A stretch of DNA of 64,000 nucleotides, from the NCBI RefSeq assembly GCF_020215665.1, contig NZ_CP084061.1:186001-250000 (forward strand), in the 5' to 3' direction. The DNA is from Blautia parvula. Lineage in GTDB: Bacteria > Bacillota > Clostridia > Lachnospirales > Lachnospiraceae. Each line of letters begins with the position of its first letter. The first letter of the stretch is position 1. The notes below the pieces were generated by a model that worked only from the letters and a program-made list of their open reading frames with translations, did not search any database and was not told the origin of the DNA. Made by a program: the position numbers and the translations under genes. Shown piece by piece: positions 1 to 64,000 of the stretch.

Positions 1-458
1 GAAGAGAATACTTCGCAGAGACAAGCGAGACTGTAAATAAAAAAATGCTGAAAGCATTTGAGCATGGAATCACTCCGATCATGTGCTGCGGCGAGACTCT
101 GGAGCAGAGAGAGCAGGGCGTGACCATGGACTTCATCCGTCAGCAGGTGAAAGTTGGATTCCAGGGCGTAACAGCAGACCAGGCTAAGACAGCAGTGATC
201 GCTTACGAGCCGATCTGGGCTATCGGAACAGGTAAGACAGCTACCACAGAGCAGGCACAGGAAGTTTGTGCAGGTATCCGTGCATGCATCGCTGAAGTAT
301 ATGACGAGGCGACTGCAGAAGCTATCCGCATCCAGTACGGCGGATCCGTAAATGCCAAGACAGCTCCGGAACTGTTCGCTCAGAACGATATTGACGGCGG
401 CTTAGTAGGCGGCGCTTCCCTGAAACCGGAATTCGGACAGATTGTGAACTACAAATAA
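1..458 (+). CDS. tpiA: Triosephosphate isomerase, C-terminal part (5' end outside window)
   Basis: Interconverts dihydroxyacetone phosphate and glyceraldehyde 3-phosphate in glycolysis, in the cytoplasm. The frame is open from base 3, so the gene enters the window from the left and about 150 C-terminal residues are visible. Seen: the catalytic-glutamate and loop-6 region [12 protein letters not shown], then YGGSVN and GLVGGASL, which bind the substrate phosphate in this family. The first ATG inside the window (base 45) is internal, because conserved TpiA sequence ([14 protein letters not shown]) precedes it. A strong hairpin terminator follows. In related genomes tpiA lies in a glycolytic cluster; here gpmI lies 5 kb downstream on the same strand. 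Confidence 0.97.
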
Positions 459-475
459 TATGTAACAGCAGAAAG

Positions 476-511
476 AAAGCCTTCCACGGTAAACACGGGG
501 AAGGCTTTTTT
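476..511 (+). terminator. Rho-independent terminator of tpiA
   Basis: Inverted repeat GCCTTCC (479-485) / GGAAGGC (499-505) followed by six T. It lies between convergent genes; the pyrimidine-rich opposite side may also serve the minus-strand gene ending at 520. Confidence 0.85.
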
Positions 512-519
512 GACACTGT

Positions 520-1422
520 CTATATCCCCTCCAGATCAAAGGGCGGGGTGTATTCCTCTTTGGCACTGCTTTTTTCCTGCATATATCCGTCTGTGAGCCC
601 AAGACGGACAGCCTCCTCCAGTACGCTCTCGTATTCATAAGTTGTGATCCTGCGGTTGATCTCAGGATACCCGCTGCTTTTATAGAATGGGGTAAACTGG
701 CTCAGCAGGCTGATGAGATAGTGGTTGTCCGGAAGATTTTCCTTGATCCAGTGCAGCAGCCGGATGGAATCTTTTCGACAGCCGGGGAGGACCATATGGC
801 GGATGATGACACCGCTTTTCAAAAGTCCGTTATCGTCAAATCTGGGAGCACCTGTCTGCTCTATCATATATGGTATGGCTTTGGACGCGGCGGAAAAATA
901 ATCGGGGGCCATGGAGTAGCGCATGGAGAGCGCGGAATCATAATATTTTAGATCCGGCAGATAAATATCCACATAATCTCTGAGGCGTGCCAGGGTTTCC
1001 GGTTTTTCATATCCTCCGCAGTTGTACACAACGGGAATATGCAGGCGGTCCTTTACCCTGTCAAGGGCAGGCAGGACGGAAGGCAGGTACTGGGTGGCTG
1101 TCACCAGATTGATATTGTGGGCACCGGCATCCTGCAGTTCCAGGAAGATTTCGGACAGCCTCTCCTCTGTGATCTCCTTTCCAAAGCCTTCACTGCTTAC
1201 GGAATAATTCTGGCAGAAACAGCAGCGGAGCGTACAGCCCGTAAAAAATACAGTGCCGCTGCCGTTGGTGCCGCTGATACATGGCTCTTCCCAGTGGTGC
1301 AGGGCAGCTCTTGCGGCCGTCAGCCTGTCGGTACATTGACAGTAACCTTTACGCAAATGACGGTCTGCATGGCAGTTCCTTGGGCAGAGTGAACAATTTT
1401 TATATTCGTCAGGCTGGTTCAT
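520..1422 (-). CDS. Radical SAM protein, PflX / pyruvate-formate-lyase-activase-like (COG1313)
   Basis: A radical SAM enzyme of about 300 residues. Seen: a Cys-rich N-terminus (CSLCPRNCHAD, then CQC), a CX3CX2C cluster motif in FTGCTLRCCFCQNYS that would bind the SAM-cleaving 4Fe-4S cluster, and VVYNCGGYEK, which is typical of the COG1313 group. The family resembles glycyl-radical-enzyme activases but the physiological substrate is unknown. I chose the ATG at 1422 because GGAGGAAAA precedes it at normal spacing; a start at 1443 is possible but lacks this. It is a single gene converging on tpiA, with no glycyl radical enzyme in the window. Confidence 0.85.
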   Translation of the reverse strand: MNQPDEYKNCSLCPRNCHADRHLRKGYCQCTDRLTAARAALHHWEEPCISGTNGSGTVFFTGCTLRCCFCQNYSVSSEGFGKEITEERLSEIFLELQDAGAHNINLVTATQYLPSVLPALDRVKDRLHIPVVYNCGGYEKPETLARLRDYVDIYLPDLKYYDSALSMRYSMAPDYFSAASKAIPYMIEQTGAPRFDDNGLLKSGVIIRHMVLPGCRKDSIRLLHWIKENLPDNHYLISLLSQFTPFYKSSGYPEINRRITTYEYESVLEEAVRLGLTDGYMQEKSSAKEEYTPPFDLEGI

Positions 1423-1610
1423 CAGCGATTTTCCTCCAAACATTTCAAATCTCTTCCAAAACTGTTTCGTTTTATTAACATCATAATGAAAATTTCCTAA
1501 AATTTCAAGTGTGTGCCTGAAACCTCTTCCTTTTTGTCGTATTTTGCGTTAAAATAATTCATGTGAAACTTTTTAGGGGAGAAATGCGTCTAATAATTAA
1601 GGGTGTGAAA

Positions 1611-3059
1611 ATGAGTAAAAAAACGAATGAAAAAAAGAAAACAGAAAAAAAGAATAAGGGAAAAAGCAAGGTCGTCAAAAGGATACTGCTGGCGCTTCTG
1701 ATCGTGCTGCTTTTGGCAGTGGTGGGTATCTATTGTGCTGTGGGCTATTATTACCAGGACAAGTTCTACAGCGGCACTACCATCAACGGATATGACTGCA
1801 GTGAAAAATCTGTGGACTACATCAAGGAGATCATTAAAAAAGAGGCGGAGACATATTCTCTGACGATCAAAGAGAAAGAGGATAAGCAGGATGTGATCCA
1901 GGCGGCAGATATTAAGCTGACTTATAAGGACGACGGTGAACTGGAAAAGCTTATGGAGGACCAGAACGCCTGGCTGTGGATCTTCAGCCTGACAAAAGAC
2001 AAGAATTATGAGGTGAGTCTGGATAATTCTTATGATGAGGCAAGTCTTGACACGGTCATCAGCAGCCTGGCCTGTCTCAAGCCGGAGAATATGACAGCGC
2101 CGCAGGATGCTTATCTGGAGGATACAGGGGAAGCATATCAGATCGTTCCTGAGGTGGATGGCAATACGCTGGATCAGGAAAAGACAGTAAAAGCCATCAA
2201 GGATGCCGTTAACGGACGAAAAGGAGAAGTCTCCTTAGAAGAGTCAGGCTGTTATCAGGCACCGGCAGTGCGGCAGGATGACCCGGGGCTGACCCAGGAA
2301 AGAGATAAACTGAATGCATTGACCACCATGCAGATCGTTCTGGACTTTGGGCATGGACAGGAAACCATCACAAGGGACCTTTTGAAATCCTGGCTGAAGA
2401 AAGACGATGCAGGCAATTATTATTTTGATGAACCTACTGTGAAGCAGTATATTATCGATCTTTCCGCAGTATACAACACAAAGGGCAAAGCAAGGGACTT
2501 TGTTACTACAGGCGGAAGTACGGTCCATCTTACCGGAGGCGACTATGGCTGGCAGTTATGGCAGGATAAGACTACAGAGTCTCTGATGAATACTCTCAAT
2601 GCAGGGGAAAGCACAACCTTGGAAGTGACCTGGCTGTACAAGGCGCAGAAGCATGATGGCAATGAGATTGACGGTACTTATGTGGAGATATCCATTTCCC
2701 AGCAGCATATGTGGTTCTATAAAAACGGCAGTCTTATTGTGGATACCCCGGTCGTGACCGGCAATCCCAACACAGGACATGCAACACCGGCAGGGGGTGT
2801 CTGGAATCTGAAAGATAAAAAGAGTCCTTTCACTCTGGTGGGCAAAAAACCGGACGGAAGTATTGACTATGAAGAGCCGGTTAACTATTGGCTGCCATTT
2901 AACGGAGGCGTGGGAATCCATGACCTTGTAAAGAGAGATGCTTTTGGAGGCGATATCTATCTGTCCAATGGTTCTCACGGATGTGTCAATACACCCATAG
3001 ATGCGGTGCAGATGATCTATAATAATATTGAGGTGAATACACCGATTGTGGTGTACTGA
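1611..3059 (+). CDS. Membrane-anchored L,D-transpeptidase (YkuD) with peptidoglycan-binding-4 region
   Basis: Predicted to make L,D (3-3) cross-links in peptidoglycan, or to attach proteins to it, outside the membrane. Seen: a very basic cytoplasmic N-terminus rich in K and E, one membrane helix at about residues 24-46 (type II anchor), about 300 residues resembling the PG_binding_4/VanW-associated module, and a C-terminal YkuD domain starting near VEISISQQHMWFYKNG. The catalytic motif is SNGSHGCVNTP, with Cys as nucleophile. The chosen start (MSKKTNEKKK) is 482 residues and follows AAGGGTGTG; a GTG at 1563 would add 16 residues. Monocistronic in appearance. Confidence 0.9.
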   Translation: MSKKTNEKKKTEKKNKGKSKVVKRILLALLIVLLLAVVGIYCAVGYYYQDKFYSGTTINGYDCSEKSVDYIKEIIKKEAETYSLTIKEKEDKQDVIQAADIKLTYKDDGELEKLMEDQNAWLWIFSLTKDKNYEVSLDNSYDEASLDTVISSLACLKPENMTAPQDAYLEDTGEAYQIVPEVDGNTLDQEKTVKAIKDAVNGRKGEVSLEESGCYQAPAVRQDDPGLTQERDKLNALTTMQIVLDFGHGQETITRDLLKSWLKKDDAGNYYFDEPTVKQYIIDLSAVYNTKGKARDFVTTGGSTVHLTGGDYGWQLWQDKTTESLMNTLNAGESTTLEVTWLYKAQKHDGNEIDGTYVEISISQQHMWFYKNGSLIVDTPVVTGNPNTGHATPAGGVWNLKDKKSPFTLVGKKPDGSIDYEEPVNYWLPFNGGVGIHDLVKRDAFGGDIYLSNGSHGCVNTPIDAVQMIYNNIEVNTPIVVY

Positions 3060-3189
3060 CGAAAGACGGCCGGAGCGGAAGCTTCGGCCGCAGCTATATC
3101 CGGAAATATTTGGTGCTCTCTGTGTGCGTAACAGCATCACTGCGGCGCGGGAAGGTGTGAATGTGTATCTTGTTTTTGCAGTTTTTCTG

Positions 3190-3218
3190 TTGAAATTTGC
3201 CTGCAAAGCTGATATAAT
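3190..3218 (+). promoter_or_regulatory. Sigma-A promoter of the amino-acid ABC operon
   Basis: TTGAAA (3190-3195), 17-bp spacer, TATAAT (3213-3218), about 75 bp before the binding-protein start. Confidence 0.75.
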
Positions 3219-3291
3219 GCTAATCAGTTGAATAAAAATACATAATATACATTAAAAATGCATAAAAATGAATGCGTAAGGAGAGAGAAAA

Positions 3292-4071
3292 ATGAAAAAA
3301 TTAGCAGCAGCAGCTTTAGTTGCTGCCATGGTACTGTCTTTGGCAGGATGCGGCAGCAGCACAAAGAAGATTGAGTCAAAAGAGGATTTAAAGGATGCCG
3401 TTATCGGCGTTCAGCTTGGAACAACAGGTGATACCACAGTATCAGAGGCGTCAATCGGCGCAAAAGAGGTAAAGCGTTATAACAAAGGCGCTCAGGCAAT
3501 CCAGGCGCTGAAAAAAGGCCAGATCGACTGTGTGGTGATCGATACAGAGCCGGCCAAGAAGTTCGTTGAGCTGAATGATGACCTGAAAATGATTGAGAAC
3601 CAGTTTGAAGACGAGCAGTATGCCATCAGCATGAAAAAAGGCAACACAGAGCTGAAAGATGCATTTAATAAAGCTCTGGGCGAGCTGGAGGAGGAAGGTG
3701 TTCTTTCCGATATCGTAAACAATTATATCGGTGACGAGGCGGGTAAAAATCCTTATGAATCACCGGCAGATGCAGACCGTTCCAAAGGAAAGCTTGTGAT
3801 GGCTACCAACGCGGAGTTTGAGCCGTGGGAGTATCATGACGGTGAGGCTATCGTAGGTATCGATGTGGATATCGCGCAGGCAATCTGTGATAAGCTGGGT
3901 TATGAGCTGGAAGTGTCCGATATGGAGTTTGACGCCATCCTTCCTGCAGTACAGTCCGGAAAGGCAGACTTCGGTGCAGCCGGCATGACAGTAAACGAAG
4001 AACGTCTGGAGAGCGTTGATTTTACAGACACGTATGCAAACGCAAGCCAGGTAATCATAGTAAAGAAATAA
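3292..4071 (+). CDS. Polar amino-acid ABC transporter binding lipoprotein, circularly permuted
   Basis: Extracytoplasmic lipoprotein expected to capture a polar amino acid for the permease and ATPase encoded next. Seen: a signal peptide with lipobox LAGC (Cys20). Then comes the segment SKEDLKDAVIGVQLGTTGD... to DIVNNYIGD (about 28-148), which in SBP_bac_3 proteins is the middle and C-terminal part. A linker follows (about 149-166), then KLVMATNAEFEPWEY...SQVIIVKK (167-259), which is normally the N-terminal part. The order of the halves is therefore reversed, while total length (259) equals one normal copy, so this is not a duplication. The RBS is AGGAGAGAG. A hairpin follows the stop codon. 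Confidence 0.92.
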   Translation: MKKLAAAALVAAMVLSLAGCGSSTKKIESKEDLKDAVIGVQLGTTGDTTVSEASIGAKEVKRYNKGAQAIQALKKGQIDCVVIDTEPAKKFVELNDDLKMIENQFEDEQYAISMKKGNTELKDAFNKALGELEEEGVLSDIVNNYIGDEAGKNPYESPADADRSKGKLVMATNAEFEPWEYHDGEAIVGIDVDIAQAICDKLGYELEVSDMEFDAILPAVQSGKADFGAAGMTVNEERLESVDFTDTYANASQVIIVKK

Positions 4072-4095
4072 GTTGAAAGATGACCCATGAAAAGA

Positions 4096-4125
4096 AAAGC
4101 TGCTGACAATCCTGCCGGCAGCTTT
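4096..4125 (+). promoter_or_regulatory. Intercistronic hairpin between binding protein and permease
   Basis: AAAGCTGC (4096-4103) and GCAGCTTT (4118-4125) form an 8-bp stem with no T-run. Such hairpins commonly stabilise the abundant binding-protein mRNA and lower downstream expression (inference). Confidence 0.5.
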
Positions 4126-4156
4126 ACTTGCGGGAGAAAGTAAGACAGGTGAAAAA

Positions 4157-4852
4157 ATGTGTGTATTAGGGATTTCACAACAGCTTTATAACAACTTTAT
4201 CAAGGATGACCGGTATATGTGGCTGCTGGAAGGCTTGAAAAATACTCTGCTCATCACACTTCTGGCAGTGATCATCGGTATCATCATCGGATTTGCGGTG
4301 GCCATTGTGCGTTCCAGCCATGATAAAAACGGTTCCTTCGGTGTTTTAAACGCCGTATTTAAGATTTATCTGACCGTGATCCGCGGAACACCAACCATGA
4401 TCCAGCTGCTGATCATGAACTTCGTTATTTTCGGCAGCCTTTCTCTGGACCCTGTGCTGGTGGGCGGCCTGGCTTTTGGTATCAACTCAGGCGCCTATGT
4501 GGCGGAGATCGTCCGTTCCGGTATTATGTCAGTGGATCAGGGACAGTTTGAAGCAGGGCGTTCTCTGGGACTTAATTATTCCCAGACCATGAAGTCCATT
4601 GTCATGCCGCAGGCATTTAAGAATGTACTTCCGGCACTGGTCAACGAGATGATCGTGCTTTTAAAAGAGACTTCCATTGTGGGCTACATCGGAATGATGG
4701 ATTTGACAAAGGGCGCTATGCTGATCCAGAGCCGTACCTACAACGCATTCCTGCCTCTGTTGGCAGCAGCGCTGATTTATTTGATACTGGTTATGATTTT
4801 AACAGCATGTATGAATAAGCTGGAAAGGAAGTTGAGGACCAATGAGCGATAA
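4157..4852 (+). CDS. Amino-acid ABC transporter permease (HisM/GlnP type)
   Basis: Membrane subunit of the importer. Seen: the family start pattern [20 protein letters not shown], conserved [11 protein letters not shown], and the EAA loop [30 protein letters not shown] that docks onto the ATPase. Four to five membrane helices; 231 residues is normal for a HisM-type permease. The coding end overlaps the ATPase start by 11 bp, implying translational coupling. Substrate is probably a polar amino acid, but specificity cannot be read from the permease. Confidence 0.95.
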
Positions 4853-5582
4853 CAACATTTTACTGGAAGTGCAGGGGCTTGAGAAAGCCTTCGGAGATAA
4901 TAAAGTGCTGGACGGCATAACCACGGATATCCGCCAGGGTGAAGTGGTTGCGGTCATTGGACCTTCCGGATCCGGTAAATCCACTTTTCTCCGCTCCCTG
5001 AATCTGCTGGAAGTGCCTACAGGGGGAAGGATTCTCTTTGAAGGTACGGATATTACAGATCCCAAGGTGGATATTAACCGCCATCGCCAGAAAATCGGTA
5101 TGGTGTTTCAGCAGTTTAATCTTTTCCCTAACATGACTGTGAAGGAAAATATCATGCTTGCGCCTGTGAAGCTGAAACTCATGTCACAGAGTGAGGCGTC
5201 AAAGAAAGCGGACGAGCTGCTTGCCAGAGTTGGGCTGCCGGAGAAGGCTGACACATATCCGGAAATGCTCTCCGGAGGTCAGAAGCAGAGGATCGCCATC
5301 GCAAGAGCTCTGGCAATGAATCCTGATGTTATGCTGTTTGACGAGCCTACATCAGCCCTTGATCCTGAAATGGTCGGGGAGGTTCTGGAGCTTATGAAGG
5401 AACTGGCACAGTCGGGAATGACTATGGTCGTGGTGACTCATGAAATGGGATTTGCCAAAGAGGTGGCTTCCAGGGTGATCTTCATCGATGAGGGGAAGAT
5501 CCAGGAGGAAAACAAACCAAAGGAATTTTTTGAAAATCCGAAAAACCAGAGATTAAGGGACTTTTTGTCAAAAGTATTATAA
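4842..5582 (+). CDS. Amino-acid ABC transporter ATP-binding protein (GlnQ/HisP type)
   Basis: Cytoplasmic ATPase powering the importer. Seen: Walker [11 protein letters not shown]-loop [13 protein letters not shown] (typical of polar amino-acid systems), signature [15 protein letters not shown], Walker [15 protein letters not shown] and the switch His in VVTHEMGFA. Its 246 residues match GlnQ. Last gene of the three-gene operon (binding protein, permease, ATPase); its start overlaps the permease end. Confidence 0.97.
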
Positions 5583-5643
5583 ATTCAAATCTTCCTGCCC
5601 TGTCATTTTTTTAACAAAATCCGTCCAAATCTTGCAATTAGGA

Positions 5644-5671
5644 TTGAAAAATTCTGGATTTCTGTTAAAAT
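5644..5671 (+). promoter_or_regulatory. Predicted promoter of gpmI
   Basis: TTGAAA (5644-5649), 16-bp spacer, TAAAAT (5666-5671), about 50 bp before the start codon. Confidence 0.6.
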
Positions 5672-5723
5672 GAAAAAGGTATGAGATGCAGAAATGGAAT
5701 TTGACATATAAAGGAGAGAAAAT

Positions 5724-7265
5724 ATGAGTAAAAAACCAACCGTATTAATGATTCTCGATGGATATGGCCTGAATGATAATTGTGAGGCAAACGCTGTATG
5801 CGAGGCGAAGACTCCTGTTATGGACCAGTTAAAATCCCAGTGCCCCTTTGTAAAAGGCAATGCAAGCGGAATGGCCGTGGGCCTTCCGGAAGGACAGATG
5901 GGCAACTCTGAGGTGGGTCACCTGAACATGGGTGCAGGACGTATTGTCTACCAGGAGCTGACGAGAATCACAAAAGAGATTGAAGACGGGGATTTCTTCC
6001 GGAACGAAGCACTGCTGAAGGCAGTACGCAATGCCAAAGAGAACGGCTCAGCACTGCATTTATTCGGACTTCTTTCTGACGGTGGTGTGCACAGCCATAA
6101 TACCCATGTGTATGGTATTCTGGAGCTGGCTAAGAGAGAAGGTCTTTCCAAAGTATTTGTACACTGCTTCCTGGACGGACGTGACACTCCGACCACAGCA
6201 GGAAAAGAATATATCAAAGAGCTCAATGACAAGATGAAAGAGCTGGGTGTTGGCCAGGTGGCATCCGTTATGGGACGTTACTATGCTATGGACCGTGACA
6301 ACCGCTGGGATCGTGTGGAGAGAGCCTACAATGTTATGACTAAGGGAGAGGGCAAGCAGGCAGAGTGCCCTGTATGCGCTGTCAAGGACTCCTATGCGGC
6401 AGAGAAGACTGACGAATTTGTAGAGCCTACAGCCATTGTAAAAGACGGCCAGCCGGTAGGGATCATCAGGGACAAAGATTCTGTCATCTTCTTTAATTTC
6501 CGTCCTGACAGGGCGCGTGAGATCACGAGAGCCTTCTGTGATGAGGAGTTTACAGGTTTCGCAAGAGAGAAGAGACTGGATCTGACCTATGTATGCTTCA
6601 CAGAGTATGACCCGACTATCCCGAACAAAGACGTGGCTTTCCATAAGGTAGCCATCAGCAATACATTCGGTGAATTCCTGGCTGCCCATGGCATGAAACA
6701 GGCACGTATCGCAGAGACAGAGAAGTATGCGCATGTGACCTTCTTCTTTAACGGTGGTGTGGAAGAGCCTAATGAGGGCGAAGACAGAATCCTGGTGAAA
6801 TCACCCAAGGTTGCTACTTATGACCTGAAACCGGAGATGAGCGCTTATGAAGTCTGCGACAAGCTGACAGAGGCCATTCGCTCCGACAAATATGATGTTA
6901 TCATCATCAACTTTGCCAACCCTGATATGGTAGGCCATACAGGAGTGGAAGAGGCAGCGATCAAAGCAGTGGAAGCCGTGGATGAGTGCGTAGGCAGAGC
7001 CGTGGACGCTGTGAAGGAAGTGGGAGGCCAGATGTTCATCTGTGCGGACCACGGAAATGCAGAGCAGTTGAAAGATTATGTGACAGGGGAAACCTTTACG
7101 GCCCACACAACGAATCCGGTGCCGTTCATTCTTGTCAATGCAGACCCCTGCTATGGTCTGAGAGAAGGCGGATGCCTGGCAGATATTGCACCTACACTGA
7201 TTGAGATGATGGGGATGGAACAGCCGAAAGAAATGACTGGAAAATCTCTGCTGATCAGGAAATAA
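5724..7265 (+). CDS. gpmI: 2,3-bisphosphoglycerate-independent phosphoglycerate mutase
   Basis: Converts 3-phosphoglycerate to 2-phosphoglycerate in glycolysis using two Mn ions and a phosphoserine intermediate. Seen: metal-binding MILDGYG at the N-terminus, the phosphorylated serine in MGNSEVGHLNMGAGR, HLFGLLSDGGVHSH, DGRDTPP-like DGRDTPT, and the C-terminal metal ligands NFANPDMVGHTG and FICADHGNAEQL. Its 513 residues are normal for the family. RBS AAGGAGAG precedes ATG. It has its own promoter and terminator. Enolase, the next pathway enzyme, lies 11 kb away on the same strand. Confidence 0.98.
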   Translation: MSKKPTVLMILDGYGLNDNCEANAVCEAKTPVMDQLKSQCPFVKGNASGMAVGLPEGQMGNSEVGHLNMGAGRIVYQELTRITKEIEDGDFFRNEALLKAVRNAKENGSALHLFGLLSDGGVHSHNTHVYGILELAKREGLSKVFVHCFLDGRDTPTTAGKEYIKELNDKMKELGVGQVASVMGRYYAMDRDNRWDRVERAYNVMTKGEGKQAECPVCAVKDSYAAEKTDEFVEPTAIVKDGQPVGIIRDKDSVIFFNFRPDRAREITRAFCDEEFTGFAREKRLDLTYVCFTEYDPTIPNKDVAFHKVAISNTFGEFLAAHGMKQARIAETEKYAHVTFFFNGGVEEPNEGEDRILVKSPKVATYDLKPEMSAYEVCDKLTEAIRSDKYDVIIINFANPDMVGHTGVEEAAIKAVEAVDECVGRAVDAVKEVGGQMFICADHGNAEQLKDYVTGETFTAHTTNPVPFILVNADPCYGLREGGCLADIAPTLIEMMGMEQPKEMTGKSLLIRK

Positions 7266-7290
7266 ATGATTCAGTATGCCTGAATGAGAA

Positions 7291-7346
7291 AGGGCGCTGT
7301 TTCCCAAAACGGTTATAGGAACCGGGAGGGAACAGCGCTCTTTTTG
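7291..7346 (+). terminator. Terminator of gpmI
   Basis: Long hairpin with arms at 7292-7305 and 7328-7340, followed by TTTTT. It sits before the convergent AraC-family gene. Confidence 0.85.
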
Positions 7347-7384
7347 CTGTACCGGAACAGTCTTCCGGACAGGATGTACGTAGA

Positions 7385-8260
7385 TCAGGGGGATTTCTGA
7401 AAGCCGGAGGGGTCGAAGAATTTGCGGTAAACAGCAGGAGTGAAATCCAGGTCTTTTTTAAAGGCGCGGATAAAGTGGGAGGTGCTGGAAAAACCGCATT
7501 CCACGGCGATGGCGTCTATGGAGCGTGTGGTCTCCATAACAAGCTCCCTGGCCCGCCGGAGTCGGAGGGTGGACAGGTACTCATGGGGAGAGGAGCCGGT
7601 TTCGGCCTTGAATACCCGTGAAAAGTGGTATTTGCTCAGAGCTGTCTGGCGGGCAGCGTCCTCCACGGTCACTGGCTCCTGGAAATGGGTTTCCAGATAG
7701 AGGCAGGCTTTTTGAATGGAGGGGCTTAATGGTTTTCGGATTTTGGCAGCCAGAGAACCGAACAGGGTGTGGACCAGGGCGGAAAGACGGTGGTCATCAG
7801 GCTGGGGAAGACGGAGCTGATCCAAAAGCTGTTGGAAAGTTAACGCGGCCTCGGATTTATTACGGAACAGTGCTCCGTCTTTTTGGTAGAGATATTCACA
7901 GTAATCAGAGGTGATGCTGCCGTCAAAGTGAAAGAACTGGAACCTTACCTGTTTGGGTGTGTAATAATGGTGGGGATACATACAGTCTAAGAGAACGATA
8001 TCCCCGGTAGCTGCTGTGAAAGAGTGATCCCTGTATGTAAAATGCAGTTCCCCTGACAAAATGCAGAAAAAAAGGTAAGAGTGCAGACCCTTTCGGCTGA
8101 CCTGGTAGGGCGGTGCACAGAGATATTCAGCTCCCCAGTATACGCAGAAGAGATGCTCCTTCGCAAAGGGGGAGGGGGAATGAAAGTATATCCCTTTTTT
8201 GCTCATGATTCCCCGTTCCCCCGGTATCATGCCTTCCTCGTGTATTTTTTCCAATATCAT
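7385..8260 (-). CDS. AraC-family transcriptional regulator
   Basis: DNA-binding regulator of 291 residues. Seen: an N-terminal cupin-like sensing domain (about 20-160; LHSYLFFCILSGELHFTY, DIVLLDCMYPHHYY) and a C-terminal pair of helix-turn-helix units (about 185-285; VTVEDAARQTALSKYHFSRVFKAETG, then IDAIAVECGFSSTSHFIRAFKK), matching AraC/XylS proteins that respond to carbohydrates or small molecules. Start supported by AGGAGG 7 bp upstream. It is divergent from the URO-D-family gene at 8475, so that gene is the most likely target (inference). Ligand unknown. Confidence 0.93.
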   Translation of the reverse strand: MILEKIHEEGMIPGERGIMSKKGIYFHSPSPFAKEHLFCVYWGAEYLCAPPYQVSRKGLHSYLFFCILSGELHFTYRDHSFTAATGDIVLLDCMYPHHYYTPKQVRFQFFHFDGSITSDYCEYLYQKDGALFRNKSEAALTFQQLLDQLRLPQPDDHRLSALVHTLFGSLAAKIRKPLSPSIQKACLYLETHFQEPVTVEDAARQTALSKYHFSRVFKAETGSSPHEYLSTLRLRRARELVMETTRSIDAIAVECGFSSTSHFIRAFKKDLDFTPAVYRKFFDPSGFQKSP

Positions 8261-8389
8261 AAGCAGCCTCCTGACAGCACAAAATGTATATTAATGAGCA
8301 TGATTGAGTAGTGAAAAAACTATAAGAATAGTATATATTATGAATTAGAAACAAGCAAGACGGAATTACAGAGACATGGGAGAAAACTA

Positions 8390-8455
8390 TTTTGTATGCG
8401 CACGATTTGTTAATTATGGGTAAACTGCGCATGTTGGGACGTACTTTTTGAAGTA
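8390..8455. promoter_or_regulatory. Inverted repeats in the AraC/URO-D divergent region
   Basis: ATGCGCA near 8397 and TGCGCAT near 8426 form separated arms. A second palindrome, CGTACTT/AAGTACG, lies at about 8440-8456 just before the URO-D RBS. They are candidate operator sites for the divergent AraC regulator; no family consensus could be matched. Confidence 0.35.
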
Positions 8456-8474
8456 CGGGAAAGGAGAGGTAAGG

Positions 8475-9731
8475 ATGACATCAAGAGAGAGAGTTCGCGC
8501 GGCGTTTGAACACAGGCAGCCGGATAAAGTGCCGGTGGATTTTGGGGGAATGTGCTGTTCCATGATCAATGCCATTGTGCTGAAGGATCTGCGGGCATAT
8601 TACGGGCTGGAGTACCGTCCGCCGAAGATCAATGACATGTCCACCATGACAGCCTTTGTGGAGCCGGATCTGGCAGACTGCCTGGGATGTGATGTACAGC
8701 AGCTTTATAACTATGGGGACACTTACGGACATATCAATACAGACTGGAAAGAGTGGAGATACCGGGGAGAGACTGTGTTGATTCCCTCCAATGCGGTGGT
8801 AAAGGATGACGGAAAAGGCGGATATTTCGTCTATCCGGAGGGAGATGATTCCCTGCCCCCGTCCGGCCACATGCCCGCCAATGGATTTTACTTTGATAAT
8901 CTTACGCGCACGCCGGAATTTGATGAGGACGAGGCTAATCCGGATGACAACGTGGAGGATTATACCCATGTGACAGATGAACAGATCGCCTACCACAAAA
9001 AAGTGCTGGCTCGGGTGAAAGGTTCACAGAGGGCCATACAGGTAGGCCCAGGCTATTTTGGCCTTGGGGATGCCAATAATATACCGGGACCAAATCTGAA
9101 GAATCCCAGGGGAATCAGAAGCATTCAGGAATGGTATATGGCGCCCCTTCTCTATCCGGATTACGTGGAAGAGGTTTTTGAGAAGGGAACAGATATTGCC
9201 ATAGAGAGTTTTAAGAAATACTGGGATGCATTTGGTTCGGATATTGATATTCTCTTTATCTGCGGTACGGATTTCGGAACCCAGAGAGGCCCTTTTATGA
9301 GCCCGGAAGTGTTCCGCGACCTGTATATGCCGTATTATAAAAAGATGAATGACTGGGTGCATGAGCACACAACGTGGAAGACACTGAAACACTGCTGCGG
9401 GGGTATTTTCCCCATTCTTCCGTATATGATCGAAGGCGGGTTCGACGCCATCAACCCGGTGCAGTGTTCTGCAGAGGGAATGGACCCTAAGACACTGAAA
9501 GATACATACGGCAAAGACATTGTATTCTGGGGCGGCGGTGTGGATACACAGCAGGTACTGCCCTTTGGCAGGCCGGAGGAAGTGCGCAGACAGGTTCTGG
9601 AAAGACTGGAGATCTTTTCAAAGGACGGCGGCTATGTGTTTAATACCATACATAACATACAGGCCAATACCCCAATTGAAAATATAGCTGCCATGATTGA
9701 GGCTGTGAAGGAGTTCAACGGGGACAGGTAA
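8475..9731 (+). CDS. Uroporphyrinogen-decarboxylase-family protein (probable methyltransferase-type)
   Basis: Belongs to the URO-D superfamily, which includes true HemE and corrinoid:CoM-type methyltransferases such as MtaA/CmuA. At 418 residues it is longer than HemE. It has TSRERVRAAFEHRQPDKVPVDFG, the usual opening of the non-HemE branch. LKHCCGG contains the H-X-C pattern used for zinc binding in methyltransferases, and FWGGGVDTQQVLPFG closes the barrel. No heme genes are nearby, so a role in heme synthesis is unlikely. Start chosen at ATG 8475 behind GGAGAGG; an upstream ATG at 8448 lacks this. Probably controlled by the divergent AraC regulator. Substrate unknown. Confidence 0.85.
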   Translation: MTSRERVRAAFEHRQPDKVPVDFGGMCCSMINAIVLKDLRAYYGLEYRPPKINDMSTMTAFVEPDLADCLGCDVQQLYNYGDTYGHINTDWKEWRYRGETVLIPSNAVVKDDGKGGYFVYPEGDDSLPPSGHMPANGFYFDNLTRTPEFDEDEANPDDNVEDYTHVTDEQIAYHKKVLARVKGSQRAIQVGPGYFGLGDANNIPGPNLKNPRGIRSIQEWYMAPLLYPDYVEEVFEKGTDIAIESFKKYWDAFGSDIDILFICGTDFGTQRGPFMSPEVFRDLYMPYYKKMNDWVHEHTTWKTLKHCCGGIFPILPYMIEGGFDAINPVQCSAEGMDPKTLKDTYGKDIVFWGGGVDTQQVLPFGRPEEVRRQVLERLEIFSKDGGYVFNTIHNIQANTPIENIAAMIEAVKEFNGDR

Positions 9732-9756
9732 TAATATTTCAACAAAAATGCAGGGT

Positions 9757-9796
9757 AAAACAAGACGGGAATTTGTGAAAGTTTCCGTCTTGTTTT
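9757..9796 (+). terminator. Terminator after URO-D-family gene
   Basis: AACAAGACGGGAA and TTCCGTCTTGTT arms (about 9758-9770 and 9783-9794), ending in TTTTC. Confidence 0.85.
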
Positions 9797-9829
9797 CATG
9801 AATTTCGTATGCTATGATTTATCTACAAA

Positions 9830-9965
9830 TCAAATCTCGGAGCGATTCCGAAAATCTGAAAAGGCCGTTCGGCCGAAGTTTCCAAATGTAAAGTAAAAGC
9901 AGAAGGGGTAAAAAGATCCTTATAGGGGAATTTTGCGCCCTGAAGCGGAAAGGGGCATTGTTTTT
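9830..9965 (+). promoter_or_regulatory. Leader of the surface-fibre operon with RBS in a hairpin
   Basis: The region holds short hairpins (TCGGAGCGATTCCGA; GGCCGTTCGGCC) and GCCCT (9937-9941) that can pair with AGGGGC (9951-9956), which includes the Shine-Dalgarno of the adhesin gene. It matches no riboswitch consensus that I recognise (c-di-GMP-I and -II were considered). Translational control is an inference. Confidence 0.4.
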
Positions 9966-12273
9966 ATGAAAAAATGGAAGAAGGTTCTGGCAGCAGGGCT
10001 TCTTACAGTCCTTTTTTCCTGTGCTGTCTGTGCACAGGCAATTTCTGCCGGAAACGGCAGGGATATGCTGCATACGGATGCGCACGGTTTGGCTGTGGGG
10101 ACAGCAGCGGGGGGAAAAGGCCCTCCGTTCAAATCGTCAGGAGGACAGGAATATGGACAGAAGTCCATAGGAGCAGAAAAAACTGCAGTTCAGAAGGAGG
10201 TTGCAGAAAATGATCACAGCAAGAAAGTGGGATTACACGGATGTACAGGAGAAAAGACAGAATATCAGAGCTCATCAGGCTATGAAGAAGACATGGAATC
10301 CGGCCAGATGCCGGGAACAGGCCAGATTTCCGGTCTGGAGACAGGGCGAGGGGAAAAGCCTGCCTGTAGTACATCCGCAGTACAGAAAGAAATGTCCTGT
10401 GATCCAGGTGTGGAGGCACGGGGAATATACAAAGCTGCCGGTCACCCGAAAACACAGTATATATCCGGCAAAGGATATGTACAAAAGAGACAAGAGCAGC
10501 AAAATTCTGACCTGGAACCCGGATATAAACAGAAAAACGGGCAGGATAGCTGTGAGGAAACCGAGATCAGTCTAATGGCTGAAGGAGGTGCAAAAGAGTT
10601 CGGCAGGCAGAAAAAGACGGACGGTTTGGAAGAGCCTGCAGGTTCTGCTTCTGCGCAGAAGCAGCCGGAGGATGTCAGTACGCCCGGTGAAAAGGACAAA
10701 AAGGAAAAACCGGAAAAGCAGCCGGGAAAGGAGAAGCGGCTGGAACAGAAGAAACAGCTAGAGAAAGAGAAACAGCTAGAGCAGGAAAAACAACCAGGGC
10801 AGGAGAAACAGCCAGGGCAGGGTAATCAGCCAGGGCAGGGTAATCAGCCAGGGCAGGAGAAGCAGCCGGAACAGGGTAAACAGCCAGGGCAGGAGAAGCA
10901 GCCGGAACAGGGTAATCAGCCAGAGCAGGAAAAACAGCCGGAACAAGAGGAACAGTCGGGGCAGGAGGCACAGTCGGGGCAGGGTAATCAGCCAGAACTG
11001 GAGGCGCAGCCGGAACAAGAGGAACAGCCAGGGCAGGAGGAACAGCCAGAACAGGAGGTGCAGCCGGAACAGGATACATCCGGGCCGCTGTTGGAGGAAC
11101 AGATACCGGGACAGTATTCCAGAATCTCGGATATGTACCTGAGGAGTGCGGCCACCAGTACCATACAGGTGGGATGGCAGGAATCCTTAGGTTCCATTGA
11201 CCCCGGCCTTTTAAGCCTGGACGATCCGTATAATGTCTCGATCAAGTATGTGGACTCCAGCGATTCTGACAACCAGGATATGCGGGGAAAGTGGCGCCTT
11301 CTTTACTGTGTGCAGTATCAGCACAATGCGCCGGAGGGGCAGATTACCTGGGATGGAGCAGGGCGTGTGTCACCGTCTATTGCCTATCTTATGTACTGGG
11401 GCTGCCGCTACTGGGGCCAAGAGAGCCTGTGGCCAAATTACAGGACAGGATACGGATGGAAATATGATGCACTGGCCACCCAGTATGCTGTCCACATAGT
11501 CAACGGGGAATTCTCCCTGAACACACTTTATAATCATCTCAAAGGATCTAAAAAAGAACAATTCTACAGCATCATCAACAAGATGGTAAATGATGCAAAT
11601 CATCCCCCCTATTACACACCGTTTGCTGACGGATGGAGAGATTTTGACTACGCATTGTCTGACTCCAGTGTGACCTGGACAGCTCAGGATTATAACGGCA
11701 AGGCCGGTTTCACAACAAAATGGATCAGCCAGAACCTGTCGGACGGCCTCACAGACTGCAGCGAGTACATCACATCCAAAAAGGGAACGGCGGACAACGG
11801 TGCCACCGTGATCTGGAAGGACAGCGGCGATGCGTCCGCATTCCGGATCTGGATTCCCAAAACACAATATCTGCTGCTGCAGGAAAAAGGGGCCAAGGTC
11901 ACAGCAACAATCTCAGGAAACCATTCCCTGTATCTGGCGGGATGGGTATATAAAAGCAGTAATTCCAAATATCAGATGGTGACCATGCTGGAGGGCGGCG
12001 GTGGTTCCGCGGCACATAAAAAGACAGTTACAGCCCAGATTCCCAAAAAGGCGGTAAGCTGCTACATTGATCTTCAAAAAGCGGACAAGGATACCGAAGA
12101 AACAAAACCACAGGGCAATGCGGAATTTTCCGGTGCGGTATATGAAGTGAAAAATAAAGCAGGGACCGTGGTGGACAAAATGACCACAAATACATCAGGG
12201 AAAGCCACCAGCGTACCGCTTGCTACAGGAACTTATACAGTCAGGGAGGTTACCGCGCCAAAAGGATATAACC
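9966..12273 (+). CDS. Thioester-domain/CnaB surface adhesin, exon 1
   Basis: First 769 codons of a secreted adhesin split by a group II intron. Seen: a signal peptide (MKKWKKVLAAGLLTVLFSC); a polar low-complexity region (about 30-240); a Pro/Gln/Glu/Gly repeat stalk (about 242-370); a thioester domain with Cys448 in LLYCVQY and Gln506 in the TQXA-type motif ATQYA, the pair that forms an internal thioester for covalent host binding in Gram-positive adhesins; and the start of a CnaB domain (about 696 on) ending in TAPKGYN. Unspliced, the frame stops at 12290 after a few intron codons. Exon 2 is 14936-15747; the spliced protein is 1039 residues. Confidence 0.88.
10690..11080 (+). repeat. In-gene tandem repeat encoding a Pro/Gln/Glu stalk
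   Basis: Imperfect units of 12-18 bp built on CAG CCA GGG CAG GAG/GGT AAA/AAT encode PGQEKQ, PGQGNQ and PEQEEQ variants. This is a typical unstructured spacer that lifts the adhesive domain off the wall. Such arrays are prone to length variation between strains (inference). Confidence 0.85.
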
Positions 12274-13000
12274 GTGTGAAACGTTCCTAGCTGAAAAGGC
12301 TAGGCAGACAGCAAGTGCTGTTTAGAACTATTACTTTGAGAAATCAAATGAGTGGGTAACGCCACAAAGGGTTTCCTCTAATACTCCGACATGCGGGAAA
12401 AGTTGATATTAACATGAACCGTATGAAGCTCGGTGAAGTCGGTTGAAAGTGACCGTAAAGCATTATCAAATGCTACGAAATCTGCTCAGAGGTGGGCGGT
12501 GTCACCCATAGACCGGGAGTCTATAAAATACTCATGGATAGAATGGGTTCGCAAAACTATTGGCGAGACGAACCTGACGAATCTCCGAATGTACGGGTCT
12601 ATAACCCTAATGCACAGAAATGTGTATGCCACGTGCGTGGTGTCAGTGCGGACGAGTAAGATTAGTTGTTATGAAAATCCGTTTATTGTTAAAGGCAGTA
12701 ACAAGCTGACAGGCTCAAAGGAGAATCCTAAAAGTATATGTAAAGATAAAAGTAATGGAACGTTGGAAGCTGCCAACATGGAGAAAATATCTTCTATGAA
12801 GTGGTTGAAAGGAAATCTTTTGTGAAAATAGCAGAAGTATAACTTTATTTATGGCAGTGAAAGCGGTGACATGGTACTGATGAAGCGTCTAACAAACGTG
12901 GAGGGACGGTCACTAGTCTATGAAAGATGTATCATTCATTCTTCTTAGTAAGTTGTTAGAATAAGGTTCTGGTGAGACTAAAAAGGGCAAACCTCAATTA

Positions 13001-13006
13001 AGGAGG
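13001..13006 (+). promoter_or_regulatory. RBS that decides the intron-protein start
   Basis: AGGAGG lies 9 bp before an ATT codon at 13016, but 50 bp before the first in-frame ATG at 13058. Confidence 0.6.
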
Positions 13007-13015
13007 AGCCAACTT

Positions 13016-14833
13016 ATTAAAAAGACAAACAAACTAAGGTACGCTGAGTATTATGATATGCAGTCTAAATTAGACCAATTATATATGCAAAGCAAGAATG
13101 GAAATAACTTTTATAAGCTGACAAAGCTTATGGAAAGTGAAGAAAATATCCGATTAGCCTATCGGAATATAAAGAAGAACATGGGCAGTCATACTGCTGG
13201 TGTTGATGGAAAAACAATAGCTGACATCGAAGATTTGACAGTTGAGGAAGTTGTAACAAAAATACGGGAAATGTTCAAATGGTATGAACCTGAAAAAGTC
13301 CGAAGAGTGTATATCCCTAAACCTGATGGACGGAAACGACCGTTAGGCATTCCCGCTATATGGGACAGGTTATTCCAACAATGTATTCTTCAGATTTTAG
13401 AACCTATATGTGAAGCAAAATTTCATCCACACAGTTACGGATTCCGACCAAACAGAAGTGCTCATCATGCAATAGCAAGAGCAAATCATTTTATGAATAA
13501 TAAAGGGAACGGATACCATTATTGTGTTGATATGGACATTAAAGGATTTTTTGATAATGTAAATCATGGAAAATTGCTAAAACAAATGTGGACAATGGGA
13601 ATACGAGAAAAGAAACTGCTTTCCATAATTTCCACTTTATTAAAAGCAGAAATTATCGGAGAGGGTAAGCCGATAAAAGGAACACCGCAAGGCGGTATAT
13701 TAAGTCCGTTATTGGCAAATATTGTGTTGAATGAACTTGACTGGTGGATTAGCAATCAGTGGGAAACAATCAAAACTATAAGAGAATATACAACACATAA
13801 GGGTGCAAGAAGAGCCTTGATGAGACAAAGGAAGAATCTAAAACATTGCTATATGGTTCGTTATGCCGATGATTTTAAAATCTTCTGTCGAGATTATCCG
13901 AGTGCATTGAGATTGTATCATGCTACGCAAGATTTTATTGAAAGAAGATTGAAATTGGAAATCAGTCCCGAAAAATCAAAAATAGTCAATCTTAGAAAAC
14001 AGCGAAGTGAATTTCTGGGTTTTACTATGTATGTAAGACCAAAAAGAAATGGTTATGTGGCTTATAGTCACATGAGTGACAAGGCAATCAGACATGCACA
14101 TGATAAACTAAAACAATCTATTAAAAGGATTGCAAAGGAACAATCACGTGACGCAGTGTGGAAATATAATACGGTAGTAATGGGAATCCATAATTACTAT
14201 GAAGTAGCCACGCACGTAAACAGAGATTTAGCCCATATGAGTCAACACCTTACAAAATCTTTATACAACAGGCTGAGAAGAGATTGGAGACCAGCGAGTA
14301 AAGCAGATTTATCCATAACACTTTTAAAACGTTATGGCAGGTATAATCCAAAATGGTATAAAGCTCACGATATGATTATCATTCCTATATACACATGGAA
14401 ACACAGGTATGCGATACAATTCAATCAAAATATCTGTCCATATACAAAAGAAGGAAGAGCCTTGATACACAATAATCTAAAAGCGGTGAGCAGGGAAGTT
14501 CTTATACACATACAGAGATATTATTGTGATTATCGTTCTATTGAATATAACGATAATCGTATCTCAAAATTTATTTCTCAATATGGAAAATGTGCAATCA
14601 GTGGCGAAGAATTAACGTTGAGGGATTGGGAGTGTCATCATAAAGTTCCCTTGAAATATGGTGGAACAGACAAATATAACAATCTTATTATTATGATACT
14701 ACCATTTCATAAAGCAATTCATAAAAGGGATAGAAAAGAACTTGACAATCTAATGGAGAAGTATCAGTTATCAGAACAAAAAAGGAAGTTATGTATAGAA
14801 TTACATGAACTGGCTAATCAATCAGAAAAATAG
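13016..14833 (+). CDS. ltrA: Group II intron-encoded reverse transcriptase/maturase with HNH endonuclease
   Basis: Promotes splicing of its intron and its retrohoming into DNA. Seen: reverse transcriptase blocks (RRVYIPKPDGRKRPLGIP; HSYGFRPNRSAHHA; GTPQGGILSPLLANI; the catalytic YADD in MVRYADDFKIF), a maturase X domain (about 390-480), and a C-terminal HNH nuclease (CAISGEE...WECHHKVPLKYGG...HKAIHK). The translation upstream of ATG 13058 reads KKTNKLRYAEYYDMQ, a typical family N-terminus, so the gene probably starts at the ATT codon 13016 (605 residues) behind AGGAGG. From ATG 13058 it would be 591 residues. All key RT and HNH residues look intact. Confidence 0.95.
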   Translation: MKKTNKLRYAEYYDMQSKLDQLYMQSKNGNNFYKLTKLMESEENIRLAYRNIKKNMGSHTAGVDGKTIADIEDLTVEEVVTKIREMFKWYEPEKVRRVYIPKPDGRKRPLGIPAIWDRLFQQCILQILEPICEAKFHPHSYGFRPNRSAHHAIARANHFMNNKGNGYHYCVDMDIKGFFDNVNHGKLLKQMWTMGIREKKLLSIISTLLKAEIIGEGKPIKGTPQGGILSPLLANIVLNELDWWISNQWETIKTIREYTTHKGARRALMRQRKNLKHCYMVRYADDFKIFCRDYPSALRLYHATQDFIERRLKLEISPEKSKIVNLRKQRSEFLGFTMYVRPKRNGYVAYSHMSDKAIRHAHDKLKQSIKRIAKEQSRDAVWKYNTVVMGIHNYYEVATHVNRDLAHMSQHLTKSLYNRLRRDWRPASKADLSITLLKRYGRYNPKWYKAHDMIIIPIYTWKHRYAIQFNQNICPYTKEGRALIHNNLKAVSREVLIHIQRYYCDYRSIEYNDNRISKFISQYGKCAISGEELTLRDWECHHKVPLKYGGTDKYNNLIIMILPFHKAIHKRDRKELDNLMEKYQLSEQKRKLCIELHELANQSEK

Positions 14834-14935
14834 ATACATTGGAGTAGATGGCACGCCGTATGAGGTGAAAGTCTCATGTACGGTGTAGAGTGGGGGAAAA
14901 TTCGGAGATAATATCAAAGAATTACCTATCACTAT

Positions 14936-15747
14936 TGGATAAAAATACATATACGGTTACCTTTACAAACACGGATTTGAATCAGACCGTATACCGGAAA
15001 AGCGTCCGCTCAGAGGAGCCTGTGAAAAAGGGAAATGTGACTTTGAAGAAATTATCATCAGAGTCTGACAAGACCTTAAAGGGTGCGGTTTTTTATCTCT
15101 ATACAAGTAAAAACAAAAAAGTAGGAGAATACACTACGGATGATAAGGGATGTATCACAGTCAAAAATTTACCATGGAACAGTTACTTCTTCATTGAGCA
15201 GACTGCGCCGGAGGGATACGAACTGTCCGATGAGAAGATCGCATTTTCTATAAATAAGGAATCCGCGGGAAAGACCCTGGAGGTTGCGGCCAGGAATACA
15301 CCGAGAAAAGTAAAACTCATTCTGGAAAAAGAGATCCGTGCGGATGAGATCAATTTTGCCAACGGCAACCCCATTTTTCTGTTTGAGGTTAAGGGGGTGG
15401 ATCTGGAAGGAAAGACACATATTCTGCATGGAACTGCCGAATTTACCAGGGAGTATACGGAACAGGAGAAAAACAGTGATGGTACGATCCGAAAAACTGT
15501 CACATTTTCGGAATTACCTGCCGGTACTTACACGGCATATGAGATGGAAGTTATGCGGTATTCACTGGAAGATATTACAGAAATAACAGGAGGCACCAGG
15601 AAGGAAGATACCGTGGTATTTGACCTGATCCAAAACGATGCCGGCCGCGCAGTCTTTATCAATCATAAAGACGAATGGCAGGACTGGTCAGATACGTCTG
15701 TCTGTGAAAATATTATTTTGAAGAGGGAAAAGGAAGAACATGAGTGA
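14936..15747 (+). CDS. Thioester-domain/CnaB surface adhesin, exon 2
   Basis: C-terminal 270 residues of the adhesin, joined to exon 1 by intron removal. Seen: completion of the first CnaB domain (LDKNTYTVTFTN); a second CnaB domain with the isopeptide-type lysine in VTLKKLSSE and the Glu in FFIEQTAPEGYEL; and a third beta-rich module resembling FctA/Spy0128-like pilin domains (KVKLILEKEI...GTYTAYEMEVMRYSLEDI). There is no LPXTG motif or membrane anchor, so retention must depend on partner proteins or pilus assembly (inference). The last 8 bp overlap the next gene. Confidence 0.85.
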
Positions 15748-16321
15748 AGTCAGAAAAAAAGAACGGCTGAAGGAAGCCGCGGCACTGCTGCTGCTGATTC
15801 TTCTGCTGACAGCAGCCGGTCTGGCTGTGGGTGTGGGGAGTGCTTATTTCAGTGACCAGGACGCGCGCAGCAACCGAATCAGACCGGGTGACAGCAATCT
15901 GGAGATCACAGAGGAATTTCATCCCCCGGATGAGTTAAAGCCCGGGGAGGTCATAGCAAAAAGCGTGCAGATTGCCAACAAAGGCAAATCCAGTTGTTTT
16001 ATACGGTGCAGGCTTCTTATGGATGATGAGGAAATCCTGCCCTATCTGCATCTGGGAATCGATTCAGAAAACTGGGAGAAGTCAGAAGATGGATACTATT
16101 ATTACAAAAGCGCACTGGAGATGGGAGAGATCACTACAGAACTGCTGAGACAGATTACCGTGTCAGAGGGTGCACCGGAAGAATTGTTAAAGCGGGGATT
16201 TTCCCTGAGTGTCTATGCGGAATCTTACCAGCAGGGCCAGTTTTTAAAAGACGCCTGGCAGGAGGCATGGAAACATTTTGACAGGAACAAAAAAACAGGG
16301 AAAGAGGAGGGGAATGTATGA
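15740..16321 (+). CDS. SipW-dependent secreted protein (TasA/camelysin-like)
   Basis: A 193-residue exported protein. Seen: an N-terminal hydrophobic segment (about 12-33) ending in GSAYFSDQDARSN, the AYFSD-type motif cleaved by SipW-class signal peptidases, then a beta-rich ectodomain (LKPGEVIAKSVQIANKGKSSCFIRCRL) like those of TasA/camelysin fibre proteins. No wall anchor. It overlaps exon 2 of the adhesin by 8 bp and the next gene by 4 bp, so translation is coupled. Likely a minor subunit or base protein of the surface fibre (inference). Confidence 0.75.
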   Translation: MSEVRKKERLKEAAALLLLILLLTAAGLAVGVGSAYFSDQDARSNRIRPGDSNLEITEEFHPPDELKPGEVIAKSVQIANKGKSSCFIRCRLLMDDEEILPYLHLGIDSENWEKSEDGYYYYKSALEMGEITTELLRQITVSEGAPEELLKRGFSLSVYAESYQQGQFLKDAWQEAWKHFDRNKKTGKEEGNV

Positions 16322-16977
16322 AAAGAAAGAGATATCATCCGCTGTTGTGCATCTGCCTACTGTTTGTAGGATTGAGTCTTCCGGTCCCTGTCCTGGCAGA
16401 AAAGGCCGAAGGTCTGGAAAAAGCCAAGGGGAAGGTGGATATCAGGCTTGAAGAATTCACCCTGGATAGAAACGGCCGGGAAGTACCCTGGAAGGACCTG
16501 GAGGCAGTTATGCCCGGACAGGAGATCATAAAGATTCCCAGAGTCACTAATTTGCAAAATGAATGTGAGATTCGGGCTAAGATTGAAGTGACCATGGGAA
16601 AGGAGGTGAAGCTGCCCGTCACAGAGGATATGATAAAGGGAATGCCAAAAGAATGGAAACGACGGGAGGATGGCTGGTATTACTATGAGAAGAAACTGAA
16701 AAAAGGTGAGAAAACAGACATCTTCCGTTCTTTTACCATTCCTTCTGCGTGGGATACAAAATATGACAGCAGTGGAAATATCATAAAATACTACACGGAG
16801 AACAGCCTGGATATTGTTGTAACCGTGGAGGCTGTGGGAGAGGGAGACTGGACAAAAGAAAAAGCCACAGTACGCTCCCCGAAGACAGGTGATGATACAG
16901 CCCTCTTTTTGACAGCGGTTCTGTGTCTGGGATCTGCGGCTGCGGCCTATGCGGTGTGGAAATGGAGAAAACAATGA
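16318..16977 (+). CDS. Sortase-type wall-anchored protein of the fibre operon
   Basis: A 219-residue surface protein. Seen: a signal peptide (about 1-27, ending VPVLA), a beta-rich ectodomain whose pattern IPRVTNLQNECEIRAKIEV resembles the neighbouring TasA-like proteins, and a C-terminal sorting signal: SPKTGDD (an LPXTG variant), a hydrophobic helix and the basic tail KWRKQ. The sorting signal implies anchoring by a sortase, but none is encoded in this window. Plausibly it anchors the fibre to the wall (inference). Its stop overlaps the sipW start (ATGA). Confidence 0.8.
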   Translation: MKRKRYHPLLCICLLFVGLSLPVPVLAEKAEGLEKAKGKVDIRLEEFTLDRNGREVPWKDLEAVMPGQEIIKIPRVTNLQNECEIRAKIEVTMGKEVKLPVTEDMIKGMPKEWKRREDGWYYYEKKLKKGEKTDIFRSFTIPSAWDTKYDSSGNIIKYYTENSLDIVVTVEAVGEGDWTKEKATVRSPKTGDDTALFLTAVLCLGSAAAAYAVWKWRKQ

Positions 16978-17471
16978 AAAAAGCATGTTACCGCATAGGG
17001 GAAATCTTGTACTGGGTACTTTGTCTGCTTTTGATAGCCAACATAGCCTTATGTATTTTCGGTATTCGTCCATTTGTTGTTGTCAGCGGATCAATGGAAC
17101 CGGCCATTCAAACGGGAAGTATATCCTGGGTAAATCTCCGCGCGGATGCCGATCACCTGCAGCAGGGGGACATTCTGGCTTTTGAAAGAAATGACGGAGA
17201 ACTGGTCCTGCACCGGATTCTCCGAAGAACAGAAGCGGGAATAGTGACAAAGGGGGATGCCAATTCGGTGCCGGATGCGGCTTTGGTGAGAGTACACCAG
17301 ATAAAAGGTAAGGTTTTGTTTAGCGTCCCGTATGTGGGAAAGGCGTTTATGAAAAACGCAGAAGAGTTTGCCGTATTTTTTTTAACAGGCAGTGTGATTT
17401 TATTTATTTTATTAAAAACAGTGAAAATTTCAGGAGGAACGTATTATGAGAAACATAACACGGAAGAGTAA
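16974..17471 (+). CDS. sipW: Signal peptidase I, SipW (ER) type
   Basis: Membrane protease that removes signal peptides from TasA-like proteins. Seen: an N-terminal membrane helix (about 11-30), the catalytic Ser40 in VVSGSMEP, His80 in LVLHRIL (a Ser-His dyad typical of the ER/archaeal type rather than Ser-Lys), TKGDANSVPD, and a C-terminal membrane helix. I chose ATG 16974, which overlaps the upstream stop and follows GGAG; an ATG at 16962 is possible. It sits between its two probable substrates (genes at 15740 and 17446), as in the Bacillus tapA-sipW-tasA operon. Confidence 0.92.
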   Translation: MKKACYRIGEILYWVLCLLLIANIALCIFGIRPFVVVSGSMEPAIQTGSISWVNLRADADHLQQGDILAFERNDGELVLHRILRRTEAGIVTKGDANSVPDAALVRVHQIKGKVLFSVPYVGKAFMKNAEEFAVFFLTGSVILFILLKTVKISGGTYYEKHNTEE

Positions 17472-18138
17472 AAAACAAGCATTTCTTTTATGTCTGGCAC
17501 TGGCAGCCATACTTTTGGCCGGAAGTGCGGCGGCGTACTTTACGGACAGGGAACAGGTGAAAAACCATTTAACCATCGGTAAAGTGGATATTACCCTGAC
17601 AGAACCGAAGTGGGACGCTGTGCCTGAGAAAGAAAAGCAGGATATCACGCCCAATAAAAAGCTGATCAAAGATCCTAAGGTGACCAATGTGGGGATAAAT
17701 GACGCTTTTGTCTTTGTCACAGTACAGGTGCCGGTGGCAGATGTCATTACTGCAAACCAGGACGGCAGCAGGAATCCAAAGGCACTTACGGAACTTTATT
17801 CCTGGACCGTCAACAGCGGTTGGACAAGGATGGGAAATGCGGCAGACATTAAAAATGAGAGTAATGTGGTGGTAGCCCATGAGTACAAATATGTATACGG
17901 CACAGAGTCTGCCTGCACCGCGCTGGCAAAAGGAATCACAACACCGGAGCTTTTCAGTTCCGTAACTTTTGCCAATGTGATCGAGGGCGAAAAAATGCCG
18001 GATGGAACTGCCATGGAGGAGGCAGCAACGGATATTGATCTGAAGGCTTTTGCCATTCAGACTACGGATCTTACGGAGAAGGATGTGACGGACCCTGCAA
18101 ACGTCTGGAAAATTTTTGAAACACAGAATAAATCCTGA
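17446..18138 (+). CDS. TasA/camelysin-family SipW-dependent fibre protein
   Basis: A 230-residue exported protein and the probable main fibre subunit. Seen: a signal segment (about 10-30) ending SAAAYFTDREQVKNHLTIGKVDI, the SipW-type cleavage context, then a TasA/camelysin-like beta domain (ITPNKKLIKDPKVTNVGINDAFVFVTV). The start overlaps the end of sipW by 26 bp and has a strong AGGAGG. No anchor or sortase motif. By analogy with B. subtilis TasA it may polymerise into biofilm fibres (inference). Last gene of the operon. Confidence 0.82.
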   Translation: MRNITRKSKKQAFLLCLALAAILLAGSAAAYFTDREQVKNHLTIGKVDITLTEPKWDAVPEKEKQDITPNKKLIKDPKVTNVGINDAFVFVTVQVPVADVITANQDGSRNPKALTELYSWTVNSGWTRMGNAADIKNESNVVVAHEYKYVYGTESACTALAKGITTPELFSSVTFANVIEGEKMPDGTAMEEAATDIDLKAFAIQTTDLTEKDVTDPANVWKIFETQNKS

Positions 18139-18151
18139 CAGCGTAAAATAA

Positions 18152-19543
<1,392 letters not shown>

Positions 19544-19672
19544 AATCCCGAGACATCCGGCGCGATACAGAGCAGAATGCTCCATATCTGTGCATCGCGA
19601 AGCGTGATACTGGGCACGCAGTGAACAGTAACTATAATATTTCCAGAAACAGGCTAAAATCGCTAAAAACAG

Positions 19673-19701
19673 TTGAAATCTCGGAAATACTGTGATACAC
19701 T
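19673..19701 (+). promoter_or_regulatory. Predicted promoter of secG
   Basis: TTGAAA (19673-19678), 17-bp spacer, TACACT (19696-19701), 30 bp before the secG start. Confidence 0.6.
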
Positions 19702-19731
19702 AATTTTGTTTGACGATTAGGAGGTGTAATC

Positions 19732-19968
19732 ATGGAAATTTTGAGAATTGTACTGACGATTTTATTCGTTATTGATTGTATTGGGTTGACCGTTATTATT
19801 CTGATGCAGGAAGGAAAATCTCAGGGACTTGGCACAATTGCTGGTATGGCTGATACCTATTGGGGTAAAAACAAGGGCCGTTCTATGGAAGGGGCACTGG
19901 TTAAAGCCACTAAGATCATGGGAATTTTATTCTTTGTTCTGGCACTGGTTTTGAATCTGAAATTTTAA
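19732..19968 (+). CDS. secG: Protein translocase subunit SecG
   Basis: Small membrane subunit of the SecYEG channel. Seen: two membrane helices (about 4-26 and 56-76) with the family motif VIILMQEGKSQGLGTIAGMADTYWGKNKGRSMEG between them. Its 78 residues are typical of Firmicutes. RBS AGGAGGTG. It precedes rnr and smpB, a common Firmicute order (secG-rnr-smpB). Confidence 0.96.
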   Translation: MEILRIVLTILFVIDCIGLTVIILMQEGKSQGLGTIAGMADTYWGKNKGRSMEGALVKATKIMGILFFVLALVLNLKF

Positions 19969-19971
19969 GAG

Positions 19972-20010
19972 ATGGCACTCTTGCAGTCACGCAAGGGTGT
20001 CATATTTTTA
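19972..20010 (+). terminator. Hairpin after secG (terminator or attenuator before rnr)
   Basis: TGGCACTCTTGC (19973-19984) pairs with GCAAGGGTGTCA (19991-20002), followed by TATTTTTAT. A smaller GGCGAAAGACGCC hairpin follows. Because rnr has no clear separate promoter, it may limit read-through rather than end the operon. Confidence 0.7.
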
Positions 20011-20044
20011 TAGGCGAAAGACGCCTTTAGTTAGGAGTAAATAT

Positions 20045-22273
20045 TTGAAAAAAAATGCGCAGGTTAAGAAACGCAAAAAGATGCTGTATGAGATCATGTG
20101 CTGCAAGGAGTATACGCCTATGCGGGCGAAGGAACTTGCAGTGCTCTTACAGATTCCGGCAGGAAAAAGAGAGGAGCTTCATAAGACTCTGGACATGCTG
20201 CTGGAGGAAGGAAAAATAAGCATCAACAAGCGGGGCCGCTATGAGGCGGTGAGAAAAGAGAGCGGGAAGAAGGAAAAGGAACCTTCCCGTGAATATGAGA
20301 AGAAAAACAAAGCAAAACGTGAATTTTATCTGACAGGAACCTTTGTGGGCAATGCCAAGGGATTCGGCTTTGTGGAGGTGGAAGGTGAAGACGAGGATAT
20401 TTTTATCCCCGAGGAACACACCGGTGATGCGCTCCACAAGGATACCGTACAGGTAAGAATCCTGAGAGAGGAAAGAGACGGAAGGCGCAGGGAAGGCGCA
20501 GTGGTCAAGGTACTGGAACACGGAATGAAAGAGGTTGTCGGCACATATGAGAAGAGTGACAGCTTTGGCTTCCTGGTTCCTGACAACAGAAAATTTTCAA
20601 AAGATATTTTTATCCCCATGGAACACTCCATGGGTGCTGTCAGCGGTGATAAAGTAGTGGCGGCTATCCGCAGTTACGGCAGCAGAAGCAGAAACCCGGA
20701 GGGAAAGGTGAAGGAGATTCTGGGCCATCTGGGTGAAAAGGGCGTGGATGTCATGTCTGTGGCCAGAAGCTATGACCTGCCCATGGAGTTTCCGGAAAAG
20801 GTGCTGAACCAGGCGGAAAGAATCAGGGAAACCCTCAATGAGGGTGACTATTACGGACGCATGGATTTGAGGGATTGGACCATGGTCACCATTGACGGGG
20901 AAGATGCAAAGGATCTGGATGATGCGGTGTCTATTACGAAAGAGGGAGAGTTCTATCATCTGGGCGTGCATATTGCCGATGTGAGCAATTATGTACAATA
21001 CAACAGTGCCCTTGACAGAGAGGCACTGAAAAGAGGAACCAGTGTCTACCTGGTTGACCGTGTCATTCCCATGCTCCCCAAGAAGCTGTCCAATGGCATC
21101 TGTTCCCTGAATGCAGGGGAAGACCGCCTGGCACTCAGTTGTCTCATGGATATTGATAAGAAGGGAAATGTGATTGGGCATAAGATCGCAGAGACTGTCA
21201 TTCATGTGGACAGAAGGATGACATATACGAATGTGAAAAAAATCCTGCTCCACGAGGATGAGGAGGTTACCGGGGAATACGCGGAACTGGCCCCCATGTT
21301 TTTCCTTATGCAGGAATTATCAGGGATATTGAGAAAGAAAAGAGGAAAACGGGGAGCTATTGACTTTGATTTCCCGGAAAGCAAGATAAAGCTGGATGAA
21401 AACGGCAGGCCTACAGAGATATATCCCTATGAACAGAATGTGGCAACAGAAATTATCGAAGATTTTATGCTGCTGGCGAATGAGACGGTTGCGGAGGAGT
21501 ATTATTTCAGGGAGATTCCCTTTGTGTACAGAACGCACGATAATCCGGACCCGGAGAAGATGGAGGCAGTGCTTTCCATGATACGCGGAACGGGGATCAA
21601 AGTGAAAAAGGCAAAGCAGGAGATCCATCCAAAAGAAGTGCAGCGGATTCTGGATGAAATCGAGGGAATGGATTGTGAACCTTTCTTTTCCAGACTGCTT
21701 CTGCGCTCCATGAAGCAGGCAAAATACACCACTGACTGCAGCGGGCACTTTGGACTGGCAGCCAGATATTACTGCCATTTTACCTCTCCGATCAGGAGAT
21801 ACCCGGACCTGCAGATACACAGGATCATCAAGGAGACCATCCATGGAAGAATGACCCAGGATAAGAAAAAACATTATGGGGATCTCCTGGACGCGGTTGC
21901 CAATCAGTCCAGCACCTTGGAGCGCAGAGCAGAGGAAGTGGAGCGGGAAACCGTGAAGATGAAGAAAGCAGAATACATGGAATCCCATCTGGGCGAAATC
22001 TTTGAGGGCACCATATCCGGCGTTATGGAATGGGGCTTTTACGTGGAACTGTCAAATACAGTGGAAGGGCTGGTGCATGTCAATACACTGACCGATGACT
22101 ACTATATCTTCGACAGGGAGCATTACAGCCTGACCGGCGAAACGACAAAAAGGCAATATATCATGGGACAGAAAGTAAAGGTGCGGGTTGAAAATGCGGA
22201 TATTGTCACAAAAGCAGTGGATTTTTCACCTGTGATCGGGGAAAGTGAAGAAATGGTGAGAGGAAAGGATTAA
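20045..22273 (+). CDS. rnr: Ribonuclease R
   Basis: 3'-5' exoribonuclease that degrades structured RNA and works with tmRNA-SmpB on stalled messages. Seen: an N-terminal helical/winged-helix region, cold-shock-like domains ([39 protein letters not shown]), the RNB catalytic domain with the metal-binding aspartates in [16 protein letters not shown], and a C-terminal S1 domain ([16 protein letters not shown]). The likely start is TTG 20045, 7 bp after TAGGAG, giving 742 residues; a GTG at 19997 would extend it through the terminator hairpin. smpB follows 4 bp after the stop. Confidence 0.96.
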
Positions 22274-22277
22274 AATT

Positions 22278-22745
22278 ATGGGAAAAGAATCAGGGATTCG
22301 TCTGATCGCAAACAATAAAAAAGCCTATCATGATTATTTTATAGAAGATACCTATGAGGCGGGTATCGAGCTTGCAGGCACTGAGGTAAAGTCCATGCGC
22401 ATGGGAAAATGCAGCATTAAGGAGTCCTTTATTCAGATTGACAGAGGCGAGGTCTTTGTCTACGGCATGCATATCAGCCCTTATGAGAAAGGGAATATCT
22501 TCAATAAAGATCCTCTGAGAACCAGAAAGCTTCTCCTGCACCAGTATGAGATTCGTAAGATCGCAGGAAAAATAGCAGAGAAGGGTTATACCCTGGTACC
22601 GCTTAAGGTTTACTTCAAAGGCAGCCTTGTGAAAGTGGAAATCGGCATCGCAAAAGGCAAGAAGCTGTATGACAAGAGGCAGGACATTGCCAAGAAGGAT
22701 CAGAAAAGAGAAGCTGAGCGGGAATTTAAAGTAAAAAACTTATAA
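22278..22745 (+). CDS. smpB: SsrA-binding protein SmpB
   Basis: Binds tmRNA and brings it to stalled ribosomes for trans-translation. Seen: family motifs [62 protein letters not shown] and a basic C-terminal tail [21 protein letters not shown]. At 155 residues it is full length. Directly follows rnr, so the two rescue-related genes are co-transcribed; its RNA partner ssrA is 8 kb downstream on the other strand. Confidence 0.98.
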
Positions 22746-22787
22746 AAAAGCGCGGGAATAAATTCAGTGAAAAGCGAGGAAACCAAC

Positions 22788-24467
22788 ATGAAATTTTGTG
22801 ATATGCCGTATGAGAGAATTGACTTTGGAAAAGTAAAAGAGGAACTGCTGGGACTGATGAAGGCATTTGAAATGGCAGAAAGTGCACAGGAACAGTTTGA
22901 GATCCACAAAAAGTATTATGCCCTCTCTGACCGGGTTTCCACACAGGTCACCCTGGCATCCATCCGGCACAGCATGGATACCACAGATGCGTTTTATGAA
23001 GAAGAAAAGGCTTACTACGATGAACAGGTGCCTGCTTACAGCAACCTGTCTGTGGAGTATTTGAAACTGCTGTATCATTCCCGGTTCAGGGAAGAGCTGG
23101 AGCAGATCATCGGGCCTGTAGCATTTAAAAATATGGAGCTTTCCTTCCGCTGTGTAAATGAATCCGTGATACCGATCATGCAGGAGGAAAACGCGCTGGT
23201 GACAGAATATGAAAAACTCCTGGCCAGTGCCAAAATAGACTGGGATGGGGAAATATTAAATCTGTCTCTTTTAGGTCCTTATCTCAAGCATAAAGACCCG
23301 GAAGTCCGAAGACGGGCATATGAAAAGCAGAATGCATTCTTCATGGGTATTGCGGATAAACTGGATGAGCTGTACGACAAGCTGGTAAAGAACAGGACAC
23401 GCCAGGCAAAAGAGCTGGGCTTTGAGAGTTATACAGAGCTGGGGTATCTGCGTATGCAGCGGAACAGCTACCAGAGAGAACAGGTGGAAAATCTGAGACG
23501 GCAGGTAAAAGAGGTCTTTGTGCCATTTGCGGAGAGTCTGTATGAGAACAGAAGAGAGCGCCTGGGTCTGGATAAGATGTATTTTTCAGATGAACAGGTC
23601 TATGGAAAGGATGGAAATCCCCAGCCGTTTGGGACACCGGAAGAGATTCTGGAAGCCGGACAGAAAATGTACGGAGAGCTTTCAAAAGAGACAAGGGAAT
23701 TTTTTGACTTCATGATGGAGAACGAGCTTCTGGATGTGTTCGGTAGAAAGACAAAGGCAGTGGGCGGATATATGACATATATACCGGATTATAAATCTCC
23801 GTTTATTTTTGCCAATTTTAACGGAACCAGTGATGATGTGAATGTCATTACACACGAGTGCGGGCATGCTTTTCAGGGGTATCTGGCATCAGAGGACCCT
23901 ATTCGGGAGCATGCTGATATCGGTATGGAGACTGCAGAGATCCATTCCATGTCAATGGAGTTTTTCACGGAGCCCTGGTATCCTCTGTTTTTTGCCGGAG
24001 TCAAGGCTGAGGCATACCGGGAGATGCATCTGGAAGATGCGGTATTATTCATTCCCTACGGCTGTATGGTGGATGAGTTCCAGCACAGGGTCTATGATGA
24101 TCCGGATATGACGCCAAAGGAGAGAAAAGCCGTTTGGAAAGAGCTGGAGAAGACCTATAAACCGCATTTGGATTATGGCAGTCTGCAGTTCTTTGCAGAG
24201 GGCGGTTACTGGCAGCGGCAGCATCACATTTACAGCTTCCCTCTCTATTATATTGACTATGTGATTGCACAGCTCTGTGCCTTTGAGTTCAAAAATAAGA
24301 TGCAGGAGAATTATGAGGAAGCGTGGAAAAGCTATCTGCAGCTCTGCAGACTGTCTGCTTCGGATTATTTTGAAAATCTTCTGCGGAAAGCCGGACTGCG
24401 CTCCCCCTTTGAGGATGGATGTATTCAGGAAATCGTGGATAAACTGAAGAAGGATATCACCAGGTAA
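22788..24467 (+). CDS. M3-family oligoendopeptidase
   Basis: Cytoplasmic zinc metallopeptidase that degrades short peptides (PepF/thimet family). Seen: the HEXXH zinc motif in VITHECGHAFQGYLA, with the third ligand region ADIGMETAEIHSMSMEFF about 25 residues later, and the substrate-loop pattern SLQFFAEGGYWQRQHHIYSFPLYYIDY. The 559-residue length is in range. I chose ATG 22788 behind GAGGAAA; ATG 22767 is an alternative. It follows smpB closely and may share its transcript. A GC-rich hairpin follows. Confidence 0.93.
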   Translation: MKFCDMPYERIDFGKVKEELLGLMKAFEMAESAQEQFEIHKKYYALSDRVSTQVTLASIRHSMDTTDAFYEEEKAYYDEQVPAYSNLSVEYLKLLYHSRFREELEQIIGPVAFKNMELSFRCVNESVIPIMQEENALVTEYEKLLASAKIDWDGEILNLSLLGPYLKHKDPEVRRRAYEKQNAFFMGIADKLDELYDKLVKNRTRQAKELGFESYTELGYLRMQRNSYQREQVENLRRQVKEVFVPFAESLYENRRERLGLDKMYFSDEQVYGKDGNPQPFGTPEEILEAGQKMYGELSKETREFFDFMMENELLDVFGRKTKAVGGYMTYIPDYKSPFIFANFNGTSDDVNVITHECGHAFQGYLASEDPIREHADIGMETAEIHSMSMEFFTEPWYPLFFAGVKAEAYREMHLEDAVLFIPYGCMVDEFQHRVYDDPDMTPKERKAVWKELEKTYKPHLDYGSLQFFAEGGYWQRQHHIYSFPLYYIDYVIAQLCAFEFKNKMQENYEEAWKSYLQLCRLSASDYFENLLRKAGLRSPFEDGCIQEIVDKLKKDITR

Positions 24468-24473
24468 GAAAAG

Positions 24474-24502
24474 CTGCGGCCGGGATAGGATTCCGGCCGC
24501 TG
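24474..24502. terminator. Bidirectional hairpin between convergent genes
   Basis: GCGGCCGG (24476-24483) / CCGGCCGC (24493-24500). No strong T-run follows on either side, so it is a moderate terminator candidate. Confidence 0.5.
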
Positions 24503-24524
24503 TAAAGCAGTGATCAGATGTATG

Positions 24525-25526
24525 CTATGACTTTCTTTGGCGGCACATAAGAAGATACGCAGCCAGCCAGATGATACTGTGCAGCAGAAGTACAAGGATG
24601 TATTCCTGCATATGTCCGCAGTATCCGTTTATAAGGTCCAGGATGCCATAAAAAGCAGCGCTTGAGGGAAGCAGATATGTTATGGTATGCAGGAAACTGT
24701 CTTCCGGAATGACCAGATAGAACAGCACCGGGGGTGCAAGGAACAGTATCATAACCATTTTAATACAGACAATCCCGGACATAAGCCCGTCTGAAAAATG
24801 TCCGATGAACAATCCCGCAAGAGCGGCAAGAAAAGCAGACAATAAAATGACCAGAAGCAGCGGGATTATCATATCCGGGGATATGCGTATGCAGATAAAG
24901 GCAGTAAGCGCGGCGGACAGAACGGCACCTATATATCCCAGAGAGAGTTTCTGCAGCATATAGCCCATCTTAGTCATAGGCATCACTTCATTCACAAATC
25001 CGATTCCCTCTTCCTTTTCATTGATCATATTCATAGCGTTGAACGTACATCCCATGAACAGAGCAGTTGCCATGGTGATGGCTGTCAGCAGCGGTTTTAA
25101 GCTGTCACTGCTGCCTCCCGGCACAATATCTATCTCGTAGGAGGAAAGTGCTGCCCGCTCCTCATACATCTTAGGAAGGGTATTTCCGATTACGGTATTT
25201 ACTTCCAGTTCATCTCCGGAGAGAACGGCAGTGAGGCTGTCTCCGTTTTGGATCACACCGATCAACTGTGAGGCTGGCTGGTTGACTGCAGTTTCCATAG
25301 ACTGTCTGTTTTCATACATTTCCAAACGCCCCATGCTGCGGAGCCAATGGACAGCGTCAGAGGTGAGGCTGTCTTTGACTGCGGCGAAACCTGTCTCACT
25401 GACTGAGGATAAGTTTATACCTGACAGCAGGTTGACAGCCAGTCCTGCAAGGATGGGAAGCAGAAAGGTCAGGATACACATTTTATCGCGGCGGACATTT
25501 TTTAACTGAAAGGTTATTCCTGTCAT
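24525..25526 (-). CDS. ABC-2 type exporter permease, second subunit
   Basis: Membrane protein of 333 residues. Seen: one N-terminal membrane helix (ILTFLLPILAGLAVNLLSG), a large extracytoplasmic region (about 40-170), then five to six helices in the second half (TAITMATALFMGCTFNAMN onward), the ABC-2 (CcmB/NatB-like) layout. The motif NEKEEGIGFVNEVMPMTK is the conserved cytoplasmic loop. Start chosen at 25526 behind AGGAGGGG, one base after the preceding stop. Last gene of the minus-strand operon. Exported substrate unknown; antimicrobial peptide immunity is plausible from context. Confidence 0.82.
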   Translation of the reverse strand: MTGITFQLKNVRRDKMCILTFLLPILAGLAVNLLSGINLSSVSETGFAAVKDSLTSDAVHWLRSMGRLEMYENRQSMETAVNQPASQLIGVIQNGDSLTAVLSGDELEVNTVIGNTLPKMYEERAALSSYEIDIVPGGSSDSLKPLLTAITMATALFMGCTFNAMNMINEKEEGIGFVNEVMPMTKMGYMLQKLSLGYIGAVLSAALTAFICIRISPDMIIPLLLVILLSAFLAALAGLFIGHFSDGLMSGIVCIKMVMILFLAPPVLFYLVIPEDSFLHTITYLLPSSAAFYGILDLINGYCGHMQEYILVLLLHSIIWLAAYLLMCRQRKS

Positions 25527-25527
25527 G

Positions 25528-26520
25528 TTACCCCTCCTTTGCCATTTCATGTTTCAGAGTCCGGCAGATCAGCATAAACAGTGACAGAACCGCTGCTGCA
25601 CAGACTGCATAATATATGTTACCTGCAGGTTTCATGCCGAAATATGCGTTTTTCAGAGCCATAAACAAGTGATACATAGGATGGTATCTGATCCATTTCC
25701 AGGATATACCGGTCTGCCCCGCAAGAAAAACCGGTGTTGTGACAAATACGGCAAGTATTAGATACAGAAGGGAAAACTGCCGGAAACCCTGCAGGCATAC
25801 GGCGCAGAAAAAACCTGTAAGTGCCATGACAACGGACAGAATACCTGCCTGGATCATAACAGCAGGCAGTACGGATAGTCCCTGTGAAACACCAAGATTA
25901 ACTAAAGTCAGTAATGCCGCGAAGATCAAATCTGCCGCGAGAAAGAGCACCAGTTTGGAGAGCACTATGTAAGTCTGACTGACCGGCAGCGTACTGTGCA
26001 CAAGGATGACACCCATCTGCTTTTCTTTAAACAGGGTGGAAGCCAGTCCGAGAAATCCCACTGCAGACAGTTCAAAGAAGAGAAATTCACAGGTGATCTC
26101 CCGCCTGTTTTTCATTTCCTTTGTATTGGTGCCTATGACTACAGTTTTCGTTTCAGAATCTGGGAAAAGCAGGGATACCGCATAGGCTGCCCTGCTGTTG
26201 TCGGTGCGCCTGATACCGGAGGAGACCATGTAGATGCGGGGAACACGGCCGGAGGCGTCAATCCCTACAGAATAACCGTCTGAACAGGCCTGATGCATTT
26301 GCTCTGCACTCTCTGATCTTATAGCTGCAGAGGAGGCAGTGCTCTGAACCCCCATGGGGTCATAGAGGTATACAGGGTAGATTTCCTGGTCCAAACGGAC
26401 ATAGACCAGGTTAATATAACAGGAATAGAGAATAAGGGATCCAAGTGCCAGCAGGAAAAATTTTGATGCCAGCATCAGGCGGAAATCTTTTTTGAGAAGA
26501 GAAAATACAACATATCTCAT
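25528..26520 (-). CDS. ABC-2 type exporter permease, first subunit
   Basis: Membrane protein of 330 residues with the same plan as its neighbour: an N-terminal helix (FFLLALGSLILYSCYINLVYV), an extracytoplasmic domain (about 43-150) and then five helices. FKEKQMGVILVHSTLPVSQTYIVLSKLVLF is the typical ABC-2 loop before helix 3. Its start overlaps the ATPase stop (ATGA). The two permeases are divergent in sequence, so the exporter is probably a heterodimer. Confidence 0.82.
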   Translation of the reverse strand: MRYVVFSLLKKDFRLMLASKFFLLALGSLILYSCYINLVYVRLDQEIYPVYLYDPMGVQSTASSAAIRSESAEQMHQACSDGYSVGIDASGRVPRIYMVSSGIRRTDNSRAAYAVSLLFPDSETKTVVIGTNTKEMKNRREITCEFLFFELSAVGFLGLASTLFKEKQMGVILVHSTLPVSQTYIVLSKLVLFLAADLIFAALLTLVNLGVSQGLSVLPAVMIQAGILSVVMALTGFFCAVCLQGFRQFSLLYLILAVFVTTPVFLAGQTGISWKWIRYHPMYHLFMALKNAYFGMKPAGNIYYAVCAAAVLSLFMLICRTLKHEMAKEG

Positions 26521-27365
26521 GAAATCAGCCCCTTCCCTGTATATTGGATAAAGATATCTTCCAAAGTGGGTTCCTTTGTATGGATACTGATGATTTTATC
26601 ATGTGGGAAAGGGAAAACCCGGGATAGGCGGGACAGCTCCACGCTGACAGTACAGCGCTTATTTTCATAGAGATAAGTGACCTCTGCCATATTGCTGTTC
26701 TTTTGTTCTTTCAGCTTTTGCGGCGTATCCAGTGCATTGATCTCCCCGTCCGCTATAAATGCGACCCTGTCGCAAAGCAGGTCGGCATCCAGCATATTAT
26801 GGGTGGTAAGAAAGACGGTAGTTCCTTTTCGGCGTTCCTCCTCAATGATTTTCCGAAACAGCACAGCTCCGGATGGATCAAGCCCGCTGGTCGGCTCATC
26901 CAGAAACAGCAGCCTGGGATTGTGTATCAGCGCTCTTGCCATGCTGACCCGCTGCCTCATGCCTTTTGAATAGGAAGATACCGGCTTTCGTAGAAATTCC
27001 TTTTTAAATTCCAGCATTTCCAAAAGTTCTGCAGCATTTCTGCGTCTTCCGGCGGGATAGAAAGAAGCAAAATAATTCAGATTGTCAAGAGCACTCAGAT
27101 TTGTATACAGGTAAGGAAATTCAAAGAGCACACCGATCTGACTTCGGAAATCCATGGGATGTGCATCCGGTTTCTGCCCAAAAAGGAGTGCTTCGCCGCA
27201 ATAACCGCCAAGAATCCCTGTCAGTATTTTCTGTGTTGTGGATTTGCCTGAACCGTTGGGCCCCAAAAAACCGAAAATTTCTCCGTCATCCACAGCAAAC
27301 GTCAGACCGCGCAGCGTTTCATGGCCCTTTTTATAAGAAAAACGAAGATTCTTAACATCAATCAT
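26517..27365 (-). CDS. ABC exporter ATP-binding protein (CcmA/NatA type)
   Basis: Cytoplasmic ATPase of the exporter, 282 residues. Seen: Walker A GPNGSGKSTT, Q-loop GVLFEFPYLYTNLSAL, signature SYSKGMRQRVSMARAL, Walker B LLFLDEPTSGLDPSG and the switch His in LTTHNML, then a C-terminal extension (about 210-282) common in drug and lantibiotic exporters. Its ATG overlaps the stop of the 50-residue membrane gene upstream (TCATGATTG), so translation of the two is coupled. Confidence 0.95.
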   Translation of the reverse strand: MIDVKNLRFSYKKGHETLRGLTFAVDDGEIFGFLGPNGSGKSTTQKILTGILGGYCGEALLFGQKPDAHPMDFRSQIGVLFEFPYLYTNLSALDNLNYFASFYPAGRRRNAAELLEMLEFKKEFLRKPVSSYSKGMRQRVSMARALIHNPRLLFLDEPTSGLDPSGAVLFRKIIEEERRKGTTVFLTTHNMLDADLLCDRVAFIADGEINALDTPQKLKEQKNSNMAEVTYLYENKRCTVSVELSRLSRVFPFPHDKIISIHTKEPTLEDIFIQYTGKGLIS

Positions 27366-27514
27366 GATTCATCCCCCCATTTGTCGTTATCGAACTTTCT
27401 TTTTTCCACTCTGCGTTTGTTCCACCATCTCATAAATTTCACTTTCAGAGGTATGGAAAGTGCAAAAATCACGGCGATTATGAGCCACCAATACCATGCA
27501 AGACCAAAGAACAT
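27362..27514 (-). CDS. Small membrane protein (50 residues) leading the ABC operon
   Basis: An open frame of 51 codons from ATG 27514 behind GGGAGGTG. Seen: an N-terminal aromatic membrane helix (MFFGLAWYWWLIIAVIFALS, residues 1-20) followed by a highly charged tail rich in K, R and D that ends GDES. By the positive-inside rule the tail is cytoplasmic. The stop codon overlaps the ATPase start, which supports real, coupled translation. It has no recognised family. A small accessory subunit or regulator of the exporter or its kinase is the simplest guess. Confidence 0.75.
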   Translation of the reverse strand: MFFGLAWYWWLIIAVIFALSIPLKVKFMRWWNKRRVEKRKFDNDKWGDES

Positions 27515-27520
27515 AAAATC

Positions 27521-27556
27521 ACCTCCCTTGTATAAGATAGTCTATACAGGGAAGGT
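27521..27556 (-). promoter_or_regulatory. Inverted repeat covering the RBS of the small membrane protein
   Basis: Fourteen-base arms at 27521-27534 and 27543-27556 with two mismatches. The Shine-Dalgarno GGGAGGT is inside one arm, so the RNA hairpin would hide it; as DNA it could be an operator. Confidence 0.5.
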
Positions 27557-27631
27557 GAAGTCAGTGTGGGACTGCTGTGAAGTTCATGTGAAATAACTGT
27601 CCGCTGCAAAAGGGCAATCGTTGTCCGGGAA

Positions 27632-28717
27632 TCATGTGATAATAGGGAAAGAAAAATAGAATTCCACTCCGTTCTTATGATTACGGACGCCATAGGGAAC
27701 CCGGTATGCTGAGAGCACCTGGGCTACAATCGCCAGCCCCAGTCCGGAACCGCTGCCGGCAGTATTCTGTCCGCGGTAGAACTTGGACCAGATTTTTGGC
27801 AGTTCCGGTTCCGGAATGGGGGCGCACTGATTGAACAGGGAAAAGGACAGCTCCTTTTCAAAACAGCTTATAGTGAGGCGGATTTCACCGCCTTCCCGGA
27901 CATTTTTTCTCGCATTTTCAATGAGATTGTCCAGCACCTGTTCCATGCGTTTTGAATCTGCCCGAATCAGAACAGGAGTATCAGGAAGCCGGTAAGTGAA
28001 ACGGTAATTTCCGCCCGGGGTGCCGAGGAGCAGGTGTCCGGCACACGTCTCTGCCATTTCAATAAAATCAAAGGTTTCATCAGAAAGTTCCGCGGAACCG
28101 GACTCCAGTGCGGACAGATCCAGCAGGGATACCAGCATATGGCTGATCCGGTCTTCGGCAGATAGTATGGCATCCAGATACTGCTGTTTTTTTGTCTCAT
28201 CCACCTCATCCTTTAAGCCTTCCGTATAAGCGCGTATGAGTCCAAGGGGTGTTTTCATCTGGTGTGACAGGTTATCGGTCAGCTCTTTTCTCTGAGCCTG
28301 CAGAAGACGCTCTTTCTGCACATCTTTTTCAAGCTGGATATTTGCCTGCTCCAGCTTTTGCAGTGCGTCCTGCAGATTGGCGGACATGGTATTCAGGCTT
28401 TGAGAGAGTCTGCCGAATTCGTCGTTGGAGTTTATGCGGCAGCGTGCTGTGAAGTCCAGATGTGCCATCCGCTCTGCCTCCCGGTTGATTTCGTTTAAGG
28501 GGGTGGAGATGAGGCGCCCCAGCAGAATATCCACACAGATGATAACGGCTGCCATAAGGCAGAACCATATGAGAAAAGAAAGACTGCTGTCTGCAGGCAG
28601 CTCCGAAGTGAGCAGATAGAATAAGACAATGGTTCCGCCCATGAGTTTTGAGAGCAAAAGTGTTTTTTTACGGATCGTGGTCAGTTGAAATGCAGATAGT
28701 ATTTTTTTCATAGTCAT
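27632..28717 (-). CDS. Sensor histidine kinase, short-loop membrane type
   Basis: Kinase of 361 residues. Seen: two membrane helices (about 25-42 and 48-68) joined by a loop of only a few residues (SELPADSS), a HAMP linker, HisKA with the phospho-acceptor in LSHQMKTPL, N box VLDNLIENARKN, and G boxes ending GSGSGLGLAIV. The near-absent sensor domain is typical of kinases that sense the membrane or a partner transporter (BceS-like, intramembrane-sensing). The ATG overlaps the regulator stop. It lies just before the ABC exporter genes, whose expression it probably controls (inference). Confidence 0.92.
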   Translation of the reverse strand: MTMKKILSAFQLTTIRKKTLLLSKLMGGTIVLFYLLTSELPADSSLSFLIWFCLMAAVIICVDILLGRLISTPLNEINREAERMAHLDFTARCRINSNDEFGRLSQSLNTMSANLQDALQKLEQANIQLEKDVQKERLLQAQRKELTDNLSHQMKTPLGLIRAYTEGLKDEVDETKKQQYLDAILSAEDRISHMLVSLLDLSALESGSAELSDETFDFIEMAETCAGHLLLGTPGGNYRFTYRLPDTPVLIRADSKRMEQVLDNLIENARKNVREGGEIRLTISCFEKELSFSLFNQCAPIPEPELPKIWSKFYRGQNTAGSGSGLGLAIVAQVLSAYRVPYGVRNHKNGVEFYFSFPIIT

Positions 28718-29379
28718 ACCTCAAACTTATAACCGGAACGGATGAGGGTTACAATATGCTCTCCTTCGCTGCCGAGCTTTTGGCGCAGAGTTTTGATGTG
28801 GGTATCCACAGTTCTTGTATTCCCTTCAAAATCATATCCCCAGATACGGTTGAGGAGCTGTTCCCGGGAAAAGACCTGGTTTTTGTTCAGCATGAAAAGG
28901 CGCAGCAGTTCAAATTCTTTATGGGTCAGTACAGTTTCCGTGCCGCTGACGGTAACTGTATGGGAGGAGAGCTGCAGCACTATGTCTCCGGCGCTTAGGA
29001 TATCCTGCGGATGGACAGACGCAGCGCGGCGCAGGAGGGCATTGATTTTGGCGAGCAGTATTTTGGGACTGAAGGGCTTCGTGATATAATCGTCGGCGCC
29101 GTATTCATAGCCTTTTAATTTGTCTGTCTCGCTGTCTTTTGCCGTGAGAAATATAATAGGGATACTGCACATTTCCCTGGCAATCCGGCATACGGAAAAG
29201 CCGTCCAGATGGGGCATCATAATATCCAGGACAGCCAGATCCACAGGATTATTTTTCAGGATCGTCACAGCGTCTATGCCGTCATCTGCCGTTATACAGG
29301 TGTGTCCTCCGTGGCGCATATAGTCTGTCAGGATATCCTGCATACCTTTTTCATCCTCAGCAATTAAGATCAGTGCCAT
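28714..29379 (-). CDS. OmpR-family response regulator
   Basis: DNA-binding regulator of 221 residues. Seen: a receiver domain with acidic pair AEDE, phospho-acceptor Asp in LAVLDIMMPHLDG, and the KPFSP lysine motif; then a winged-helix output domain (LTHKEFELLRLFMLNKNQVFSREQLLNRIWG; RTVDTHIKTLRQKLG). Start chosen at ATG 29379 behind AGGAGAC; an upstream start at 29469 would lie across the promoter. First gene of the operon: regulator, kinase, small membrane protein, ATPase, two permeases. Confidence 0.95.
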   Translation of the reverse strand: MALILIAEDEKGMQDILTDYMRHGGHTCITADDGIDAVTILKNNPVDLAVLDIMMPHLDGFSVCRIAREMCSIPIIFLTAKDSETDKLKGYEYGADDYITKPFSPKILLAKINALLRRAASVHPQDILSAGDIVLQLSSHTVTVSGTETVLTHKEFELLRLFMLNKNQVFSREQLLNRIWGYDFEGNTRTVDTHIKTLRQKLGSEGEHIVTLIRSGYKFEV

Positions 29380-29440
29380 TTTTGTCTCCTTTTGTTTTTG
29401 TTCTTTAGTACAGGCTTTTATAACTGCCTGATTAGATTTT

Positions 29441-29469
29441 ATTATATTACGTTCCAAAAGGGAATGCAA
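29441..29469 (-). promoter_or_regulatory. Promoter of the regulator-kinase-exporter operon
   Basis: On the minus strand TTGCAT (29469-29464), 17-bp spacer, TATAAT (29446-29441). Confidence 0.7.
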
Positions 29470-29476
29470 ACAGAAT

Positions 29477-29506
29477 GAAAAAGAGCTGCCCTATGCGGAC
29501 AGCCCT
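29477..29506 (-). terminator. Terminator of the 51-codon gene
   Basis: Minus strand: GGGCTGTCC, loop GCATA, GGGCAGCTC (9-bp stem allowing G-U pairs), then TTTTT. Confidence 0.8.
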
Positions 29507-29533
29507 ATGTTACTGTTCACGGCAGAGCCGTAA

Positions 29534-29689
29534 TCATTCATGGAAAAGTCCGCGGCGTTTTGCTTCAGCGGATATCTTGTCAAACAGCTCCTGTTCGCTC
29601 TGCGTCTCTTTAGGAACAGCTTCGCGTCTGACCGTTTCGGCGATCCACGCTTCAAATGCTTTGTCTGCCTTTTTATCAGAGTTTTCCAA
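29534..29689 (-). CDS. Small hypothetical protein (51 residues), TTG start
   Basis: An open frame from TTG 29689 with AGGGGTGA upstream. The translation is charged, mostly helical and soluble (ENSDKKADKAFEAWIAETVR, then KETQSEQELFDKISAEAKRR), ending GLFHE. No membrane segment or known motif. It follows the Spo0A-like gene by about 90 bp and has its own terminator, which supports a real gene. Function not recognised. Confidence 0.5.
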   Translation of the reverse strand: MENSDKKADKAFEAWIAETVRREAVPKETQSEQELFDKISAEAKRRGLFHE

Positions 29690-29758
29690 TCAAATCACCC
29701 CTGCCTCCATTATAAAACCGTAAGTCTGACAGATAAACTGGTAAATAATGGAAACAGC

Positions 29759-29780
29759 AGACTGCCATCCGAGGCAGTCT
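29759..29780 (-). terminator. Hairpin at the end of the Spo0A-like gene
   Basis: AGACTGCC / GGCAGTCT with a 6-base loop, overlapping the stop codon, followed by a weak pyrimidine stretch on the minus strand. Confidence 0.45.
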
Positions 29781-30102
29781 ATTGATTCCGGTATACAGTG
29801 TAGGCGATAATATCTATAAATTCGCTGTTTGAGGGGCATCTGGAAAGCTTGTAGCCGGACAGCTCCTGCAGATATGTTTTATTGTTGTCCCAGCACTTCT
29901 CGATCACAGTTCTTATGTCACGTTCTACACTGACTTTGGTAACCCCATACTTATGAGCAATGACAGGATAGACATCCTTTGTCACCTTGAGACATTCATC
30001 GTAATTCTCGGCAGCAATGTGAATTGCGTCCAGCAGATAGCGGTATCCTTTATATTTTGAAGTAATGCCAAATTGCCTTATGATTTTATCTTTTGTATGC
30101 AT
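29779..30102 (-). CDS. Free-standing Spo0A C-terminal DNA-binding domain protein
   Basis: A 107-residue protein made almost only of the Spo0A effector domain. Seen: FGITSKYKGYRYLLDAIHIA, matching the Spo0A pattern G(V/I)xxxxKGYxYLxxAI, and DVYPVIAHKYGVTKVSVERDIRTVIEKCW, matching the recognition region YPxIAKxFxTTxxRVERAIRHAIExAW. The receiver domain of Spo0A is absent, so activity cannot depend on phosphorelay in the usual way. RBS GAGGAGGG. It could compete with or modify Spo0A at 0A-boxes, or be a separate regulator (inference). Confidence 0.85.
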   Translation of the reverse strand: MHTKDKIIRQFGITSKYKGYRYLLDAIHIAAENYDECLKVTKDVYPVIAHKYGVTKVSVERDIRTVIEKCWDNNKTYLQELSGYKLSRCPSNSEFIDIIAYTVYRNQ

Positions 30103-30245
30103 GATTATTTACCCTCCTCATATGTTCTATAATATTATAAAGGAGATTCGTATAGAGAAAGGAAAGTTCGACATTATAATGCAAAAAAAGACCTTCGTTA
30201 CACTGAATGTACAAAGGGAATGAAAATGCAGAGTGTCCTGGAAAT

Positions 30246-30286
30246 AAAAAAAGACCCGGATGCCGGTAAAACCAGGCATTCCGGGT
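30246..30286 (-). terminator. Terminator of tmRNA
   Basis: Minus strand: ACCCGGAATGCC, loop, GGCATCCGGGT, then CTTTTTTT. Confidence 0.88.
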
Positions 30287-30350
30287 AAAATAAAAGTGGA
30301 GCTGATAAGTCAATATCCGAACACTCCTGATTCGGATTTGCACTATTAAG

Positions 30351-30699
30351 TGGACCTGGCGGGAATCGAACCCGCGTCCGAAAGTCTATCCCTTGAGGCA
30401 TCTCCCATCACAGTCATTCTTTTAACATTCCCTCATACAACCGCCGGATGACAGGCTGATGTACTTAGTAGCTTCATGAATCTTTTACTTTCTCAAAGCT
30501 TTGAAAGTAAAGGGCCCTGCAAAGTCGATGCCGGATTCCCGGGCAGCAGGTGACCCGGGGCCGACAAGCTGCAATTAGGCAGCTAACGCTAAATTATTAT
30601 TGTCTGCGTTTATATTTAAGTTCCAGGTTGTTGCGCAGTCCCGGAGTCTGCGGATGGCTTCCCCAACTTCAAAACCCCCGTCGAAACCAGTACAAGCCC
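30351..30699 (-). ncRNA. ssrA: Transfer-messenger RNA (tmRNA, SsrA)
   Basis: Rescues stalled ribosomes with SmpB by adding a degradation tag. Seen on the minus strand: the 5' end GGGCTTGTACTGGTTTCGACGG, with the conserved tRNA-like start; the tag frame GCA GAC AAT AAT AAT TTA GCG TTA GCT GCC TAA, encoding ADNNNLALAA; pseudoknot stems in between; and the 3' T-arm GCGGGTTCGATTCCCGC. GGGCTTG pairs with CAGGTCC to close the acceptor stem, and the CCA end is not encoded. Length about 349 nt. It has its own promoter and terminator. Confidence 0.97.
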
Positions 30700-30730
30700 A
30701 TAACTGGACTTCACTGTGGAAGTATACTAT

Positions 30731-30759
30731 AGAATAGCGTCTTTTTATGGTTTTGTCAA
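30731..30759 (-). promoter_or_regulatory. Promoter of tmRNA
   Basis: Minus strand TTGACA (30759-30754), 17-bp spacer, TATTCT (30736-30731), about 32 bp before the mature 5' end. Confidence 0.8.
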
Positions 30760-30909
30760 GGGAAAAGCGTAAAAAAATTGTTTTGTGCACAGGCGGGAAG
30801 CAGCAGGCTTGACAGATAAATCTGTCTGGGATAGACTGAATTTAAATGAATCACAAGGGGAAAGCAGGGGGAGGGCCCATGGGGGACAGTTTCCCTGCAG
30901 ACAGAAGAG

Positions 30910-31671
30910 ATGATGAAGTTATCAAATAAGAAAAGAAAGTATAGGAAGTTCTGGCACGGCTGTTTACTTCTTGGAATACTTCTGACTGCTCTGGCTGTGC
31001 CTGTCTGGGGACGGGCCGGCGGCGGAAGTTCGGGCGGAGGCGGCGGACACAGCGGAAGTTCCGGGGGAGGCAGTTACCACAGCGGCCGCTCCTCATCCCG
31101 CAGCAATCTGACGGGGAATATTCTTTTCGGGGTGAATGCTATTGTCGTTACCTGCGGCGGAGCAATCGCGTTTACAATAAAAGCCAAAAAAGCTGCTGCA
31201 AAAAGCAGAAATCTTATGCGCCAATATGAAAAAATCGGAGGAAACTGGGATTACCGGGAAGTACAGCGCCAGGTGGAGGAGGCTTATTATCAAATACAGG
31301 AGTGCTGGAGACGGATGGACGCCGGTTATGCGGCTGCCTATCTCAGTGAGGAACTGCTGGAAGATTTTAATATGAAGATTCAGTGGATGGAAGTGAGGGA
31401 GGAAGAAGTGGTACAGAAGCATGTAAAGCTTCTGAGCGCAGTGCCGGTAGGGGCCTATGACGAACTGGGAGAGGAGAATGACTGTATCTGGTATCTGATT
31501 CACGGCAGCATGGTGGGGTACTATATTAACAGGAACACAAAAATCTGTGTGCGCGGCAACACGAAAAAAGAGAGCTTTTATGAATATTGGAAATTTATTT
31601 ACCGGAATGAGCGGTGGGTTCTCCAGGAGATCAGACAGCAGGATGAAATAGATATCAATCAGTTTGTATAA
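30910..31671 (+). CDS. Membrane protein with Gly/Ser-rich segment and Tim44-like domain
   Basis: A 253-residue exported or membrane protein. Seen: a basic N-terminus and first hydrophobic helix (about 15-34), a Gly/Ser/His-rich linker (about 36-65), a second membrane helix (NILFGVNAIVVTCGGAIAFTI, about 68-88), then a cytoplasmic or surface domain (about 95-253) of the Tim44-like/SnoaL fold (VQRQVEEAYYQIQECWRRMDAGYAAAYLSEELL...). Bacterial members are small membrane-associated proteins of unknown role. It stands alone between tmRNA and a two-component system. Confidence 0.7.
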   Translation: MMKLSNKKRKYRKFWHGCLLLGILLTALAVPVWGRAGGGSSGGGGGHSGSSGGGSYHSGRSSSRSNLTGNILFGVNAIVVTCGGAIAFTIKAKKAAAKSRNLMRQYEKIGGNWDYREVQRQVEEAYYQIQECWRRMDAGYAAAYLSEELLEDFNMKIQWMEVREEEVVQKHVKLLSAVPVGAYDELGEENDCIWYLIHGSMVGYYINRNTKICVRGNTKKESFYEYWKFIYRNERWVLQEIRQQDEIDINQFV

Positions 31672-31816
31672 AAGCATTTGTTCACAAATTCAACAAATTT
31701 TTCTGCTATATTTAACTGAAATGGCAGGGATATTACGGTTTCTGCCGGCAGTATGAGTCAAACAGGTACATAAAAAACAGACAGAAATAGTCTGTAGGAA
31801 TAGAGAGGGAACGGAT

Positions 31817-32491
31817 ATGGAAAAATGCAAAATACTGGTAGTGGATGATGAGAGCAGGATGCGCAAGCTGGTGCGCGATTTCCTGGTTAAGAAAGATTTT
31901 GAGGTGCTGGAGGCCGGCAACGGTGAGGAGGCACTGGATATATTTTATGCTACAAAGGACATTGCCCTTTTGATTCTGGATGTCATGATGCCGAAGATGG
32001 ATGGCTGGGAGGTATGCAGGGAAATACGCAGGGAGTCAAAGGTGCCCATTATTATGCTGACAGCCAGGGGAGATGAGAGGGACGAGCTTCTGGGATTTGA
32101 GCTGGGCGTGGATGAGTATATTGCAAAGCCTTTCAGTCCGAAGATATTGGTTGCCAGGGTGGAGGCTATCCTGAGAAGAGCAAATATCTGCGGAAGCAGT
32201 GATGTTCTGTCAGCAGGCGGTATTGAGGTGAATAAGGCATCCCATATTGCAACCATTGACGGGCAGCCCATGGAGCTGAGTTATAAGGAATTTGAGCTGC
32301 TGACCTATTTCCTGGAAAACCAGGGAATTGCGCTTTCCAGGGAGAAGATTCTGAATTCTGTATGGAATTACGATTATTTTGGCGATGCCCGCACCATTGA
32401 TACCCATGTAAAGAAACTTCGCAGTAAACTGGGGGACAAGGGTGAATACATCAAGACCATCTGGGGCATGGGATATAAGTTTGAGGTATAA
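31817..32491 (+). CDS. OmpR-family response regulator
   Basis: DNA-binding regulator of 224 residues. Seen: the receiver acidic pair VDDE, phospho-acceptor Asp in LLILDVMMPKMDGW, KPFSP lysine motif, and a winged-helix output domain (LSYKEFELLTYFLENQGIALSREKILNSVW; RTIDTHVKKLRSKLG). It is a paralogue of the regulator at 28714. The kinase gene follows 3 bp after its stop, so they form one unit. Confidence 0.95.
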   Translation: MEKCKILVVDDESRMRKLVRDFLVKKDFEVLEAGNGEEALDIFYATKDIALLILDVMMPKMDGWEVCREIRRESKVPIIMLTARGDERDELLGFELGVDEYIAKPFSPKILVARVEAILRRANICGSSDVLSAGGIEVNKASHIATIDGQPMELSYKEFELLTYFLENQGIALSREKILNSVWNYDYFGDARTIDTHVKKLRSKLGDKGEYIKTIWGMGYKFEV

Positions 32492-32494
32492 GAC

Positions 32495-33964
32495 ATGAGA
32501 AAATCAATTAAGGTGCGTTTGGCAGTTTCTTTTATCGGGATCACGCTTTTGTCTCTTTTGTCCATAACGGCAGTAAACCGGCTGTTCTTGGAGAAATATT
32601 ACATTTCCAGAAAAGCGGACTCGCTGGAAACGGTCTATAAAGCATTGAATGAGCAGGCCTTCAATGACCCGGAGGGCAGGACGCATCTGCAGGGGCTCTG
32701 TATTGAAAAGAATATATCCTGGGTACTCGTGGACGTGAGCTCTCAGGACTGGACCATCATAGCCAATGACGGCCGGAATCCGGATCTGCTGGCAACCAGG
32801 CTTCTCTTTGGATATATCTGGGGCATGATGCCGGAAAACAGGGAAGTCATTTCGGCAAATGATTCCTATACGCTGGAGCAGAACACAGATGATAAGGAAA
32901 ATGTGGTGTATCTGGATATGTGGGGCGTGATGGAAAACCGAAACTGCGCGTTTCTGATTCGTATGCCCATGGCGAGTATCCGGGACAGTGTGGAAATCTC
33001 CAATATGTTTTACGTCTATATCGGGCTTCTCGTGATTATGATAAGCAGCGGGATCATCTGGTTTATGAGCAAGCGGATCACAAAGCCTCTTTTGGAACTG
33101 ACTGAAATCTCCAGGCGTATGAGCAATCTTGATTTTGAGGCCAGATATGAAGGCGGCGGGGAGGATGAGATCGGCACTCTGGGGCAGAATTTTAATAAGA
33201 TGTCCGAGGAGCTGGAACATACCATATCCGAGTTAAAGACCGCCAACAATGAGCTGCAGGAGGACATTGAGCAGAAGAAACAGATTGATGAGATGCGTAA
33301 GGAATTTCTCTCCAATGTATCCCATGAGCTGAAGACGCCCATCGCTCTGATCCAGGGCTATGCGGAGGGCCTGAAGGAGTGTATCAATGACGATGCGGAG
33401 AGCAGGGAATTTTACTGTGATGTCATTATGGACGAGTCTGCCAAAATGAACAATATGGTGAAAAAGCTGCTGTCTCTCAACCAACTGGAGTTCGGCAATG
33501 ACCAGACTGCCATGGAACGTTTTGATCTGACGGACCTTGTGAGAGGCGTCGTGCAGTCTGCGCAGCTTCTGGCAGACCAGAAAGGCGCGCAGATTTCCTT
33601 CCCTCAGGATGAGCCTGTATATGTGTGGGGCGATGAGTTCAAGGTGGAGGAAGTGGTGACCAACTATGTGTCCAATGCCCTGAATCACGTGGATGGGGAT
33701 ATGAAGATCGAGGTGAAGATGAGAAGAAGGGACAATCATGTGCGCCTCTCCGTCTTCAACACAGGCAGACCCATTCCGGAGGAGGATCTTGATAAGATCT
33801 GGATAAAATTCTATAAAGTGGACAAAGCCCGTACCAGGGAATACGGCGGAAGCGGTATCGGTTTGTCAATTGTCAAGGCTATTATGGAGGGAATGCACCA
33901 GAAGTTCGGCGTTGTGAACTATGACAACGGGGTGGAATTCTGGTTTGAGCTGGAAGAAAAGTAA
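32495..33964 (+). CDS. Sensor histidine kinase with extracytoplasmic domain
   Basis: Kinase of 489 residues. Seen: a membrane helix (about 9-27), an extracytoplasmic sensor of about 135 residues, a second helix (about 172-192), HAMP (KRITKPLLELTEISRRMSN), a coiled region, HisKA with the phosphorylated His in NVSHELKTPIALIQGYAEGL, N box VVTNYVSNALNH, and the ATP lid YGGSGIGLSIV. Partner of the regulator at 31817. No transporter or effector gene is adjacent, so the stimulus is unknown. Unlike the kinase at 27632, it has a substantial outside domain. Confidence 0.95.
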   Translation: MRKSIKVRLAVSFIGITLLSLLSITAVNRLFLEKYYISRKADSLETVYKALNEQAFNDPEGRTHLQGLCIEKNISWVLVDVSSQDWTIIANDGRNPDLLATRLLFGYIWGMMPENREVISANDSYTLEQNTDDKENVVYLDMWGVMENRNCAFLIRMPMASIRDSVEISNMFYVYIGLLVIMISSGIIWFMSKRITKPLLELTEISRRMSNLDFEARYEGGGEDEIGTLGQNFNKMSEELEHTISELKTANNELQEDIEQKKQIDEMRKEFLSNVSHELKTPIALIQGYAEGLKECINDDAESREFYCDVIMDESAKMNNMVKKLLSLNQLEFGNDQTAMERFDLTDLVRGVVQSAQLLADQKGAQISFPQDEPVYVWGDEFKVEEVVTNYVSNALNHVDGDMKIEVKMRRRDNHVRLSVFNTGRPIPEEDLDKIWIKFYKVDKARTREYGGSGIGLSIVKAIMEGMHQKFGVVNYDNGVEFWFELEEK

Positions 33965-33986
33965 CCGGGGGTTCTGCGACACCTCC

Positions 33987-34015
33987 TTGCATTTTTCGAT
34001 GGATTCTGCTAAACT
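33987..34015 (+). promoter_or_regulatory. Predicted promoter of ung
   Basis: TTGCAT (33987-33992), 17-bp spacer, TAAACT (34010-34015), ahead of GGAGGG and the ung start. Confidence 0.6.
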
Positions 34016-34050
34016 AGAGGACATGATAAAAATGCAGGAGGGATGTTTTT

Positions 34051-34725
34051 ATGCCGCCTTTACAGGGAGAATGGCTGGAGGCTTTAAAGCCGGAGTTCGG
34101 AAAACCATATTATAAACAATTGTTCGCGAAGGTGGGGCAGGAATACCAGACAAGAAAGGTATTCCCCGCACCGGACGATATTTTCAATGCATTTCATTTT
34201 ACCCCCTTGGACCAGGTGAAAGTGGTCATACTGGGACAGGATCCTTATCACAATGACGGACAGGCTCACGGCCTGTGTTTTTCTGTGAAGCCGGATGTGG
34301 AGATTCCTCCTTCCCTGGTGAATATTTACCAGGAACTGCAGGAGGACTGCGGCTGTTATATACCCAACAATGGATATCTGGAAAAATGGGCAAAGCAGGG
34401 CGTACTGCTTCTGAATACAGTGCTGACTGTGCGCGCCCATCAGGCAAATTCCCACAGAGGGATCGGCTGGGAGGAGTTTACGGACGCAGCGATCCGTATT
34501 CTGGATGAACAGGACAGGCCCATGGTATTTCTTTTATGGGGAAGACCGGCGCAGATGAAAAAGAGTATGCTGCACAATCCCGGCCACCTGATCCTGGAAG
34601 CACCTCATCCCAGTCCGCTGTCTGCGTTCCGCGGATTTTTCGGATGCCGTCATTTCAGCAAGGCAAATGCTTTTCTGCAGGAGCATGGCCTGGAGCCAAT
34701 TGACTGGCAGATAGAAAACAGATAG
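34051..34725 (+). CDS. ung: Uracil-DNA glycosylase
   Basis: Removes uracil from DNA in base-excision repair. Seen: the catalytic water-activating loop VVILGQDPYHNDGQAHGLCFSV, the uracil-binding LLLNTVLTVRAHQANSH, FLLWGRPAQ and the DNA-intercalation loop APHPSPLSAFRGFFGC. The 224-residue length is normal for family 1 UDG. RBS AGGAGGG. The flippase gene follows 14 bp after its stop. Confidence 0.98.
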   Translation: MPPLQGEWLEALKPEFGKPYYKQLFAKVGQEYQTRKVFPAPDDIFNAFHFTPLDQVKVVILGQDPYHNDGQAHGLCFSVKPDVEIPPSLVNIYQELQEDCGCYIPNNGYLEKWAKQGVLLLNTVLTVRAHQANSHRGIGWEEFTDAAIRILDEQDRPMVFLLWGRPAQMKKSMLHNPGHLILEAPHPSPLSAFRGFFGCRHFSKANAFLQEHGLEPIDWQIENR

Positions 34726-34739
34726 AGGAATTTGGACAA

Positions 34740-36374
34740 ATGGGTAAAAAGAATAGTAATACATTAGTAAAAAACGCGTCTTTCTTAATGGTTGCAGCAC
34801 TGATTTCAAAGATCATCGGAATGATTTACAAAAGTCCGCTGTCTTCTCTTTTGGGAAGAGAGAGCTTTGCCTGCTTTCAGTTTGCGCAGAATGTCTATTT
34901 TATTCTGTTGATGATCGCATCCTTCAGTATTCCGCAGGCTGTATCCAAGATCATGTCAGAGAGGATCGCATTCAAACGGTACAGGGACGCGCAGAGGGTT
35001 TTTAAAGGTGCCCTTTTATATGCAGTCATAGCAGGAGGCATTGTGGCGCTCATATGTGTGTTCGGCGCTTCTGTCTTAGTGCCGGACAGTGTGGCAAATG
35101 CCAGACTGGCGCTTCAGATGCTGGCCCCCACCATTTTCATTTCGGGTATCCTGGGTGTGTTCCGCGGATATTTCCAGGCTTACAGGAATATGATGCCCAC
35201 GTCGATCTCACAGATCGTGGAGCAGATAGCAGTTGCGGTAGTGGCGCTTTTGATGGCAAACTTTATGGTTCACCATTTCGCAGGCGCAGGTGAGGATACG
35301 CTGCAGAGATGGAGTGCCGCCGGAGCGACCATCGGTACGGGCGCAGGTGTTACGGCAGCGCTTCTTTTTATGCTGTTTGTATACAGTGTGAACAGGAAGA
35401 CCATCAACCGCCGGATCGCCAGGGACAAAGTGTCTGTGGATGAGAGTTATCAGCAGGTTATGAGAAACATTGTGCTGATTGTGGCTCCCATTATTCTCAG
35501 CGCCTTTATTTACAATGTGAATGGCTATATCAATGGTGTGATGTACACAAGCATTTCCGATTTCAGAGGGATGGACAACAGCCAGGTGAAGGTGCTGTAT
35601 GCGGAGTTTGGATTTTTCATGACGCTGATCAATATCCCCCTGACACTGGCAAGTACGGCGCCAACCTCCATGATTCCGGAGGTCTCCGCCCACTATGCCA
35701 CCGGTGATGTGAAGGGGGCTATTGAAAAGATAAACAATGCCACATGGATCAGTATGCTGATTTCCATGCCGGCCTCTGTGGGTCTTGCTGTGCTGGCACA
35801 GCCGGTGACCTCCCTGCTGTTCCCCTCCACAGAAGGCGTGGCAGGAAAGCTCATGGTGCTCGGTGTCATCACGGTTATTTTAAACAGTACATCCAATATA
35901 TCAAATGGTGTGCTGCAGGGAATCGGAAGGGCCAATATTCCTATGATCAACGCAGCTGTTTCCCTGGCTGTGGACGTGGTTTTTCTTGCGGTACTGCTGT
36001 TTTTCACCAATGCGGGCATCTATGCCGTGGTTATTGCCATGATTGTCTATGCCATAGTGATGTGTGTGCTCAATGACAGGGCGCTGAAGAAATATCTGGG
36101 ATATCAGAATCCCTGGAGATATGCTTATCTGCCTCCGCTTTTAGCTACCATTCCCATGGGAGCAGTGGCATTCGGGGTGTACAAGGGAGTGCGGTTTCTG
36201 GCAAAAGCTCTGCCCCATTCCAATTTGCTGGCATTGATTCCCTCCATTGCGCTGGCTGTTGCTGTGTATTTTATTGCATATCTCTTTATTGCGAAACCAT
36301 CCAGACAGGAACTTTTGTCTCTGCCGGGAGGAACAAAGCTGGCTGTGCTGGCTCAGAAACTGAAGATCATTTAA
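34740..36374 (+). CDS. MATE/MOP-superfamily lipid flippase (SpoVB/MurJ-like)
   Basis: Polytopic membrane protein of 544 residues with about 14 helices. Seen: an N-terminal motif KNASFLMVAALISKIIGMIYKSPLSSLLG and IFISGILGVFRGYFQAYRNMMPTSISQIVEQ, typical of the SpoVB/YtgP group of polysaccharide and lipid-II flippases. Probably moves a cell-wall or polysaccharide precursor across the membrane; whether it acts in vegetative wall synthesis or sporulation cannot be told from the sequence. Co-transcribed with ung by spacing. Confidence 0.88.
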   Translation: MGKKNSNTLVKNASFLMVAALISKIIGMIYKSPLSSLLGRESFACFQFAQNVYFILLMIASFSIPQAVSKIMSERIAFKRYRDAQRVFKGALLYAVIAGGIVALICVFGASVLVPDSVANARLALQMLAPTIFISGILGVFRGYFQAYRNMMPTSISQIVEQIAVAVVALLMANFMVHHFAGAGEDTLQRWSAAGATIGTGAGVTAALLFMLFVYSVNRKTINRRIARDKVSVDESYQQVMRNIVLIVAPIILSAFIYNVNGYINGVMYTSISDFRGMDNSQVKVLYAEFGFFMTLINIPLTLASTAPTSMIPEVSAHYATGDVKGAIEKINNATWISMLISMPASVGLAVLAQPVTSLLFPSTEGVAGKLMVLGVITVILNSTSNISNGVLQGIGRANIPMINAAVSLAVDVVFLAVLLFFTNAGIYAVVIAMIVYAIVMCVLNDRALKKYLGYQNPWRYAYLPPLLATIPMGAVAFGVYKGVRFLAKALPHSNLLALIPSIALAVAVYFIAYLFIAKPSRQELLSLPGGTKLAVLAQKLKII

Positions 36375-36395
36375 GAAAAATAAATCTGCAAACAG

Positions 36396-36445
36396 AAAAA
36401 AGCTTTCGGGCCGCATAGAAGACGGCGGCCCGAAGGCTTTTTTTA
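36396..36445. terminator. Bidirectional terminator between flippase and activase genes
   Basis: Stem AAAAAAGCTTTCGGGCCGC / GCGGCCCGAAGGCTTTTTTT, with A-run and T-run on opposite sides so that it works in both directions. Confidence 0.9.
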
Positions 36446-36458
36446 TATTCCGGAGCAT

Positions 36459-39400
36459 TTACATTTTTTTGAATGCAGTGGAGAGCATCAGCTTAATACG
36501 ATTTAACTGGTTTACCTCGCTGGCTCCCGGGTCATAGTCAATGGCAACGATATTGGCGTCAGGGTAATCCTTGCGGATAGCCTTGATGACACCTTTGCCC
36601 ACAATATGGTTAGGCAGGCAGCCAAATGGCTGTGTACATACAATATTGGGCGCTCCGCTGTGGATCAGCTCCATCATTTCTCCGGTCAGGAACCAGCCTT
36701 CCCCGGTCTGGTTGCCGATGGACACAATGGGTGCTGCCATTTTTGCCAGATCTTCAATGCTGGCAGAGGGCGTAAAGTGCCTGCTTTTGGCAAATTCTTT
36801 GTTGGCGGCGCCTCTGATAAACTCAATGGCTTTGATACCCAGATTGGCGGTTTTCGCGGAAGATTTCTTGAAGCCGAGATATTTTGCCTTAAAGTTCTGG
36901 TTGTAGAAACAGTAGCATAAAAAGTCTATGAGATCAGGGCATACAGGCTCTGCGCCTTCTTTTTCCAGAAGTTCTGCCAGATGATTGTTGGCAGCCGGAA
37001 GGAATTTGACCAGAATCTCACCTACAATGCCGACCCTCGGTTTTTTCTCACCGGTGATGGGGAGAGTATCAAACTCCCGGATCATCTGGCGGCAGATACG
37101 GTTAAACTGTCCGAAGGTGATATGTTTCGCGCTCAGGAAACGGATGCAGCGTTTCTCCCATTTGCGGTGCAGGGCATTTGCGGAGCCTTTGACTGCTTCG
37201 TAGGGGCGCATGCGGTAAATGCATTTCATCAGGATATCACCGAACACTGCGCCGAAAGCCAGCCTGGTGGCCAGTTTTGCCGTGATCTTAAATCCCGGAT
37301 TTTCTTCCAGCCCGCTTAAGTTGATGGAGATGACCGGTATGTAGGACATGTTTGCCTTGGCAAGTGCCCTTCGGATAAATCCGATGTAATTGGAGGCACG
37401 GCATCCGCCTCCTGTCTGTGACATGATGATCGCTACCTTGTGCAGATCGTATTTGCCTGACAGAAGTGCCTGCATGATCTGGCCCACCACCATGAGGGAA
37501 GGATAGCAGGCATCATTGTTCACATATTTTAAGCCTACATCCACGGCTTCCTTGTTGTCATTGGGAAGCACCTCCAGATTGTATCCGCTGGCGTTGAAAG
37601 CTGCCTGCAGGATAGAAAAATGGATGGGTGACATCTGGGGGCAGAGAATGGTATATTTTTTTCTCATTTCCGGTGTGAACACCACCTTTTTGATGGAGGA
37701 GGGTGATATTTTCCGTTTGATATGCTGCTCTTCCTTGACGCGGAGGGCAGCAATCAGGGAGCGGACACGGATACGGGCAGCACCCAGGTTGTTTACCTCA
37801 TCAATTTTCAGGCAGGTGTAGATCTTGCCGCTGCCAGCCAGAATTTCATTTACCTGGTCAGTGGTCACGGCATCCAGGCCGCAGCCAAAGGAGTTTAACT
37901 GGATCAGATCCAGATTATCTTTTTCCTTCACAAAGTTGGCAGCCGCATAAAGTCTGGTGTGGTACATCCACTGGTCATTGACACGAAGCGGGCGTTCAAT
38001 GGGAGCCAGATGGGAAACGGAATCCTCAGTGAGTACGGCGATACCGTAGGAATTGATCAGATCCGGGATGCCGTGATGGATTTCCGGATCAATGTGGTAT
38101 GGCCTTCCTGCCAGCACAATGCCGTGTCTTCCTGTCTTATCCAGGTAGCGCAGGGTTTCCTCGCCCTTTCGGCGGATATCCTCCCGGCATCTGGCCATTT
38201 CCTTCCAGGCAGCGTGGGCGGCGTCAGAGACTTCCGTGGAGGGAATGTTTTGGAATTCTTCCAGCAGTCGCTCTGTGATGGTCTCCTCATTCGTCATGGC
38301 TAAAAACGGATTGTGGAATTTGATTTCCGGGTCATTCAGCTCGTCAATGTTATTCTTGATATTTTCCGCGTAGGAGGTGACGATCGGACAGTTATAATGG
38401 TTGATGGAGTCCTCAAATTCCTCACGCTCGTATGGGATACAGGGGTAGAAAATGTATTTCACGCCCTGTTTGATCAGCCATGACACATGACCGTGGGCCA
38501 GCTTGGCCGGGTAGCACTCGGACTCACTGGGGATGGACTCAATGCCCAGCTCATAAATCTTTCTTGTGGAGGTGGGAGAAAGCACCACCTGATATCCCAG
38601 TCTGGTGAAGAAGGTATACCAGAAGGGATAATTTTCAAACATGTTGAGGACCCTGGGGATTCCCACTTTTCCTCTGGGGGCTTTGTCCTCTGTCAGCGGT
38701 TCATAGGAGAACAGCATTTTATATTTATAGTCAAACAGGTTGGGAATATGATCCTTGTTCTTCTCCTTGCCGATGCCGCGCTCGCAGCGGTTGCCGGAAA
38801 TGAACTGGCGTCCGCCTGAGAATTTGTTGATGGTCAGACGGCAGTTGTTGGTACAGCCCTTACAGTTTGCCATAGTGGTCTTATACTGAAGGCTGTTGAT
38901 CTTCTCAATGGGCAGCATGGTAGTGTCCTGTCCTGCCGTATAGCGCTCTCTGGCAATCAGGGCAGCACCGAAAGCTCCCATGATCCCGGCAATATCCGGA
39001 CGGATGGCCTCACAGCCGGCAATACGCTCAAAGCTTCTTAAAACAGCATCATTATAGAAGGTTCCGCCCTGTACCACAATGTGTTTTCCAAGTTCGGAGG
39101 CGTCGGATACCTTGATTACCTTATACAGTGCGTTCTTGATGACAGAATAAGCCAGGCCCGCTGAGATATCCGACACCTCGGCACCCTCCTTCTGTGCCTG
39201 TTTTACCTTGGAATTCATGAAAACAGTACATCGTGTTCCCAGGTCAATGGGGTTTTTGGCAAACAGGGCAGCTTTTGCGAAATCCTGCACACTGTAATTC
39301 AGGGAGTTTGCAAAAGTCTCAATAAAGGAGCCGCAGCCGGAGGAGCAGGCTTCGTTGAGCTGCACACTGTCTACGGTCTTGTTCTTTATCTTGATACATT

Positions 39401-40703
39401 TCATATCCTGTCCGCCGATATCCAGGATGCAGTCCACCTCCGGGTCAAAGAAGGCAGCGGCATAATAGTGGGAAACAGTCTCCACTTCCCCTTCATCCAG
39501 AAGAAGCGCCGCCTTTATCAGTGCCTCGCCGTATCCGGTGGAGCAGGAGTAGGCAATCCTTGCTTCCCGCGGAAGGTGGCTGTAAATCTCCTGGATGGCG
39601 CGGATACTGGTAGCCAGGGGATTGCCGTTATTGTTGCTGTAGAAGGAATAGAGCAGGGAACCATCCTCACCGACCAGGGCTGCCTTTGTTGTGGTGGAAC
39701 CCGCGTCAATGCCCAGATAACAGTTTCCGCTGTAGCTGGAAATGTCTCCGGTTATGACATTGTAGTGGCTCTGGCGCTCATTGAATTTGTCATAATCCTC
39801 CCTGGAGGCGAACAGAGGCTCCATACGGTTCACCTCAAATTCCATATGTATATTGGCTGACAGCCTGTCGCGCATGGCAGTGACAGAGACAGCAGGCGTT
39901 TCTTTTTTCGCATTCAGCGCGGAACCGATAGCCGCGAACAGATGGGAATTGTCAGGCACAATAGTGTGCTCCTCATCCAGCTTCAGTGTGCGGATAAACG
40001 CTGTCTTGAGTTCAGATAAAAAGTGAAGCGGACCGCCCAGAAATGCCACATGGCCACGGATGGGTTTCCCGCAGGCAAGACCGCTGATAGTCTGGTTTAC
40101 CACAGCCTGGAAAATGGAGGCGGAAAGGTCTTCTTTGGTGGCGCCCTCATTGATCAGCGGCTGGATGTCTGTCTTGGCGAACACACCGCAGCGGGCTGCA
40201 ATGGGATAGAGGGCTTTGTAATTCTTTGCGTACTCATTCAGCCCCGCAGCATCTGTCTGCAGCAGAGAAGCCATCTGGTCAATAAAAGAGCCGGTACCGC
40301 CGGCGCAGATACCATTCATACGCTGTTCAATATTTCCACCCTCAAAGTAAATGATCTTTGCATCCTCACCGCCCAGCTCTATAGCCACGTCGGTTTTGGG
40401 TGCCAGTTCCTGTAAGGAGGAGGATACAGCGATAACCTCCTGTACAAAGGGAACCTCCAGATGCTTTGCAAGTGTCAGTCCGCCGGAACCGGTGATGACC
40501 GGGAGGACTGAAAATTCCCCCAATTGTCTGTATGCCTTGTCAAGCAGCCCAGCCAGTGTATTCTGAATGTCTGCAAAGTGGCGTTCATAATCAGAGAAAA
40601 GGATTTCTTTTTCTTCATTTAAAACTGCAATTTTTACCGTGGTGGAACCGATATCAATGCCAAGACGGTATGCGGCTGCAGTATTTTTATTATCTGCTGA
40701 CAT
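36459..40703 (-). CDS. Two-domain 2-hydroxyacyl-CoA-dehydratase-activase-like protein (BcrAD/BadFG + DUF2229)
   Basis: A 1414-residue protein. Seen: two ASKHA-type ATPase units ([19 protein letters not shown] at about 13 and [20 protein letters not shown] at about 330) with the cluster-binding cysteines of HgdC-type activases ([24 protein letters not shown]). A Cys-rich link ([15 protein letters not shown]) leads to the DUF2229/HgdB-like C-terminal half ([38 protein letters not shown]). Archetypes use ATP to inject an electron into 2-hydroxyacyl-CoA dehydratase. No dehydratase gene is adjacent, so the electron acceptor is unknown. RBS GGAGGTC. Confidence 0.88.
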
Positions 40704-40890
40704 AGTCAGGAGACCTCCTTCATAAAAAATGGACGGTTTTCACGCCGTCATATATGCGTTTCTTCTTATTTATATAGTGCTATAGAAAATCATTTAACAT
40801 TATACGACAATATTTCTAAAAATACAATTGCTATTTTGAAATTGGATTATTTTAGTTATATATATGGACAAAAGAAAATATTCCTGCCGG

Positions 40891-40919
40891 TTGCGTTTAT
40901 ATTTTCCATATGGTAGAAT
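40891..40919 (+). promoter_or_regulatory. Predicted promoter of tgt
   Basis: TTGCGT (40891-40896), 17-bp spacer, TAGAAT (40914-40919). Confidence 0.6.
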
Positions 40920-40984
40920 AAGCCAGACACAGATGCCGGAAACAGCCGGCAGAAGAATTATTTTTAGAAAGAGGAAATTGCTGT

Positions 40985-42121
40985 ATGTATAAGATATTGA
41001 AACAGGAAGGCATGGCAAAACGCGCCCATTTTGAAACTGTGCACGGGTCAGTGGAGACACCTGTCTTTATGAACGTTGGCACAGTGGCAGCCATCAAGGG
41101 CGCTGTAGCCACAACAGACCTGCATGAAATAGGAACCCAGATAGAACTGTCAAACACCTACCATCTCCATGTGCGTCCCGGTGACCAGGTGGTGAAGAAG
41201 CTGGGCGGCCTTCACAAGTTCATGAACTGGGACAGGCCGATCCTCACGGACTCCGGCGGATTTCAGGTGTTTTCCCTGTCAAAATTAAGGAAGATCAAAG
41301 AGGAGGGAGTTTATTTCAATTCCCACATTGACGGTCATAAGATTTTCATGGGACCGGAGGAAAGTATGCAGATACAGTCCAATCTGGCATCCACCATTGC
41401 CATGGCCTTTGACGAGTGCCCGTCCTCTGTGGCGGACCGGAAATATGTCCAGGATTCTGTTGATCGAACCACAAGGTGGCTTGCAAGGTGTAAGGATGAG
41501 ATGGCAAGGCTGAATGCGAAGGAGGACACCATCAATCCCCAGCAGATGCTGTTCGGCATTAACCAGGGCGCAGTGTATGATGATATCCGTATTGCCCACG
41601 CAAAAGAGATCGCCAAAATGGACCTTGACGGCTATGCGGTGGGAGGACTGGCCGTGGGAGAGAGCCATGAGGAGATGTACCGGATCCTGGACAGTGTGGT
41701 TCCCTATCTTCCGGCAGACAAGCCCACATACCTGATGGGTGTGGGAACACCGGCTAATATTCTGGAGGGTGTTTCCAGGGGCGTGGATTTCTTTGACTGC
41801 GTATATCCAAGCCGGAACGGACGCCATGGCCACGTGTACACCAACTTTGGAAAACTGAATCTGTTCAACGCCAAATATGAGCTGGATTCCCGTCCCATTG
41901 AGGAGGGTTGCCAGTGTCCTGCCTGCAGAAGCTACAGCAGGGCATATATCCGACATCTGCTGAAGGCAAAGGAGATGCTGGGCATGCGTCTGTGTGTGCT
42001 TCACAATCTGTACTTCTACAATACAATGATGACGGAAATCAGGCAGGCACTTGATGAGGGGCACTATGAGGACTATAAACAGCAGAAACTGGAGCGCATG
42101 GCAGCAGGCCCAAAGGCATAA
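40985..42121 (+). CDS. tgt: tRNA-guanine transglycosylase
   Basis: Exchanges G34 for preQ1 in GUN-anticodon tRNAs on the way to queuosine. Seen: the base-binding Asp in ILTDSGGFQVFSL, the nucleophile Asp in SRGVDFFDCVYPSRNGRHG, GINQGAVYDD, YAVGGLAVGE and the zinc site CQCPACRSYSRAYIRHL with the following His. Its 378 residues are normal. No preQ1 riboswitch or queCDE genes are in the window. yajC follows, a widely conserved neighbour. Confidence 0.98.
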   Translation: MYKILKQEGMAKRAHFETVHGSVETPVFMNVGTVAAIKGAVATTDLHEIGTQIELSNTYHLHVRPGDQVVKKLGGLHKFMNWDRPILTDSGGFQVFSLSKLRKIKEEGVYFNSHIDGHKIFMGPEESMQIQSNLASTIAMAFDECPSSVADRKYVQDSVDRTTRWLARCKDEMARLNAKEDTINPQQMLFGINQGAVYDDIRIAHAKEIAKMDLDGYAVGGLAVGESHEEMYRILDSVVPYLPADKPTYLMGVGTPANILEGVSRGVDFFDCVYPSRNGRHGHVYTNFGKLNLFNAKYELDSRPIEEGCQCPACRSYSRAYIRHLLKAKEMLGMRLCVLHNLYFYNTMMTEIRQALDEGHYEDYKQQKLERMAAGPKA

Positions 42122-42166
42122 AAACAGAAAAAATGTGTAAAATATATAAAAAAACCTGAAAAACAC

Positions 42167-42195
42167 TTGAAGAAATAAGAGAAATTGTGTATTAT
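42167..42195 (+). promoter_or_regulatory. Predicted promoter of yajC
   Basis: TTGAAG (42167-42172), 17-bp spacer, TATTAT (42190-42195). It would give a leader of about 130 nt. Confidence 0.6.
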
Positions 42196-42237
42196 TGTAA
42201 TAGCGTTCAATATAGCAGTCCGGGTGATCGGATGAAA

Positions 42238-42284
42238 CAGCGGTATAGCTGCTGTATCATACCGAGTTTATATGGGAACTCGGC
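42238..42284 (+). promoter_or_regulatory. Paired hairpins in the yajC leader
   Basis: CGGTAT...ATACCG and CCGAGTT...AACTCGG share the bases CCG near 42260-42263, so both stems cannot form fully at once. Confidence 0.35.
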
Positions 42285-42331
42285 ATATAAGTTGAAAGAA
42301 CTAAAAAGTTTATTTTGCAGGAGGAGCTAAA

Positions 42332-42655
42332 ATGTTTTTAGGACAGGCAAGCGCAGGCGGTGCAGGCGCATGGGCAACTATGTTACTGCCCCTGGTTGTA
42401 TTTTTTCTTTTAATGTATTTCATGATTATGAGACCGCAGAAAAAGGAACAGCAGAGAGTAAAATCCATGTTATCCTCTATGGAAGTGGGAGACAGCGTGG
42501 TAACAACAAGCGGTTTTTACGGAATCTTAATTGATATTACAGATGAAGATGTGATCGTAGAATTCGGAAACAACAGAAACTGCAGAATTCCTATGAGAAA
42601 AGCGGCAATCGCAGAAGTTGAGAAAGCCGGAGACGGAATCGCAGAAAAAGAGTGA
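42332..42655 (+). CDS. yajC: Preprotein translocase accessory subunit YajC
   Basis: Small membrane protein associated with SecDF. Seen: one membrane helix (about 8-32, WATMLLPLVVFFLLMYFMIM) followed by the signature RPQKKEQQRVKSMLSSMEVGDSVVTTSGFYGILIDI, then a beta-rich cytoplasmic domain. 107 residues. Strong AGGAGG. It has its own promoter and terminator; secD and secF are not adjacent. Confidence 0.96.
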   Translation: MFLGQASAGGAGAWATMLLPLVVFFLLMYFMIMRPQKKEQQRVKSMLSSMEVGDSVVTTSGFYGILIDITDEDVIVEFGNNRNCRIPMRKAAIAEVEKAGDGIAEKE

Positions 42656-42672
42656 TCAGAAGATTGAAAAGT

Positions 42673-42718
42673 AAGACAGGTGTTGCAGGAAAAATAGTTC
42701 TGCGGCGCCTGTTTTTTC
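42673..42718 (+). terminator. Terminator of yajC
   Basis: ACAGGTG...CGCCTGT arms followed by TTTTTT. Confidence 0.85.
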
Positions 42719-42811
42719 GTCTGTCAGAAGGTATTTGAAAATAGTGTTCTGCAGTCTTCGCCAAATGGGATACAGGCTGTGGAGATGAATCAGAAATGGA
42801 GAAATAAACAT

Positions 42812-43480
42812 ATGGCATTTATCAGTTTATTTGATGTGATCGGTCCCAATATGGTAGGGCCTTCCAGCTCTCACACGGCAGGAGCGGCGTCAATGGCCCT
42901 TCTTGCGCGGAGGCTTTTTCCGGGGAAAATAAAGAAGGTACGCTTTACTCTGTATGGCTCCTTTGCCCAGACATACCGGGGACACGGCACAGACCGTGCA
43001 CTACTCGGGGGAATCATGGGATTTCAGACGGATGACCTGCGGATCAGGGATTCCCTGACACTTGCCCGTGAACAGGGACTTGATTATGAGTTTATCATCA
43101 GTGATAAGCTTGGCGACGAACATCCCAATACCGCGGATATGGATATGGAGGGTACCGGCGGGGAGCATCTCTTTGTGCGGGGTGTGTCGCTGGGCGGCGG
43201 TAAAGTAAAGATTGTCCGGCTGAACCAGATAGAGGTGGATTTTACAGGGGAGTACAGTACCCTGGTGGTGAGCCAGACGGATAAGCCGGGTGTGGTGGCC
43301 CATATCACCAAGGTACTGAGCGAAAGAAATGTGAATATTGCGTTCATGCGCCTCTACCGGGAGGAGAGAGGAGCCAGGGCATATACCATTGTGGAGTCGG
43401 ATGAGAAAATACCGGAAGATGTGACAGAGAAGATCAGGGAAAATCCCTGTGTCTCCAATGTGATTCTGGTACAGATATAG
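42812..43480 (+). CDS. sdaAB: L-serine ammonia-lyase, iron-sulfur-dependent, beta subunit
   Basis: Together with the alpha subunit deaminates L-serine to pyruvate and ammonia. Seen: FDVIGPNMVGPSSSHTAGA, the N-terminal substrate-side signature, LYGSFAQTYRGHGTD, and a C-terminal ACT domain (about 145-222; LVVSQTDKPGVVAHITKVLSERNVNIAFM) that usually binds serine for control. 222 residues. Start chosen at ATG 42812 behind GGAGAAA. The alpha-subunit gene follows 9 bp downstream. Confidence 0.96.
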   Translation: MAFISLFDVIGPNMVGPSSSHTAGAASMALLARRLFPGKIKKVRFTLYGSFAQTYRGHGTDRALLGGIMGFQTDDLRIRDSLTLAREQGLDYEFIISDKLGDEHPNTADMDMEGTGGEHLFVRGVSLGGGKVKIVRLNQIEVDFTGEYSTLVVSQTDKPGVVAHITKVLSERNVNIAFMRLYREERGARAYTIVESDEKIPEDVTEKIRENPCVSNVILVQI

Positions 43481-43489
43481 GAGGATAGG

Positions 43490-44365
43490 ATGGAATTCAA
43501 TCAGGGCAGTGAGCTTTTAGAGATATGCAGTGAGAAGAACATACCCATTTCCAGGGTCATGAAGCTGAGGGAGACAGAGTTTTCCCGGATTTCAGAGGAG
43601 GAAGTGGATGAGAAAATGAAGAAATCCCTGGCGATCATGCGCCGTTCCGCAAAAGAACCTCTGACCAATCCAAAACCGTCCGTGGGCGGTCTCATCGGCG
43701 GAGAGTCCGGGAAGCTTCACCGCCATGCAGAGGCAGGAAAATCTGTCTGCGGGACTGTGCTGCAGCGTGCGGTCACATACGCCATGGCGGTTCTGGAGGT
43801 CAATGCCTCCATGGGTGTGATCGTGGCTGCGCCCACAGCGGGCTCCTCGGGTGTGGTGCCGGGCGTGCTCCTCTCTCTGGAGGAGGCGTATGATCTGCCG
43901 GAAGAGGTGATCTTAAACGGGCTGTACACGGCAGGGGCTGTGGGATATCTGCTTATGAGGAATGCCTCTGTGGCAGGCGCGGAAGCTGGCTGTCAGGCAG
44001 AAGTGGGCGCCGCGTCCGCCATGGCTGCCGCGGCAGCGGTGGAGATGATGGGCGGTACACCAAAGCAGTGCCTTGACGCGGCTTCTGTGGCAATGTCCAA
44101 CCTGCTGGGCCTGGTCTGTGACCCCATAGCCGGCCTTGTGGAATACCCGTGTCAGAACCGGAACAGTGTGGGAGCGGCCAATGCGCTGATCTGCGCGGAG
44201 CAGACACTGGCAGGGATTCCGGCTCTTATTCCCTTCGACGAAATGGCACAGGCCATGTATCATGTGGGCAGAAGCCTTCCCTTTGAGCTACGGGAAAGCG
44301 CGCTGGGAGGCTGTGCGGCAACCCCGGCGGCATGCAGGCGTACCTGTGAGATTTTCGGCGGCTGA
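43490..44365 (+). CDS. sdaAA: L-serine ammonia-lyase, iron-sulfur-dependent, alpha subunit
   Basis: Catalytic subunit carrying an oxygen-sensitive 4Fe-4S cluster. Seen: PTAGSSGVVPGVLLSLEE, the cysteine-bearing regions VAGAEAGCQAEVGAAS, GLVCDPIAGLVEYPCQNRN and GGCAATPAAC, which hold the cluster ligands in this family. 291 residues, normal for the split type found in Firmicutes. With serC/serA further along it completes synthesis and breakdown of serine in this region. Confidence 0.97.
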   Translation: MEFNQGSELLEICSEKNIPISRVMKLRETEFSRISEEEVDEKMKKSLAIMRRSAKEPLTNPKPSVGGLIGGESGKLHRHAEAGKSVCGTVLQRAVTYAMAVLEVNASMGVIVAAPTAGSSGVVPGVLLSLEEAYDLPEEVILNGLYTAGAVGYLLMRNASVAGAEAGCQAEVGAASAMAAAAAVEMMGGTPKQCLDAASVAMSNLLGLVCDPIAGLVEYPCQNRNSVGAANALICAEQTLAGIPALIPFDEMAQAMYHVGRSLPFELRESALGGCAATPAACRRTCEIFGG

Positions 44366-44465
44366 AAACGGACAGACGCATTTTCCGTGCCGATATTTTC
44401 CGTAGAAAAATTGTCGGGCAGACAGGATCTGGATGGCTTATACTATGCGTAAGGCAGGTGAGAAA

Positions 44466-45296
44466 ATGGAGTGGATGCAGCGAATCAACCGGGTGATGGA
44501 TTATGTGGAGGACCACCTCCGGGATGATGTGGATGAGGAGGAAGTCAGCAGGATCATGGCGTGTCCGTATCAGAATTTTCAGAGTCTTTTCGGACAGGTG
44601 ACTAATATCAGTTTTTCTGAATATGTGAGAAGACGCAGGCTTACCATGGCAGCCTATGATCTGCAGAATACAGAGGAAAAGGTAATAGATATCGCATTAA
44701 AATATGGCTATCAGTCAGGAGATGCCTTCCGGGTGGCGTTTCGCAAAATGCACGGCGTCAATCCCTCAGAGGTAAGGCAGAGTGCTGTTCCGCTGATGTT
44801 TTACTGCAGGCTGGAATTTCAGGTGACTGTGAAGGGAGTGGAGTCTATGAAGTATACGATTGAGGAAAAAGGGGCTTTCCGGGTATTGGGAACAAGAATG
44901 ACAACGCCGTATGGCGGCGGTACCTGGGCAGTGGTCAAAAGTGACGGCACCAATGAGAAAATGAAAGCCGTAAGCGGAGATTTCTTTGATCTGGGACTGT
45001 GTTTCGGATTTCAGGAGGATGGCAGCAATGATTATATGTGCGCTGTTTTATGGGACGGGCCGGAGATAGATGGTTTTGTGACATATCAGTATCCCCCGGC
45101 AACGTGGCTTATTTTTCAGGCCAGGGGTAAGATTTCTGACAATGTTCTGGGAAATCTGTGGCGGCAGATCAATCAGGAATTTCTTCCGCAGAGCCAGTAT
45201 GACAAGTGCGGACTGCCCACCATTGAAAAGTACGTTTTCTGGAACGAGGCGGAAGATTTGGGAGAAGTGGAAGTCTGGATACCGGTGAAATATTGA
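44466..45296 (+). CDS. AraC-family regulator with GyrI-like effector domain
   Basis: A 276-residue regulator with reversed domain order. The N-terminal double helix-turn-helix (about 1-105; VMDYVEDHLRDDVDEEEVSR, LQNTEEKVIDIALKYGYQSGDAFRVAFRKMHG) is followed by a C-terminal GyrI/AraE-type small-molecule domain (about 125-276; YTIEEKGAFRVLGTRM..., YPPATWLIFQARG, VEVWIPVKY), as in Rob/BmrR-like regulators of drug response. Start chosen at ATG 44466 behind AGGTGAG. Target genes unknown. Confidence 0.9.
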   Translation: MEWMQRINRVMDYVEDHLRDDVDEEEVSRIMACPYQNFQSLFGQVTNISFSEYVRRRRLTMAAYDLQNTEEKVIDIALKYGYQSGDAFRVAFRKMHGVNPSEVRQSAVPLMFYCRLEFQVTVKGVESMKYTIEEKGAFRVLGTRMTTPYGGGTWAVVKSDGTNEKMKAVSGDFFDLGLCFGFQEDGSNDYMCAVLWDGPEIDGFVTYQYPPATWLIFQARGKISDNVLGNLWRQINQEFLPQSQYDKCGLPTIEKYVFWNEAEDLGEVEVWIPVKY

Positions 45297-45303
45297 AAAA
45301 GAA

Positions 45304-45343
45304 GGATGCCTCATATCTGTAAAAAGATATGGGGTATTTTTAT
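45304..45343 (+). terminator. Terminator of the AraC/GyrI-like gene
   Basis: ATGCCTCATATCT and AGATATGGGGTAT arms with a GTAAAA loop, followed by TTTT. Confidence 0.75.
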
Positions 45344-45405
45344 ATGAAAAATATAGATAACAAAGCATTATTATTGGAAAATTAATAAAAATAACTGAAA
45401 TAGTA

Positions 45406-45434
45406 TTGACGATAAAGCTGTAAAATGGTAATTT
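45406..45434 (+). promoter_or_regulatory. Predicted promoter of the hydrogenase operon
   Basis: TTGACG (45406-45411), 17-bp spacer, TAATTT (45429-45434). Confidence 0.55.
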
Positions 45435-45525
45435 TAAATTATAACTATATCCCGTTAATATGATAAAGCGAAAGGGTAACTGTCATATCATTCTGAGATC
45501 ATATGGAGCCCGGAATGTATATGGG

Positions 45526-45556
45526 CGGCAGTTCAGAACAGTTATCTGAACTGCCG
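45526..45556 (+). promoter_or_regulatory. Perfect 12-bp inverted repeat in the hydrogenase leader
   Basis: CGGCAGTTCAGA (45526-45537) and TCTGAACTGCCG (45545-45556) with a 7-base loop, 28 bp before the start codon. No T-run, so not a terminator. It is either an RNA stem or an operator; it does not match the Rex consensus. Confidence 0.6.
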
Positions 45557-45583
45557 GGTATACAGAAGCAATTGGAGGTAGAT

Positions 45584-47422
45584 ATGAGCAGATTAAGTAT
45601 CATTACGCAAAACAGCGCGCAGCGGACAGTGGAGGAACTCTATAAGGACCTGGAACGGCGGATTGTTGCCAGCCCGCCCGGGTTATGTCCGGTGGATATG
45701 GCGGCATCTTTCCTGAAAATGTGCCATGCTCAGTCCTGCGGAAAGTGTGTTCCCTGCCGTGTCGGACTGGGGCAGCTGGAAAAATTATTTGATGATGTGC
45801 TGGATGGTGATGCCACTCTGGAGACCATTGCGGTTATTGAGCGGACAGCCAGGAGTATCTTCTATTCCGCGGACTGTGCCATCGGTTATGAGGCCGCCAA
45901 GATGGTGCTGAAGGGAATCCGGGGATTCAGGGAGGATTTTGAAGAGCATATTTTAAGGGGGAGGTGCTCCTGTAACCTGAACCAGCCCGTGCCGTGTGTA
46001 TCCCAGTGTCCGGCTGGTGTGGACATTCCCGGTTACATTGCCCTTGTCAGGGAGGGCAGGTATGCAGATGCGGTGCGCCTGATCCGGAAGGACAATCCCA
46101 TGCCGGCAGTCTGCGGCCTTATCTGTGAGCATCCCTGTGAAGTGCGGTGCCGCAGGACCATGTTGGATGACCCCATCAATATCAGGGGACTGAAACGTTT
46201 TGCAGTGGAGCAGGCAGGAGAAGTGCCGGTACCAAAGACAGCCCCTGCAACGGGTAAGAAAGTTGCAGTGATCGGGGGCGGTCCGGGAGGCATCAGCGCA
46301 GCGTATTACCTGGCTTTAATGGGCCATAAGGTGACAATCTATGAAAAGGAAAAACAACTGGGCGGCATGCTGCGATACGGCATTCCCAGCTACCGGCTTT
46401 CCAGAGAGGTTCTGGATGGGGAAATAAGCCGGATTTTGAGCGTGGGGATTGACGTGGTCACCGGGGCAGATGTGGGGGAGGAGCCGTATCTGATACAGGA
46501 TATCCGTCCCCGGTATGATGCCGTCTACATAGCCATCGGTGCCCATACAGACCGAAAGATAGGAATGGAGGGCGAGGATGCCGAGGGCGTTATGTCCGCA
46601 GTGGAAATGCTGCGAAGCATCGGTGACGGAGAGATGCCGGACTTTAAGGACAGGGATATCATTGTGATCGGCGGCGGCAATGTGGCTATGGATGTGGCGC
46701 GCTCCGCGGTGCGTCTGGGCGCAAAACGTGTGCGTATTGCCTACAGAAGAAGGAAAGTGGATATGACGGCTCTTCCGGAGGAAGTGGAAGGAGCCATTGC
46801 GGAGGGGTGTGAGGTGCTGGACCTTCATGCGCCGCTGTCTATAGAGAAGGACGGACAGGGCAAGGTTTCCGCGCTCTGGGTACAGCCTCAGATCATCGGT
46901 AAAATGAAAAACGGAAGACCCACACCGGGAGACGCGGATGTGGCAAAGCTCCGTCTGCCCTGTGACCGGATTCTGGTGGCGATAGGACAGGGGATTGACT
47001 CCCGGCATTTCGGGGAATCCGGTATTCCCATTACAAGAGGTGCTGCCATTGACGCCTTTGACTGGAGCGGTGTGAAGGATGCTGCCGGCGTATTTGCCGG
47101 AGGTGACTGTGTGACCGGTCCGGCGACTGTGATCCGTGCCATTGCGGCGGGGAAAGTGGCGGCAGCCAATATTGACGAATTTCTGGGATATAACCATACG
47201 ATCACAAGCGGTGTGGAGATTCCAAGGGTCCGTCTCCATGACCGTCCCACCTGCGGCCGTGTGAATATGAAGGAGCGCGAGGCATCCGTGAGAGTGAAGG
47301 ATATGGAACTGATCGAATGCGGTATGACTTCTGAGGAGGCTTCCCAGGAGGCAAGACGCTGTCTGCGCTGTGACCACTTCGGTTTCGGTGTGTTTAAGGG
47401 AGGCAGGGTGGAAAAATGGTGA
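45584..47422 (+). CDS. NuoF-type iron-sulfur / GltD-type flavin oxidoreductase fusion (hydrogenase partner)
   Basis: Predicted NAD(P)H-linked electron-transfer subunit of the hydrogenase. Seen: an N-terminal NuoF C-domain with the 4Fe-4S cysteines in SCGKCVPCRVGLGQLE and a fourth Cys in SADCAIG (about 1-130). A GltD-type segment follows: N-terminal cluster cysteines (CVSQCPAGVDIPGYI; CGLICEHPCEVRCRR), FAD motif VAVIGGGPGGISAAYYL, NAD(P) motif IIVIGGGNVAMDVARSA, and a C-terminal RCLRCD. Start chosen at ATG 45584 behind TGGAGGTA (612 residues). It overlaps the hydrogenase gene by 7 bp. Confidence 0.9.
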   Translation: MSRLSIITQNSAQRTVEELYKDLERRIVASPPGLCPVDMAASFLKMCHAQSCGKCVPCRVGLGQLEKLFDDVLDGDATLETIAVIERTARSIFYSADCAIGYEAAKMVLKGIRGFREDFEEHILRGRCSCNLNQPVPCVSQCPAGVDIPGYIALVREGRYADAVRLIRKDNPMPAVCGLICEHPCEVRCRRTMLDDPINIRGLKRFAVEQAGEVPVPKTAPATGKKVAVIGGGPGGISAAYYLALMGHKVTIYEKEKQLGGMLRYGIPSYRLSREVLDGEISRILSVGIDVVTGADVGEEPYLIQDIRPRYDAVYIAIGAHTDRKIGMEGEDAEGVMSAVEMLRSIGDGEMPDFKDRDIIVIGGGNVAMDVARSAVRLGAKRVRIAYRRRKVDMTALPEEVEGAIAEGCEVLDLHAPLSIEKDGQGKVSALWVQPQIIGKMKNGRPTPGDADVAKLRLPCDRILVAIGQGIDSRHFGESGIPITRGAAIDAFDWSGVKDAAGVFAGGDCVTGPATVIRAIAAGKVAAANIDEFLGYNHTITSGVEIPRVRLHDRPTCGRVNMKEREASVRVKDMELIECGMTSEEASQEARRCLRCDHFGFGVFKGGRVEKW

Positions 47423-49164
47423 ATACAGAGAGAGTTAAACTTACGATTGACGGCATACAGATAGAGGCCGACAGACGCAGCACGATCCTACAGGCGGCTG
47501 CCCTTGCAGGAATCCGGATTCCCACTCTGTGCTATCTGAAGGGTATCAATGAGATTGGAGCCTGCCGTGTCTGTGTTGTGGAGGTGGAAGGCTACGCAAA
47601 GCTGGTCACGGCCTGCAATAACCGGGTAAAAGAGGGAATGATGGTGCATACGAACAGCCCCAAAGCCCGGAAAACCAGAAGAACGAATGTGCAGCTTATT
47701 TTATCTCAGCACAACAGCAACTGTGCCTACTGTGTCAGGAGCGGGAACTGTTCCCTGCAGAGCGTGGCAAACGATTTGAACATCATGGATGTTCCTTTTG
47801 TTAAGGAGCTGCCGAAAAACTGCTGGAATATGGAGTTTCCGCTGATCAGGGATTATACGAAATGCATCAAATGTATGCGCTGTGTACAAATCTGTGATAA
47901 AATCCAGTCTGTTAATATCTGGGACGTGGTGAATACAGGCTCAAGAACCACAGTGGATGTGTCAGGCAACCGGAAAATTGAAGAATCGGACTGCGCTGTG
48001 TGCGGCCAGTGCATCACCCACTGTCCGGTGGGGGCGCTTAGAGAGCGGGATGATACGGAGCATGTACTGGATGCCATTGCCGATAAGGACAAGATCACAG
48101 TAGTTCAGATCGCGCCTGCCGTGCGTGCGGCATGGGGAGAATCCATTGGCCTGGCGCCGGAATTTGCAACCGTAAAAAGGCTGGCCTCGGCTCTGCGCAA
48201 AATGGGATTTGACTATATCTTCGATACGAATTTCAGTGTGGATCTGACAATCATGGAGGAAGGCAGTGAGTTTCTGGAGAAACTGAAGAACAGAGAAAAT
48301 GAGACATTCCCTATGTTTACCTCCTGCTGTCCGGGCTGGGTCCGGTTTATGAAATCCCAGTATCCGGATATGGTGGACCAGCTTTCCACAGCCAAATCAC
48401 CGCAGCAGATGTTCGGGGCTGTGGCAAAGACCTATTATGCAAAGCTGCTGGATGTGGACCCGGAGCGGATCTTCTGCTTGTCTGTGATGCCGTGCGTAGC
48501 CAAGAAACAGGAATGTGCCCTTCCGACCATGAGGGATGCGGGTGCAGGGCAGGATGTGGACGCTTCTTTGACTACCAGGGAAATAGACCGGATGATTCGT
48601 ATGTTCCATATACTTCCTGAGACGCTTAGAGAGGAGGAGCTGGATATGCCTCTGGGCGTGGGCTCCGGCGCAGGCGTCATTTTCGGCGCCACAGGCGGTG
48701 TTATGGAGGCTGCACTGCGCAGCGCGTATTATCTGGTGACCAGTAAGAATCCCGAACCGGATGCCTTCCGGGCAGTCCGGGGCATGGACGGCTGGAAGGA
48801 GGCAGAATTTAATCTGGCAGGCACGATTTTAAAGGTGGCGGTTGCCAGCGGACTGGGCAATACCAGGAAATTGATGAAAGCGCTAAGAAAGGGCAGGGTT
48901 TCCTATGATTTTGTGGAAATCATGGCATGTCCAGGCGGATGCGCAGGCGGAGGCGGCCAGCCTATCCACGACGGCCGGGAGCTTGCCGGGGACAGGGGAC
49001 AGATCCTATACGGCCTGGATAAGGTCAGTCACATCCGGTTCTCACATGAAAATCCCTCTGTGATAAAATGCTACGAAGATTTTTTGGAAAAACCATTGTC
49101 CCACAAAGCCCACGAGCTGCTGCATACAGACCATCACGGATGGAAAATGCCGGGAGAAACGTGA
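47416..49164 (+). CDS. hydA: [FeFe] hydrogenase, group A, M3-type
   Basis: Catalyses reversible proton reduction to H2. Seen in order: a 2Fe-2S domain (CYLKGINEIGACRVCVVEV), the His-Cys cluster (HNSNCAYCVRSGNCSLQ), two 4Fe-4S motifs (CIKCMRCVQICDK; CAVCGQCITHCPVGA), and the H-cluster domain with motifs TSCCPGW, MPCVAKKQEC and MACPGGCAGGGGQP. All expected cluster cysteines are present, so it should be active. 582 residues. Pairing with a GltD-like protein fits the glutamate-synthase-linked (A2) subgroup (inference). The maturases are encoded at 59287-62986. Confidence 0.95.
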   Translation: MVNTERVKLTIDGIQIEADRRSTILQAAALAGIRIPTLCYLKGINEIGACRVCVVEVEGYAKLVTACNNRVKEGMMVHTNSPKARKTRRTNVQLILSQHNSNCAYCVRSGNCSLQSVANDLNIMDVPFVKELPKNCWNMEFPLIRDYTKCIKCMRCVQICDKIQSVNIWDVVNTGSRTTVDVSGNRKIEESDCAVCGQCITHCPVGALRERDDTEHVLDAIADKDKITVVQIAPAVRAAWGESIGLAPEFATVKRLASALRKMGFDYIFDTNFSVDLTIMEEGSEFLEKLKNRENETFPMFTSCCPGWVRFMKSQYPDMVDQLSTAKSPQQMFGAVAKTYYAKLLDVDPERIFCLSVMPCVAKKQECALPTMRDAGAGQDVDASLTTREIDRMIRMFHILPETLREEELDMPLGVGSGAGVIFGATGGVMEAALRSAYYLVTSKNPEPDAFRAVRGMDGWKEAEFNLAGTILKVAVASGLGNTRKLMKALRKGRVSYDFVEIMACPGGCAGGGGQPIHDGRELAGDRGQILYGLDKVSHIRFSHENPSVIKCYEDFLEKPLSHKAHELLHTDHHGWKMPGET

Positions 49165-49255
49165 GCTTAAGCGGCATACATAAAAACCATAGCCTTTGGG
49201 AATACTGAAGTGTAAGAATAATATGTAAAAACACTTTAATGCCGAGGTGAATAAG

Positions 49256-49402
49256 ATGGATAAAAAGCAGCAGGAAGCGTTAAACAGAAAGAGATCAAAC
49301 GAGACTTTCAACAGCATTACCCAGAAGGTAAAACCGGAAAACCAGAATCAGCAGCACAATGCCAGGTCTGAGGCCGTGGAGCCGAAGATCAGACAGGTAT
49401 AA
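49256..49402 (+). CDS. Small Lys/Gln/Asn-rich protein (48 residues)
   Basis: ATG 49256 behind GAGGTGA opens a 49-codon frame: hydrophilic, mostly polar (MDKKQQEALNRKRSNETFNS; KVKPENQNQQHNARSEAVEP), ending KIRQV. No membrane segment, Cys or known motif; the composition suggests a disordered protein. It lies 90 bp after the hydrogenase gene and before a GC-rich hairpin. Function not recognised. Confidence 0.5.
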   Translation: MDKKQQEALNRKRSNETFNSITQKVKPENQNQQHNARSEAVEPKIRQV

Positions 49403-49410
49403 AGAGCTGT

Positions 49411-49440
49411 CGGCAGGGGCGGAATGCCGCCCCTTTCACA
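49411..49440 (+). terminator. Hairpin after the 48-codon gene
   Basis: GGGGCGG AATG CCGCCCC followed by TTT; probable end of the hydrogenase transcript. Confidence 0.55.
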
Positions 49441-49456
49441 AAGCAGTGTCAAACAA

Positions 49457-49987
49457 TTATATCTGTGACAAAAAGTCACTGAAAATATTATAGTGCAGTT
49501 TTTCATCGAGGGCCAGTCTTGCCAGCATTTTTGAAACAAGAGGATCTTTTATTTCTCTTGACTGTTCCAGATATGCTTTGGCAGCAAACTTCTCTGATTT
49601 AGCGTTAACTGCAAGTATGGTGTAAATATCAGGGCTGTAATCCACCATATCCCCGCACCAGAAAGATTTGGATTCTGAAGAACGGCATTCCGGCTGTCCG
49701 CCGAGAAGGGCGATCAACTGTCCAATGACAGAGAAATGGTGTTCCTCGACCACGGCAATGCGTTTGATTATACGGCGGATATTACCGTATTCGTTATTGA
49801 TTGTCCAGGATTGGAATAGATATTGATGTACAGTTGTCATTTCACTGACCGCAGATGCAAGATCCGGCATGAGCAGCTGTGCGTAATCTGTATTTTTTTC
49901 AGTGACTTTGACCGGGGGATACCAGTTAGAGTATTTCACTGGTATGGAATCGGGATTGGCATGGATATTATACTGGTATTTATTCAT
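49457..49987 (-). CDS. Ferritin-like domain protein
   Basis: A 176-residue protein predicted to form a four-helix bundle with a di-metal site. Seen: carboxylate/His patterns spaced as in rubrerythrin/Mn-catalase-like proteins: SEMTTVHQYLFQSW, IAVVEEHHFSVIGQLIALLGG, KAYLEQSREIKDP and LARLALDEKLHYNIFSDFL. The N-terminal 30 residues are extended and Pro/Tyr-rich, as in some spore-coat associated ferritin-like proteins. Exact substrate (peroxide, iron or none) unknown. Single gene on the minus strand. Confidence 0.7.
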   Translation of the reverse strand: MNKYQYNIHANPDSIPVKYSNWYPPVKVTEKNTDYAQLLMPDLASAVSEMTTVHQYLFQSWTINNEYGNIRRIIKRIAVVEEHHFSVIGQLIALLGGQPECRSSESKSFWCGDMVDYSPDIYTILAVNAKSEKFAAKAYLEQSREIKDPLVSKMLARLALDEKLHYNIFSDFLSQI

Positions 49988-50180
49988 ATTTGATTTCCTA
50001 AATGGGATTAATAATTTTTATGTGGGAAGGTTCCGGGATAGAACTATATTTGCAGGTAGTTCCGGATAGCTCAACAGGCAGTATAAAAACGGACTCAGCA
50101 AAATTGCTGGGTCCTCTGTTTTTATTTGGCTATAAATCCAATAGGATATTTAACGGAATTACATTAATGAAGAAGCAAAG
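49988..50180. other. Non-coding stretch with an orphan bidirectional hairpin
   Basis: Apart from the upstream region of the ferritin-like gene, the only structure is a hairpin at about 50083-50128 (AAAAACGGACTCAGCAA / TTGCTGGGTCCTCTGTTTTT). It could end transcription either way but has no obvious gene attached. A 66-codon frame across it is not convincing. Confidence 0.4.
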
Positions 50181-50222
50181 AAAAAGCAGTAAAAACCTTT
50201 AAATTCAAGATTTTTACTGCAA
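50181..50222 (-). terminator. Terminator of tRNA-Gly
   Basis: Minus strand GCAGTAAAAATC / GGTTTTTACTGC followed by TTTTTC. Confidence 0.8.
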
Positions 50223-50231
50223 ACACTTAAC

Positions 50232-50302
50232 AGCAGATAACGGGAATCGAACCCGCCTCTCCAGCTTGGGAAGCTGGCGTTCTACCGATGAACTATATCT
50301 GC
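50232..50302 (-). tRNA. tRNA-Gly (anticodon CCC)
   Basis: Minus strand: acceptor GCAGATA / TATCTGC, D-arm with TTCATCGGTAGAAC, anticodon stem CCAGC/GCTGG around loop TTCCCAA (anticodon CCC), and T-arm GCGGG TTCGATT CCCGT. The CCA end is not encoded. It has its own promoter, about 135 nt upstream, and a terminator. Confidence 0.93.
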
Positions 50303-50438
50303 ATACATGTATAATTGAGGAACCTGAACATTTCCAGGCATGCACCAGCCTGCGCGTGTTCCTCCGGGATATTCATATGTGTGAACCGAGACACCGCAGA
50401 TACGGGCGTAACCGCACTCCTCCCGGAACTGATGCGTT
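50303..50438 (-). ncRNA. Structured leader or candidate small RNA ahead of tRNA-Gly
   Basis: About 136 nt between a strong promoter and the tRNA. On the minus strand GTTCCGGGA can pair with TCCCGG-AGG-AAC (9 bp with a 3-base bulge) and encloses ACGCC/GGTGT. The downstream GAGGAAC can instead pair with GTTCCTC, which encloses CAGGC/GCCTG. The two folds compete for GGAGGAAC. No match to the 6S, SRP, T-box or riboswitch consensus that I know. A 63-codon frame here is not convincing. Confidence 0.5.
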
Positions 50439-50444
50439 GAAAAT

Positions 50445-50473
50445 ATTATAATCCAAATTATTTTTATTTGCAA
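50445..50473 (-). promoter_or_regulatory. Promoter of the structured RNA / tRNA-Gly unit
   Basis: Minus strand TTGCAA (50473-50468), 17-bp spacer, TATAAT (50450-50445). Confidence 0.75.
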
Positions 50474-50576
50474 GAGGGTTTTTAAACTGTTATAGCTTAT
50501 ATAACGAAAAAGAATAGCAGACTGCCTTATTATGCCTTGAAATATAAGCGAAAAAGGATTATCATAATTAAAATAC

Positions 50577-50582
50577 TATAAT
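50577..50582 (+). promoter_or_regulatory. Candidate -10 element of leuB operon
   Basis: TATAAT 41 bp before leuB; no good -35 at standard spacing. No T-box or leucine-rich leader peptide is visible. Confidence 0.4.
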
Positions 50583-50622
50583 GCGATAACATACGACAAC
50601 TGTACGACAGGAGGAGAATCTC

Positions 50623-51705
50623 ATGAACTATAAAATTGCATTGATACCGGGTGACGGAATCGGACCGGAGATTGTGGCAGAGGCCAAAAAAGTGCTGGAT
50701 AAGGTCTGTGAAACATACGGACACAGCTTTTCCTATGAGGAAGTGCTGCTGGGCGGGGCATCTATTGATGTACACGGTGTACCGCTGACAGAGGAGGCTG
50801 TGGAGACGGCAAAGGCTTCTGACGCAGTGCTGATGGGTTCCATCGGAGGGGATGCCAAGACTTCTCCCTGGTATAAACTGGAGCCGTCAAAACGCCCTGA
50901 GGCAGGACTTTTAGCTATCAGAAAAGCCCTGAATCTGTTTGCCAATCTGCGCCCGGCGTATCTGTATGATGAGCTGAAAGGTGCCTGCCCCCTGAAAGAG
51001 GAAGTCATCGGAGACGGATTTGACATGATCATTGTCAGGGAGCTGACCGGCGGCCTGTATTTCGGTGAGAGAAAGACTGTGGAGGAAAACGGTGTAACTA
51101 CAGCCGTTGACACACTTACATATAATGAAAATGAAATCCGCAGAATCGCTGTCAAGGCATTTGATATTGCCATGAAGAGAAGCAAAAAAGTTACAAGTGT
51201 GGACAAAGCCAATGTACTGGACTCCTCCAGACTCTGGAGAAAAGTAGTGGAAGAGGTGGCAAAGGACTATCCGGAAGTGACACTGGAACACATGCTGGTA
51301 GATAACTGCGCTATGCAGCTTGTCCATAACCCGGGTCAGTTTGATGTGATCCTCACAGAGAACATGTTCGGCGACATTCTGTCTGATGAGGCCAGCATGG
51401 TGACAGGTTCCATCGGAATGCTCTCATCAGCCAGCTTAAATGAGACAAAATTCGGCCTTTATGAACCAAGCCACGGTTCAGCGCCTGACATTGCGGGAAA
51501 AGGCATCGCCAATCCCCTGGCAACCATTCTGTCTGCGGCTATGATGCTGCGCTATTCCCTGGACCTGGACAAAGAGGCAGATGCCGTGGAGGCAGCCGTA
51601 CAGAAAGTCCTCACAGAGGGATACCGCACAGTGGATATTATGGCAGACGGTATGAAGCAGGTGGGAACCAAAGAGATGGGAGATTTGATCGCAGAGCGGA
51701 TCTGA
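50623..51705 (+). CDS. leuB: 3-isopropylmalate dehydrogenase
   Basis: Oxidises and decarboxylates 3-isopropylmalate in leucine synthesis, NAD-dependent. Seen: [15 protein letters not shown], the substrate-binding arginines in LFANLRPAY and [13 protein letters not shown], the catalytic Tyr/Lys region, and the metal-binding signature [26 protein letters not shown], then [18 protein letters not shown]. 360 residues. RBS AGGAGGAG. First gene of leuB-ilvD-ilvB; leuA and leuCD are not in the window. Confidence 0.98.
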
Positions 51706-51743
51706 GATTGGAATGAGATAGATAACGGACAACAGAAAGGATT

Positions 51744-53420
51744 GTGAATGATATGAGAAGTGATGCAGTAAAAACAGGTATGCAGCAGGCACCGCACCGT
51801 TCCCTGTTCAATGCCCTGGGAATGACAAAAGAGGAACTGGAACGGCCGTTGGTAGGTATTGTGAGTTCCTACAATGAGATCGTGCCGGGTCACATGAATC
51901 TGGACAAAATCGTGGATGCCGTAAAATTAGGTGTTGCTATGGCAGGCGGAACGCCCATTATGTTTCCGGCTATTGCTGTCTGCGACGGCATTGCCATGGG
52001 ACATACGGGAATGAAGTATTCCCTGGTGACAAGGGATCTGATCGCGGATTCCACAGAGGCTATGGCTATGGCCCATCAGTTTGACGCCCTGGTCATGGTG
52101 CCAAACTGTGATAAGAACGTGCCGGGACTTCTGATGGCAGCAGCCAGGATCAATGTCCCCACTGTATTTGTGAGCGGCGGCCCCATGCTGGCAGGCCGTG
52201 TGCATGGCCAGAAGAGAAGTCTCTCCTCCATGTTTGAGGCCGTGGGCTCCTACAGCGCAGGAACCATGACAGCGGAGGAAGTGGAAGAATTTGAAAATAA
52301 AGTCTGCCCCACCTGCGGCTCCTGCTCCGGCATGTACACTGCCAACAGCATGAACTGTCTGACAGAGGTGCTGGGCATGGGATTAAAAGGAAACGGCACT
52401 ATTCCGGCTGTATATTCCGAGAGAATCAAGCTTGCAAAACACGCGGGCATGCAGGTAATGGAAATGTACAGACAGAACATCCGTCCAAGGGATATCATGA
52501 CAAAAGACGCCATCATGAATGCCCTGACCGTGGATATGGCACTCGGATGTTCTACCAACAGTATGCTGCATCTGCCGGCAATTGCCCATGAGATCGGATG
52601 GGATTTTGATATTACATTTGCAAATGAAGTGAGCGCAAAGACACCGAACCTGTGCCATCTGGCACCGGCAGGCCCCACCTACATAGAAGACTTGAATGAG
52701 GCCGGCGGCGTGTATGCGGTCATGAATGAACTGACCAAAAAAGATCTGCTGAACCTGGACTGCATGACAGTGACAGGAAAGACAGTGGGTGAAAATATCA
52801 AGAACTGTGTAAACAGAAATCCGGAGGTGATCCGCCCTGTAGAAAATCCTTACAGCCAGACCGGCGGCCTTGCGGTTCTCACAGGCAACCTGGCTCCGGA
52901 CGGCGGCGTGGTAAAACGCTCCGCGGTCTGTGAGGAGATGATGGTACATGAAGGCCCTGCAAGGGTATTTGAGTGCGAGGAGGATGCCATTGACGCCATT
53001 AAGGGCGGTAAGATCGTGGCAGGCGATGTGGTTGTGATACGCTATGAGGGACCAAAAGGCGGCCCGGGTATGAGAGAGATGTTAAACCCCACTTCCGCCA
53101 TTGCAGGTATGGGACTCGGCTCCAGCGTGGCACTGATCACGGACGGACGTTTCTCCGGTGCATCCCGCGGAGCTTCCATCGGACATATTTCCCCGGAAGC
53201 AGCCGTAGGCGGCCCCATTGCCCTTGTTAAGGAGGGAGATACCATCCGCATCAATATTCCGGAAAACAAACTGGAACTGGCCGTATCGGATGAGGAGCTG
53301 GCAAGGAGAAAGGCTGAGTGGCAGCCAAGAGAGCCTAAGGTGAACACAGGATACCTGGCACGCTATGCGGCTATGGTGACCAGCGGCAACAGAGGGGCTG
53401 TTCTGGAAATCCAGAAATAA
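51744..53420 (+). CDS. ilvD: Dihydroxy-acid dehydratase
   Basis: Iron-sulfur enzyme forming the 2-keto acids of valine and isoleucine. Seen: cluster cysteines in [11 protein letters not shown] and [34 protein letters not shown], and the C-terminal GGPGMREML...[25 protein letters not shown]. The 558-residue length is normal. It lies 38 bp after leuB and 38 bp before ilvB, in one operon. Confidence 0.98.
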
Positions 53421-53458
53421 AAAGAAAAAGAAAAGATAACGGTTGGGAGGATTTCAAT

Positions 53459-55144
53459 ATGCAGTTGACAGGAGCAGAAATAGTAATCGAATGTTTAAAA
53501 GAGCAGGGTGTAGATACCGTTTTCGGTTATCCGGGCGGAACGATTCTGAACATTTATGATGAGTTATATAAACACAGCAATGAGATTCATCACGTACTCA
53601 CATCCCATGAGCAGGGTGCAGCCCATGCAGCGGACGGCTATGCCCGTTCCACAGGGAAAGTGGGTGTGTGTTTTGCAACCAGCGGCCCCGGCGCCACCAA
53701 CCTGGTAACAGGTATTGCCACAGCACATATGGATTCTGTGCCTGTGGTTGCCATCACCTGTAACGTAGGTGTTCCTCTTCTGGGAAAAGACAGCTTCCAG
53801 GAGGTAGATATCGCAGGTGTGGTTATGCCGATCACAAAACACAGCTTTATCGTAAAAGACGTGAAAAAGCTGGCGAAGACCATCCGTCGTGCTTTTGTCA
53901 TTGCAAAGAGCGGACGGCCCGGCCCTGTCCTTGTGGATATCACCAAGGATGTGACTGCAGCCAAGACAGAATTTGAAACTACAGTGCCAAAGCCGGTGAA
54001 ACCCTATGTGGCTGAGATTGAAGAAGCAGATCTGGCTAAAGCAGCAGATATGATCCGGGAGGCAAAACGTCCCTTTATCTTTGTGGGCGGCGGAGCCATC
54101 GCGTCCAACGCCTGGGAGGAGCTGCGCACACTTGCACACAAGATCCAGGCTCCTGTGACCGATTCCCTTATGGGAAAAGGCGCATTTTCCGGCGAGGATG
54201 AGCTGTATACCGGTATGCTGGGGATGCACGGAACCAAAGCCTCCAATCTGGGTGTGACAAAATGTGACCTGCTGATCACCGTGGGTGCCAGATTCAGTGA
54301 CCGTGTGACCGGCAATACCAGAAACTTTGCCAGAAATGCGAAGGTGATCCAGATAGATGTGGATGCAGCGGAGATCAATAAAAATGTGCTGGTTGACTGC
54401 AGCGTTGTGGGTGACGCCAGAGAAGTTCTGAAACGCCTGAATGATATGCTGGAGCAGAAAGAACATAAAGAGTGGCTGGGATACATAGAGGAGCTGAAAG
54501 AAAAATATCCTCTGCGCTACAACCAGGAGGGCTTAAGCGGTCCTGCCATTATCGAGGAGATCTACCGCCAGACAAAAGGCGATGCCATAATTGTAACAGA
54601 GGTGGGACAGCACCAGATGTGGGCTGCCCAGTATTACAAATATAAAACACCCCGCACCTTCCTGTCCTCCGGCGGCCTGGGAACCATGGGCTACGGCCTT
54701 GGGGCAGCCATCGGCGCCAAGATGGGCAATCCGGACAAGGTGGTCATCAATGTGGCAGGAGACGGCTGTTTCCGTATGAACATGAATGAGATCGCAACAG
54801 CCACCAGAAATGATGTACCTCTTATCCAAGTGGTCATCAATAACCAGGTGCTGGGAATGGTACGTCAGTGGCAGACGCTGTTCTATGAGGGCAGATATTC
54901 TAATACAGTATTAAAAGACAAAGTTGATTTTGTCAAACTGGCAGAGGCCATGGGAGCAGTGGGTATCCGCGTGACCACAAAAGAGGAGCTGCAGGAAGCC
55001 CTTGCAAAAGCCATCCGGTTAAATACAACGGTGGTTCTGGACTGCATGATCGACAGTGATGATAAGGTATTCCCAATGGTACCGGCAGGGGCCAACATTG
55101 AGGATGCGTTCGACGAGGAAGACCTGAAAGCAAAACAGAAATAA
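53459..55144 (+). CDS. ilvB: Acetolactate synthase, large (catalytic) subunit
   Basis: Thiamine-diphosphate enzyme making acetolactate or acetohydroxybutyrate, the first step of branched-chain synthesis. Seen: VFGYPGGTILNIYDEL, the catalytic Glu in LTSHEQGAAHAADGYAR, SGPGATNLVTGIA, and the ThDP/Mg motif GDGCFRMNMNEIATATRNDVPLIQVVINN. 561 residues. A biosynthetic rather than catabolic AlsS type is inferred from its operon. No ilvN regulatory subunit follows; serC comes next after its own promoter. Confidence 0.96.
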   Translation: MQLTGAEIVIECLKEQGVDTVFGYPGGTILNIYDELYKHSNEIHHVLTSHEQGAAHAADGYARSTGKVGVCFATSGPGATNLVTGIATAHMDSVPVVAITCNVGVPLLGKDSFQEVDIAGVVMPITKHSFIVKDVKKLAKTIRRAFVIAKSGRPGPVLVDITKDVTAAKTEFETTVPKPVKPYVAEIEEADLAKAADMIREAKRPFIFVGGGAIASNAWEELRTLAHKIQAPVTDSLMGKGAFSGEDELYTGMLGMHGTKASNLGVTKCDLLITVGARFSDRVTGNTRNFARNAKVIQIDVDAAEINKNVLVDCSVVGDAREVLKRLNDMLEQKEHKEWLGYIEELKEKYPLRYNQEGLSGPAIIEEIYRQTKGDAIIVTEVGQHQMWAAQYYKYKTPRTFLSSGGLGTMGYGLGAAIGAKMGNPDKVVINVAGDGCFRMNMNEIATATRNDVPLIQVVINNQVLGMVRQWQTLFYEGRYSNTVLKDKVDFVKLAEAMGAVGIRVTTKEELQEALAKAIRLNTTVVLDCMIDSDDKVFPMVPAGANIEDAFDEEDLKAKQK

Positions 55145-55175
55145 TATGTCTTTTGTAGAAAGACAAATGTTTTTA

Positions 55176-55204
55176 TTGACAATAATATAACAAAGAGGTA
55201 GAAT
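55176..55204 (+). promoter_or_regulatory. Strong promoter of serC-serA
   Basis: TTGACA (55176-55181), 17-bp spacer, TAGAAT (55199-55204). Confidence 0.8.
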
Positions 55205-55223
55205 ACTTCTTGTCAAGCAATTT

Positions 55224-55256
55224 ATGCCACGTGTCCCCAGAGGGGGCATGTGGCGT
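55224..55256 (+). promoter_or_regulatory. Leader hairpin before serC
   Basis: ATGCCACGTGTCCCC and GGGGGCATGTGGC arms form a stable stem in the 5' leader, with only CCGTTTTG after it; regulatory meaning unknown. Confidence 0.5.
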
Positions 55257-55297
55257 AACCGTTTTGAAGAGTAAATCAACAGAGGAGGAAACAACAA

Positions 55298-56380
55298 GTG
55301 AGCAGAGTTTATAACTTTTCAGCAGGACCGGCTGTTCTGCCGGAGGAAGTGCTGCGGGAAGCGGCAGAAGAGATGCTGGATTATAAAGGAACAGGCATGT
55401 CTGTTATGGAGATGAGCCACCGTTCCAAAGCATTCGAGGATATCATACATACTGCGGAGGCAGATTTGAGAGAGTTGCTGCATATTCCGGATAACTATAA
55501 AGTATTATTTCTGCAGGGCGGTGCCCATCAGCAGTTTGCCATGATCCCCATGAACCTGATGAAAAACAAAGTGGCTGACTACATCGTAACAGGCCAGTGG
55601 GCGAAAAAAGCATGGCAGGAGGCACAGAAGTACGGGACAGCCAACAAGATCGCGTCCTCTGAGGATAAAACTTTCTCCTACATTCCGGACTGTTCCGACC
55701 TTCCCATCAGCCCGGATGCGGATTATGTGTACATCTGCGAGAACAATACGATATACGGAACAAAATTTAAAACACTGCCGGACACAAAGGGCAAGACCCT
55801 GGTGGCGGACGTTTCCTCCTGTTTCCTCTCCGAACCGATGGACGTGGAGAAATACGGTATTATTTACGGCGGCGCGCAGAAGAATATCGGCCCTGCAGGT
55901 GTGGTGATCGCCATCATCCGTGAGGATCTGATCACAGAGGATGTGCTTCCGGGAACACCGACCATGCTGACCTATAAGACACATGCGGACGCGGAGTCCT
56001 TATACAATACACCGAACTGCTACGGCATTTACATGTGCGGCAAGGTATTTCAGTGGCTGAAAAAACAGGGCGGCCTGAAAGCCATGAAAGAGCACAATGA
56101 GAAAAAAGCAAAGATCCTGTATGATTTCCTGGATGAGAGCGTAATGTTCAAAGGTACCGTGGAACCGGCTTCCCGTTCCCTTATGAATGTTCCCTTTGTC
56201 ACAGGAGATAAGGATTTGGATGCGAAATTTATCAAAGAGGCCCAGGCGGCAGGCTTTGTGAATCTGAAAGGCCACAGAAGCGTAGGCGGCATGCGTGCCA
56301 GCATTTACAATGCCATGCCCATAGAGGGCGTGGAGGCTCTGGTTGCCTTTATGAAAAAATTTGAAAAGGAGAATGCTTGA
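55298..56380 (+). CDS. serC: Phosphoserine aminotransferase
   Basis: PLP enzyme of serine synthesis, also usable for pyridoxine synthesis. Seen: YNFSAGPAVLPEEVLREAAEEM, FLQGGAHQQFAMIPMN, the PLP Lys in IIYGGAQKNIGPAGV, and the substrate region KGHRSVGGMRASIYNAM. 360 residues. The start codon is GTG behind AGAGGAGGA. serA starts 3 bp after the stop. Confidence 0.97.
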   Translation: MSRVYNFSAGPAVLPEEVLREAAEEMLDYKGTGMSVMEMSHRSKAFEDIIHTAEADLRELLHIPDNYKVLFLQGGAHQQFAMIPMNLMKNKVADYIVTGQWAKKAWQEAQKYGTANKIASSEDKTFSYIPDCSDLPISPDADYVYICENNTIYGTKFKTLPDTKGKTLVADVSSCFLSEPMDVEKYGIIYGGAQKNIGPAGVVIAIIREDLITEDVLPGTPTMLTYKTHADAESLYNTPNCYGIYMCGKVFQWLKKQGGLKAMKEHNEKKAKILYDFLDESVMFKGTVEPASRSLMNVPFVTGDKDLDAKFIKEAQAAGFVNLKGHRSVGGMRASIYNAMPIEGVEALVAFMKKFEKENA

Positions 56381-56382
56381 TC

Positions 56383-57546
56383 ATGTACAGATATCACTGT
56401 TTAAATCCCATTTCCAGCGTAGGACTGGAGCATTTCCCGGCAAAATACGAGAGCACGGACAATATGTCTGATGCGGATGCCGTGCTGGTGAGAAGTGCAA
56501 ACATGCATGAGATGGAGCTTCCGAAGAATGTGGTTGCCATTGCCAGAGCAGGTGCCGGCGTCAACAATATTCCGCTGGAAGAGTGCGCAAAGGACGGCGT
56601 GGTAGTCTTCAACACACCGGGAGCAAATGCCAATGGTGTAAAGGAGATGGTCATTGCCGGAATGCTGCTGGCATCCAGGGATATAGTGGGCGGTATCGAG
56701 TGGCTGGAGCACCAGGAAGCCACAGAGGATATCGGAAAGCTGGCTGAAAAGAAGAAAAAACAGTTTGCCGGCTGTGAGATCAGCGGCAGAAAGCTGGGTA
56801 TCATCGGTCTTGGCGCCATCGGTGTAAAAGTGGCAAATGCCGCGGTACATCTGGGAATGGAAGTCTATGGATATGACCCCTTCATCTCCGTGGATGCTGC
56901 GTGGAACCTTTCCAGAAGCATTCACCACATCAATGACCTGAATGTGATCTACAAGGAATGCGATTATATCACCATTCACGTGCCGCTGATGGAATCCACA
57001 AGAAAGATGATCGGCGCGGATGAGATCGCCCAGATGAAAGAGGGCGTGGTTATCCTGAACTTCGCAAGAGATCTTCTGGTGGATGAGGAAGCTCTGGCGG
57101 AGGCCCTGAAAGAGGGAAAAGTGAAAAAATACGTGACAGACTTTGCCAACCCTCTTGTGACCAGTACCCCGAATACCCTGGTAACTCCTCATCTGGGAGC
57201 ATCCACAGAGGAATCCGAGGACAACTGTGCTGTCATGGCTGTCAGACAGCTTATGGACTATCTGGAAAACGGAAATATCAAGAATTCCGTAAACTATCCG
57301 GATTGTGATGCAGGAGCCTGTGTGGACGTGGGAAGAGTGACGATCAACCACAAAAATATTCCGAACATGATCAGCCAGTTCACAAAAGTGCTGGGTGATG
57401 CAGGCGTGAATATCTCCAACATGACCAACAAGAGTAAAGGCGATTTCGCCTATACTATGATCGACGTTTCCACACCGATTTCCGGAGACGTGGCAAAAGA
57501 ACTGAAAAAGATTCATGGTGTTTACCGCGTGCGTATTGTGAAATGA
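56383..57546 (+). CDS. serA: D-3-phosphoglycerate dehydrogenase with ACT domain
   Basis: NAD-linked first enzyme of serine synthesis. Seen: ARAGAGVNNIPLEEC, Rossmann motif LGIIGLGAIGVKVANAA, the substrate Arg in LNFARDLLVDEEAL, the catalytic His in TPHLGASTEES, and a C-terminal ACT domain (about 317-387; NMISQFTKVLGDAGVNISNMTNKS) for serine feedback. 387 residues, a short form with one ACT domain. The position of the usual catalytic Glu reads TDFANPL, so that residue is apparently not Glu. Start chosen at ATG 56383 behind AGGAGA; a TTG at 56377 is less likely. Confidence 0.94.
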   Translation: MYRYHCLNPISSVGLEHFPAKYESTDNMSDADAVLVRSANMHEMELPKNVVAIARAGAGVNNIPLEECAKDGVVVFNTPGANANGVKEMVIAGMLLASRDIVGGIEWLEHQEATEDIGKLAEKKKKQFAGCEISGRKLGIIGLGAIGVKVANAAVHLGMEVYGYDPFISVDAAWNLSRSIHHINDLNVIYKECDYITIHVPLMESTRKMIGADEIAQMKEGVVILNFARDLLVDEEALAEALKEGKVKKYVTDFANPLVTSTPNTLVTPHLGASTEESEDNCAVMAVRQLMDYLENGNIKNSVNYPDCDAGACVDVGRVTINHKNIPNMISQFTKVLGDAGVNISNMTNKSKGDFAYTMIDVSTPISGDVAKELKKIHGVYRVRIVK

Positions 57547-57571
57547 CCCTTTTAAAAGAATAGACGGATAT

Positions 57572-57612
57572 GGGCCTGTCCTGAGACTTTGGTTTCAGGG
57601 CGGGCCCTTTTG
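57572..57612 (+). terminator. Terminator of serC-serA
   Basis: GGGCCTGTCCTGA (57572-57584) / TCAGGGCGGGCCC (57595-57607) then TTTTG. Confidence 0.85.
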
Positions 57613-57686
57613 TGGATATTCCGGAAATTATATATATTATCCTGTCGTTACCACTATGGAGATAAATAAACCAGGGTCGAAAAAAG

Positions 57687-57732
57687 CACCAGCGGGGAAA
57701 GAGTCAAGGCAATCCCCGTCTGGTGTTTTTTT
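57687..57732 (+). terminator. Second terminator 75 bp downstream
   Basis: CACCAGCGGGGA / TCCCCGTCTGGTG followed by seven T. It ends a second transcript or acts as an attenuator; a 61-codon frame through it is not convincing. The rest of 57546-57867 shows no gene. Confidence 0.8.
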
Positions 57733-57866
57733 AATACCTCTGTCAGTCATAAATCCGCCGGAAAGTGTGCAAATTATTGTGCCTATTTCATTGTATTTTA
57801 AGACTATATACGGTATAATTTTATTATGGCGTTATAAATAGGCATCAATATATTTGGGGTGTGAAA

Positions 57867-58034
57867 ATGAGCAGAAAAATAAAAAAACCGAAAACATTCA
57901 TACAGAAGAGAATCCGCAGTGCAAAGCGGATGAAATCTTTTTTTGGCGCGCTTGGCAGAAACCGCAGGCGGCTGGGAAAGGTATTCAATGGTGTCTGCGA
58001 AGTTGCTGCCCGCGTTATGGAGAAAAAACTATAA
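57867..58034 (+). CDS. Small, very basic protein (55 residues) before DUF1015
   Basis: ATG 57867 opens a 56-codon frame after TTGGGGTGTG. The translation is strongly basic (MSRKIKKPKTFIQKRIRSAK, then GRNRRRLGKVF) and ends VARVMEKKL. High Arg/Lys content suggests nucleic-acid or ribosome binding, but no family is recognised. The DUF1015 RBS begins right after its stop, which suggests coupling. Confidence 0.5.
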   Translation: MSRKIKKPKTFIQKRIRSAKRMKSFFGALGRNRRRLGKVFNGVCEVAARVMEKKL

Positions 58035-58047
58035 AGGAGATTTGATA

Positions 58048-59283
58048 ATGGCGGTAGTTAAACCATTTTGTGCAGTGCGTCCCCAGGAGAACCTGGCATC
58101 TAAAATTGCCGCACTGCCATATGATGTATATAACAGAAAAGAGGCGAAAGAGGAGACCGAAAAAAATCCATATTCCTTTCTGAAGATTGACCGTCCGGAG
58201 ACACAGTTTCCGGATGATACGGATATGTACGCTCCTGAGGTGTACAAACAGGCCCGCAGGATATTCTGGAAGATGATGGAGGACGGGGACTTCCTGCAGG
58301 ATGTGGACCCCAATTTTTATCTCTATGAGCTTACCAGAAACGGGCATGTGCAGACAGGAATCGTGGCATGTGCGTCGATTGACGATTACTTAAACGGTGT
58401 CATCAAAAAACATGAGAACACCAGAGTGGAAAAAGAGCTGGACCGCATCCGCCATGTGGATGTGCTGGAGGCGCAGACAGGACCTATTTTCCTGGCCTAC
58501 CGTGCCAATGCGGATTTTAAGCATCTGATGGATGTGAAGAAAAAGGATTTTCCCATTTTCGACTTTGTATCAGAGGACGGCATCCGTCACAGAGGATGGA
58601 TGATCTATGAGTCAGCCATGATTCACAAGATAGAGAAGACCTTTCAGGCCATGGACAGCATATATATCGCAGACGGCCATCACAGGGCGGCCTCAGCCAT
58701 CAAAGCAGGTCTGAAGAGACGCCGGGAGAATCCCAATTATACGGGCAGGGAGCCCTTTAATTACTTTCTGTGTACCCTGTTTGCAGATGAGGAGCTGGAA
58801 ATCCTGGATTACAACCGTGTGGTAAAAGACTTAAACGGATATTCCGCGGAAGAGTTCCTGGAAAAAATAAGGGAGCGCTTTACCGTGTCCGAACCGGGAA
58901 CAGAGGCAGTATCGCCCCGGGAAAAAGGCGAATTCGGTATGTATCTGGAGGACAGATGGTATAAACTTAAGATAAAGGAAGAATACCGGGCTACAGATGT
59001 GGTGGACGGACTGGATGTGGCATTGCTTCAGAATAACCTTCTGGAACCTGTGCTGGGGATCCGGGAGCCGGCAAAAGACCCCCGGATTGATTTTATCGGG
59101 GGAATCCGGGGACTGGGTGAGCTGGAAAAACGTGTGCAGACAGACTGTAAGGCAGCCTTTTCCATGTATCCCACTTCCATGGCAGAGCTTTTTGCGGTTG
59201 CGGACGCAGGAAAGCTGATGCCGCCGAAATCCACCTGGTTTGAGCCAAAGCTGAGAAGCGGGCTGTTTATTCACAGGATATAG
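58048..59283 (+). CDS. DUF1015 family protein (COG4198), serine-pathway associated
   Basis: A 411-residue soluble protein of a widespread family whose biochemical role is not firmly established. Seen: family features AVRPQENLASKIAALPYDVYN near the N-terminus, the mid-chain pattern YIADGHHRAASAIKAGLKRR (conserved GHHR), and FLCTLFADEELEILDYNRVV. It is repeatedly found beside serC-serA in Firmicutes, as here. Start chosen at ATG 58048 behind AAGGAGA; the longer upstream reading overlaps the small basic gene. hydE begins 3 bp after the stop. Confidence 0.9.
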   Translation: MAVVKPFCAVRPQENLASKIAALPYDVYNRKEAKEETEKNPYSFLKIDRPETQFPDDTDMYAPEVYKQARRIFWKMMEDGDFLQDVDPNFYLYELTRNGHVQTGIVACASIDDYLNGVIKKHENTRVEKELDRIRHVDVLEAQTGPIFLAYRANADFKHLMDVKKKDFPIFDFVSEDGIRHRGWMIYESAMIHKIEKTFQAMDSIYIADGHHRAASAIKAGLKRRRENPNYTGREPFNYFLCTLFADEELEILDYNRVVKDLNGYSAEEFLEKIRERFTVSEPGTEAVSPREKGEFGMYLEDRWYKLKIKEEYRATDVVDGLDVALLQNNLLEPVLGIREPAKDPRIDFIGGIRGLGELEKRVQTDCKAAFSMYPTSMAELFAVADAGKLMPPKSTWFEPKLRSGLFIHRI

Positions 59284-59286
59284 ACT

Positions 59287-60345
59287 ATGACAGAGAATTT
59301 ATTTGATAAAATTGACCGCTTAGAGGCAGGAGAGTCCCTGGACAGGGAGAGCTATACCGCGCTGATCGAAAAGCGGAATGAGGAACTTGCCGGATACCTG
59401 TTCGGCAAAGCAGCCGGGATGCGGGAGAAATATTACGGAAACCGCATTTATATCAGAGGGCTGATCGAGTTTACCAATTACTGCAAAAATGACTGTTATT
59501 ACTGCGGAATCCGAAAAGGAAACCGAAAGGCAGAGCGTTACCGCCTAGGCAGGGAGGAAATCCTGGAGTGCTGCCGGAAAGGTTATGTTCTTGGGTTCAG
59601 AACTTTTGTGCTGCAGGGCGGAGAGGACCCCTGGTATACGGATGACAGGATCGCAGAGCTGGTCCGGGACATAAAAAAGGAGCACAGCGACTGCGCAGTG
59701 ACGCTCTCCGTGGGGGAAAAGGAGAGAGAAGCTTATCAGAAGCTTTTTGATGCAGGGGCAGACAGATATCTGCTCAGGCATGAGACTGTATGCGAGGAAC
59801 ATTACCGCACGCTGCATCCCCCATCCATGTCTTATGATCACAGACAGGAATGTCTGAGAAATCTAAAGGACATTGGATTTCAGACAGGATGCGGATTTAT
59901 GGTAGGAACGCCGGGGCAGACGGCTGAGAACCTGGCTGATGAACTGCTGTTTTTGAAAGAATTCCAGCCTGCCATGGTGGGAATCGGGCCTTTCATCCCC
60001 CACAGGGACACTCCATTTGGAACAAAGGCCCCGGGGAGTGCAGAGCTTACTCTGTATCTTCTGGGACTGATCCGCCTGCTGCTTCCGAAAGTCCTGCTTC
60101 CGGCCACAACTGCCCTTGGAACCATTTCCGATGACGGGCGGGAGAGAGGCATACTGGCAGGAGCCAATGTGGTTATGCCGAATTTATCGGCTTCACTGGT
60201 ACAGGGGAAATATGAACTGTACGACCATAAAATTTATACCGGCGCAGAAAATGCCGCCGAACTGGAACTTCTTCGCAGCCGAATGAAGAAAATAGGCTGT
60301 GAAGTGACTGTAGACCGGGGGGACACCAAAATGTACACCCGGTAA
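59287..60345 (+). CDS. hydE: [FeFe] hydrogenase maturase HydE (radical SAM)
   Basis: Helps build the dithiolate-bridged di-iron part of the H-cluster. Seen: CX3CX2C in FTNYCKNDCYYCGIRKGN, which binds the SAM-cleaving 4Fe-4S cluster, VLQGGEDPWYTD, a TIM-barrel pattern, and TALGTISDDGRERGILAGANVVMPN near the end, typical of HydE/biotin-synthase-like proteins. 352 residues. It follows DUF1015 by 3 bp and hydG lies 21 bp downstream. Confidence 0.95.
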   Translation: MTENLFDKIDRLEAGESLDRESYTALIEKRNEELAGYLFGKAAGMREKYYGNRIYIRGLIEFTNYCKNDCYYCGIRKGNRKAERYRLGREEILECCRKGYVLGFRTFVLQGGEDPWYTDDRIAELVRDIKKEHSDCAVTLSVGEKEREAYQKLFDAGADRYLLRHETVCEEHYRTLHPPSMSYDHRQECLRNLKDIGFQTGCGFMVGTPGQTAENLADELLFLKEFQPAMVGIGPFIPHRDTPFGTKAPGSAELTLYLLGLIRLLLPKVLLPATTALGTISDDGRERGILAGANVVMPNLSASLVQGKYELYDHKIYTGAENAAELELLRSRMKKIGCEVTVDRGDTKMYTR

Positions 60346-60366
60346 AGAGAAAAGGAGAGGGTAAAA

Positions 60367-61788
60367 ATGAATTACAATCCGAAATCACTGAAAGCAGAGG
60401 AATTTATTTCCCATGAGGAAATCCAGGAGACACTTGCCTACGCTGAGGCAAATAAGCACAATGAAGAGCTTATTGACCAGATCCTTGAGAAGGCAAAGCT
60501 CAGAAAGGGACTCACCCACAGGGAGGCATCCGTACTGCTTGACTGCGACATAGAGGAGAAAAACCAGGAGATTTACAAACTGGCTGAACAGATTAAAAAG
60601 GATTTCTACGGAAACCGGATTGTTATGTTTGCGCCCCTTTATCTGTCCAATTACTGTATCAACGGCTGCGTGTACTGTCCTTATCACAGAAAAAACAAAC
60701 ACATAGCCAGAAAGAAACTGACGCAGGAAGAGATCGTAAAAGAGGTAACCGCTCTGCAGGATATGGGCCACAAGCGCCTTGCTCTGGAAGCAGGGGAGGA
60801 CCCGGTCAACAATCCCATTGAATACATACTGGAGAGCATTAAGACCATATACAGCATCAAACATAAAAACGGCGCAATCCGCCGTGTCAATGTAAATATC
60901 GCGGCCACCACAGTGGAGGATTACAGGAAATTAAAAGACGCCGGCATCGGTACCTATATTCTGTTCCAGGAGACCTACCATAAGGAGAGCTACAAAAAAC
61001 TGCATCCCACAGGACCGAAGAGCAATTATGATTACCACACAGAAGCCATGGACAGAGCCATGGAGGGCGGCATTGACGATGTGGGACTGGGTGTACTGTT
61101 CGGGCTGGAGATGTACCGCTATGAATTTGCCGGTCTTCTCATGCACGCGGAGCATCTGGAGGCGGTTCACGGAGTCGGCCCGCATACCATCAGCGTTCCG
61201 AGGGTAAAACACGCAGATGATATCGATCCGTCTGCTTTTGACAACGGTATTGATGATGATATTTTCGCGAAACTGGTTGCCTGCATCCGAATCGCAGTGC
61301 CTTACACCGGTATGATCATCTCCACAAGAGAGAGTAAGGAGTGCAGGGAGAGAGTGCTTCACCTTGGCATTTCCCAGATCAGCGGTGCTTCCAGGACAAG
61401 CGTGGGCGGCTACAGCGAACCGGAACCGGAGGATGAGAACTCCGAGCAGTTTGATGTGTCAGACAAGCGAACCCTGGATGAGGTGGTGCACTGGCTGATG
61501 GACATGAAATATATCCCCAGCTTCTGTACTGCATGTTACAGGGAAGGAAGAACCGGTGACCGTTTCATGAGCCTGTGCAAGACAGGACAGATTCAGAACT
61601 GCTGCCACCCCAATGCCCTGATGACCCTGAAAGAGTTCCTTATGGATTACGCAAGCCCTGAGACAAGAAAAATCGGAGAAGAACTGATCCGGTCAGAACT
61701 TGTGAACATTCCAAGGGAAAGAACAAGAGAGATCGTGGTGGAACGCCTGGCAAAGATTGAGAACGGGGAGAGAGATTTCCGTTTCTGA
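60367..61788 (+). CDS. hydG: [FeFe] hydrogenase maturase HydG (tyrosine lyase, radical SAM)
   Basis: Cleaves tyrosine to supply CO and CN ligands for the H-cluster. Seen: the radical SAM motif CINGCVYCPYHR, LALEAGEDPVNNPIEYIL, ILFQETYHKESYKKLHP, and the C-terminal auxiliary-cluster cysteines CTACYREGRTGDRFMSLCK, the CX2CX(n)C site for the dangler iron. 473 residues. Start behind GGAGAGGG. Middle gene of hydEGF. Confidence 0.96.
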   Translation: MNYNPKSLKAEEFISHEEIQETLAYAEANKHNEELIDQILEKAKLRKGLTHREASVLLDCDIEEKNQEIYKLAEQIKKDFYGNRIVMFAPLYLSNYCINGCVYCPYHRKNKHIARKKLTQEEIVKEVTALQDMGHKRLALEAGEDPVNNPIEYILESIKTIYSIKHKNGAIRRVNVNIAATTVEDYRKLKDAGIGTYILFQETYHKESYKKLHPTGPKSNYDYHTEAMDRAMEGGIDDVGLGVLFGLEMYRYEFAGLLMHAEHLEAVHGVGPHTISVPRVKHADDIDPSAFDNGIDDDIFAKLVACIRIAVPYTGMIISTRESKECRERVLHLGISQISGASRTSVGGYSEPEPEDENSEQFDVSDKRTLDEVVHWLMDMKYIPSFCTACYREGRTGDRFMSLCKTGQIQNCCHPNALMTLKEFLMDYASPETRKIGEELIRSELVNIPRERTREIVVERLAKIENGERDFRF

Positions 61789-61801
61789 GAGGAGGATATA
61801 C

Positions 61802-62986
61802 ATGAGCCTGAACGCAGCACCCTCTGCAAACAGGGTACATATCAGCTTTTTCGGGCGGCGCAACACCGGAAAGTCCAGTCTGCTCAACGCAGTCACAGGG
61901 CAGGAGATGGCAGTGGTATCGGATGTGAAGGGAACCACCACCGACCCGGTGCAGAAAGCCATGGAGCTTCTGCCCATAGGTCCTGTTTTGTTTATCGACA
62001 CGCCGGGTATGGATGATGACCAGGAAGGCCTGGGCGCTCTCCGGGTAAAAAAGGCGGAGCAGGTGCTCCACAAAACAGACGTGGCAGTCCTGGTGGTGGA
62101 GGCGGGAAAAGAACTGGTCCCCATGGAACTACAGCTCATAGATCTCTTTGAAAAGAGAAAGCTGCCGTATCTTGTGGTATACAATAAAATGGATCTGCTG
62201 GCAGAGGAGAGAGAACCGAAGACAGACCATGAAATCTACGTGAGTGCCGGACAGGGTGTTCACATTACTGAACTGAAGGAAAAGCTGGGAAGCCTTGCAA
62301 AGGAAGGGCAGGAACGTCCTCTTGTAAAAGACCTGGTGTCACCGGGGGACTTTGTGCTCCTGGTGATCCCCATTGATAAAGCGGCACCGAAAGGGAGGCT
62401 GATCCTGCCTCAGCAGCAGGTGATCAGAGAACTGTTGGATACAGGTGCAGTTCCCCTTGCCGTGCAGGATGACAGGGTGGAGGATGTACTTGGACGTCTG
62501 GGAGAAAAACCGCGGCTTGTCATTACAGACAGCCAGGTGTTCGGGAAGGTGGACAAAGCGGTTACGGCTGATATCCCTCTTACTTCCTTTTCCATACTGT
62601 TCGCACGGTATAAAGGGATCCTGGACGGCGCGCTGGAGGGTGCCTATGCCCTTGACCGTCTGGAGGACGGGGACAAAGTGCTGATCAGTGAGGGCTGTAC
62701 CCATCACCGGCAGTGCAATGATATCGGTACGGTGAAAATGCCCCGCTGGATTGAGGCGCATACCGGGAAAAAGCCTGACTTTGCATTTACCTCAGGAACC
62801 GGGTTTCCGGAGGATCTGACACCATATCGGCTGGTGGTACACTGCGGAGGCTGTATGCTTAATGAGCGGGAGATGCAGTGGCGCAGGAACCAGGCTGGCC
62901 TGCAGGGTGTGCCTATGACAAATTACGGTATAGCCATTGCGCATATGAACGGTATTTTGCAGCGGAGCCTGGAAATATTCCGGTGA
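61802..62986 (+). CDS. hydF: [FeFe] hydrogenase maturation GTPase HydF
   Basis: Scaffold GTPase that assembles and delivers the di-iron subcluster to HydA. Seen: G1 motif FFGRRNTGKSS, DVKGTTTDPV, the G3 region IDTPGMDD, NKMDLL, and the C-terminal cluster-binding set CTHHRQC and HCGGCMLN, the CxHx(n)HCxxC pattern of HydF. Start chosen at ATG 61802 behind GAGGAGG (394 residues). With hydE and hydG it completes the maturation set for the hydrogenase at 47416. Confidence 0.96.
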   Translation: MSLNAAPSANRVHISFFGRRNTGKSSLLNAVTGQEMAVVSDVKGTTTDPVQKAMELLPIGPVLFIDTPGMDDDQEGLGALRVKKAEQVLHKTDVAVLVVEAGKELVPMELQLIDLFEKRKLPYLVVYNKMDLLAEEREPKTDHEIYVSAGQGVHITELKEKLGSLAKEGQERPLVKDLVSPGDFVLLVIPIDKAAPKGRLILPQQQVIRELLDTGAVPLAVQDDRVEDVLGRLGEKPRLVITDSQVFGKVDKAVTADIPLTSFSILFARYKGILDGALEGAYALDRLEDGDKVLISEGCTHHRQCNDIGTVKMPRWIEAHTGKKPDFAFTSGTGFPEDLTPYRLVVHCGGCMLNEREMQWRRNQAGLQGVPMTNYGIAIAHMNGILQRSLEIFR

Positions 62987-63013
62987 TCAGTAAATATGCG
63001 GGAGGGCAGTTTA

Positions 63014-63505
63014 ATGGAGTATGTTCCAATTGATGAGACAAACCGGGAACGCGTCAATGAATTCATAGAGAGCCAGTGGCTCACAACAGAGATGGTCATT
63101 CGCGGCAGAGTTGTGGATATGACCGGGACAGACGGCATTGTTGTCTGGGAAAAGGGAAACATTGTGGGCCTTCTCACATACCTGATCCGGGACGGTATCT
63201 GTGAGATCATATCCCTGGACAGCCGTCAGGAGGGCCGGGGGATCGGAAGAAACCTGATCGAAAAGGTAAAAGAGACAGCAGAAAAGAAAAAATGCAGAAG
63301 GCTTGTGGTGATCACCACAAATGACAACATTCAGGCCATCCGCTTTTACCAGCGCTGCGGATTTGATATGTCACATCTGTACCACAATGCCCTGAACTTT
63401 TCAAGAAAGCTGAAACCGGAGATTCCTCTGATTGGGGCAAATGGAATTTTGCTGATGCATGAGATTGAATTTGCGATGGATCTGCAGCCGGGAAGGAACA
63501 GATAA
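63014..63505 (+). CDS. GNAT-family N-acetyltransferase
   Basis: A 163-residue acetyltransferase using acetyl-CoA. Seen: the CoA-binding motif A pattern SRQEGRGIGRNLIEKVKETA (R/Q-x-x-G-x-G/A) followed by RRLVVITTNDNIQAIRFYQRCGFD. The N-terminal part (INEFIESQW-like, VNEFIESQWLTTEMVIRG) fits a subgroup often annotated simply as GNAT. Acceptor unknown. Start chosen at ATG 63014 behind GGGAGGG. Same strand as hydF, 28 bp away; probably co-transcribed. Confidence 0.88.
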   Translation: MEYVPIDETNRERVNEFIESQWLTTEMVIRGRVVDMTGTDGIVVWEKGNIVGLLTYLIRDGICEIISLDSRQEGRGIGRNLIEKVKETAEKKKCRRLVVITTNDNIQAIRFYQRCGFDMSHLYHNALNFSRKLKPEIPLIGANGILLMHEIEFAMDLQPGRNR

Positions 63506-63545
63506 AGAATCCGGCAGCAGAAAGGAAGAAAGAGGAGGATAAAAA

Positions 63546-64000
63546 TTGTTTGCAGATTACAGCAATAGCCTGGTGAATTTATCCTGCTCTGTATTAAAAA
63601 GATTCGGCGCAGAATACGGTCATAAGACTTTGCCCTGTGCGGATGAATGGATGGGAAAGGGATTCAGGAACGTTGTTGTGGTCCTGCTGGACGGAATGGG
63701 ATGCGAGGCGATTGACTTCCATCTGAAAGAGGATGGATTCTTCAGAAGCCATTACAGATGCGGGATCTCCTCCGTCTTTCCGCCTACGACAACGGCTGCC
63801 ACCACGACTATGGAGAGCGGTCTGACACCGGCAGAGCATGGATGGCTGGGATGGAGCCTGTATTTTGGGGAAATCCATAAAGTTGTGAATGCTTTTACCA
63901 ATCAAGACCAATATGAAAGGTGCGCAGCGGAAGATTACCATGTTGCCAGCCGTTTTATCCCTTACACAAAGATATATGACAAGATAAACCGGGCGGGAGT
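63546..64000 (+). CDS. Alkaline-phosphatase-superfamily phosphodiesterase, 5' part (runs off the window)
   Basis: The frame starts at TTG 63546 behind AGAGGAGGA and is open to the window end (about 151 residues). Seen: the metal-binding pattern VVVLLDGMGCEAIDF and the active-site strand ISSVFPPTTTAATTTMESG (Thr nucleophile region), followed by PAEHGWLGWSLYF. These are hallmarks of the nucleotide pyrophosphatase/phosphodiesterase and phosphopentomutase-like superfamily. No signal peptide, so probably cytoplasmic. Substrate unknown. Confidence 0.85.
   Translation, partial: MFADYSNSLVNLSCSVLKRFGAEYGHKTLPCADEWMGKGFRNVVVVLLDGMGCEAIDFHLKEDGFFRSHYRCGISSVFPPTTTAATTTMESGLTPAEHGWLGWSLYFGEIHKVVNAFTNQDQYERCAAEDYHVASRFIPYTKIYDKINRAG

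Follow-up and report, generated by a model that had tools for sequence, protein, structure and literature searches.

Does a group II intron lodged in a surface-protein gene silence that gene, govern it, or pass through it as a parasite? The question arises from a 64-kb stretch of DNA (the window: the whole of the sequence analysed), in which a preliminary description had placed such an intron at 12274-14935, within a gene for a putative adhesin, and had predicted that its exact removal restores the reading frame. The sequences quoted in that description are present where it had located them, and the intron, at precisely those borders, is borne out by the matches collected in Table 1.

Table 1. 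Coordinates of the intron, its guide sequences and the genes of the surface-protein locus, in window positions.
Feature	Position	Strand	Evidence
Group II intron, complete, 2,662 nt, GTGTG...CTAT	12274..14935	+	Rfam, two-copy comparison, empty allele, G403 copy
Ribozyme core, RF02004 (group-II-D1D4-5)	12323..12527	+	Rfam, 171 bits vs gathering 34.5
Domains V + VI, RF00029	14851..14935	+	Rfam, 57.3 bits vs gathering 40
Reverse transcriptase/maturase, YADD, C-terminal HNH-like region	13058..14833	+	ORF, PF00078 135.7 bits
IBS2, exon −11 to −7, AGGAT	12263..12267	+	4/5 pair with EBS2
IBS1, exon −6 to −1, ATAACC	12268..12273	+	5/6 pair with EBS1, mismatch at −1
EBS2, ACCCT	12604..12608	+	Covariation, exon −7..−11 with intron 331-335, z 6.4-9.5
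EBS1, AGTTGT	12664..12669	+	Covariation, exon −1..−6 with intron 391-396, z 6.0-9.7
EBS3, A, pairs with T at 14936	12718	+	Exon +1 with intron 445
5′ exon, surface-protein gene	9966..12273	+	ORF 9933-12290; likely ATG at 9966 (by eye)
3′ exon, surface-protein gene: first CnaB end, second SpaA domain, C-terminus	14936..15747	+	
BsaA/camelysin-like protein	15740-16321	+	TIGR04090 60.1 bits, cut-off 60
ORF without any profile match	16318-16977	+	
Type I signal peptidase	16923-17471	+	TIGR02228 87.3, cut-off 51.85
BsaA/camelysin-like protein	17446-18138	+	TIGR04088 24.8, cut-off 19

The element is a structurally complete group II intron. Both a GUGYG start and an AY end are present, and the fold of domain VI leaves a bulged A at 14928, the eighth base counted from the intron 3′ end; domains V and VI fold with a z score of −2.81, equally good folds arising in 2 of 200 shuffles. 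A covariance-model search for these two domains, proposed in the preliminary description, returned the RF00029 match of Table 1 and no other at the gathering score within the 64-kb window. The domain V motif ACGCCGTATG recurs in five of ten relatives checked, including that from Halobacillus, and as a one-base variant in one; in four of the ten the pattern was not found.

The borders are fixed by a second copy of the intron at C1:4905725 of the same genome (6.25 Mb, a single contig). A nested insertion in the second copy aside, the two are identical at 2,662 of 2,662 nucleotides, and they part company immediately outside: exon base −1 is C in the window and T at the second copy, exon base +1 is T in the window and A at the second copy. 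Because the flanking bases differ on either side of identical copies, 12274 and 14935 are the exact borders.

Between these borders lies an open frame for a reverse transcriptase (591 codons from the ATG at 13058), which also matches the group II reverse transcriptase/maturase family TIGR04416 at 360 bits against a cut-off of 300. Its C-terminal region we take to be HNH-like from a CHH...N...H pattern; the Pfam scan of the protein reported no HNH match. The frame extends upstream of the ATG as far as an AUU at 13016, preceded by AAGGAGGAG (window 13000-13060). ATG or TTG occurs nearby in several further relatives, and the Halobacillus relative (L019) has ATT at the same position, which suggests that translation probably starts at the AUU. 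The record titles of relatives, in the best 80 of 109 stretches, carry by impression mostly Firmicutes-type names; exceptions include MAGs labelled Prevotellaceae and Leucobacter. Class B intron-encoded proteins are reported from Firmicutes only, in the available text of a review (PMC4424553).

Joining 12273 to 14936 is predicted to restore the frame in phase 1, through a codon split C/TG, as the preliminary description had it. Left unspliced, the frame continues past GGA TAT AAC as CGT GTG AAA CGT TCC TAG; the stop is the sixth codon, in agreement with the earlier claim of a stop within six. Intron-free alleles, which the same description had advised seeking, are present in related genomes. 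The surface-protein gene was found in 4 of 20 genomes of the genus, its own included (E 1e-20), and is uninterrupted in all three other carriers: G403 and G402, whose proteins are 92% identical over 379 residues, and G405, at 60%. The exon frames of the window match those of these orthologues.

In G403 the 5′ exon alignment ends 4 bases before the border and, once extended, at L132:2641; the 3′ exon alignment begins at 2642, where the frame is uninterrupted. For both G403 and G402 the 5′ alignment plus 4 bases meets the 3′ alignment with zero bases between. In G405 the 5′ alignment ends 30 nt short, the border having been reached by extension and by reading out the protein, and no DNA match was obtained for the 3′ exon. 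With extensions of 4, 4 and 30 bases, in none of the three congeners does the empty-site junction differ from that expected of the intron borders. The empty site of G403 reads GGGTATGAAC/TGGAT (GYELD, the slash marking the junction), and that of the window GGATATAACC/TGGAT (GYN, with LD spanning the junction).

The interrupted gene opens with a signal-peptide-like start followed by a Q/P/E-rich repeat at about 10.74-11.09 kb (by eye). The intron falls within the first SpaA/CnaB domain (PF17802, residues 727-780 of ORF 9933-12290, 40.3 bits), and a second SpaA domain (PF17802, residues 32-119, 80.5 bits) lies in the 3′ exon. Of the C-terminal CnaB and pilin-like domains named earlier, only the former stands: the pilin-like match (NF033902) scores 34.5 bits, under the curated cut-off of 95. 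No LPXTG was seen by eye in the 3′ exon. A YCVQ motif, picked out by eye, is presumably thioester-like; Pfam TED was not reported in this protein at 0.001. The signal peptidase encoded downstream is under the cut-off of the SipW model NF046067 (76.2 of 190). Elsewhere in the window Rfam places a tmRNA (30348-30699, minus strand) and a tRNA gene (50232-50302, minus strand).

'Adhesin' is a name inferred from domains; it is reasonable given these domains and a similar gene set in the element that holds the second copy. That set (L099:13026-18516) comprises two camelysin-like proteins, a signal-peptidase-like ORF (by eye) and an 851-aa SpaA protein, and resembles window 9966-18138. The surface protein beside the second copy is 34% identical to that of the window in the shared part; its TED match scores 20.1, under the cut-off of 22.

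The gene that the second copy itself occupies encodes a lysozyme-like domain (PF13702, 79.3 bits) before the intron and CHAP (PF05257, 62.4 bits) after it, a layout that we take to be that of the orf14-like gene of Tn916-type elements. A TraG-type ATPase (PF19044, 38.8 bits) is close by and, judged by such neighbouring transfer-type genes, the copy sits in an apparent conjugative element. Insertion of the orf14 type is thereby seen in the second copy and not in the window copy, which lies in the CnaB gene.

The nested insertion in the second copy is 1,868 nt long and falls in the YADD motif of the reverse transcriptase. It is itself a group II intron (L099:9327-11194, within G000:C1:4898000-4917500, border ± one base), with an RF01999 core and a reverse transcriptase bearing a GIIM domain; together with the second copy it forms a bacterial twintron. 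Three further reverse transcriptase loci in this genome (G000:C1:972327, 3705860 and 6128153), of equal score and each with a 465-codon frame, are probably another multicopy group II intron.

A third copy is found in G403, again a single-contig genome, in which the surface-protein site is empty. The intron there is 100% identical over 2,662 nt, uninterrupted, and resides in that genome's own orf14-like gene after ...GGCTATAATT. The flanks are far less alike: between the two orf14-like genes, identity is 72.0% across the upstream 236 nt and 66.7% across the downstream 312 nt, and 63-78% in other pieces from upstream; at the chromosomal surface-protein locus the two species share 82-88% identity. 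Introns that are identical while their surroundings differ so much point to very recent movement. Eight of the 20 genomes of the genus have between them 11 orf14-like places; two hold the intron and nine read through as YG or FG. The closest further relative among the matches listed, from Halobacillus (reverse transcriptase 69% identical), also lies in a lysozyme-like gene, after ...TATAACT. Phages and viral contigs yielded no match to the intron; 157 plasmid records were matched, none of them covering 80% of the intron, and the best reverse transcriptase among them is 62.6% identical.

Covariation between exon and intron positions locates the guides by which the intron would recognize its site. 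Among 87 of 94 introns (the window included; repeated 13-mers and short flanks removed, near-invariant columns skipped) the twelve top signals all fall within the runs assigned to EBS1, EBS2 and EBS3, with z values of 6.0 to 9.7 that ignore kinship among introns; the next signal has a z of 4.1. The runs are ordered and antiparallel, matching expectation. Exon +1 pairs with intron position 445 (EBS3) in 73 of 75 cases against 31.5 expected. EBS3-IBS3 pairing at exon +1 distinguishes group IIB from IIA introns, and the window intron is very probably of the IIB type on this evidence. In a table of 58 introns (the window plus 57 of the 95 relatives with a 5′ border, 38 being left out for a misfit to the loop pattern or a short flank), EBS1 pairs at a mean of 5.62 of 6 positions as against 2.94 after shuffling (shuffle maximum 3.52); for 48 distinct pairs the values are 5.63 and 2.83. 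An initial EBS1 candidate, GTTATG (pairing with −7 to −2), was dropped when loop alignment and covariation put EBS1 at intron 391-396.

EBS1 pairs at 6 of 6 positions at both orf14-like sites, 5 of 6 at the window site and 4 of 6 at the empty surface-protein sites of G403, G402 and G405. Over all 12 positions the window site totals 10 (9 of them Watson-Crick), the orf14-like site in the same genome 10 (8 Watson-Crick, with a mismatch at +1) and that in G403 11, and the empty sites of G403, G402 and G405 total 10, 9 and 9. EBS1 favours the orf14 sites, then, and the 12-position total does not separate the two sites in this genome. Since both of these total 10 of 12, and the empty G403 site likewise, pairing alone proves neither direction nor site choice. 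Of 122,628 window positions, 107 score at least 10; we infer that the reverse transcriptase must add site specificity beyond pairing. Relative to the empty G403 allele, two exon changes in the window (−4 G to A and −2 A to C) improve EBS1 pairing and a third (−8 G to A) costs one pair with EBS2; the three changes fit chance, target creation and later adaptation alike.

What, then, is the intron doing in the surface-protein gene? It is very probably a mobile group IIB-type intron whose usual home would be the lysozyme/CHAP (Tn916 orf14-like) gene of conjugative elements, and which appears to have been copied recently into the chromosomal CnaB gene, presumably by reverse splicing and target-primed reverse transcription, at a target (...AGGAT ATAACC/T) that pairs with EBS2, EBS1 and EBS3 at 10 of 12 positions. 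Once transcribed, the RNA would fold with the maturase, be cut at 12273/12274 and be joined to 14936, restoring the CTG codon. Spliced RNA would give the full surface protein, unspliced RNA one that breaks off within the first CnaB domain. As the intron most likely splices, the gene would be spared and the cost to the host would be modest. The apparent AUU start of the reverse transcriptase weighs against this reading.

An insertion that is in effect a knockout, splicing here being too poor to yield functional protein, is unlikely, and is the strongest of the competing explanations. The mismatch between EBS1 and IBS1 at −1, a feature of the surface-protein site that counts against the reading just given, could lower splicing, and the 100% identity marks an insertion so recent that selection may have lacked time to test it. 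However, RNA core, domains V and VI and reverse transcriptase are all intact, the guides pair at as many positions as they do at the orf14-like site in the same genome, and both exons are still open and match intact orthologues. With EBS1, EBS2 and EBS3 assigned, splicing from a fully paired and from a mismatched IBS1 can be compared within the same cell.

It is quite improbable that movement ran the other way, from the chromosome into conjugative elements. This would suit the fact that the window copy is uninterrupted and the second copy holds the nested intron, as well as the equal 12-position pairing at the two sites; but the nested intron could be a later arrival, or could have been lost through RNA splicing in transfer, G403 combines an uninterrupted orf14-like copy with an empty surface-protein site, and the Halobacillus relative too is in a lysozyme-like gene.

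Still less probable is a regulatory switch, in which splicing would control output of the surface protein. The preliminary description had raised this possibility: dependence of output on splicing follows logically from the stop at the sixth codon of the unspliced frame, and nothing in the analysis, whose search for regulatory features covered additional domain V/VI units, points to regulation. In C. tetani a surface-layer gene holds a group II intron that is alternatively spliced, according to the available text of its description (PMC3919590); in the window a single pair of domains V and VI reaches the gathering score, so that there is no set of alternative 3′ exons, and splicing of that kind was rejected. 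The intron is absent, moreover, from all three congeners that carry the gene, and its identity among copies marks it as recent. Identical copies in a transferable-looking element and in a related species argue for a genetic parasite of known kind that jumped recently, and not for a new gene switch.

An assembly artefact, for which the identity of the copies is the whole case, is barely conceivable given a single-contig genome, different flanks for each copy, a nested intron in one of them and an identical copy in a second single-contig genome (G403).

The preliminary description had further regarded residence within a chromosomal gene as an unusual setting, and a survey of relatives does not bear this view out for the clade. 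The relatives comprise 109 loci: the best 80 of 109 stretches in one search plus 29 loci from genomes of the family, where 35 of 397 genomes matched at 1e-100 (its own included) and only some matches were taken up as loci. Of the 109, 95 could be given a 5′ border; 77 have both borders and enough flank for the frame count, and 50 of these have at least 40 open codons on each side. Codon phase matches across the intron in 48 of the 50 (46 in phase 1, two in phase 0), the exceptions being L113 and L076; three of the 50 (L047, L109 and L121) start with neither GTGYG nor GCGCG. Grouping by short peptide similarity, which merges DnaE-type with PolC-type sites, leaves 31 sites, 29 of them phase-matching and 27 in phase 1.

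Of the 31 sites, 21 have G at −13, 21 have A at −12 and 23 have A at −6; the −13/−12 bases are AA at the window site and CA at the orf14-like site in the same genome. In phase 1, GA at −13/−12 opens a codon for Asp or Glu, a possible reason for the bias in phase. Some of the interrupted genes are conserved: Pfam names in the flanks include DNA polymerase III alpha (L054, L070), UvrD (L050, L067), DHH (L066), a Y-family polymerase (L087) and the T4SS coupling protein (L059, L045, L093). Targeting of a conserved CnaB motif across the clade was considered and rejected: SpaA/CnaB appears in none of the 13 matched flank pieces among 20 scanned, the other seven having no Pfam match at 1e-5.

In-frame residence inside genes is, judged from these flanks, common in the clade of this intron, and the survey suggests that its relatives often lie in frame inside conserved genes. 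This frequency contrasts with the rule given in the available part of a review, that introns of bacteria are mostly found outside housekeeping genes, residence in such genes being named there for cyanobacteria and for the CL and ML lineages (PMC4424553). Among the matches listed in literature searches, no title concerned the codon phase of bacterial group II introns and the phrase 'adhesin gene' was absent.

One further idea is improbable. Since two genes, both for secreted or cell-wall proteins, are interrupted in one codon phase by an identical intron, the copies could trans-splice or recombine to produce in-frame chimeras, joining the N-terminus of the surface protein to the CHAP amidase, or the lysozyme to the CnaB C-terminus. 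The intron would then shuttle exons between conjugative element and chromosome. On a wider view, its clade would seem to persist through phase-1 sites, at codons of conserved, often acidic motifs in essential or conjugation genes.

Three known systems put the locus in context, each as described in the available text of its report. Ll.LtrB of Lactococcus is likewise a mobile intron; it recognizes mRNAs by base pairing and gives rise to chimeric RNAs by reverse splicing into them (PMC6248898), whereas here two genes have identical, same-phase introns in residence and the chimeras are hypothetical. C.te.I1 of Clostridium tetani, a group II intron most similar to class B, resembles the window intron in occupying a surface-layer gene whose frames are joined by splicing; it is without an ORF and without EBS2, has a 5′ site shifted by 8 nt and carries four domain V/VI motifs with separate 3′ exons (PMC3919590), whereas in the window intron an ORF and EBS2 are present, the border is standard and these domains occur as one pair. 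A further parallel is Tn5397 of Clostridioides difficile, a conjugative transposon whose orf14 holds a group II intron; this intron is reported to splice and to need its intron-encoded protein for doing so (PMC4430133). The difference lies in the address, which for the window copy is a surface-protein gene of the chromosome. Three sites holding one identical intron in two species offer a snapshot of a retroelement apparently leaving its conjugative vehicle for the chromosome.
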